Shown piece after piece: positions 1 to 36,284 of a stretch of DNA of 36,284 bases. The stretch covers positions 1-36,284 of the forward strand of contig JAMPYD010000004.1 in assembly GCA_023700845.1 (NCBI GenBank). The letters run 5' to 3'. The stretch's first letter is position 1. Every line of letters begins with the position of its first letter. The notes below the pieces were generated by a model that was given only the letters and a program-made list of their open reading frames with translations, searched no databases and was not told the origin of the DNA. The translations under genes were made by a program, and so were the position numbers. Origin of the DNA: Elusimicrobiota bacterium. GTDB taxonomy: Bacteria > Elusimicrobiota > Elusimicrobia > UBA1565 > UBA9628.

Positions 1-780
1 ACCCGCAACGGCGGCGGGGCAGGCGGCGGCGGCAGCTACGGCGGCGGCGGCGGCGGCGGCGGCGGCAGCGCGGCGCGGGCCTTCGGCCTGAGCTCGGGAG
101 CCGGCGGCGCCGGCGGAAGCACGGGTGTGGCCGCGGGCGGCGGGGGCGGCTCCGGAAACTACGGTGCGGGAGGCAACGGCGGCGCGGCCGGCAATCCCGG
201 CGGCGGCAACGGCTCCTGCAACGGCTGCACCGGCGTCGGCGGCGCGGCCGGCAGCGGCGCCTTCACCGGCACGGGCGGCGGCGCCTCGACCTTCAAGATG
301 AACAGCGGCGGCTCGGGCGGCGGCGGCGGCGGGCTATACGGCTCGGCCGCGCTGTCGCAGCTGTTCCTGGGCTCCGGCGGCGGCGGCGGCGGCGCCAGCA
401 ACGAGGGGCCCGTGAGCGGCGCGACCGGCGGCTCGGGCGGCGGCATCCTCCTCATCCTCTCGTCGAGCGTCATCAACTCGGGCACGATCGCCTCGAACGG
501 CGGCGCGGGCTCCAACGGCGGCGCCTGGAGCGCGCCTTACGGCGGCGGCGGCGCCGGCTCCGGCGGCAGCGTCCTCGTGCGATCTCTCGCCTTCTCCAAC
601 TCCGCGACCTTCACGGCGGTCGGCGGCGGCCCGGGGAGCGCGGGCGGCAACAGCGGCAACAACATGGGCGGCGCGGGCGGCGGCGGCGGCGGCGTGGGGC
701 GCGTGCGCATCGAGGCCGACGCGATCACCCAGGGAACGGTCAATCCCGCGCCGGCGACGGCGGGCGCCCCTTCCGCGGCC
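1..780 (+). repeat. Low-complexity Gly-rich region (GGC/GGN codon runs; GGGGGGG, GNGG, SGGSGGG)
   Basis: Runs of ggcggcggc at 1-65, 325-335, 375-395, 681-695; the protein is dominated by Gly, Ser, Ala and Asn. Confidence 0.9.
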
Positions 781-3700
781 GGCTCGGACTGGGTGTTCTT
801 CGACAACCCCTCGCCCGCGGACGGCGCGACGCTCGCCGCCACGCTCCTTCCCGGCTCGGACGCGGCCGGCTCCTACGCGGAGAGCGACCCGACGCCCAAC
901 AACCCGAACCTGATCGCCGACGGCCAGGAGGGCGAGTGGGATTTCGCGCTCGACCCCGTGAACACCGTCTCGGGCCGCTACTACCTGCGCATGACCCGCG
1001 CCTCCGCCACGCCTTTGACGGGCTACACCAATCTCGCGATCATCGACGCGCGCGTGCCCCCCTCGGCCGTCGACGACCTGTCGGCGGCCCCGGTGGAGGG
1101 CAGCTCGACGACGCTCCTCCTCTCCTGGTCGGCGCCGGGCGACGACGGCGACACCGGCGCTCTCCTCGCCGGCTCTTCCTACTACATCCAGCATTCGACG
1201 GACGCCGCTGTCGTCTTCTCCACCACGGCGGCTCAGGTCGTCCTGTCGACCGCGGGCGTCTATCCCGGCGTCCTCCAGCAGCACGCGCTCACCGGTCTCA
1301 GCGGCAACACGACCTACCATCTGCGCGTGTGGACGGCGGATCCCGCGGGCAACCTCTCGGCCCTGTCGAACGGGGCCACGACGGTGACGATGTCTCCGGC
1401 GGTGAGCGCGGCGCGCGTGGATTCGGTTCTGCTCTCCAGCGTCACGGCGAACTGGTCCCCTCTGCCCGACGCGTCGGTGTCCGGCTCCTCGAACTCCGCG
1501 CAGGGCTACGTGCTTGAGGCCTCCACGGCCGCGGATTTCTCCGGCGTCGTCGGCTCCTCCCGGACGCTCGGCGTGAGCCTCAGCACCTTGACCATCGCGG
1601 GCCTGGCCGGCGACGCGACCTATTATTTCCGCGTCGGTTCGCTGAACTTCGCCTCCACGGCGCATTACTCGCTGGCGGGCTCCACCTACGTCGCGCCTTA
1701 CGCCGTGGCGGACGCCATCATCGCCGGCCAGTCCACCGGGACCTGGTATTCCTCGAGCTCCTTCACGTTCTCCTCCAGCTTCGCGGGGGCCGCCTACTAC
1801 CGGGTGGTCTTCGACGCCAACGCGGGCCACTCCTGGACGGGGACCGAGGCGCGCTGGGATCCTCCGGGCGCTCTCACGGTCCAGGCCGCCGACGGCCAGG
1901 GCTGGTACCTCCACGCCCTCCCCCACGACGCGGGCGGCGCCCCCGGAGTCTCCCGCGACATCGGCCCGTTCTGGCGGGACGGGACCCCGCCCGCCGCGTC
2001 GGCTTTCCGTTCGTACGATTCGACGGCCGGCGTCCTCGGCGAGACCCAGGTCAACGACCTGACCGCGGGCGTCACGGTCCAGGTCACCGTCTCGGACCTC
2101 CTGGCCGGCATGCGTTCTTCTCCGGTGGCGCGCGTCTTCGGCTTCGAGAGCGCGGGCCTTCCCACGGGCTGGACGACCGGCGGCGACGCGAATTGGAGCG
2201 CGCAGACGGCGATCGTGTACGCGGGGACCTCCTCCATCCGCTCCGGCGGCATCGGCGCGGACCAGTCGACCTACCTGGAAACCTTGCTGACGACCCTCGG
2301 CGGCTACACCACCTTCTATCGCCGCGTCAGCTCACAGAGCGGCGGCGACTACCTGGAGTTCTACATCAACGGCAGCCTCCAGGGGAGCTGGAGCGGCGAG
2401 AACCCCTGGACCGTCTCCGTCTACGCGGTCCCCGCCGGCACGGCGGCCTTTCGCTGGCAGTACATCAAGAACGGCTGGGAGAGTTCGGGCAGCGACGCCG
2501 CCTGGCTCGACGCCGTGTCCCTGCCGCCGGTGGTCGCCTTCAGCGCGCGCTATACGCGGGACGCCGGCGCCACCTGGACCGATCTGAGGTCGACGAGCTC
2601 CCTGACCGGCCCGTACCTGTCGCTGACGGGCTCGGACGGCTCCCTGGCCGGGGAGACGCTGAAGATACTGGGCCTGCAGCTGAACTTCTCGACGAACGCC
2701 GCGACCTGCGCCGCCGCTTCGCCCTGCGGAGCCACGAACCAGGTCTACTTCACGGCCGAGGACGCCGCCGGCAACTCCCGCGAGAGCGGCCCCTACGCGG
2801 TGCTCGTCGCCACGACCCCGAGCGCGCGCGACGTCTCCTCCCCCTTCTCCACCGGCACCTGGTCCTCCGCCGCGGCCGTGCCGTTCGAGTCCACCTTCTC
2901 GAGCGCCGCGTATTACCGCTACTTCTGGGACACCGCCGCCTCTCACTCCTGGACGGAGACGGAGACGATCTGGAGCGCGCCGGACGGCCCATTGTCGTTG
3001 GCGGCCACCATCGACAGCCAGGATTGGCACCTGCACGTCCTGCCCTACAACGTGCTCGGCTCCTCCGGCGCGCCTCGCGCCTTCGGCCCCTATTGGACGG
3101 ACGCGGCTGCGCCGGCCGGCTCCGGCTTCGATCACATCAGCTCCACGGGCGGCGCGCTCGGCGAGAGCCAGCTGACGACGCTCATGGCGGGGGCCACGGT
3201 CCGCCTGACCGTGACGCAGGACTCCTTCAGCGGTCTGCTCCTCTCCACGACCGCCGTGCCCGGCTACGCGGCCTACGCCCCGGGCGGGGCCGGCTCTCTC
3301 TTCACCAACGACGGAGGCGCGAGTTGGGTCGCCTTCTCCTCGGCCGCGAGCTATTCGGGCTCCTTCGACGAGTTCCGCGCCCTGGCCGTGTATCAAGGGA
3401 AGCTTTACGCGGGGCAGGGCTCGGGCGGAGGGGGCGGTGACGTCTACGCGTGCGCGCCGGCCACGGGCGGTTCTTCCACCGCGTGCGAGGCGGGCGACTG
3501 GACGCTGAGCGCCAACAACGCGCACAGCGCGGTCAACGCCCTCGCCGTGTTCCGCGGGCGTCTCTACGCCGGCCTCGGCTCCAACGCCGGCAACGACGAC
3601 ATACAGGTCTACGACGGAGCGGCGTGGGCGAGCAGCTACGACAGCAACCTCGGCATCGTCAACGCGATCCATGCGCTCGCGGAGTACAAGGGCAAGCTCT

Positions 3701-6700
3701 ACGCGACGCGCGGCGGCGCCGCCGCCGGGAACGGAGATGTGCTCGTCTGCGACCCCGCGCTCACCGGCGCGGCGGATGTCTGCGACCCGGGGGATTGGTC
3801 GTTCGCCTATGACGGCGCGCGCCTGGAGTTCCGCTCTCTCTCGGTCTTCAACGGCCTTCTCTACGCCGGGCAGGGCTCCGCCGCCGGCGACGGCGACATC
3901 TACGTCTGCCGGCCGGGGGCCACGGGCGGCCAAGAGACCTGCGAGAACGGCGATTGGAGCCTCAGCCGCGACGGGGCGTCGGGTTCGGTCTACGCCCTCG
4001 AAGCCTTCGGCGGGAGGCTCTACGCCGGCCTGGGCTACGCCGCGGGGCAGGGAGACATCTACGCCTGCGACCCCGCGCTGACGGGCGCGGCGCACGTCTG
4101 CGACGCGGCCGACTGGAGCCGCGACTACGACGGGGCGACGGCCTCGGTCCTCAGCTTGAAGGCGTACAAGGGCTTCCTGTTCGCCGGAACGGGGAGCGCC
4201 GCGGGCGACGGCGACCTCAAGGTCAAGATCGGTCCGGCGTGGAAGCCGGTCCTCGACGGCGCCCAGGAGACCGTCTCCGCCCTGATGCCTTTCGAGGGCG
4301 ATCTCTACGCGGGTCAGGGGCTCTACAACCCCGACGGCCGGGTCGTGCGCCTGACGCCTTGGGTCTCCTCGACGGCGCTGACGGGCGCCGACGGCACGAC
4401 CGCGGCGCAAAGCGTCTCGGCGCTGATCCCCGCTTTGGCGGCCTCGCCGGACACCACGGTGTGCGGCGGGGTCTCGACGTGCACGGCGCGCAACCAGATC
4501 GTCTTCGCCGTCTCCGACCTGGCGGGCGGCGTCGCGCAGATCGGGCCCTTCGCCGTGATCGCCTCCTCGACGGCCTACGCCGACGAGGTCGCCGGGCCGG
4601 CGACCGGGACGTGGCTGACGACGAGCACCATGTCGTTCACGAGCGCCTTCGCCCGAACGGCCTACTACCGTTACGCGTGGGACACCTCGGCCTCGCATGC
4701 CTGGACCGAGGCCGAGGCGCGCTGGGATCCCGCGGCGGGGATCACCGTGCAGGCCGCGCCCGGGGGGCAGGGTTGGCACCTGCACGTGCTGCCTTACAGC
4801 CTCACCGACGGCTCCGGCACGCCGCGCGACCTCGGGCCGTTCTGGTCGGACGGCGCGCCCCCCGCGGCCTCGGCGTTCCGCCTGTACAGCTCGAGCGGCG
4901 GCCTCATGGGCGAAAGCCAGGCCATCGACCTGATCGGCGGCGCGACGGTGCAGATAAGCCTTCAGGACCTGGGCAGCGGCCTTCTGTTGAGCACGGGCTC
5001 CCTCCCCGGCGCGGCTCCCGCCTCGGGCGGGCCCGGCGTCGTTTTCTCCACGGACGCCGGGCGCACCTGGAGCGCGATGAGCGCCCCGGTCCTCGCTCGC
5101 AGCGACGGGAACTCCTGGGTCACGTTGGCCGAGTACAGCGACCGCCTGTACGCGGGTATGGGACCGGGAGCGGGCGCGGGCGACACCTACTCGTGCAATC
5201 CCGCGGCCACCGGCGACGCCGCCGTCTGCGAAGCGGCCGACTGGAGCCTGTCGCGCAGCGTCAGCTACGACATCGTGAACGCCGCGGCCGTGTTCAACGG
5301 CAAGCTCTATCTCGGCTACGGCAACGATGCCGGCGAGGGCGACATCGAGGTCTTCGACGGCGCGGCCTGGAGCAACTCGTACAACGGCTCGCAATCCAAC
5401 ATCTACGCCCTCGCCGTCTTCCGCGGACGCCTCTACGCCGCTCAGGCGGGCTCCGCCGGCACGGGCGACGTGCTGGTCTGCTCGCCGGCGGCGACCGGGG
5501 ACGCCCAGACCTGCGACGCCGGAGACTGGAGCGTCGCGCTCGACGGGGCCGGCTCCAACGCCTACAGCCTGGTGGCGCTCAACGGCGTGCTCTATGCCCA
5601 GACCGACGACGCCTCCGGGATACTCCGGCTGCTCGCCTGCACGCCGGGAGCCACGGGCGAGGCGGACATCTGCGACGCGGGGGACTGGTCCGTCGGTTAC
5701 GCGTCGCAGGGCAGCTACAACAACGGTCTGATCGCCCACGACGGCAAGCTGTTCCGCAGCGAGTACAACACCGGAAGGATCCTCGTCTGCGACCCTTCCC
5801 GGAGCGGGCGCGCGGAAATCTGCGAGAGCGGCGACTGGGCCACGGAGTACGACGGGGCCGACAGCAACAACTACTACTTCGGCAGGTCCGGCGGGGACCT
5901 GTTCGCCGGACCCCTGAACGGCAATTACATCGTGAAGCGCTCCAGCGGAGTCTGGCGGCAGGCCGGGTCCGTTCCCGGCAACGTGCGTTCGCTTCAGTCC
6001 TTCAACGGCCGGCTCTACGCGGGAGACTCCGGCGCCGACGTCTACCTCTTCTCCCCCCTCGTCTCCTCGATCACCGTGACCGGGGCGGACGGGAGCACCG
6101 CCCTGGAAACCTTGACGGCCGTCCTGCCCACGCTGGTGAACTCCACCAACAGCCAGACCTGCGGCGGCGGCTACCCCTGCGGCGCGACCAACCAGGTCGC
6201 TTTCACGATCATGGACGCCGCGGGCAACGCGCTCTGGGCCGGCCCCTACGCCGTGATCGTCGCGACCACGGCCGACGCGGCCGCGGTCGTGGGGCCGTCG
6301 ACGCGGGCCTGGGTCAGCTTCGCGACGTTCACCTTCAACTCCAGCTTCGTCAACGCGGCGTACTACCGCCGCGCCTGGGAGGCCTCCCCCTCCCACGCCT
6401 GGACCGAGGCCGAGACGCGCTGGGACTCCGTCGACGGCCCGCTCCATCTCGAGGCGTCCGCGCCAGGGACCGAGTACTACCTGCACGTCCTTCCGTACAA
6501 CGTCCTGGACTCCTCCGGCGCGCCCCGCGTCCTCGGGCCCTACCGGCGAGACGACGCCGCGCCGGCCTTCTCCGGCTTCCGCGTCGTGAGCTCCACGGGC
6601 GGCCTCATGGCCGAATCCCAGCTCGTCGACCTGGCCGCCGGCGTCACGGTGCAGATCCAGGTCCAGGACCTCCTCAGCGGCCTGCACGTCGCGACGGCCG

Positions 6701-9700
6701 CGGCGACGGGCGAGCTGGCCGCGCCGGCCGGAGGCTACGGCGTCATCTACACCAACGACGCGGGCGCCACCTGGACGGCGTTCGCCTCCTCGGTGAGCGC
6801 GCAGACGATCTTCTACGGCTTCGAGAGCCTCGCCGTCTTCCGGGGGCGCCTCTACGCGGGGCAGGGCACGAACGCGGGCGAGGGCGACATCCTCGTCTGC
6901 GACCCGGCGGTCACGGGCGAGCCCGGGGACTGCGAGTCGGGGGATTGGTCGTCGTCCCGTCCCACCGCGTACTACAGCGCGCACGCCATGCAGGTCTTCA
7001 ACGACCGGCTCTACGCGGCCTACGGCGGCTGGGGCGGGAGCGGCTACGGCGACATCGAGGTCTTCGACGGCGCCTCCTGGACGATGAGCCACGACGGGCC
7101 CGACGACCGCGTCGTCGCCCTGGCCGCCTACGGGGGCAAGCTCTACGCGGGCCGGACCAACGGCTGGAACATAGGCGGCGGAGACGTGATCGTCTGCGAC
7201 CCGGCCTTCACCGGCGCGGCGGCGGTCTGCGACAGCGGAGACTGGTCCATGTCCTACGACGGGACGGGCTACCAGGCCAACGCCCTCGTCGAGTTCTCCG
7301 GCCGCCTCTACGCCGGCTTCGGCTCGCCCAACGACGGGACCGGCGACATCCGCGTCTTCGACGGGAAGACCTGGACGATGAGCCACGACGGCGCCTTCGA
7401 CCGCGTGAACGCCTTCGCCGTCTACGGCGGACGGCTCTACGCCGCGGCGGCCGGCGCGGCCGGCGGCGAGGGCGACATCATGGTGTGCGACCCCCGCGCG
7501 ACCGGACTGCCGGCGTCGTGCGAGGCCGGTGATTGGAGCGTGTCGCACGACGGGACCACGGCCGAGGTCAAGTCCCTCTCGGTCTTCAACGGGTTCCTGT
7601 TCGCGGGCCTCGGCGCGGCCGCGGGCGACGGCGACCTCCTGGTCTTCGACGGGGCCGCCTGGAGGCGGGTGTACAACGGGACCTCCGACGCCCTCACCTC
7701 CCTGGCCGCGTTCAACGGGCGGCTGTACGCCGGCTCCCGGGCCGCCGGGCAGGCCCGCGTGCTGCGGCTGACCCCCGCCGTCTCCTCCGTCACCTACACG
7801 GCCGCCCAAGGCTCGACCGGCGCCGAGACGCTGTCGGCCGTGATCCCGACGTTCGCCGATTCGCTGAACTCGGCCGTCTGCGGCGGGACCGCTCCGTGCA
7901 CCGCGACGAACCAGGTCTACTTCGCGGCGGGAGACCTCGCGGCGAACGCCGTCCACGGGCCCTACGCCGTCCTCATCGACACCTCGGTGACCGCGAGCGC
8001 GGACGACGTCGTCTCCGTCCGCTCGACCGGCACCTGGTACGCGACGAGCTCCTTCACCTTCACCTCCTCCTTCGCCGGCGCGGGCTACTACCGCTTCGTG
8101 TTCGACGCGAACGCCGGCCACGCCTTCGACGACTCCGAGCCGGTGTGGGGCTCCGGCACGCTGAGCACCGGCCCGGCCTCGCCGGGCGGCGCGTTCTACC
8201 TCCACCTGAAGCCCTTCACGCTGGCGGACGTCGCGGGGGCGACGCGCGACCTCGGCCCGTTCCGCTTCGACCCGAGCACGCCGGTCCTGTCGGGCTTCGC
8301 CGCCCTCGACCTCGGGGGCGCGCCGTTGGCCGAGGGCGCGCCGCTGCGCCTCGCCTCGGGGGTCACCGTCCAGATCCTCGTGCAGGATGGCTTGAGCGGT
8401 CTCAGCGTCCGTCCGAGCCTCGCCTCCGACCGGTTCGAGACCGGCCTGCCGGAGCGCTGGGTCTCCACCGGCCCGACGGCCTGGTACGCGACGGCGGATT
8501 CGGCCAACAGCGGCGCCTTCAGCCTTCGGGCGGGGACCATCACGCACGGCCAATCGACGGGCGTCGAACTGGTCCGGCGCGTCCGCGCCGGCACGCTGAC
8601 CTTCCAGCGCCGCGTCAGCTCCGAGGCGGACTTCGACGCCCTTCGCTTCTTCATCGACGGACAGCTCCAGGGCTCGTGGAGCGGGACGGTCGCCTGGGGC
8701 CAGGTCTCCTTCGCCGTGACGGCGGGCACGCGCTCGTTCCGCTGGAGCTACGAGAAAGACGGCACGCTCAGCCAGGGCCTGGACAGCGCCTGGATCGACG
8801 ACGTCGTCTTCCCCGGCTCGGCCTATGTCGTGTCGTACTCGAGCGACGCGGGCGCGACCTGGCGCGTCGCGTCCGCCACCGTGACGACGGCCTTGCCTTA
8901 TGTCGCGCTGACCGGCGCCGAAGGCTCGACCGCCCAGGAGACGCTGACCGCCTACGGGCTCGACTTCGCCCACGCCCCGAGCCCCGTGACCTGCGCCGGT
9001 ACCGCCCCCTGCGCCGCGACGAACCAGGTGATCTTCAGCGCCGCGGACCGGACGGAGAATGAGAGCTCCGGGCCGTACGCGGTCAGCGTCGACACCGAGA
9101 CCTACCCCGGCTGCGAGATCACCAGGAACGTAGGCGCGGGCATGCCCTACGCGACGATCTCGGCGGGCGTAGCGGCCCTCCCGTCCACCCTGACGGGTCA
9201 TTCTTGCGTGGTCATCCGCGACGGCGCGAACTACGCCGAGCAGGTGACGGTGCGGGGCTTCACCAACAACGGCTCGTCGATAACGATCTTCGCGGACCCC
9301 GCCACGGGCCTGCGGCCGGTCGTCGATCCGCCGGCGTTCGCGACGGCCGCGTTCGTCGTCGCGAACGCGAGCGTCAGCCTCCAGGGCATCGACGTCCGGC
9401 CGACGGCGCAGTCCGTGAGCTACGGCGTTCTCGTCTCCTCGGCCTACGTGAGCCTGAGCAGCGTCAACGTGCAGGACGCCGGGGGCATGATCACCGAAGC
9501 GGGCATCGTGCTCGGCGCGGACTCGCAGTACGGCGCGGTGTCGTACGCGAGCGCGACGGTGACGGAGGCATACGGCATTCTGATCCTGGGCCGGCACAAC
9601 GTCGTCTCCTTCAGTTCGATGACGAACAGCTCCAACTCCGACAACACCGGCAAGCGCGCGCTGGCGATCCTGGGCTCGGGAGCCTCGAGCAACACCGTGA

Positions 9701-12102
9701 ATAGGGCCTACCTTGTCGGCCAGCTGGGCGACGCGGCGATGTTCGGGCCTCAGGCCGCGTTCAACACGCTCTCCAACAGCACGGCCGTCTCCTTCGGCTC
9801 GAGCATGGCCGGGCTTTATATCAACGACAGCGACAGCAACACCGTCTCGGGGAATTATTTCGAGAACATGATCGGGTACGGCGTCTATCTCGGCGCCGGC
9901 GCGCAGTATAACACGATCAGCCAGAGCACGATGATCAGCGCCGCGGCCTCCTTCAAGGCGCTCATGTTGAACGGCGCGTCGTCGAATACGGTGACGGGCT
10001 CCTTCATCCGCAACACGGCGGGGCACGGTGCCTCGCTGCAGTCCGGCGCCAGCCTCAACGTCATCAGCCAAAGCACCGTGTCGGCGGACGCCGGAGCCTA
10101 TGCCGCCGTCTACGTCGCCGGTTCCGACAGCAACACCTTGACCGGGAACATGATCGACGGAGGCCCGGGCAACGCGCTCTATCTCGATACGGGCTCCGAC
10201 TACAACACGGTGAGCCTGAGCACGCTTGCGACCTCCGGCGTGAACCGCGCGGGGCTGGTGCTCCAAGCCGCGACGAACAACCTGATCCTGCGCGTCCACG
10301 CCCAGAGCCTGGGCGGTTCCGGCGGCTATGTCGCCAATGCGAATTTCAACTCGATCCGCCTCAGCACGTTCGTGAGCGTGACGGCCGGCTATTTCGGCCT
10401 GCTGCTCGACAACGCCAACGACAACGGGGTCTCCGACGCTTCGATCCGGAGCTCGAACGGGACGGCGCTGCAGATCTACGGCGCGCGCAACGTCATCAGC
10501 CGCGCGACGATGACCGCCGGCGATCACGGCCTCTATCTGGTCGCCGCCGCGACGACCGCCGTCTACGACTCGTACATCCAGGGCTCGACGGCCGCGTACG
10601 TCAGCGGCTCGACCGGGACGATGATCGGCGGCTCGATGCTCGCGGCGACGGACGCGGCGGGCTCGGCGCTGGCCCTGGATGGGGGCAGCGTGAACCTGAC
10701 GATCGCCACCAGCACCCTGCTCGCTCCGTCGCAAGGGCGCGGCCTGGCGCTGAACCCCGGCAGCGTCGGCGTGGTGAGCATCGGCAGCGTCACCTTCGGC
10801 GGCGCCGGCCGCGGCGTCGAGATCTCCACGCAGGGCGCGAACTTCACCCTCTCCGTGGACTCGGTCACCTTCCGGGGCCTGGCATCCGGCGCGACCGCGA
10901 TCCACTTCCTGGGCGGGGCCTTCGTCTCGACGATCACGCTCGCCTACTTCGAGGACGCATCGGCCGCGCGCAACGTGAGCGCCGCGGCGCTCGACGTCGC
11001 CTCGCGCCTGACGATGCGCTCGTCGAGAGGCCCGCGCCAGGGCCCGGCGTTCGAGATGGACCCGAACGCGCTCGTCGATTGGCCTGACCTGCTGCCGCCC
11101 GGCGCGCCCTCGATCTTCACGGTGGGCCTGTCCAGCATCGGCGTGCAGTACGGCCTTGCCGGCGCGGACGCGTACGTCGTCGAGGCGTCGACGATGGCGG
11201 ACTTCAGCGGCGTGGTGCTCGCCTCCGCGACTCTGGCCCAGGCGGCGCGGCTCGCGCCGCAGACGCTCGATCCGAACACGACCTATTTCCTGCGCGCGGG
11301 CTCGGTGTGGGGCGGGTCGACGATCTACGCGCAGGCCGTCCTCTCCACCGCGACCCTCTCCGCGCTGGTCCAGGGAACGACGGTCTACCGGATCGACGTC
11401 ACGAGCATGATCGTCAACTGGCTGCCGCTCCCGCTCGCGCCTCCGGACGCCTCGTCGATGTCCTCCTCCGGCTACATCCTCGAAGTCTCCACCCGTTCCG
11501 ATTTCGTCCCTCTCTGGACCTCGTCCGCGACTCCCAACGCGGCGCTCTCGACCTTGACCGCCTCGGGCCTCCTCGGCGGCGACACCTACTACTTCCGCGT
11601 CGGCTCGCTGAACTGGAACGGGATCCCGAACTACGCCGCCGCGGTCTCCACCTTGATGCCGGTCCAGCTCGGCGTCGAGCTCACCACGCACACGCTGAGC
11701 CTCCCGGGCCTGACCGCCATGAACACGACGATCTCGATCAGCACGAGCATCGTCGTGACGAACACCGGCAACGTCCTCGAGACGTACGCCCTGAGCGCGA
11801 CGACGATCACGCCCTCGAGTCCATGGAAGATCGGCGCATCGCCCGCGGTGGACGTGTTCACGCTGTGGACCGTCGTCAACAGCACGCAGGCCGGCTCGAT
11901 CGACTTCACGGCGGGACACAAGCTATCCGATGCCGAGACTTCATGCGGCGAATCGGTGTTCACGATGGGCAACCAAAGCTGCGTGCAGGTGCCGATCGGA
12001 CAGTCCCGCACGCTCTGGTTCCAGATTTCGACCCCCCTTGCGACGAGCACGGGGGCGGCGCAGGACGTTCGGATCACCGCGCGCGCGGTGAAGGATCCTT
12101 AA
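1..12102 (+). CDS. Giant secreted multi-domain surface protein, 5'-truncated by the window edge: Gly-rich region, FN3-like domains, five large modules with propeller or MAM-like inserts, parallel beta-helix, FN3-like domains, C-terminal Ig-like domain
   Basis: Frame 1 is open from base 1 (TRNGGGAGGGGSYGGG...) to the TAA at 12100-12102. The listed ORF start at 127 is an internal GTG. Repeats are readable in the translation. Confidence 0.93.
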   Translation, partial: TRNGGGAGGGGSYGGGGGGGGGSAARAFGLSSGAGGAGGSTGVAAGGGGGSGNYGAGGNGGAAGNPGGGNGSCNGCTGVGGAAGSGAFTGTGGGASTFKMNSGGSGGGGGGLYGSAALSQLFLGSGGGGGGASNEGPVSGATGGSGGGILLILSSSVINSGTIASNGGAGSNGGAWSAPYGGGGAGSGGSVLVRSLAFSNSATFTAVGGGPGSAGGNSGNNMGGAGGGGGGVGRVRIEADAITQGTVNPAPATAGAPSAAGSDWVFFDNPSPADGATLAATLLPGSDAAGSYAESDPTPNNPNLIADGQEGEWDFALDPVNTVSGRYYLRMTRASATPLTGYTNLAIIDARVPPSAVDDLSAAPVEGSSTTLLLSWSAPGDDGDTGALLAGSSYYIQHSTDAAVVFSTTAAQVVLSTAGVYPGVLQQHALTGLSGNTTYHLRVWTADPAGNLSALSNGATTVTMSPAVSAARVDSVLLSSVTANWSPLPDASVSGSSNSAQGYVLEASTAADFSGVVGSSRTLGVSLSTLTIAGLAGDATYYFRVGSLNFASTAHYSLAGSTYVAPYAVADAIIAGQSTGTWYSSSSFTFSSSFAGAAYYRVVFDANAGHSWTGTEARWDPPGALTVQAADGQGWYLHALPHDAGGAPGVSRDIGPFWRDGTPPAASAFRSYDSTAGVLGETQVNDLTAGVTVQVTVSDLLAGMRSSPVARVFGFESAGLPTGWTTGGDANWSAQTAIVYAGTSSIRSGGIGADQSTYLETLLTTLGGYTTFYRRVSSQSGGDYLEFYINGSLQGSWSGENPWTVSVYAVPAGTAAFRWQYIKNGWESSGSDAAWLDAVSLPPVVAFSARYTRDAGATWTDLRSTSSLTGPYLSLTGSDGSLAGETLKILGLQLNFSTNAATCAAASPCGATNQVYFTAEDAAGNSRESGPYAVLVATTPSARDVSSPFSTGTWSSAAAVPFESTFSSAAYYRYFWDTAASHSWTETETIWSAPDGPLSLAATIDSQDWHLHVLPYNVLGSSGAPRAFGPYWTDAAAPAGSGFDHISSTGGALGESQLTTLMAGATVRLTVTQDSFSGLLLSTTAVPGYAAYAPGGAGSLFTNDGGASWVAFSSAASYSGSFDEFRALAVYQGKLYAGQGSGGGGGDVYACAPATGGSSTACEAGDWTLSANNAHSAVNALAVFRGRLYAGLGSNAGNDDIQVYDGAAWASSYDSNLGIVNAIHALAEYKGKLYATRGGAAAGNGDVLVCDPALTGAADVCDPGDWSFAYDGARLEFRSLSVFNGLLYAGQGSAAGDGDIYVCRPGATGGQETCENGDWSLSRDGASGSVYALEAFGGRLYAGLGYAAGQGDIYACDPALTGAAHVCDAADWSRDYDGATASVLSLKAYKGFLFAGTGSAAGDGDLKVKIGPAWKPVLDGAQETVSALMPFEGDLYAGQGLYNPDGRVVRLTPWVSSTALTGADGTTAAQSVSALIPALAASPDTTVCGGVSTCTARNQIVFAVSDLAGGVAQIGPFAVIASSTAYADEVAGPATGTWLTTSTMSFTSAFARTAYYRYAWDTSASHAWTEAEARWDPAAGITVQAAPGGQGWHLHVLPYSLTDGSGTPRDLGPFWSDGAPPAASAFRLYSSSGGLMGESQAIDLIGGATVQISLQDLGSGLLLSTGSLPGAAPASGGPGVVFSTDAGRTWSAMSAPVLARSDGNSWVTLAEYSDRLYAGMGPGAGAGDTYSCNPAATGDAAVCEAADWSLSRSVSYDIVNAAAVFNGKLYLGYGNDAGEGDIEVFDGAAWSNSYNGSQSNIYALAVFRGRLYAAQAGSAGTGDVLVCSPAATGDAQTCDAGDWSVALDGAGSNAYSLVALNGVLYAQTDDASGILRLLACTPGATGEADICDAGDWSVGYASQGSYNNGLIAHDGKLFRSEYNTGRILVCDPSRSGRAEICESGDWATEYDGADSNNYYFGRSGGDLFAGPLNGNYIVKRSSGVWRQAGSVPGNVRSLQSFNGRLYAGDSGADVYLFSPLVSSITVTGADGSTALETLTAVLPTLVNSTNSQTCGGGYPCGATNQVAFTIMDAAGNALWAGPYAVIVATTADAAAVVGPSTRAWVSFATFTFNSSFVNAAYYRRAWEASPSHAWTEAETRWDSVDGPLHLEASAPGTEYYLHVLPYNVLDSSGAPRVLGPYRRDDAAPAFSGFRVVSSTGGLMAESQLVDLAAGVTVQIQVQDLLSGLHVATAAATGELAAPAGGYGVIYTNDAGATWTAFASSVSAQTIFYGFESLAVFRGRLYAGQGTNAGEGDILVCDPAVTGEPGDCESGDWSSSRPTAYYSAHAMQVFNDRLYAAYGGWGGSGYGDIEVFDGASWTMSHDGPDDRVVALAAYGGKLYAGRTNGWNIGGGDVIVCDPAFTGAAAVCDSGDWSMSYDGTGYQANALVEFSGRLYAGFGSPNDGTGDIRVFDGKTWTMSHDGAFDRVNAFAVYGGRLYAAAAGAAGGEGDIMVCDPRATGLPASCEAGDWSVSHDGTTAEVKSLSVFNGFLFAGLGAAAGDGDLLVFDGAAWRRVYNGTSDALTSLAAFNGRLYAGSRAAGQARVLRLTPAVSSVTYTAAQGSTGAETLSAVIPTFADSLNSAVCGGTAPCTATNQVYFAAGDLAANAVHGPYAVLIDTSVTASADDVVSVRSTGTWYATSSFTFTSSFAGAGYYRFVFDANAGHAFDDSEPVWGSGTLSTGPASPGGAFYLHLKPFTLADVAGATRDLGPFRFDPSTPVLSGFAALDLGGAPLAEGAPLRLASGVTVQILVQDGLSGLSVRPSLASDRFETGLPERWVSTGPTAWYATADSANSGAFSLRAGTITHGQSTGVELVRRVRAGTLTFQRRVSSEADFDALRFFIDGQLQGSWSGTVAWGQVSFAVTAGTRSFRWSYEKDGTLSQGLDSAWIDDVVFPGSAYVVSYSSDAGATWRVASATVTTALPYVALTGAEGSTAQETLTAYGLDFAHAPSPVTCAGTAPCAATNQVIFSAADRTENESSGPYAVSVDTETYPGCEITRNVGAGMPYATISAGVAALPSTLTGHSCVVIRDGANYAEQVTVRGFTNNGSSITIFADPATGLRPVVDPPAFATAAFVVANASVSLQGIDVRPTAQSVSYGVLVSSAYVSLSSVNVQDAGGMITEAGIVLGADSQYGAVSYASATVTEAYGILILGRHNVVSFSSMTNSSNSDNTGKRALAILGSGASSNTVNRAYLVGQLGDAAMFGPQAAFNTLSNSTAVSFGSSMAGLYINDSDSNTVSGNYFENMIGYGVYLGAGAQYNTISQSTMISAAASFKALMLNGASSNTVTGSFIRNTAGHGASLQSGASLNVISQSTVSADAGAYAAVYVAGSDSNTLTGNMIDGGPGNALYLDTGSDYNTVSLSTLATSGVNRAGLVLQAATNNLILRVHAQSLGGSGGYVANANFNSIRLSTFVSVTAGYFGLLLDNANDNGVSDASIRSSNGTALQIYGARNVISRATMTAGDHGLYLVAAATTAVYDSYIQGSTAAYVSGSTGTMIGGSMLAATDAAGSALALDGGSVNLTIATSTLLAPSQGRGLALNPGSVGVVSIGSVTFGGAGRGVEISTQGANFTLSVDSVTFRGLASGATAIHFLGGAFVSTITLAYFEDASAARNVSAAALDVASRLTMRSSRGPRQGPAFEMDPNALVDWPDLLPPGAPSIFTVGLSSIGVQYGLAGADAYVVEASTMADFSGVVLASATLAQAARLAPQTLDPNTTYFLRAGSVWGGSTIYAQAVLSTATLSALVQGTTVYRIDVTSMIVNWLPLPLAPPDASSMSSSGYILEVSTRSDFVPLWTSSATPNAALSTLTASGLLGGDTYYFRVGSLNWNGIPNYAAAVSTLMPVQLGVELTTHTLSLPGLTAMNTTISISTSIVVTNTGNVLETYALSATTITPSSPWKIGASPAVDVFTLWTVVNSTQAGSIDFTAGHKLSDAETSCGESVFTMGNQSCVQVPIGQSRTLWFQISTPLATSTGAAQDVRITARAVKDP
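1060..1695 (+). other. Two fibronectin type III-like domains in the giant protein
   Basis: PPSAVDDLSAAPVEGSSTTLLLSWSAPGDDG...YHLRVWTADPAGNLSALS, then VTANWSPLP...GYVLEASTAADF...TYYFRVGSLN. Confidence 0.75.
1708..2817 (+). repeat. Large module copy 1 (MAM-like insert)
   Basis: Starts ADAIIAGQSTGTWYSSSSFTFSSSFAGAAYYR, ends TCAAASPCGATNQVYFTAEDAAGNSRESGPYAVLVATT. Confidence 0.85.
2134..2532 (+). other. MAM/jelly-roll-like insert domain 1
   Basis: VFGFESAGLPTGWTTGGDANW...FYRRVSSQSGGDYLEFYINGSLQGSWSGENPW...FRWQYIKNGW...DAAWLDAVSLP; closely matches the copy at 8431-8823. Confidence 0.65.
2818..4572 (+). repeat. Large module copy 2 (propeller insert)
   Basis: RDVSSPFSTGTWSSAAAVPFESTFSSAAYYRYFWDT ... 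VCGGVSTCTARNQIVFAVSDLAGGVAQIGPFAVIASST. Confidence 0.85.
3373..4371 (+). repeat. Predicted seven-bladed beta-propeller A
   Basis: Seven tandem units with LAVYQGKLYAGQG, LAVFRGRLYAGLG, LAEYKGKLYATRG, LSVFNGLLYAGQG, LEAFGGRLYAGLG, LKAYKGFLFAGTG, LMPFEGDLYAGQG. Confidence 0.75.
4573..6270 (+). repeat. Large module copy 3 (propeller insert)
   Basis: ADEVAGPATGTWLTTSTMSFTSAFARTAYYRYAWDT ... TCGGGYPCGATNQVAFTIMDAAGNALWAGPYAVIVATT. Confidence 0.85.
5116..6069 (+). repeat. Predicted seven-bladed beta-propeller B
   Basis: Seven units: LAEYSDRLYAG, AAVFNGKLYLG, LAVFRGRLYAA, LVALNGVLYAQ, LIAHDGKLFRS, GRSGGDLFAG, LQSFNGRLYAG. Confidence 0.72.
6271..7986 (+). repeat. Large module copy 4 (propeller insert)
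   Basis: ADAAAVVGPSTRAWVSFATFTFNSSFVNAAYYRRAWEA ... VCGGTAPCTATNQVYFAAGDLAANAVHGPYAVLIDTS. Confidence 0.85.
6820..7788 (+). repeat. Predicted seven-bladed beta-propeller C
   Basis: Seven units: LAVFRGRLYAG, MQVFNDRLYAA, LAAYGGKLYAG, LVEFSGRLYAG, FAVYGGRLYAA, LSVFNGFLFAG, LAAFNGRLYAG. Confidence 0.75.
7987..9105 (+). repeat. Large module copy 5 (MAM-like insert)
   Basis: ADDVVSVRSTGTWYATSSFTFTSSFAGAGYYRFVFDANAGHAF ... TCAGTAPCAATNQVIFSAADRTENESSGPYAVSVDTET. Confidence 0.85.
8431..8823 (+). other. MAM/jelly-roll-like insert domain 2
   Basis: DRFETGLPERWVSTGPTAWYATAD...FQRRVSSEADFDALRFFIDGQLQGSWSGTVAWG...FRWSYEKDG...DSAWIDDVVFP. Confidence 0.65.
9106..10990 (+). repeat. Parallel beta-helix (NosD/pectate-lyase-like) domain
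   Basis: GAGMPYATISAGVAALP...GHSCVVIRDGANYAEQVTV followed by SNTVSGNYFEN, YNTISQSTMIS, SNTVTGSFIRN, NVISQSTVSA, SNTLTGNMIDG coils of about 24-25 aa. Confidence 0.8.
11380..11661 (+). other. FN3-like domain resembling the N-proximal FN3-like domain at about 1410-1690
   Basis: MIVNWLPLPLAPPDASSMSSSGYILEVSTRSDF...STLTASGLLGGDTYYFRVGSLNWNGIPNYAAAVST vs VTANWSPLPDASVSGSSNSAQGYVLEASTAADF...STLTIAGLAGDATYYFRVGSLNFASTAHYSLAGST. Confidence 0.7.
11662..12099 (+). other. C-terminal Ig-like domain of the giant protein, similar to the downstream 219-aa protein
   Basis: GVELTTHTLSLPGLTAMNTTISISTSIVVTNTGNVLETYALSATTITPSSPWKIGAS...LWTVV...RTLWFQISTPLATSTGAAQDVRITARAVKDP. Confidence 0.6.
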
Positions 12103-12120
12103 GTCGCATCGGAGAAAAAA

Positions 12121-12780
12121 ATGAACGCGGAAAAGAGATGGCTGGCGGGCCTGGCGGCGGGATTCGCGCTGCTGGGATCGGGCTGGGCTCATGCGGCGGG
12201 CGTCACGGACTCACTGACCGTGACGATCATCCCCGACGCGTCGTACTCGCTGTCGGTGACGACGACGAACGTGGGCCTGGACCTCGGCACGGTCGGGCTC
12301 ACGCTGAGCACGCAGACGGTGAGGCCGTCGACGATCACGGTGACGAGCTCTTACGCCGGGACGGACCTCAAGCTCCAGGGCTCGATGTCGAGCCCGGGCG
12401 TGCCGTGGACGTTCTCGGCGAATACGGCGGTGCCTGCGGCGGATGCGCTGGCGTCGTGGGCGGTGTTCACCGACACGAGCGTGACGGTCGCTCCGGCCCA
12501 GGCCGGCGGGTTCTTCAGCGGCACGGTTCCGGGCGCTTCGGGCAGCGACGTGATCGACGGGACGAACCGCGACGTGGGCGTGGTCGCCGGGGTGAACCCG
12601 CGCTTCGTGGCGCTCGCGGCCGAGGCCGGCTACAAGTCGATGGAGAGCATCCCGTCGAACGCGGTCGACCTGGCGGCGAGCCGCTCGCACCTGTGGCTGT
12701 ACTTCACGCTGCCGCCGAGCACGACGGACACGACCGCGAAGCGGATCACGATGACGCTGACCGCGGGAGCGCCCAACTGA
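12121..12780 (+). CDS. Secreted protein of unknown function (219 aa)
   Basis: Signal peptide MNAEKRWLAGLAAGFALLGSGWAHAAG; purine-rich cggagaaaaaa just before the ATG. Confidence 0.85.
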   Translation: MNAEKRWLAGLAAGFALLGSGWAHAAGVTDSLTVTIIPDASYSLSVTTTNVGLDLGTVGLTLSTQTVRPSTITVTSSYAGTDLKLQGSMSSPGVPWTFSANTAVPAADALASWAVFTDTSVTVAPAQAGGFFSGTVPGASGSDVIDGTNRDVGVVAGVNPRFVALAAEAGYKSMESIPSNAVDLAASRSHLWLYFTLPPSTTDTTAKRITMTLTAGAPN

Positions 12781-13685
12781 TGACGCCGCGCCTCATTCGG
12801 CGGATTCTCGCTGCGGCCGCGCTGTCGGCGGCCATAAGCCCGCACGCGCGGGCGGACATCGGGCTGGGAGCGCGCTTCGGGGACGTGCTGCTCGAGGGCG
12901 CGCAGACCGGGAGGACCTACAACCTCCGGGAGGCCGCGCACGTGCCGTTCGGGATCGAGAACAAGGGCGACGCGGAGGCGGAGATCGTCATCGAGTTCGA
13001 GGCGCCGGACAAGCTTCACACCTCGAAGGACTACGATCCGATCCCGGATCCGTCGTGGTTCAAGGCGATCCCTGCGCGGATGACGATCGGGCCGAAGGCC
13101 GTGGGCTTCTTCGACCTGCTGCTGACGATCCCGGACGACCCGAGACTGGTCGGAAGGCATTTCCAGGCCGTCGTGAAGGCGCGCATGGACGGCACGGGGA
13201 CGCTCGCGGTGGCCATCGAAAACCGCGTGCGCATCTCGATCGGGCCGGGGCCGGACTCGCTGAAAGCGGAAAAGAAGGAGAAGGCGATGCAGCAGCTGGA
13301 CTTCGACGTGACCCCGCAGACGCTTTACGCGCGAGGGGTCCCGGTCGGGAAGAAGTTCGACCTGCGCAAGGAGCAGAAGAAGGCGATCCGCGTGGCCAAC
13401 TACGCGGCGGATACGCTGTCGATCCGGATGACGGTGGAGGGCTGGGACAAGCGCATCCCGCTGCCGGAAGGGTACGAGGCCGTTCCGGATCCGTCATGGG
13501 TGAAGCTGAAGTCGTCGACGGTGAAGGTCGCGGGCTCGGCGATCGGGCAGGCGTTCCTGACGATCGAGGTGCCGGATGACCCCGCGCACAAGGGCAGGAA
13601 ATACGCCGCGATGATCCGCTCGGGCCTGACGGCGGGCTTTTGGCTGGACGCGCCGGTGAAGGTCCTGTTCGAGACGTCGCCGTGA
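12780..13685 (+). CDS. Secreted protein with two Ig-like repeats (301 aa), unknown function
   Basis: ATGA overlap with the upstream stop; signal peptide MTPRLIRRILAAAALSAAISPHARA; repeats IPDPSWFK...IPDDPRLVGRHFQAVVKARM and VPDPSWVK...VPDDPAHKGRKYAAMIRSGL. Confidence 0.85.
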   Translation: MTPRLIRRILAAAALSAAISPHARADIGLGARFGDVLLEGAQTGRTYNLREAAHVPFGIENKGDAEAEIVIEFEAPDKLHTSKDYDPIPDPSWFKAIPARMTIGPKAVGFFDLLLTIPDDPRLVGRHFQAVVKARMDGTGTLAVAIENRVRISIGPGPDSLKAEKKEKAMQQLDFDVTPQTLYARGVPVGKKFDLRKEQKKAIRVANYAADTLSIRMTVEGWDKRIPLPEGYEAVPDPSWVKLKSSTVKVAGSAIGQAFLTIEVPDDPAHKGRKYAAMIRSGLTAGFWLDAPVKVLFETSP

Positions 13686-13720
13686 GATCGAGATCATGAG
13701 AATAACTTCGCAGGAGCACG

Positions 13721-15646
13721 ATGGACCATAGTCCCCTCAAGAGGGGCATGCGGGCGCTCGCCGCCTTGGCCGCGGCGAGCTGGCTGCTGGCCGTTCCCGG
13801 TACGGGGACGGCTCGGGCCGCCGCGTCCGACTCCTTCACCGTCACGATCGTCCCTCGCGACGTCTGGCCCCCCACGCCCGTGACCGACCTGGTCGCGGTC
13901 CCGGGCGCGGAAGGCCAGATCCTGCTGCAATGGACGGCGCCGGATTCCAACTCGAACGCGCTCGGCACGCTGACGCCCGCGGCCGGCTACCTGATCCGGA
14001 TCGCGAGCTTCTCGGTCGCCTCCGTCGGGGGCAGCACGACGGCCTGGTGGGGCGCGGCGGCGGACGTGCGCGCGCTGCCGCCGCCGGCTCTGAGCGTCGT
14101 CCCCCCCGCTCCGGGAGCCCCGGGCGCCGCGGAGAACCTTCTGCTCAACCAGCTCGAGCCCGGCGTCACGGTCTACGCGATGCTCGTGAGCTCGGACACG
14201 GCCGGGCAGCTCTCCGACTCCGACCTCCCTTCGCGCACGCCGCTGGCCCAGGCCAACGCGCTCGTCTTCGACGCGGTCCCGCCCGCTCCCGCGTCGATCG
14301 CGGCGGCGCAGAACGGGATCGGCAGCGTTCTCGTCTCCTGGCCCGCTTCGCCGGCCTCCGACCGCGACTACTACCGGCTGCTCGTCGACTCCACGGCGCC
14401 GCGCGACTTCTCCGATGAATACGCCGTCCTGGTCGATTCGCCCGCCCTGACGGCGACCTTGACCGGCTTGGCCGCGGGCGTCTACGCTCTGCGCATCGCT
14501 GTCGTCGATAAAGGCCTGCCGTCGCACGCCGGGATCGCGCTCGCCAGCCCGGCGGCGAGCTCGACGACCGTGACCGTGGCCTCGAGCATTCTGCTGCCGC
14601 AGGCGCCGTTCGGGGTGGCCATGTCCAGCGCCGGCGCGGCGGTGACCGTGAGCTGGATGCCCGTGGAGCGCTACGAGGACGGCGCCGGCTTCGCCGATCC
14701 GACCGCGGCGCTGTCCTCGGAGCTCTCCGCCTACCGCGTCTATCGCGCGACCTCGGTCGTCGCCGGCGGCTGGACCCAGCAGATCCAGCTGTCGAGCTCG
14801 ACCTTGATCTGGACCGATCTCGCGGGCGGCCCGCAGTATTTCTATCACGTGCGCGCGGAGAACGAAAGCGGCCTGTCGGCGCGCTCGGTGTTCCGTTCCG
14901 TCGGGACGCTGTCGGCCTTCGTGATCGCGCCCGACGACCGCAGCTACTTCGAGGTGCCCTCGCAGAGCGTGCTTCCGATCGAGGGGACCGCCGGCCAGGC
15001 TCCGACGGCCTACCTGGCCGCGGCCGCGGCGCGTCCCCAGGATCTGGGCGGGCGGGTGGTCAAGTCGATCGAGTTCACGGCGATGCAGGGCGGGCAGACT
15101 TTGGCGCCGAATTTCTCGCTCCCGGTCATGGGCCGCCTGAAGCTGCGCTACGAGATGAACGCGTCGTCGGTGGTGCCCTCGGGCATGTCGGCGGCCGCCG
15201 TGCCGGCCAACCCGAGCAACATCGGCGTCTACTGGTACAACGGCTCGGCCTGGGTCCAGATGTACGGACGGCTCGATCAGACGGACCAGTCGCTGAACCT
15301 TGAGACGAAGTATTTCGGCATATACCAGCTGCGCATCGTCGAGCGCGCGACCGACTTCGCTTTCGACCAAGCGGGCGTCTCGAACCGGTTCGTCACGCCC
15401 AACGGCGACGGACGCAACGACTCGGTCGTGTTCTCCTACGACAACCCGAAAGACGTCTCGGTCCGCGCGCGCATCATGGACCTGAAGGGGCGCGTGATCG
15501 TCCCCGAGCTGCCCCAGGGTCCGGTCACGAACAGCCGCGTGTGGGACGGCCGCGCCGGCGGCGCCTACGTGCCGGGCGGGGTCTACCTGTACCAGATCGA
15601 AGGTGAGGGCCGGACCTTCAGCGGAACGATCGTGATTCTGAAATAA
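13721..15646 (+). CDS. Secreted FN3-containing protein with C-terminal FlgD-Ig / gliding-motility-associated (T9SS type B-like) domain
   Basis: aggagcacgATG; signal peptide; FN3-like repeats; C-terminus NRFVTPNGDGRNDSVVFSYDNPKDVSVRARIMDLKGRVI...WDGRAGGAYVPGGVYLYQIEGEGRTFSGTIVILK. Confidence 0.85.
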   Translation: MDHSPLKRGMRALAALAAASWLLAVPGTGTARAAASDSFTVTIVPRDVWPPTPVTDLVAVPGAEGQILLQWTAPDSNSNALGTLTPAAGYLIRIASFSVASVGGSTTAWWGAAADVRALPPPALSVVPPAPGAPGAAENLLLNQLEPGVTVYAMLVSSDTAGQLSDSDLPSRTPLAQANALVFDAVPPAPASIAAAQNGIGSVLVSWPASPASDRDYYRLLVDSTAPRDFSDEYAVLVDSPALTATLTGLAAGVYALRIAVVDKGLPSHAGIALASPAASSTTVTVASSILLPQAPFGVAMSSAGAAVTVSWMPVERYEDGAGFADPTAALSSELSAYRVYRATSVVAGGWTQQIQLSSSTLIWTDLAGGPQYFYHVRAENESGLSARSVFRSVGTLSAFVIAPDDRSYFEVPSQSVLPIEGTAGQAPTAYLAAAAARPQDLGGRVVKSIEFTAMQGGQTLAPNFSLPVMGRLKLRYEMNASSVVPSGMSAAAVPANPSNIGVYWYNGSAWVQMYGRLDQTDQSLNLETKYFGIYQLRIVERATDFAFDQAGVSNRFVTPNGDGRNDSVVFSYDNPKDVSVRARIMDLKGRVIVPELPQGPVTNSRVWDGRAGGAYVPGGVYLYQIEGEGRTFSGTIVILK

Positions 15647-15716
15647 AGCCCCTTTAATCGATTTCGCCGGCCCGAAACACGGATTTCGCATGCTTTCTCC
15701 ATAATAGGGGCAGCCC

Positions 15717-16076
15717 ATGCCCTTTCTGAGATCCGCCTTCCTTGCCTTCAGCCTGTGCGTTTCCGCCGCTTTGCCGGGGCCCGCTCCGCTGGGATTCGCT
15801 TTCGCAGGCGCGACGAACCGTGTCATTACTCCCAACGGGGACACCCTTAACGACAGCGTCACCTTCCGCTTCACCAATCCGAGGGAGTCGAGCGGCTTCA
15901 TCCGGATTTACGACCTGCGCGGGCGGGAGCTGCGCAACCTGTCGATCTCGATCGGCGACACCTCTAAGGCCTGGGACGCGCGCGCCAACGGGCAGATCGT
16001 GGCCGCCGGCGTCTACATCTACGTCCTGAGCATCGAGAGCCGCACCTACTCGGGGGCTGTCGTGGTGGTCCGATGA
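15717..16076 (+). CDS. Stand-alone secreted FlgD-Ig/T9SS CTD-like domain (119 aa)
   Basis: Signal peptide followed by NRVITPNGDTLNDSVTFRFTNPRESSGFIRIYDLRGRELRNLSI...AWDARANGQIVAAGVYIYVLSIESRTYSGAVVVVR. Confidence 0.8.
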   Translation: MPFLRSAFLAFSLCVSAALPGPAPLGFAFAGATNRVITPNGDTLNDSVTFRFTNPRESSGFIRIYDLRGRELRNLSISIGDTSKAWDARANGQIVAAGVYIYVLSIESRTYSGAVVVVR

Positions 16077-18073
16077 GAGCCGCGCTCGCGGTCCTCCTCG
16101 CCGTCATTTTCGCCGCGGCCCCCGCGCGCGCGGCGTTCGAGGAGACCGGGGCGGGCGCCCGCGCCCCGGGGATGGGCGACGCCTTCACCGCTCTGGCCGA
16201 CGATGCCTATTCGATCCATTACAACCCCGCCGGGCTGGCGCAGCTGGAGCGGCCGCAGTTCGCCGCGGCGTACTCCAAGCTCTACGCCGGGCTGTCCGAC
16301 GGCACGGACATCGGCTTGTCCCAATTGGCTTACGCGCACCCTCTCGCCCGCGGGCGCCAAGGTACTTTGGGCCTGTCCTGGGAGCGCTTCTCCCTGAGCG
16401 GCCTCTATCAGGAGCAGGTGCTGGCGGCGGCCTACGGTCGGCAGGTCCTGGGAGGGACGCAGGGCGGCAAGCTCTATCTCGGCGCGACCGCCAAACTCCT
16501 CGCGCGCTCCTTCAATCGAGGTGCCGAGGCCTCCAACGCCTGCAGCGGCCTCAACTGCTCGCTGGGGGCGGATCCCGTCTTGTCGGGCTCGAATTCGACC
16601 AGCGCCCCCGATCTGGACCTCGGTCTGATCTACCGTTTTCCCCGCCGCCTGCAGGCGGGGCTGAGTCTTCAGCACGCGCTGCGGCCCAACGTGGCCTTCG
16701 CCGGCGACGACAAGCTCGAGCGGGCGCTGAACGCCGGCCTCGCGTACAAGTCGCTGTGGATGAGCCTCGCCGGTGAGCTGAAGCTGCGCCGGGCGGCCGA
16801 CGGCGCGACGGCTCGGGACGCGATCTTCGCGGCCGAGCGCTACTTCCCCTCGCTCGACTACGGGCAGTTCGGCGTACGCGGCTCGATCGGGTTCGGCAGC
16901 GCTGACTGGCGGCAGTTCACCGTCGGCGCCTCATACCGGATCAACAAGATCCAGGCCGACTATGCCTACCTGATCCCGATCGGCGGCGTCCAAGGCCAGT
17001 CGGGCTCTCACCGCGTCGGCCTGAGCTTTCATTTCGGCGCGCCTTCGGCCGACGAGGAATTGGCGCAGGAGATGCTCGAGCAGAAAAAGCGCATGACGGG
17101 GGGCCTGCCCGCCGTCTCTACCGGCGCCCCCGGATTCGGCTACGAATACGCCGAACAGGCCCGCCCGCAGGATCTCTCCGACCCGCGGCTCGACGCCGTG
17201 CGCGCGTTGATCCTTCAGCGCCGCTATCGCGCGGCGAAGGTCGCCTTCGACGCGCTCGCCAAGGCCCAGCCCATGGGCCCCGGCCTCGAGCGCCTTGGCC
17301 TGCGTCTCGATGACGCGGCGTATCACTACGCCGACCTTCCCGAGCCCGCCGCCCGCCCCGACAAAGGCGTGGTCGACGCGATCGCGGCCTATCTCAATGG
17401 GGAGGATCGCGAGGCCCTTCTGCACGCTTCCTACGCCCTCTCGCTCAGCGGCGAGGATGCGCGCATCGAGTCGTTCGTGCAGACCCTGGAGAAGAAGACC
17501 GGGCTCAAGGCCGACCGCCTCCCAGCCGGGCATTCGCGCGGGTTCATCGACGAGCTCCTGTGGCGCGTCGAGTTCGCGCACACGCGCGGAAACTCGGCCC
17601 AGGTCGAGGCCTTGCTGACAGACGTCATCCGCCTCGAACCCGAGAACATAACCGCGCTCTCCCGACTGGGCTCCCAACGCTATCTGCTGGGGCGCTACCT
17701 CGAGGCGGTCCAGTCCTGGGAAGCAGCGGAAAAGATCGAGACCCGCGAGCGGGAGCTCGTGTCGCTGCGCGCGTACCTCAAGCTCGCGCGCGAAGCGGCC
17801 TCGGGCAAGTCCCTGCCCGGCGGCTTGGCGCCCGCGGCCTCCGCGCCCGAGCCGTCGCTCGAGCGCGACGGCCTCCCGCGTCGCGCCTCCCCCGTCCCGA
17901 ACGGAGACCCCCGTCAGATCGAGGCCCTGTACCAGAAGGGCGTCGAGCATTACGCGCGCGGCGAGTACCTGCAGGCCAGCGCGATGTTCCTGCGCATCCT
18001 GCGCATCGACCCCGGAAATGCGCCGGCCCGCAAGGCGCTCGACCGGATCGAGCGCGCCCGCCCCGCGAGATGA
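16073..18073 (+). CDS. PorV/UPF0164-like outer-membrane barrel fused to C-terminal TPR region
   Basis: ATGA overlap; signal peptide; AAFEETGAGARAPGMGDAFTALADDAYSIHYNPAGLAQL is typical of this family; C-terminal QIEALYQKGVEHYARGEYLQASAMFLRILRIDPGNAPARKALDRI is TPR-like. Confidence 0.82.
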   Translation: MRAALAVLLAVIFAAAPARAAFEETGAGARAPGMGDAFTALADDAYSIHYNPAGLAQLERPQFAAAYSKLYAGLSDGTDIGLSQLAYAHPLARGRQGTLGLSWERFSLSGLYQEQVLAAAYGRQVLGGTQGGKLYLGATAKLLARSFNRGAEASNACSGLNCSLGADPVLSGSNSTSAPDLDLGLIYRFPRRLQAGLSLQHALRPNVAFAGDDKLERALNAGLAYKSLWMSLAGELKLRRAADGATARDAIFAAERYFPSLDYGQFGVRGSIGFGSADWRQFTVGASYRINKIQADYAYLIPIGGVQGQSGSHRVGLSFHFGAPSADEELAQEMLEQKKRMTGGLPAVSTGAPGFGYEYAEQARPQDLSDPRLDAVRALILQRRYRAAKVAFDALAKAQPMGPGLERLGLRLDDAAYHYADLPEPAARPDKGVVDAIAAYLNGEDREALLHASYALSLSGEDARIESFVQTLEKKTGLKADRLPAGHSRGFIDELLWRVEFAHTRGNSAQVEALLTDVIRLEPENITALSRLGSQRYLLGRYLEAVQSWEAAEKIETRERELVSLRAYLKLAREAASGKSLPGGLAPAASAPEPSLERDGLPRRASPVPNGDPRQIEALYQKGVEHYARGEYLQASAMFLRILRIDPGNAPARKALDRIERARPAR

Positions 18074-19392
18074 GCATCCGCCTCAAGCTCGCGCTGCTCC
18101 TGGCCCTGACCGCGGCCGCGGCCGTGCTCGTCTCGTCACGGGTATTCTTCACCGCGCAGCGAGACGCGCTGCGCGCCGCGGAGCAGGAAAAGAACGCGGT
18201 GCTCGTCGAGTCCGTGCGCGCGATGGCGAGGGAGGCCCAGCTCGCGCGCGACCCGTTGATGCTGATCGACTACCTCGAGTTCCTCAAGCGGGACCGGCCC
18301 GAGCTCCTCGGCACGCGCATGCGCTACGATGGTTCGTGGCGCGGCGCCCTGCTCCCGGCCGCGCCCGACCAGGACTTTAACGAGGCGGCCGTCGAGATCC
18401 CCGCGGCGGAAGGCGTCGGCGCGGTGCGGGTCGAGCTTAGGCTGTCGCGCGCCGTGCTGCAGGCCCGCGTCTCTGCGGCCGAACGGGCGCTGGGGTACGC
18501 GCTCGCGCGCTCCGCGGGCGCCGTCGCCCTCCTCCTCGCGCTGCTCGGGATCCCTTTGGCGTGGACTTTGACCTCTCGCGTCGTCGAGCTGCGACGGGCT
18601 GCCGAGGAGATCGGCGAGGGTCGTCTCGAGCGCCGGGTCGACGAGAGAGGTCGCGACGAGATCGGGGGCCTGGCGCGCGGCATGAACGCCATGGCGGTGC
18701 GCCTCGGCGAGGTCGAGGAGATGAAGAAGCGCTTCATCTCCTCGGTGACGCACGAGCTGCGCGCTCCGCTGTTCGCGATCGAGAGCTACGCCCGCATCAT
18801 GCTCCAGGAGTCCCAGCTCGGCGAGGCGGACCGCCAGCGCGTCCTGCGCGTCGAGCAGAACGCCGGCCGCCTGGCGCGCTTCGTGACGACCTTGCTTGAC
18901 GCGGCCCGCATCGAGCGGGGCAAGCTCGACTACGCCCCCCGAGAGGTCGACCTGGAGGCGCTCGCGCGGGACGTAGCGGCCTTTCACGGGGAGCGCGCCA
19001 AGGAGGATGGGAGAGTTCTCGAGGTGAGCGTCGGACCGGGGCCCCATCGCGCGCGCGCGGATTCGGACATGGTCGTGATGGCGTTGACCAATCTCGTGAC
19101 CAACGGCCTCAAATTCGCGCCTCCGGGAGGGCGCGTGGTCCTCTCCTTGCTTCGCACGAAGGCGGGACATGAGCTCGCCGTCGCCGACGACGGCCCCGGC
19201 ATAGACCCGCGCGACCTGGACCGCCTGTTCGTGCCGTTCGAGCGCCTGGAGGCCGGTAAGAAGGTTCAAGGAACAGGTCTGGGCCTGTCCATCGTCAAGA
19301 CGATCGTCGAGACCCACGGCGGCCGGGTCGGCGTGTACTCCGCCCCCGGACAAGGGAGCCGCTTCCATTTCACTCTTCCCTTTTCCCGATAA
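18070..19392 (+). CDS. Membrane sensor histidine kinase (HAMP, HisKA, HATPase_c)
   Basis: H-box SSVTHELRAPLFAIESY; N-box MALTNLVTNGLKFAPPGG; DDGPGI; GTGLGLSIVKTIVETHGG; HAMP-like RVVELRRAAEEIGEGRLERRVDERGRDEIGGLARGMN. ATGA overlap with the upstream gene. Confidence 0.95.
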   Translation: MSIRLKLALLLALTAAAAVLVSSRVFFTAQRDALRAAEQEKNAVLVESVRAMAREAQLARDPLMLIDYLEFLKRDRPELLGTRMRYDGSWRGALLPAAPDQDFNEAAVEIPAAEGVGAVRVELRLSRAVLQARVSAAERALGYALARSAGAVALLLALLGIPLAWTLTSRVVELRRAAEEIGEGRLERRVDERGRDEIGGLARGMNAMAVRLGEVEEMKKRFISSVTHELRAPLFAIESYARIMLQESQLGEADRQRVLRVEQNAGRLARFVTTLLDAARIERGKLDYAPREVDLEALARDVAAFHGERAKEDGRVLEVSVGPGPHRARADSDMVVMALTNLVTNGLKFAPPGGRVVLSLLRTKAGHELAVADDGPGIDPRDLDRLFVPFERLEAGKKVQGTGLGLSIVKTIVETHGGRVGVYSAPGQGSRFHFTLPFSR

Positions 19393-19431
19393 CAAATGCG
19401 TAATCCGGCACCGGCCCCGCGGGGCTATGCT

Positions 19432-20220
19432 ATGGGCGTGACGAAATACGTCGTCCTGGCGGCGCTGTGCGCGACGGCGGCCCACGCGGGTCCGGCTGGC
19501 GAGGTCGAGCATGCCGCCCGTCTCGAGGCGAGCGTGGAGGCGGCGCTCGATCGTATTATCGGCCCCGGACGATCCGCGGCGACGGTCGAGGCGCGCGGAG
19601 AGCGCGTGACCAGGCGCGAGCAGTCCGAGATCAGCGGCACCGGAGGGGACTCGGCGCCGGCCGAAAGCTCGTCGGAGCCCGGCCCGGCGGCGCCTTCGCC
19701 GTCCGCGATCCTCCCCCTTCCAGGCTATGCGAAAAAGGGGGTTCCCGCCGCCCCCCCCTCCTCTCGGATCCCTCCGCTCCTGCTGCATGCGGCCTCCGAG
19801 GAAACCGTCCGCGAGGGCTCTTTCGCGGTGACCGGCCTGCGGGCCTGGATCTTCCTGGACAAGGGCCTCGACGATGCCGCGGCCGCCGAGGCGGTGCGCG
19901 TCAGTCTCGAGATCCTCGCGATCGACCCTGACCGCGGCGACTCGTTCAAGGTCGTGCGGACCTCCTTCCTGCCCGCGTGGCGCGCCGCGTTCTCCCGTCC
20001 TCGCGGCGCGGGAGCGCTGGCCCTCCTCGCCGTGGCCTGCGCGGCCGCGCTGGCGTCCGCCGCGCTGCTCGGCTTCGCGGCGCTGCGCTCGTCGCGGGCC
20101 CTCGCCGACGCGATCCGCGCGGTCCGGGCGCCGGCCGCGGTCTCCTCCCCTCCCGCGCCCCTGCCTGCCCGGCGCATACTGCCTCTTCCTCCGCTCGGCA
20201 AGGGAGGCCTCGGCTCGTGA
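19432..20220 (+). CDS. Orphan protein resembling the FliF C-terminal (MS-ring collar) region, with signal peptide and C-terminal TM segment
   Basis: MGVTKYVVLAALCATAAHA; ALDRIIGPGRSAATVEARGERVTRREQSE; LRAWIFLDKGLDDAAAAEAVRVSLEILAIDPDRGDSFKVVRTSFLPAW; then a TM helix. Alternative start at 19396. Confidence 0.65.
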   Translation: MGVTKYVVLAALCATAAHAGPAGEVEHAARLEASVEAALDRIIGPGRSAATVEARGERVTRREQSEISGTGGDSAPAESSSEPGPAAPSPSAILPLPGYAKKGVPAAPPSSRIPPLLLHAASEETVREGSFAVTGLRAWIFLDKGLDDAAAAEAVRVSLEILAIDPDRGDSFKVVRTSFLPAWRAAFSRPRGAGALALLAVACAAALASAALLGFAALRSSRALADAIRAVRAPAAVSSPPAPLPARRILPLPPLGKGGLGS

Positions 20221-21821
20221 GCAAGCGCTACGACGCGGCGCGGCGGGGCCTCGAGGCCGCCTCCCAGGCGCTGACTCGCCTGCGCCTTGAAAGCGGGGAG
20301 GAGGCGCGTCCGTCTGAAGGCGACGTCGCCGCCGCCGCCGGATTGCGCGCGGCGCTCGACGCCGCCCGTCGCGCTCTGGAGGGCAAGGCCGGCGCCCTCG
20401 AGTCGGCCGAGGCCCGGATCCGCGAGCTCGAGCGCGAGCGCGACGAACTGCTCTCTCGGGCGAAGGGCTCTCGTCCCGATCCCGGGCTCGCCGAGAGGGT
20501 CGAGCGCGCCGAGGCCGAGGCGATGAAGGTGAAGCTTTCCTCCGCCGCCGAGGCCGCAGCGATGAATGGACGCCTGTCGATCCAGCAGGCGGAGTTCGTG
20601 CGTCTGAACTCCCTGCGCCGCAAGGCCGAGCAGGCCGCCGAGCAGAGCGAGCTGACGCGGCGCGAGGTCGAGGACGCGCTGCGCCGCGATCTGCGCACGG
20701 TCCACGCCGCCCTCGACCGGGCCGCCGCCGAGGCGGGCGCGCGCGAGGCCCGGGCCCAGTCCGATATTCAGGGCCTGACGCGGCGGCTCGAGGCGGCGCT
20801 GACGCGCACCGAGCAGTTGTCGCGGGAGCAGCAGGTCGAACGCGATCGCTGGCGCGCGGAACGGGCGCGCCTGGTGTCCACGCTCCAGCGCGCTTCCGCG
20901 GTGCATACCGCGTTGCGTCGCGAGATCGCGGACCTGCGGCGAGGCCTGGACCTCGGCGCCGAGGAGGTCGCTCGACGGCTGTTCGAGAGCGAGGCCGAGC
21001 TCTCGAAGGCTCGCGCGGGACTCGACGGCCGGGTCGAGGACCTGTCCCGGCGCCTGTCCATGGCCGACGCCGAGCGCCAGAAGGCGCGCGCCCAGCAGGC
21101 CGCCGAGGCCGGGCGAGCCGAGGGTCTGGCCCGGCGCTTGGCCGCGGCCGAGGAGGCGCTGTCGGAGCATCGGGCGAGCCTCGCTGCGCGCGCCGAGCAG
21201 CTTCCGCAGCGTCTGTCGGCCGCGCTTGTCGCTCGCCTCAAGCCCGGCGCGGCCGCGGCCTACGAGCGCTTGCGCGAACTTTCCGCCGTCGTGCCGCTCA
21301 CGGAATCCGAGAACGCCTCCCTGCGCCGCGCCGCCTCCTCCTTGGCGGGCCTCAGCGACGCCGTCGGCGTCCTGGAGCGCTTCCTGGACGACGGCCCGCG
21401 GGGCGAACCCGGAAGCTTGTCTCCCGCGCTCTCTCGCGCGGCCGCGGCTTGGGAGGCGGCGCTCGCTCGCAAAAACTGCCGCCTCGCCATGAAGCTCGAG
21501 GACGGTCTCTCCGCCGTTTTCGATCCCTCCGACCTGGCCATCGTGCTCGATCAGCTGCTGCGGCGGGCCTTCGAGACGCTTCCCGAGCGCTGTCTGCTCG
21601 CGTTGTCCGCGCATCGATCCGGCGGGACCGTCGTGGTGTCCCTGGAGGACGACGGCCCCGCGCTCTTCGCCCGCGACCCCGAGGCGGCGTTCGAGCCCGG
21701 CGACGCGGGCCTGGCGTTGCCGCTGGCCCGGCGGGCCCTGCGGCGCTGGGGCGGCGACGCGCGTCTCGAGAAGTCCCCCTCCGGCAACGGCCGCCTGGTC
21801 CTCACCTTCGTCGCGGCCTAG
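20217..21821 (+). CDS. Long coiled-coil protein with C-terminal degenerate HATPase_c-like domain
   Basis: GTG start overlapping the upstream TGA (GTGA); Ala/Glu/Arg-rich heptad region; C-terminus LAIVLDQLLRRAFETLP...VVVSLEDDGPALF...GDAGLALPLARRALRRWGGDARLEKSPSGNGRLVLTF. Confidence 0.75.
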   Translation: MSKRYDAARRGLEAASQALTRLRLESGEEARPSEGDVAAAAGLRAALDAARRALEGKAGALESAEARIRELERERDELLSRAKGSRPDPGLAERVERAEAEAMKVKLSSAAEAAAMNGRLSIQQAEFVRLNSLRRKAEQAAEQSELTRREVEDALRRDLRTVHAALDRAAAEAGAREARAQSDIQGLTRRLEAALTRTEQLSREQQVERDRWRAERARLVSTLQRASAVHTALRREIADLRRGLDLGAEEVARRLFESEAELSKARAGLDGRVEDLSRRLSMADAERQKARAQQAAEAGRAEGLARRLAAAEEALSEHRASLAARAEQLPQRLSAALVARLKPGAAAAYERLRELSAVVPLTESENASLRRAASSLAGLSDAVGVLERFLDDGPRGEPGSLSPALSRAAAAWEAALARKNCRLAMKLEDGLSAVFDPSDLAIVLDQLLRRAFETLPERCLLALSAHRSGGTVVVSLEDDGPALFARDPEAAFEPGDAGLALPLARRALRRWGGDARLEKSPSGNGRLVLTFVAA

Positions 21822-21843
21822 GTCCGGCCGCCAGCGGCCGGAC
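21822..21843. terminator. Stem-loop between convergent genes (possible bidirectional terminator)
   Basis: GTCCGGCCGC-CA-GCGGCCGGAC, perfect 10-nt inverted repeat directly after the + strand stop; no T-tract. Confidence 0.5.
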
Positions 21844-21859
21844 GCGGCTGCTTCAGCAC

Positions 21860-23092
21860 CTAGTCCTCCTTCGACATCGCCCGAAGGCGCTTGAGCACGG
21901 CCTCGCGGCCGCAAGGCTCGGCGAGGCAGGCTCGCGCGATCTCCCGGGAGTCGCCCAGCGGCGGCAGGAACTCCGTGCGCTGGAACTCCTTGACGGCCTC
22001 GTCCCTCCGGTCCAGCAGATCGAGCGTGATGCCGCGCAGCAGGTGCGTGAAGGTCCGGAAGACGCCGGGCTTCGCCTTGGCGTCCGCTTCGATCGCGTGG
22101 TCGAGCCAGGCCAAGGTCCGCTCCAGGTCCTCCTTGGCGAGGCACGCGTCCCCGGAGAGGCCGCAGGCCAAGGTCAGCCATTTGCGGCGGAAGGCCTTCG
22201 GGTCGGCGGCGACGATCTTGACCAGCTCCCTTCCGACCGCGAGCGAGCCGTCCCAATCTCCGAGACGGTGACGCACGTTCGCCTCGAGGAACAGGAAGTA
22301 GGGGCTGCCCGGGAAGTCCGCGCGCAGGCCTTTGAGCAGGTTCAGAGCGCGGGGATAATCGTGGAGGTCGATCAGGCAGATCGAGAGCAGCATCTGCGCC
22401 GCCTGGCGCCGCGCGAAGCCGGCCTTCTCCACCGCGCGCTGGATGCGCTCGAGGCCGCGCTCCTCGTCGCCGCGCAGGCCGAATATGATGCCGAGCTTGG
22501 CGATGCCCTTCAGGTGCGCGGCCTGGTAGTCGAAGACGCCCAGTCCGAGATACACGTCCTCGTAGCCCTCATCGAGCTTGGCGACCTTCTTGAGGTGCTT
22601 CATCGACTTCTTGCCGTCGAAGTAGGCGTCGAGCCACTTGCCCTTCATCAGGTTCCATTGGCCGCGCACGCCGAGGGTCATGCCGGAGACGTAATAGCCG
22701 TCGAGCCTGGTCTGCTTGTCCTTGGAGTCGATGTAGGCCTCGGCCTTGCGCACGCCCGCCTCGATGTCCTGCTCGAAAAGCCCCTGCAGCGTCGGGGTGT
22801 CCTTGAACAGGCCGTACTCCTGCGAGGACTGCCACCAGATGGCCCCGGCCTCGAAGAGATAGCCGAAGGGGTTGTCGGGCTCGAGCTCGATGAGCTTGCG
22901 CGAGGCGAGCCGCGCCTCGGCGTAATCGAGGCTGTACAGCGCGGTCAGGCCCCGGTCGAGCTGCGCCTCGGCCGCCGGCGAGGTCTTCGCCCCCCCCGCG
23001 TGGACCGACGCGGGAGCCAACGCGAGGATCAAGCCCAAGGCTCCCGCGCTGAAGAACTCGGTCCAGGGCCGAGTCGTCGGGCTAATTGGCAT
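21860..23092 (-). CDS. Secreted TPR-like protein (410 aa)
   Basis: Signal-like N-terminus; LDRGLTALYSLDYAEARLASRKLIELEPDNPFGYLFEAGAI...; TPR periodicity. Confidence 0.82.
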   Translation of the reverse strand: MPISPTTRPWTEFFSAGALGLILALAPASVHAGGAKTSPAAEAQLDRGLTALYSLDYAEARLASRKLIELEPDNPFGYLFEAGAIWWQSSQEYGLFKDTPTLQGLFEQDIEAGVRKAEAYIDSKDKQTRLDGYYVSGMTLGVRGQWNLMKGKWLDAYFDGKKSMKHLKKVAKLDEGYEDVYLGLGVFDYQAAHLKGIAKLGIIFGLRGDEERGLERIQRAVEKAGFARRQAAQMLLSICLIDLHDYPRALNLLKGLRADFPGSPYFLFLEANVRHRLGDWDGSLAVGRELVKIVAADPKAFRRKWLTLACGLSGDACLAKEDLERTLAWLDHAIEADAKAKPGVFRTFTHLLRGITLDLLDRRDEAVKEFQRTEFLPPLGDSREIARACLAEPCGREAVLKRLRAMSKED

Positions 23093-24071
23093 AGATCCTG
23101 TCCCCGGCGTCGCCTTTGGGATTCTTCCGGCGGGGCGCCGGCTTCGGCTTAGGCTTGGGCGCGGACTTCGGCTCGGGCTTCTCGAGGGCGGCGACGCGCG
23201 CGCAGGCCGGGCGCAGGCCCAGGCCGCAGGCCTGCTGGTGGTCGGCCAGCGCCGATTCCCGGGATTTGAGCGCCTCTCCGGCCAGGCCGCGGCGGAAATA
23301 GCCGTCGGCGAGCGTCAGCCGCGCGGCGTTGAGGCCCCTCGTGGACGCGCCGATGCGGCGCCGGTCGTCGAGGACCCGCTCGAGGTCGGGAAGCGCGCGA
23401 CTCAGGTCGCGGTGGGCGTTGTCCCAGTCGCCGAGCGCGGAGTAGGCGCGCGAGCGCCACGTCAGGATCTCGGCGCGGCGCTTCTGCGGCCGCTCCGCGG
23501 CGGCGGACAAGGCCGACAGAGCCTCGCCGTAGCGGCGGACCGACAGGTACGCGCGGCCCTCGCCCAGGGACGGGCGCGGGTCCTCGGCGCCGAGCAGGCG
23601 CGCGGCCCCGGCGAACGCGTCGCGGGCGGCCTTGCCCGACCGCGGCGGACCCTGGACCAGGCGCGCCTCCCCGAGCGCGAGCCAGCCCTCCGGGTCCTCG
23701 GGAGCGATCGCGACGTAGTCCTCGGCGTCGCGCTCCGCCGCGGCGCCCTTGCCGAGCGCCGCGCGCGCGCGGGCGCGCATCAGCCGCGCGCGGTCGTTGC
23801 GGGCGTCGATGTCGAGCGCCTTCGTGAGGTCGTCCTCGGCGCGCGCGTCGTCGAACCGCGCGGCCTCCCCCTCCGCGCGGGCGAAGTGAGCGTGCGCCAG
23901 CAGAGGACGGCCGTCCTCGGGCATCCAGGCCCGCAGCGCGCGCGTCGCGTACTCGACGCGCTCGGGGTCGGAGGCGCTGCGCGCCTCCGCCTTTCGCAGC
24001 TGCTCGACGAACGGGCTCAGCGCCCGCGCGGGCGCGGCGAGAAGGAGCCCGAGCGCGGCCGCGCGGATCAT
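23082..24071 (-). CDS. Secreted TPR-repeat protein (329 aa) with Pro/Lys-rich C-terminus
   Basis: Starts MIRAAALGLLLAAPARALSPF; ARAEDDLTKALDIDARNDRARLMRARARAALGKGAAAERDAEDYVAIAPEDPEGWLALGEA; tail PEPKSAPKPKPKPAPRRK. ATGA overlap with the LOG gene. Confidence 0.8.
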   Translation of the reverse strand: MIRAAALGLLLAAPARALSPFVEQLRKAEARSASDPERVEYATRALRAWMPEDGRPLLAHAHFARAEGEAARFDDARAEDDLTKALDIDARNDRARLMRARARAALGKGAAAERDAEDYVAIAPEDPEGWLALGEARLVQGPPRSGKAARDAFAGAARLLGAEDPRPSLGEGRAYLSVRRYGEALSALSAAAERPQKRRAEILTWRSRAYSALGDWDNAHRDLSRALPDLERVLDDRRRIGASTRGLNAARLTLADGYFRRGLAGEALKSRESALADHQQACGLGLRPACARVAALEKPEPKSAPKPKPKPAPRRKNPKGDAGDRIYAN

Positions 24072-24955
24072 GAGGCGGCGAGCGTCTCCTTGTGGGACTT
24101 CCAGAATTTCCGGATGTGGTCCCAGCCTTCCTCGGCCGTGTCGACCATCTTGAAGAGCTTGTTGTCGGCCCAGTTGGTCATGCCCTGCTCCGCGAGATAG
24201 TCGAAGTCCACGAGCCGCTTCCAAAAGGTCTTGCCGACGAGGACGATCGGCAGCGGGCGCTTCTTGCCCGTCTGCACGAGCGTCAAGGTCTCGAAGAGCT
24301 CGTCGAGGGTGCCGAAGCCGCCCGGGAACGCGACCAGCGCCTTGGCGCGCATCAGGAAGTGCATCTTGCGCAGCGAGAAGTAGTGGAACTGGAAGCACAG
24401 CTCCGGCGTGATGTACGGATTCGGGTCCTGCTCGTGCGGCAGGGTGATGTTGAGGCCGATGCTCTTGGCTCCGCACTCCCAGGCGCCGCGGTTGGCGGCC
24501 TCCATGATGCCCGGGCCGCCGCCCGTCACGATGACGTGCTCGAGGTCCTGGCCCGCCTGCTGGGCCTTTGATAGAAGCGCGGCGAAACGCCGCGCTTCCT
24601 CGTACCAGTGGGAGAGCTCGAGCTTCTTCTCGGCGAGGACGACGAGGCGCTTGAGCTCGACGTCGCGAGGGCGGTCGGAGAGGTTCTCCTTGGCGATCTC
24701 CAGCGCGCGGGCGGCCTCCTCCCCGGAAAGGATGCGGGCGGAGCCGAAGACGACGATGGTGGAGCGGATCTTGTTCTCGCGCAGGATCAGTTCGGGCTTG
24801 AGCAGCTCGAGCTGCAGGCGGACGGCGCGCAGGTCCTTGCGGCCCATGAAGTCCATGTCGGCGTACGCCTTGAGGTAGGCGTGCGACTCGCGGATCTTCT
24901 TGAGCAGGGCGGTGCGCTGTTCGGGAAGGAGTTCTCGGGTGGTTTTAGGGTTCAT
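24068..24955 (-). CDS. LOG family (Rossmann-fold, TIGR00730-like) protein
   Basis: VTGGGPGIMEAANRGAWECGAKSIGLNITLPHEQDPNPYIT and ALVAFPGGFGTLDELFETLTLVQTGK motifs. Confidence 0.93.
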   Translation of the reverse strand: MNPKTTRELLPEQRTALLKKIRESHAYLKAYADMDFMGRKDLRAVRLQLELLKPELILRENKIRSTIVVFGSARILSGEEAARALEIAKENLSDRPRDVELKRLVVLAEKKLELSHWYEEARRFAALLSKAQQAGQDLEHVIVTGGGPGIMEAANRGAWECGAKSIGLNITLPHEQDPNPYITPELCFQFHYFSLRKMHFLMRAKALVAFPGGFGTLDELFETLTLVQTGKKRPLPIVLVGKTFWKRLVDFDYLAEQGMTNWADNKLFKMVDTAEEGWDHIRKFWKSHKETLAAS

Positions 24956-26223
24956 TGTAGTTTTAGAAGGCGGGGCAGCCAGAGGCTGAGGGCGGGCCAG
25001 TAGGTGACGATCATCAAGGCCGCGATAAGCAGCATCCAGAAGGGAAGGACGGCGCGGTAGAGGACCGGCAGCGGCTTGTCGAAACGCCGCGAGGAGAGGA
25101 AGAGGTTCAGGCCGAGCGGCGGCGTCATGTAGCCGATCTCCAGGTTCAGGAGGAAGAGCGCCCCGAGGTGCACGGGATCGATCCCGTACTGCGCCGCGAC
25201 GGGCGCGATGATAGGCACCACGATGACGATGGCCGAGAAGATCTCGATCATGTTCACGACGAGCAGGAAGACGTTGAGCAGCGCGAGGAACGCCCAGGGG
25301 CTCTGGATATGGTCATGCAGGAAGGCGAAGATGCGCCCCGGGATGTCCGCGTCGATCATGTAGCTCGTGAGGCCGAGCGCGCAGCCCAGGACGATCAGGA
25401 TGGCGCCGACGAGGATCATGCTCTCGCGCGCCACGTGAGGCAGGCGGCGCCAGGAGACGTCCTTGTAGACGAGCACCTCCGCGATCATCACGTAGAAGGC
25501 CATGACGGCGGCGGCCTCGGAGGCGGTGAAGAAGCCGCCGTAGATGCCGCCGATGACGATGAACGGCAGCGGGATTTCCCAAGCGGCCGCTTTCGCGGCC
25601 GCTTGCAGATTCTCCCAAGAGAACGGGATCGGCTTGACGTTCTCGCGCCGCGCGACGACGTAGGCGTAGACCGAGAGCGCCGCGAGCAGGAGGAGGCCGG
25701 GCACGGCCGCCGCGGCGAACAGCTTGTCGATCGAGATCTTGCCGACGAGGGCGTAGAGGATGATCGGCAGGCTCGGCGGGAACATGAGGCCGAGGCTGCC
25801 CGTCGTCGTGATCAGGCCCAGCGAGAAGGCCTCGGGATAGCCCTGGCGCCGCAGCAGAGGATAGACGAGGCCGCCGAGCGCGATGATGGTCACGCCCGAG
25901 GCGCCCGTGAACGCGGTGAACAGCGCGCAGGCGCACAGCCCGGCCACCGCGACGCCTCCGGGCAGCCAGCCGAACATGCTTTCCGCCAGCGCCACCAGGC
26001 GCTGCGGGGCCTTGCTCTCGGCCAGCAGGTAGCCCGCGAAGGTGAACAACGGAACGGCGATCAGGGACGGCAGGGAGGACAGCCGGGAGAGCTCGATGAT
26101 GACGGCGGAGGACTGGATGCCGGCGTCGTGGAACAGCCACAGCGCCAGGGCGCCCATCAAGGCGAAGACGGGCACGCCCGCGAGGGTCAGGGCGGCGAAG
26201 ACGGCGAGGGCCAGGACCGTCAC
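24952..26223 (-). CDS. TRAP transporter large permease (DctM/TatM-like)
   Basis: GTG start overlapping the upstream stop; polytopic; GVPVFALMGALAL, FTGASGVTIIALGGLVYPLL, TTTGSLGLMFPPSLPIILYALVG, MTPPLGLNLFLSS. Confidence 0.93.
   Translation of the reverse strand: MTVLALAVFAALTLAGVPVFALMGALALWLFHDAGIQSSAVIIELSRLSSLPSLIAVPLFTFAGYLLAESKAPQRLVALAESMFGWLPGGVAVAGLCACALFTAFTGASGVTIIALGGLVYPLLRRQGYPEAFSLGLITTTGSLGLMFPPSLPIILYALVGKISIDKLFAAAAVPGLLLLAALSVYAYVVARRENVKPIPFSWENLQAAAKAAAWEIPLPFIVIGGIYGGFFTASEAAAVMAFYVMIAEVLVYKDVSWRRLPHVARESMILVGAILIVLGCALGLTSYMIDADIPGRIFAFLHDHIQSPWAFLALLNVFLLVVNMIEIFSAIVIVVPIIAPVAAQYGIDPVHLGALFLLNLEIGYMTPPLGLNLFLSSRRFDKPLPVLYRAVLPFWMLLIAALMIVTYWPALSLWLPRLLKLQ
25580..25605 (-). 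other. Intragenic perfect 11-bp hairpin; GAAA loop on the mRNA strand
   Basis: Minus strand CAAGCGGCCGC-GAAA-GCGGCCGCTTG, encoding QAAAKAAAW in the DctM-like gene. Confidence 0.85.
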
Positions 26224-26717
26224 CGGCCCGAGGCCTCGGCGGCGGCGTCGGCGCTCTTGAACAGCATGTGCGTCAGGACCAACGCGAATCCCGCCGGGAT
26301 GCCGGCGGCCGCGACCCAGGACTGCACGGTCAGGCCCGCGACGCTCAGCAGCTCGGACGGGTTGTCGCGTTCGTCGATGAAATAAGTCCAGGACGCCTTG
26401 AGCAGGATCGCCGTTATCGCGGCGCCCGCGAGGTTGGCGATAAGCCTCAGGCGGGGCTTCCAGCGCTCGGGCGCGCCGACGTGGGCGGCCTCCCAGGCGA
26501 AGTGCTTCTCCGAAGCGGCGGCGAGCGCGGCGCCGAGGAACCCGGTCCAGAGGACCAGATGCTTGAGGACGGTCTCCCCCCACAGCAGCCCCATGCCGAA
26601 ATGGCGAAGCACGACCTGCGCGAAGGCCAAGGTCACCATGACCGCGAGCAGCGCCACTAAGAGGGCGCCCTCCGCGGCGGCGAGGCTCGCCTCAGCTCTT
26701 CTTAGCTGATCGCGCAC
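26220..26717 (-). CDS. TRAP transporter small permease (DctQ/TatQ-like)
   Basis: Four hydrophobic segments; FAQVVLRHFGMGLLWGETVLKHLVLWTGFLGAALAAASEKHFAWE. Confidence 0.9.
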   Translation of the reverse strand: MRDQLRRAEASLAAAEGALLVALLAVMVTLAFAQVVLRHFGMGLLWGETVLKHLVLWTGFLGAALAAASEKHFAWEAAHVGAPERWKPRLRLIANLAGAAITAILLKASWTYFIDERDNPSELLSVAGLTVQSWVAAAGIPAGFALVLTHMLFKSADAAAEASGR

Positions 26718-27702
26718 GGAGGGCGGCGAGCTCCTTCTCGAACTTCCCGAGCAGCTCCGCGGAGAACAGCTTGCCGGCGAGCTCCCGTCGCGCGGCCGCG
26801 CCGAGCTCCTCGTACCGGCGCCGCGTCGCGGGGCCGGGGTCGGCCGCGAGGTCGAGGCCCTGCTTCTTGAGCGCCTGGAGGGCCTTGTCGTTCTCGAGGT
26901 TGGTCAGCTCGTTGAGCCGCTTGAGGTGCTTCGCGGAAAGGGCGAGCAGGGCCGCGCGCTGGTCGTCCGGCAGGGAGTCGATGAACTTCTTCGAGACGAG
27001 CACGGCGCCCGTGGACTCCGCGAGGGGCACCGGGTAGATGTGCTTGACCTTCGAGTGCCATTGCAGCGCGACGACGCCCAGCGGCGGGCCGTACACGCCG
27101 TTGATCATGCCGGTCTGCAGGGACTGCATGACGTCGACGATGGACAGGGGCACGGGGTTGACCTTCAAGGCCGAGAAGGCGGCGATCGCGATGGGGTCGC
27201 CCTCCCACACCCACATCTTCTCCTTCTTCATGTCCTCGGGCGAGGCGATGGGGTTCTTGCTGAACACGTAGACCGAGCCGAGGTCGGTCCACCCCAGGAG
27301 GACGAAGCCCCCTTTCTCGACGGCCGCGTTGAGCTCCTTGTCGAATTTGGCGCGCACCGCCTCGAGCTCGGAGCGCGAGCGGAACAGCCACGGGGCGTCG
27401 AGGAGGCGGGTCTCGGGGGCGACGTCGCCCAGGCCCACGCCGGTGAAGCCCGCGGCGTGCAGCTGTCCGATGCGGATCTTCTTGACCACGTCCTTCTCGT
27501 CGCCGGCCACGCCGCCGGGGTAGAACTTGAACTTGAGGGCGCCCGCGGTCTGCGCCTCGAGTTCCTTGGACAGCTCGCCCAGCACCTTCATCCAGGTGGA
27601 GCCTTCCGGCGCCAGGGTCGCGAACTTGATCTGCGTCGGCCGCGCCGCGGAGGCGCTGGCGGCGAGGAGGGCGACCAAAGCCAGGGACCTAGAAATAATC
27701 AT
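26692..27702 (-). CDS. TRAP transporter solute-binding protein (DctP/TatP-like)
   Basis: Signal peptide MIISRSLALVALLAASASA; IKFATLAPEGSTWMKVLGELSKELEAQTAGALKFKFYPGGVAGDEKDVVKKIRIGQLHAAGFTGVGLGDVAPE. Confidence 0.93.
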   Translation of the reverse strand: MIISRSLALVALLAASASAARPTQIKFATLAPEGSTWMKVLGELSKELEAQTAGALKFKFYPGGVAGDEKDVVKKIRIGQLHAAGFTGVGLGDVAPETRLLDAPWLFRSRSELEAVRAKFDKELNAAVEKGGFVLLGWTDLGSVYVFSKNPIASPEDMKKEKMWVWEGDPIAIAAFSALKVNPVPLSIVDVMQSLQTGMINGVYGPPLGVVALQWHSKVKHIYPVPLAESTGAVLVSKKFIDSLPDDQRAALLALSAKHLKRLNELTNLENDKALQALKKQGLDLAADPGPATRRRYEELGAAARRELAGKLFSAELLGKFEKELAALRARSAKKS

Positions 27703-28552
27703 CGATCTTCTCCATGAGCTGGGCCGCCTTCTTCTTCGCGGCTTCATCGGTGAGCCGGGCGTAAGGCAGCGCCCCGGCGGGCGATTCGAGAGCCTTCGTC
27801 AGGAGCTGGGTGTACAGCTCCCGGTCCTGCACGGCCACGGCGTACCAGCGCGCGTTGAGGACGTGCGTCATCAGGTACTGGCCGCGGGTGAGCTTGTGCG
27901 CCCACTCGAAATGGGTCTTGGCCTTGCCCGGATCGCCGCCCAGCATCGCCGGTCGCGAGGCGTAGTAGACGCCGAAGAACAGGTCGGCGCCGCCGAAATG
28001 GAAGGCCGGATCGAGCTCGTAGACCCGCTTCATCAGCAAGGTGACCTTGGGGAGGTCGGCCAGCGCGGCGGAGTCGTCCTTGGAGAGGTTGACGTAGCCC
28101 CCCCAGCCGAAGCCGGCCCAGAACAGGTCGGGCACGTCCTCCTTCTTCGCCCACTTGAGCGCCTTCTCGAAATCTTCGATGCTCTTGTCCCTCAGGCCGT
28201 TGAAGACGGACTTCAGCCCGAGGGCCGCGAGCGCGTGGTCGCGGCCGCGCAGGTAGAGCCCCTTCGCGCGCTGCGGCTCCGCGTCCTCGACGAAGAGGAA
28301 GGCGTAGCCGCCGAAGCCCTCGGCGAGGAGGCGATGCATGGTGAGGTTTCCCGGATCGGAGACGAGCATGGCCTCGATGAGCTTGAGCTGGGAGGCCACG
28401 GCGTCGCGCCCGAGCTGGTAGTCGGGCTCCTCCAAGGCGGTCTTGCGCCCGCGCTCGAGCATCGAGGCGGTCGTGCGCACGGCGTAGCGGTCGATCGAGC
28501 CGCAGGCGGTGGAGGCCAGGCAGGCGGCCGCGAGGAGCAGCTTATTCCTCAT
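27689..28552 (-). CDS. TRAP transporter TatT-like TPR lipoprotein
   Basis: Lipobox-like LAAACLASTAC; helical protein with MLERGRKTALEEPDYQLGRDAVASQLKLIEAMLVSDPGN...LAEGFGGYAFLFVEDAEPQRAKGLYLRGRDHAL...FWAGFGWGGYVNLSKDD; directly upstream of dctP-like. Confidence 0.88.
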   Translation of the reverse strand: MRNKLLLAAACLASTACGSIDRYAVRTTASMLERGRKTALEEPDYQLGRDAVASQLKLIEAMLVSDPGNLTMHRLLAEGFGGYAFLFVEDAEPQRAKGLYLRGRDHALAALGLKSVFNGLRDKSIEDFEKALKWAKKEDVPDLFWAGFGWGGYVNLSKDDSAALADLPKVTLLMKRVYELDPAFHFGGADLFFGVYYASRPAMLGGDPGKAKTHFEWAHKLTRGQYLMTHVLNARWYAVAVQDRELYTQLLTKALESPAGALPYARLTDEAAKKKAAQLMEKIDDYF

Positions 28553-28564
28553 ATGGGGGCCTAT
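28553..28564 (-). promoter_or_regulatory. Possible leader region: extended -10-like TTTTGCTACGAT lies just upstream (28563-28574)
   Basis: Minus strand ttttgctacgataggcccccatATG; the -10-like hexamer ends 10 nt before the start codon. Confidence 0.3.
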
Positions 28565-28639
28565 CGTAGCAAAATCCGGCGTCCGGCCGCGCCGTGCTTA
28601 AGCGCCGGTCGCGCCTCGCTTCAGCTCGCGTAGTCGCGT

Positions 28640-28702
28640 CCGGGAGGATGATCCTCCGGGCCCGGCGACCGCGCGCCGGCTCCCTCCGGATCATCCTCCC
28701 GG
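28640..28702. repeat. Intergenic inverted repeat with nested inner stem
   Basis: Perfect 15-nt arms CCGGGAGGATGATCC (28640-28654) and GGATCATCCTCCCGG (28688-28702); inner CCGGCG/CGCCGG stem. Confidence 0.85.
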
Positions 28703-28759
28703 CCTACCTGGTGAGTCCGACGGCGCGACCTTCGCCCGCATGCCGGAAGACGGCGACGG

Positions 28760-28785
28760 GCGTGTTTATCTTGAGATAAACGTGC
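28760..28785. promoter_or_regulatory. Palindromic stem-loop copy 1 (GCGTGTTTATC-TTGA-GATAAACGTGC)
   Basis: Direct reading; 11-position stem with two G/T wobbles; related copy at 31569-31594. Confidence 0.7.
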
Positions 28786-28833
28786 GCTCGCTCGGTCCCG
28801 AGCCGGGTGGATGGACGCCGCCGGGCGGACGGC

Positions 28834-30504
28834 TTAGTATAAGCGGGAGGGAGGGCTGGGGTCGACGCCGCGGGCGGCGCTGTTGAAGAGGCTGAAGGCC
28901 TGCCCGCCCTTGATCGAGATGACCCAGCGCGAGGAGGTTCCGGGGCCGCGGTTGAGCGCGTAGGCGACGTCGAGCCGGCCCACCGCGCCGCTGCGGGAGC
29001 GCGTCGAGGCCGCGCGCAGGCCCAAGCCGACGTCGGAGCGGATGTCCCGCAGCGTCATGTCGGACCCCGCGCGGCCGACGATGCCGCTGTCGACGAACAG
29101 CGCCGCTCCCAGGCGGACGAGATGGAAGAACTCCCCGGGGAAGAAGAAACGGTCCTCGAAGTTGACGAGCACGGCCTGGGAGCCGACGAAGCTGTTGTTC
29201 TTGTACCCGCGCAGGCCGGTGCTGCCGCCGAGGGCCACCGAGCTGTCGCGGTCGAGGAACTTCCCGAAGGCCCCTTCGATGTGGCCGACCAAGGTGTGGT
29301 CTCCGCGCCAGTGGGTCTTCCAGAAGAAGTTCAGGTCCGCGTTGGCCAGCGCGTTCTCCCATCTCCCGGTCGCGGTGCGCCCCGACAAGGCGACCCGGCC
29401 GATCGCGAACCGGCCCGGAGCGAAGCGCACGCCGTGCTGGTTGGAGACGCTGAAGATCGAGCGGTCGCGGTCGGAGCCCGTCTTGGAGGACATCCAGCCG
29501 CCGCGGACGGAGAGCTCGTTGCCGAGGTTGAAGTCCTCGACGCGCTCCATGCGGTCGATGTAGGTCTCCTTGATGTAGTCGGGCTGCACCCACGCGTAGC
29601 CGATCGTCGGGCCCGACAGCTCGCGTTCGTGGGGCAAGGTTCCGGCGGAGGTGCCGGCCAGCGGCTCGTACTTCGCCTCGTCGCTGTACCAGCCGGCCTC
29701 CACGCGCTGGACGAAGGTCTGGTCCGCCTCGAGGCGGCGCCCGAGGGAGGCCTCCGCGACGCGGCGCTTCATGCGGAACTCCGTGAACACCTCGCCGTCG
29801 CGGTACAGCTCCGGCTCGGTCGTCGCGCGCAGCCAGGAGACGGCCGAGGCGCGGCGCGAATCGAGCGAATAGAAGGGGCTCGTCAGCGAGGCGGAGGCCG
29901 CGTCGCCCGTGCTCCCGCGCGAGTAGCCGCCGTTGAGCGCGAGGCGGGTGCCCATGAAGCGCGGGTCCCCGTAGCTGTAGGAGCTGTAGGTCCGCCGGCC
30001 CGTGCGGCCGTAGTCGATCGCGACGCTCTTGCCGTAGCCGAGGATGTTTCCCTCCTCGAGGCCCATCGAGAAGAAGCTCTCCCCGCCCTCGGTGCCGGCG
30101 GCGAAGCGCGGGTTCGTCGTCCAGCTGTCCTGGCTGCGCACGACCGCGTCCACCCGTCCGTCCGGCCTCGTCACCGGGAGGATGTCGACGCGCCGGAAGG
30201 ACCCGTTGGCCCGCAGGTTGCGTTCGGACTGGATGACCTTCAGCGGGTCCCAGACCTCGCCCGGCGCGAACAGGAGCTCCCGGCGGATGACCGTCTCGCG
30301 GGTCGGGTAGTGGATCTTGTTGGCGAGGCGGAACGGCCAAAAATCCTCGCCCGGCACGGTGGGGTCGAACACGTTGACGCGTTCGACGCGGATCTCCACG
30401 ATCTCCGCGCCGGCCGGCTCGGGCGACGGCTCCTCGACCTGCCGGGCGCCGGCGGCGCGCGCGAGGAGCAGCGCGGCCGCGAGGAGCCCGGCGGCCCGCT
30501 TCAT
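28834..30504 (-). CDS. BamA/TamA-family-like outer-membrane barrel with POTRA-like N-terminus
   Basis: RETVIRRELLFAPGEVWDPLKVIQSERNLRANGSFRRVDILPV is POTRA-like; many beta strands; GGSTGLRGYKNNSFVGSQAVLVNFEDRFFFPGEF and C-terminal barrel strands. ATGA overlap with metF. Confidence 0.83.
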   Translation of the reverse strand: MKRAAGLLAAALLLARAAGARQVEEPSPEPAGAEIVEIRVERVNVFDPTVPGEDFWPFRLANKIHYPTRETVIRRELLFAPGEVWDPLKVIQSERNLRANGSFRRVDILPVTRPDGRVDAVVRSQDSWTTNPRFAAGTEGGESFFSMGLEEGNILGYGKSVAIDYGRTGRRTYSSYSYGDPRFMGTRLALNGGYSRGSTGDAASASLTSPFYSLDSRRASAVSWLRATTEPELYRDGEVFTEFRMKRRVAEASLGRRLEADQTFVQRVEAGWYSDEAKYEPLAGTSAGTLPHERELSGPTIGYAWVQPDYIKETYIDRMERVEDFNLGNELSVRGGWMSSKTGSDRDRSIFSVSNQHGVRFAPGRFAIGRVALSGRTATGRWENALANADLNFFWKTHWRGDHTLVGHIEGAFGKFLDRDSSVALGGSTGLRGYKNNSFVGSQAVLVNFEDRFFFPGEFFHLVRLGAALFVDSGIVGRAGSDMTLRDIRSDVGLGLRAASTRSRSGAVGRLDVAYALNRGPGTSSRWVISIKGGQAFSLFNSAARGVDPSPPSRLY

Positions 30505-31370
30505 CCGCGTCTGAGCCGCGCCAGGATCTCGGAGGTCGAATGCGAACGGTTGAGCGTGTAGAAGTGTATCCCGGGGGCTCCGCCGTCGAGCAGCTCGCGG
30601 CACTGGCGCGCGGCCCATTCGACGCCTTCCCGGACCACGGCCTCGGCGTCGTTCTGCACGGCGGAGAGGCGCTCCTCGAGCTCATGGGGGATGCGGGCGC
30701 CGCACATCGCCGTGAAGCGCTTGAGCTGCGCGTAGCCCGTCACCGGCATGATGCCGGGCACGATGGGGACGGCGACCCCCGCGGCGCGCGCGCGGGCGAC
30801 GAAGGCGAAGTAGTCCTTGTTGTCGAAGAAGAGCTGGGTGATCGCCCAGTCCGCGCCAGCGACGGACTTGGCCGCGAAGCGCGCCAGGTCGTCCTCGGGC
30901 GAGCGCGCCTCCGGGTGCGTCTCGGGATAGCCGGCGACCGCCATCCTGAACCCCCCCCGCTCCTTGACGAAGGCGACGAGGTCGCCGGCGTAGCCGAAGT
31001 CGCGCTCCCCGGGGGGCGCGACGGGGTGGTCCTTGGGCGGGTCGCCGCGCAGCGCCACGACGTTGCGGATGCCGAGCGTCTCGAGGCGGGCCAGCACGCC
31101 GAGGATCTCGGCGCGCGTGTGCGCGATGCACGTCAGGTGGCACGCCGTCGTGAGGCCGGTCTCGTTCTGGATGCGTCCCGCGGCCTCCACCGTGCGCTCC
31201 CGCCCGGAGCCGCCGGCGCCGTAGGTCAGGGACACGTAGTCGGGAGAGAGGTCCTTCAGCGCCTTCACGTCGGCGACGAACTTGTCGAGGTCCTCCGGCG
31301 CCTTGGGCAGGAAGAACTCGAAGGAGAACAGCGGGCGCCCTTTTCCGAAGAGCTCGGCGATGTCGTGCAC
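30501..31370 (-). CDS. metF: 5,10-methylenetetrahydrofolate reductase
   Basis: LFSFEFFLPKAPEDLDKFVADVKALKDLSPDYVSLTYGAGGSGRERTVEAAGRIQNETGLTTACHLTCIAHTRAEI...NVVALRGDPPKD. GTG start at 31370 preferred over the ORF-track start at 31508. Confidence 0.93.
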   Translation of the reverse strand: MHDIAELFGKGRPLFSFEFFLPKAPEDLDKFVADVKALKDLSPDYVSLTYGAGGSGRERTVEAAGRIQNETGLTTACHLTCIAHTRAEILGVLARLETLGIRNVVALRGDPPKDHPVAPPGERDFGYAGDLVAFVKERGGFRMAVAGYPETHPEARSPEDDLARFAAKSVAGADWAITQLFFDNKDYFAFVARARAAGVAVPIVPGIMPVTGYAQLKRFTAMCGARIPHELEERLSAVQNDAEAVVREGVEWAARQCRELLDGGAPGIHFYTLNRSHSTSEILARLRRG

Positions 31371-31425
31371 GCCGGGGATATTACCAAATGTCGGCCGCGC
31401 GTCGCCTTCATGACGGCTTTGTGAC

Positions 31426-31553
31426 GGCCCGGCGGCGGTTTCATGTCCTTCGGGGCCGCTCGGCATTGAGCCTCGCTTGGGGTCGACCGCGATCGACGGA
31501 GCAAACATCGCGGCGACCCCACACCCCTCAGGACATGAAACCGCCTCCGGGCC
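31426..31553. repeat. Large nested inverted repeat (potential 30-bp outer stem and 14-bp inner stem)
   Basis: Arms 31426-31455 and 31524-31553 pair at 27 of 30 positions, with a perfect 16-nt core GGCGGTTTCATGTCCT/AGGACATGAAACCGCC; inner GGGGTCGaCCGCGAT (31479-31493) pairs with ATCGCGGCGACCCC (31507-31520). Confidence 0.88.
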
Positions 31554-31568
31554 TCAGCACGCCGCAGC

Positions 31569-31594
31569 GCGTGTTTATCTCAAGATAATCATGC
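31569..31594. promoter_or_regulatory. Palindromic stem-loop copy 2 (GCGTGTTTATC-TCAA-GATAATCATGC)
   Basis: Direct reading; related to copy 1 at 28760-28785; lies about 43 nt after the stop of the 975-aa TPR gene. Confidence 0.7.
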
Positions 31595-31637
31595 CCGACT
31601 TCGATCCTCCTCGCCGGACCGCAGCGACATTCCTCGC

Positions 31638-34565
31638 CTAGGAGGACTTGCCTTTGGCGGAGCGAGTCTCGCTTTCCTCGATGAGGCGCTTGTACTCGTC
31701 GATGACGGTGGGGTCGGTATTGACCATGCTCGCGGTCTTGAAGTCGCCCGCGGCGTTGCCGTACTTCTGGGTGGAGGTCCAGACCGCGGCGCGGTTGCGG
31801 TAGAAGCGGTCGATGAGGGAGTTGGCGGCGATGGCGCGCGAGAAGCTCTCGAGCGCGTCGTCCTGGCGCTTCAGCGCGAAGTAGCCGAGGCCGAGGCCGT
31901 TCAAGGCGTTCGGATCGAGCGGGTCGTGCTTCACCGCGAGCGAGTAGTTCTCGAGCGCCTTCGGATACTGCTTGAGGAAATAGTGGACGTTGCCCGCGCG
32001 GAGGTAGGCCTCGGCGTTCTTGGGGTCGACCTGCAGAGCTTTTCCTAATTCTCCGATCGCGGCCTTGTAGTTGCGGCGCATCGTCAGGACGATCGCCAGC
32101 TTCACGCGCGCGCCCGCGTCGTTGGGCTCGAGCTCGAGCGCGCGCACGAGGTCCTGCTGCGCCGCCTCGAGAGCGTCCTGGGCGGTCAGCGCGACGCCGC
32201 GCCCGACGTAGGCGTCCGCGACCGAGCCGTCGAGCTCCATGGCCTTCGTGTACTCGAGCACGGCCTTGTCGAATTGCTCGGAGTTGTGCAGCGAGTCGGC
32301 GCGCAGGATGAACACGTACGGGTCGTCCATGTCCTTGGTCATCCGGCCCTCGAGGTCGACGATCGCGGACAGGAAGTCGTCGCCCTGGGGATGCCCGGCG
32401 GCGAAGCCGATGTAGGCGCTGCGCACGTAGGGATCCATGCCGACGGCCTCGAGATAGACGCGATGCGACTCCTTGTACTGCCGCGAGGCGGCGTGCGAGA
32501 TCGACTTCGCGATCAGGCCCTCGGCGCGGCGCGTGCCGAGCGCCCAGGCGGTGTCGATGTCCTCGATCACGCGCGGATACTGCTTCAGCGCGAACTTCGC
32601 GAGGGCGCGATGGAGGTAGGCGGGCCCGTGCTGGCTGTCGAGCTCGATGGCGCGCTCGCAGGCCTTGAGCGCCCCCCTCGGGTCCCGCGCCAGGCGCCGG
32701 GCCTGGCACAGATAGGTCCAGGTGTCCTTCGAACGGGGCTCGAGCTCGAGCGACTTCTGGAAGTCGGACTGCGCGGCTTTGAGCTGGCTCAGCGCGGCGT
32801 AGGCGAGGCCGCGGTGCTGATACGCGCTGGCGAGCTTGCCGTCGAGCTGCAGCGCCTGGCTGAGGTCGCGCACCGCCTGCTCGTAGTCCCGCGCGCGCAG
32901 GCGGATATGGCCGAGGGTGTCGTAGATCGCGGCGTTGTTGGGGTCCTTCTCGAGGGCGGCCTCGATGTCGCGGCGGGCGCCCGAATGATCGCCGAGCTGG
33001 AACTCCGCGTCGGCCCGGCGCTCCAGGATGCGGGCCGCCGGGCCCTTCAGCTCGAGGGCGGCGTTGAACGAATCGATGGCCTTGAAGTACATCCGGCTGC
33101 GCAGGCGCAGCGAGCCGAGGTTGTAGTGGTAGCCGGGCTCGCGAGGCTTCAGCTCGACGGCCGTCATCACGTCGCGCAGCGCCCTCTCGGGCTCCTTGAG
33201 GGCGTTGGCGTACAGCGCGCCGCGCCCGTTGTAGGCCTCGGCGTGCTTGGGGTCCGAGGCGATGGCCTTGGTGAAGTCCTCGAGAGCCAAGGTCGGCTTC
33301 TCGACGCGGGCATAGAAGCTCGCCCGCGCGACGAGGATCTCGGGGTCCGCCGGCGCGAGGCGCACGGCGCGGGTCAGGTCCGAGATCGCGGGGGCGTTCT
33401 GGCCCATGCGCGAGAGCAGCGAGCCGCGCGCGGCGATCACGGGAGCGTTCTCCGGCTCGAGCTTGATCGCGGCGTCGAGGTCGGCGAGCGCGCGCTTGAG
33501 GTCCTTGTCGGATTCGTGCACCCGCGCCCGGCGGACGAGGGCCGCGACGCCGGCGCCGAGGTCGAGGGCGCGGCCGTAGGAGACGGCCGCGTCCTTCCAC
33601 AGCTGCAGGGACAGGTGCCGGTCCCCGATCGCGAGGGCGGCCTCGGGGGTGAGCTTCGGCGAGGTCATCGCGTTGCGGAAGTCGGCGAGCGCCAGCTCGC
33701 GGCGCCCGCCGCGCCAATGCATCTCTCCGCGGTTGAAGTAGGGAGCGTAATCCTGGGCGTCGGCGCGGACCGCGTCCTCGAAGTCCTTCAAGGCGCCGGG
33801 CTCGTCTCCCTGGCGCAGCTTGAGCGCCGCCCGGCCGAGGTACGCATAGGAGTATTCGGGATCGAGCGAGATCGCGCGGTCGTAGGCCTTCGCCGCGCGC
33901 TTCAGGTCGCCCTGCCGGGCCATCGCCGAGCCGACGAGGGCGAACGCCAAGGTGAAATTCTTATTGGAGCGCAGCGCGGCGGTCAGGCTCGCGACGGCCT
34001 TCGCGTCGTCGCCCTTGTCGTAGAACGTCCTTCCGCGCGAGTAGAGCCAGAGCGCCGCCTTCGGCTCGAGCTTGAGGGCCGCCTCGAGGTCGGCCAGAGC
34101 CTTGTCCAGGTCCCCCTTCTCCCGCCACACCCGGGCGCGGACGTACAGCGCGCGGGCCGTCTTCTGGTCGGCCTTCAAGGCGGCGTTGGCGGTCTCGAGG
34201 GCCTTGTCGGCGCGGCCGAGGAGCAGCTGCGCCCCCGCCTTCGAGACGAGCTCATCGACGGCCAGCGACCCGGTGCCGACGCCGAGCAGCTCGACCGCGC
34301 GCGTCGCGTCGGCCTTCTGCCGGGTGAGGTCGCCCGCCGCGTGCCAAAGGCGCGCGCGCAGCTCGTAGGCGCCGCCGCTGCGCGCGTCGGCCAGAAGGGC
34401 CTCGTTGACGGAGCGCATCGAGTCCTTGAAGTCCCCGCGCTGGTATTGGAGCTGGGCTTCGCCCAGGATGCGGCGCGCCGCGCCTTTATCGGCCGCCAAA
34501 GTCGGCGGGACGAGCAAGGCGAGGGCGGCGACGGCCAGCGCGAGCGATCGTGCGGTCTTCAACAT
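31638..34565 (-). CDS. Large secreted TPR-repeat protein (975 aa)
   Basis: Signal peptide MLKTARSLALAVAALALLVPPTLA; roughly 34-aa TPR repeats throughout (e.g. AYDRAISLDPEYSYAYLGRAALKLRQGDEPGALKDFEDAV). Confidence 0.93.
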   Translation of the reverse strand: MLKTARSLALAVAALALLVPPTLAADKGAARRILGEAQLQYQRGDFKDSMRSVNEALLADARSGGAYELRARLWHAAGDLTRQKADATRAVELLGVGTGSLAVDELVSKAGAQLLLGRADKALETANAALKADQKTARALYVRARVWREKGDLDKALADLEAALKLEPKAALWLYSRGRTFYDKGDDAKAVASLTAALRSNKNFTLAFALVGSAMARQGDLKRAAKAYDRAISLDPEYSYAYLGRAALKLRQGDEPGALKDFEDAVRADAQDYAPYFNRGEMHWRGGRRELALADFRNAMTSPKLTPEAALAIGDRHLSLQLWKDAAVSYGRALDLGAGVAALVRRARVHESDKDLKRALADLDAAIKLEPENAPVIAARGSLLSRMGQNAPAISDLTRAVRLAPADPEILVARASFYARVEKPTLALEDFTKAIASDPKHAEAYNGRGALYANALKEPERALRDVMTAVELKPREPGYHYNLGSLRLRSRMYFKAIDSFNAALELKGPAARILERRADAEFQLGDHSGARRDIEAALEKDPNNAAIYDTLGHIRLRARDYEQAVRDLSQALQLDGKLASAYQHRGLAYAALSQLKAAQSDFQKSLELEPRSKDTWTYLCQARRLARDPRGALKACERAIELDSQHGPAYLHRALAKFALKQYPRVIEDIDTAWALGTRRAEGLIAKSISHAASRQYKESHRVYLEAVGMDPYVRSAYIGFAAGHPQGDDFLSAIVDLEGRMTKDMDDPYVFILRADSLHNSEQFDKAVLEYTKAMELDGSVADAYVGRGVALTAQDALEAAQQDLVRALELEPNDAGARVKLAIVLTMRRNYKAAIGELGKALQVDPKNAEAYLRAGNVHYFLKQYPKALENYSLAVKHDPLDPNALNGLGLGYFALKRQDDALESFSRAIAANSLIDRFYRNRAAVWTSTQKYGNAAGDFKTASMVNTDPTVIDEYKRLIEESETRSAKGKSS

Positions 34566-34639
34566 GAGGAGAATACCGGGAACGTGTTACAGATTCAAGA
34601 CTAAATCGCGGGCGACGCCGGCCGGGCGCGCCTATAGAC

Positions 34640-35647
34640 CTATAAGTAGAAGTCGCGCACCCAGCGGTGCTTGGCGATCGCGGCGAGCTCCGCGGCGTCG
34701 AAGTAGCGCCCGTCGCAGGCGCGGGCGTTGAAGGTCACGTGGGAGACGCGGCGCATGCCCGGGATCACCGTCGTGACCGAATCGAAGCTCAGGCAGTACT
34801 TGAGGGCCGCCGCCGCGAGCGTCTCCGCCTTGGGACCGATGACGGCGCGCGCGAGCAGGTCGGCGCGCCGGCAGGTCTCCGTCAGCCGTTCGCCGCCGAA
34901 ATAGTGCGAACGGAAGTCCTCCGGAGCGAAGCGCGTGTCCGGCGTCAGGGTCCCCGTCAGGCTCCCCTCGTCGAACGGGCAGCGCACGATCACGCCGACG
35001 CCCTGCTGCCGGCACGCCGGAAGCAGGCGGTCGGCGGCGCGCTGATCGAACATGTTGAAGAGGACCTGCACGACTCCCACGAGGCCGGTCTTGACGAGCT
35101 CGAGGGCCGAGTCGGGGTCGTCGTTGTTGATCGAGACCCCCCAGTTGCGGACCTTGCCCTCCGTCTTGAGCTTCGCCATCTCCGAAGCGAGCGCGGGCCA
35201 CATCGGGTCCTTGAGCCAGCTGTCGTGCCAGACGTGGAACTGATAGACGTCCAGGGCGTCGCTGCCGACGTTGCGCAGCGAGCGCTCGACGCTGAGCCGC
35301 ACCCAGTCCGGCGGGAACACGAGCGCGAGCTTCGCGCGCGGATGGCCGGGCCATTCCATGTTCTTCGGCGGGACCTTGGTCGAGAGGACGGCGCGGCGGC
35401 CGGCCTCCTTGAAGAGGCGCGCCATCAGGCGCTCGGAGTGGCCGTGGCCGTACGCATAGGCGGTGTCGAAGTAGTCGATCCCCGCGTCGAGGGCCGCGTG
35501 CAGCGCGAGCATCGACTCGTGGTCGTCCGTCGGACCCCACATCGATTTGCCGATGCCCCAGCCGCCGAAGCCGATCTCCGAGATCGACAGCCCGGTCTTG
35601 CCCAGCGGCCGGTGGGGCAGCTTCAATGACGCCTCGCTCGCCTTCAT
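34640..35647 (-). CDS. Aldo/keto reductase family protein
   Basis: HRPLGKTGLSISEIGFGGWGIG, DAGIDYFDTAYAYGHGHSERLMARLF, VLSTKV, DVYQFHVWHD, GKVRNWGVSI. Confidence 0.93.
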   Translation of the reverse strand: MKASEASLKLPHRPLGKTGLSISEIGFGGWGIGKSMWGPTDDHESMLALHAALDAGIDYFDTAYAYGHGHSERLMARLFKEAGRRAVLSTKVPPKNMEWPGHPRAKLALVFPPDWVRLSVERSLRNVGSDALDVYQFHVWHDSWLKDPMWPALASEMAKLKTEGKVRNWGVSINNDDPDSALELVKTGLVGVVQVLFNMFDQRAADRLLPACRQQGVGVIVRCPFDEGSLTGTLTPDTRFAPEDFRSHYFGGERLTETCRRADLLARAVIGPKAETLAAAALKYCLSFDSVTTVIPGMRRVSHVTFNARACDGRYFDAAELAAIAKHRWVRDFYL

Positions 35648-35693
35648 CCCCGTTAATCTAGCAAATCGCGCGGAGTTGTTTATTGGTCGCGCG

Positions 35694-35990
35694 TCATTGC
35701 GAGATCTTGACCTGGAGGCCGATGGAGGCGATGACGTCGGCGACGGCCTCGCAGCGTTCGAGCGGGCCTTGGTACACGACGCACGAGCCTTTCGAGTGCA
35801 CCTCCCAGGAGAAGGCGCGGGCCTGCGAGAGGGAGCAGCGCACGGCCTTTATCAAGATTCGTTCGACGGAGTCGAATGAATGGCAGTCGCAGTTGAAGAG
35901 GATGACGTTCCAGCCGTGGTCGCGCTCGGCGTCGGCGGGCTCCTCGACCTTCTTGACCTCCGCGGCGCCCTTGCGCGTCGCGACGGGCAT
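35694..35990 (-). CDS. ClpS-like ATP-dependent Clp protease adaptor (atypical)
   Basis: DHGWNVILFNCDCHSFDSVERILIKAVRCSLSQARAFSWEVHSKGSCVVYQGPLERCEAVADVIASIGLQVKIS matches the ClpS core layout. Confidence 0.72.
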   Translation of the reverse strand: MPVATRKGAAEVKKVEEPADAERDHGWNVILFNCDCHSFDSVERILIKAVRCSLSQARAFSWEVHSKGSCVVYQGPLERCEAVADVIASIGLQVKISQ

Positions 35991-35992
35991 GG

Positions 35993-36284
35993 TCAGCGCC
36001 GGACGGCGACGGCCATGCCCTCGCCGGTCGGGATCATGGCGCAGGACGAGAACAGCGTCTCGTCCGCCAGGAGCGACAGTGCGGCGCGCATCGGGACGAC
36101 CTTGGGCTTGTCCTCGTGGGACGCGGGCAGGTCGTCGCGGTGGAGGTTGCCGAACAGGTAGGCGTTGTCGCAGATGACGAAGCCGCCGGAGCGCACGTTC
36201 TTGACCGCCCAGCGCGCGTAATCTCCGTAGCCGGTCTTATCGGCGTCGATGAAAACGAGGTCGAAGGGCCCGTGGGCTTCGAGC
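35993..36284 (-). CDS. O-methyltransferase (SAM-dependent, caffeoyl-CoA OMT-like), partial; 5' end beyond the window
   Basis: Frame open to the right edge: FDLVFIDADKTGYGDYARWAVKNVRSGGFVICDNAYLFGNLHRDD...EGMAVAVRR. Confidence 0.85.
   Translation of the reverse strand, partial: LEAHGPFDLVFIDADKTGYGDYARWAVKNVRSGGFVICDNAYLFGNLHRDDLPASHEDKPKVVPMRAALSLLADETLFSSCAMIPTGEGMAVAVRR

Follow-up and report, generated by a model that had tools for sequence, protein, structure and literature searches.

The locus described here raises the question of how a giant protein can carry complete foreign domains within the copies of one repeated module, and what such a protein would do. The window, which means the whole stretch of 36,284 nucleotides analysed, is an entire contig of a 2.7 Mb MAG (71% complete) from an Elusimicrobiota bacterium, and the related contigs retrieved by sequence were placed in Elusimicrobiota. 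The giant protein is encoded on the forward strand (1-12102); its 5′ end is lost at the contig start (open), and it has at least 4033 aa. Its layout comprises a glycine-rich N-terminus, FN3-like domains, five modules (aa 570-3035), a NosD/beta-helix block, and FN3-like domains with a final domain. On the opposite strand, a 3195-aa ORF is likely a high-GC shadow ORF. With a probability of about 0.7, we consider that the giant protein is best explained as an adhesin-like display scaffold built of split Ig domains and possibly exported by a type-IX-like route.

Pfam, NCBIfam, and PHROGs gave no name to the host domain, the jelly-roll, or the propeller of the giant protein. In addition, a PDB sequence search returned weak local matches only, and the host has neither a solved-structure name nor a curated-family name. 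Because plain self-BLAST of the whole giant protein listed no pairs, profile methods were used. The profiles for the window search were trained without the window and without its orthologue, and they found five N-halves and five C-halves of the host alternating along 1708-9105 (i-E 2e-14 to 8e-23 for the N-halves and 1e-21 to 2e-29 for the C-halves in all five modules), with no match of the host profiles in shuffled frames. Thus, the five copies proposed in an earlier note on this DNA were recovered, and the order M-P-P-P-M was confirmed in the giant protein, where M is a jelly-roll insert (MAM/CBM-like), P is a seven-blade propeller, and L, which is found in relatives, is LamG. However, what the note took for one host module consists of two domains, namely domain A (STGTW...AYYR...HSW...GPFWxD, about 95 aa) followed by an Ig-like domain B of about 143 residues, and the interruption lies in the second only. 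Domain A is a separate domain that is present in 46 of 170 host copies, and in other proteins an FN3-like domain often stands in its place. Therefore, the interrupted host is B alone rather than A plus B.

The coordinates of the modules (all on the forward strand) are as follows, with model positions referring to a 143-position profile built from five uninserted host copies of other Elusimicrobiota. In module 1, domain A (1717-2001, profile) is followed by the host N-half (1978-2130, model positions 1-51), a jelly-roll insert of MAM/CBM/cleaved-adhesin type at site 1 (2131-2541; profile, AF2, and Foldseek), and a host C-half (2536-2817, positions 51-143) that opens with the Asp-box hairpin (..YTRDAGATW, 2542-2577; scoring matrix and sequence). 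Module 2 has domain A at 2830-3123 (profile), a host N-half at 3100-3327 (positions 1-69) that includes the Asp-box DGGASW (3310-3327), a seven-repeat propeller at site 2 (3328-4365, repeat analysis), and a C-half at 4366-4566 (positions 76-141). The same arrangement is seen in module 3, with domain A at 4582-4872 (profile), the N-half at 4849-5070 (positions 1-70) including DAGRTW (5053-5070), a seven-repeat propeller at site 2 (5071-6060, repeat analysis), and the C-half at 6061-6270 (positions 75-143). For module 4, domain A lies at 6283-6573 (profile), the N-half with DAGATW (6757-6774) at 6550-6774 (positions 1-76, also AF2), the seven-repeat propeller of site 2 at 6775-7758 (AF2, Foldseek, and repeats), and the C-half at 7759-7983 (positions 68-142). 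Finally, module 5 includes domain A (8005-8292, profile), an N-half (8269-8418) whose match to positions 1-86 ends in a spurious run into the insert, a jelly-roll insert at site 1 (8419-8826, profile), and a C-half (8827-9096, positions 47-142) with DAGATW at 8845-8862. A jelly-roll of about 137 aa precedes DAGATW in copies 1 and 5, and a seven-repeat propeller follows the equivalent element in copies 2-4, as had been claimed. D-x-G-x-(T/S)-W is present in all five copies, and the residue two before D is T in copy 1 and either S or T in the other four.

The halves break at different points of the profile. In the window copies, the break falls at about model positions 47-51 with a jelly-roll insert and at about 68-76 with a propeller; over all copies, the C-half starts at a median of 49 for LamG, 51 for MAM-like inserts, and 78 for propellers. 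The two sites thus lie about 25 residues from each other and flank YS-x-D-x-G-x-x-W. To see how folds are distributed over these sites, 170 distinct host copies were classified. These are not independent, since some of the loci overlap and a single MAG with several giant genes supplies about half of all propellers. Of the copies, 117 held propellers, 32 LamG, 10 MAM/CBM-like inserts, and 2 PA14, and 9 were empty. The labels were corrected by hand, 18 automatic cases (12 'propellers' at site 1 and 6 'other') being fixed by reading the sequences. Propellers were at site 2 in 117 of 117 cases, and jelly-roll, LamG, and PA14 inserts were at site 1 in 44 of 44. Furthermore, Pfam confirmed LamG (PF13385) and PA14 inserts in examples, and Foldseek and Pfam showed that the inserts (jelly-roll, LamG, PA14, and propeller) are complete folds of ligand-binding type.

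Structure models were made from these MAG data, which have open contig ends, with one model per module type (M, P). AF2 of module 4 (23 rows; pLDDT 83, pTM 0.86) gave a propeller with host strands before and after it. The seven repeats form a closed ring with four strands in blades 1-6 and three in blade 7, the latter from the C-terminal end, and Foldseek matched it to WD40-type and kelch-type propellers. For the jelly-roll insert, Foldseek listed gingipain K1/K2 cleaved-adhesin domains, several CBMs, and meprin. However, AF2 of module 1 was poor and unusable outside the insert (pLDDT 59, pTM 0.44), and thus site 1 rests on sequence. In the AlphaFold check of single modules suggested in the note, the host halves of module 1 were not folded together. 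The claim of two different insertion sites in one scaffold, each with a whole foreign domain, is upheld by the profile breaks and by matrix scores given below. On balance, we favour an Ig scaffold with two sockets, where the fold class of an insert would decide which socket it occupies; amplified into arrays, the scaffold would form giant surface fibres in several Elusimicrobiota families. If true, nature would have provided a display scaffold with two loading sites, each specific to its own fold class.

How the inserts came to their present order can be judged from relatives. A same-genus orthologue, about 68-71% identical, retains M-P-P-P-M, and the host copies of the window and the orthologue pair position by position with starred support (five positions). 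However, the mirror symmetry that the note had emphasised holds for the window gene and this one orthologue and fails as a general design. For instance, the orders in GWA2_62_23 are PPPMPPPMPPM, PPPM, PPPPM, and PPPPPPPMP, and other relatives have LLPL (in six proteins of one family), long P runs, or the mixed order PPPPLPLoP. The symmetry is therefore a local arrangement, and the insert orders of relatives rule it out as a rule.

The note had also suggested cassette-style domain exchange; in the form considered here, recombination would swap inserts between hosts at a high rate. The M hosts are scattered (8 changes for 10 rows in the host tree, 6 changes in a second tree) and are split over more than one clade in the best tree. 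Moreover, window host 1 (M) shares 54% identity with host 3 (P) and 48% with host 5 (M), and one host family includes PA14, LamG, MAM-like, and empty hosts. However, insert types are clustered on the host tree far beyond shuffles (17 changes against a shuffled mean of 49.6). The three P hosts of the window group together as a clade (bootstrap 88, SH-aLRT 96), as do the LamG hosts (99/96), both in trees that include domain A. In addition, the AU test rejects neither a single M clade (p 0.053) nor a single site-1 clade (p 0.070), and no insert type crosses sites. Since insert types are clustered and the window P hosts form a clade, whole-module copying is favoured, and frequent exchange of cassettes is doubtful. 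According to the host trees, inserts mostly move along with their hosts; whole-module copying accounts for most of the data, with some exchange possible.

As to what the array does, we propose that the host is a single Ig-like beta-sandwich with a permissive loop on each side of the Asp-box hairpin. Loop 1, before the hairpin, would take jelly-roll or lectin-like folds (CBM/MAM-like, LamG, PA14), and loop 2, after it, would take the seven-bladed propeller. In either case the insert would form a complete, looped-out fold, after which the chain would come back and complete the Ig sandwich; therefore, the inserted domain would project sideways from the Ig/FN3 rod. With sideways-projecting domains on a rod, the array would most likely act at the cell surface as a display fibre or multivalent adhesin, with each projecting domain serving as a binding module. 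An adhesin function is the most likely one from precedent and domain types, and the giant protein is probably located at the cell surface.

The genes downstream bear on export. They include, on the same strand as the giant ORF, a small secreted-type protein, an fn3 protein (13721-15646, forward strand) with a weak match to the T9SS type A/B C-terminal sorting domain (E 6.5e-5, under the cut-off), and a PorV/PorP-family-like outer-membrane barrel with TPR (16073-18073, forward strand; E 1.4e-18 to the PorV family, under its cut-off). The orthologue has all three in synteny. For the giant protein itself, Pfam and NCBIfam scans detected no T9SS C-terminal sorting domain. Meanwhile, an SprA-like gene was present in 6 of 19 same-genus genomes, with none found in the genome of the window, which is 71% complete as noted. 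PorV-like genes number 7-26 per genome, which rules out their adjacency as strong evidence of export. Because they are so common, export of the giant protein by a type-IX-like route is put forward as a suggestion from the gene content.

A different role is conceivable, in which the giant protein would be a secreted enzyme or a structural matrix protein, and the propellers and jelly-rolls would be catalytic or purely structural. Secreted glycoside hydrolases also contain CBM-like and LamG modules, and the NosD/beta-helix block lies downstream of the module array. However, Pfam and NCBIfam scans matched no catalytic family in the giant protein, and we regard this role as unlikely next to that of an adhesin-like scaffold.

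The scaffold reading also depends on the nature of the element in front of the propellers. Asp-boxes are typical of propellers, and single Asp-boxes are known in Ig-like domains (PMC2716378); the host element YS-x-D-x-G-x-x-W fits the Asp-box consensus S-X-D-X-G-X-T-W, and 125 of the 170 host copies match the form [ST]x[DN]xGxx[WFY]. Because Asp-boxes also occur in propellers, the pre-propeller element was tested for host origin using a scoring matrix for the hairpin built from 50 non-propeller copies. The pre-propeller segment scored a median of 18.3 bits, compared with 2.8 for the highest-scoring window within the propeller of the same copy, and it outscored the propeller-internal best in 111 of 117 copies. 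If there were a single true site, DAGATW in the propeller copies would be the closing strand of the propeller, which would then sit at site 1 with the host hairpin lost. Besides the general association of Asp-boxes with propellers, this reading would be suited by the AF2 model of module 4, where the strand that follows W164 fits as the fourth strand that blade 7 lacks. However, the element scores far closer to the host hairpin than to any propeller-internal hairpin; it is aligned as a continuation of the N-half in the profile of uninserted hosts, with the C-half starting again past it; and the third strand of blade 7 is already supplied by the C-terminal repeat in AF2. A single site is thus quite improbable, and by these scores the element before the propeller is host and not propeller. 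Going by the strand count of the model, the strand that directly follows the Asp-box tryptophan probably has a second role as the last outer strand, with which the propeller ring is closed. Known Asp-boxes differ from the host hairpin, which has an insertion site on either side.

The remaining requirement is that the two halves of the host belong together. In relatives, nine uninserted host copies join the halves within 2-7 residues, and therefore the two halves are one domain. Furthermore, the uninserted-host profile spans both halves once and in order in all five window copies, in two pieces each, and both the sequence profiles and the AF2 strand order of module 4 show a sandwich that is discontinuous in sequence and completed after the insert. 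The strand pattern of the AF2 model points to Ig topology for the host. Modules as beads on a string (domain A, small domain, insert, small domain), a reading prompted by the unfolded halves of module 1 in AF2 and by a host that lacks any curated family, are very improbable against these joined copies and the single, ordered profile matches in 5 of 5 copies. The host profile was found in 31 of 295 genomes and 14 of 89 genera of the phylum.

Among known systems, split Ig domains from which CBM, PA14, or other binding domains project are well established for RTX adhesins (PMC10865825, PMC12077191). As in FrhA, AhLap, and MpIBP, an Ig-like domain is split by a complete carbohydrate-binding or PA14 domain within a giant surface protein of beta-sandwich repeats. 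Unlike in RTX adhesins, there are here two alternative loops around the Asp-box, one of them for propellers only, the module is repeated in arrays, and the phylum is Elusimicrobiota. In addition, FrhA is split after one short strand (12 residues), whereas about 50 or about 70 residues precede the split here. RTX nonapeptide repeats and a type I secretion signal were not among the Pfam and NCBIfam families of the giant protein, and the available text of the two papers describes neither a propeller insert nor a second socket for the split Ig domains of RTX adhesins. With SprB-SprF, a type IX adhesin with a PorP/SprF partner (PMC9143113), the locus shares a giant repetitive surface protein and a nearby gene for a FadL-family barrel, and it differs in that the giant protein has no detected sorting tail. 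Elusimicrobiota are enriched in proteins of more than 5000 aa, to which a survey gave no functional category (PMC11573180); the present results offer one domain logic for some of them, so that part of these huge proteins becomes readable as rod domains plus split Ig domains with whole binding-type modules. This would also help to read adhesin sequences that standard annotation misses, since Pfam and NCBIfam cover neither host, jelly-roll, nor propeller, and scaffold loops that accept domains of about 137 to 400 residues are of interest for protein engineering. Of the known kinds, the split Ig domain of RTX adhesins comes nearest; relative to it, the propeller insert and the second socket would be new, extending split-domain display to another phylum and to propellers.

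In the orthologue of the giant protein from the same genus (locus L031), we found that the beta-helix block located 3′ of the module array (window 9100-10650) is present as two tandem copies. The orthologue has a length of 4647 aa, whereas the giant protein in the window has 4033 aa. In addition, the module array is flanked by two FN3-like segments (window 1297-1692 and 11266-11658) that are similar to each other, and the identity between a window copy and the opposite copy in the orthologue was ~44%. Furthermore, the giant gene is already under way where the window contig and the L031 contig start, close to the glycine-rich N-terminal part (window 1-780). That both contigs start inside this gene points to GC-rich repeats as the likely place where the assembly was interrupted. 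Meanwhile, an open frame of 3195 aa lies opposite the giant gene (window 2332-11919, minus strand), and it is probably a shadow ORF caused by the GC content of ~71%.

Among the relatives sharing the host domain, the giant proteins of one family (loci L037, L038, L040, L043, L046, and L047) kept the order LamG-LamG-propeller-LamG. LacPavin MAG_67_8 (loci L032-L034 and L072-L086) contained several giant genes with long stretches of propeller-bearing hosts, up to 11 of them within one 20 kb stretch.

Downstream of the giant gene, window 13721-18073 includes a match to a T9SS-type sorting domain and a gene for a PorV-like barrel, and SprA-like genes are present in some genomes of the same genus. 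Thus, Elusimicrobiota may possess a type-IX-like system.
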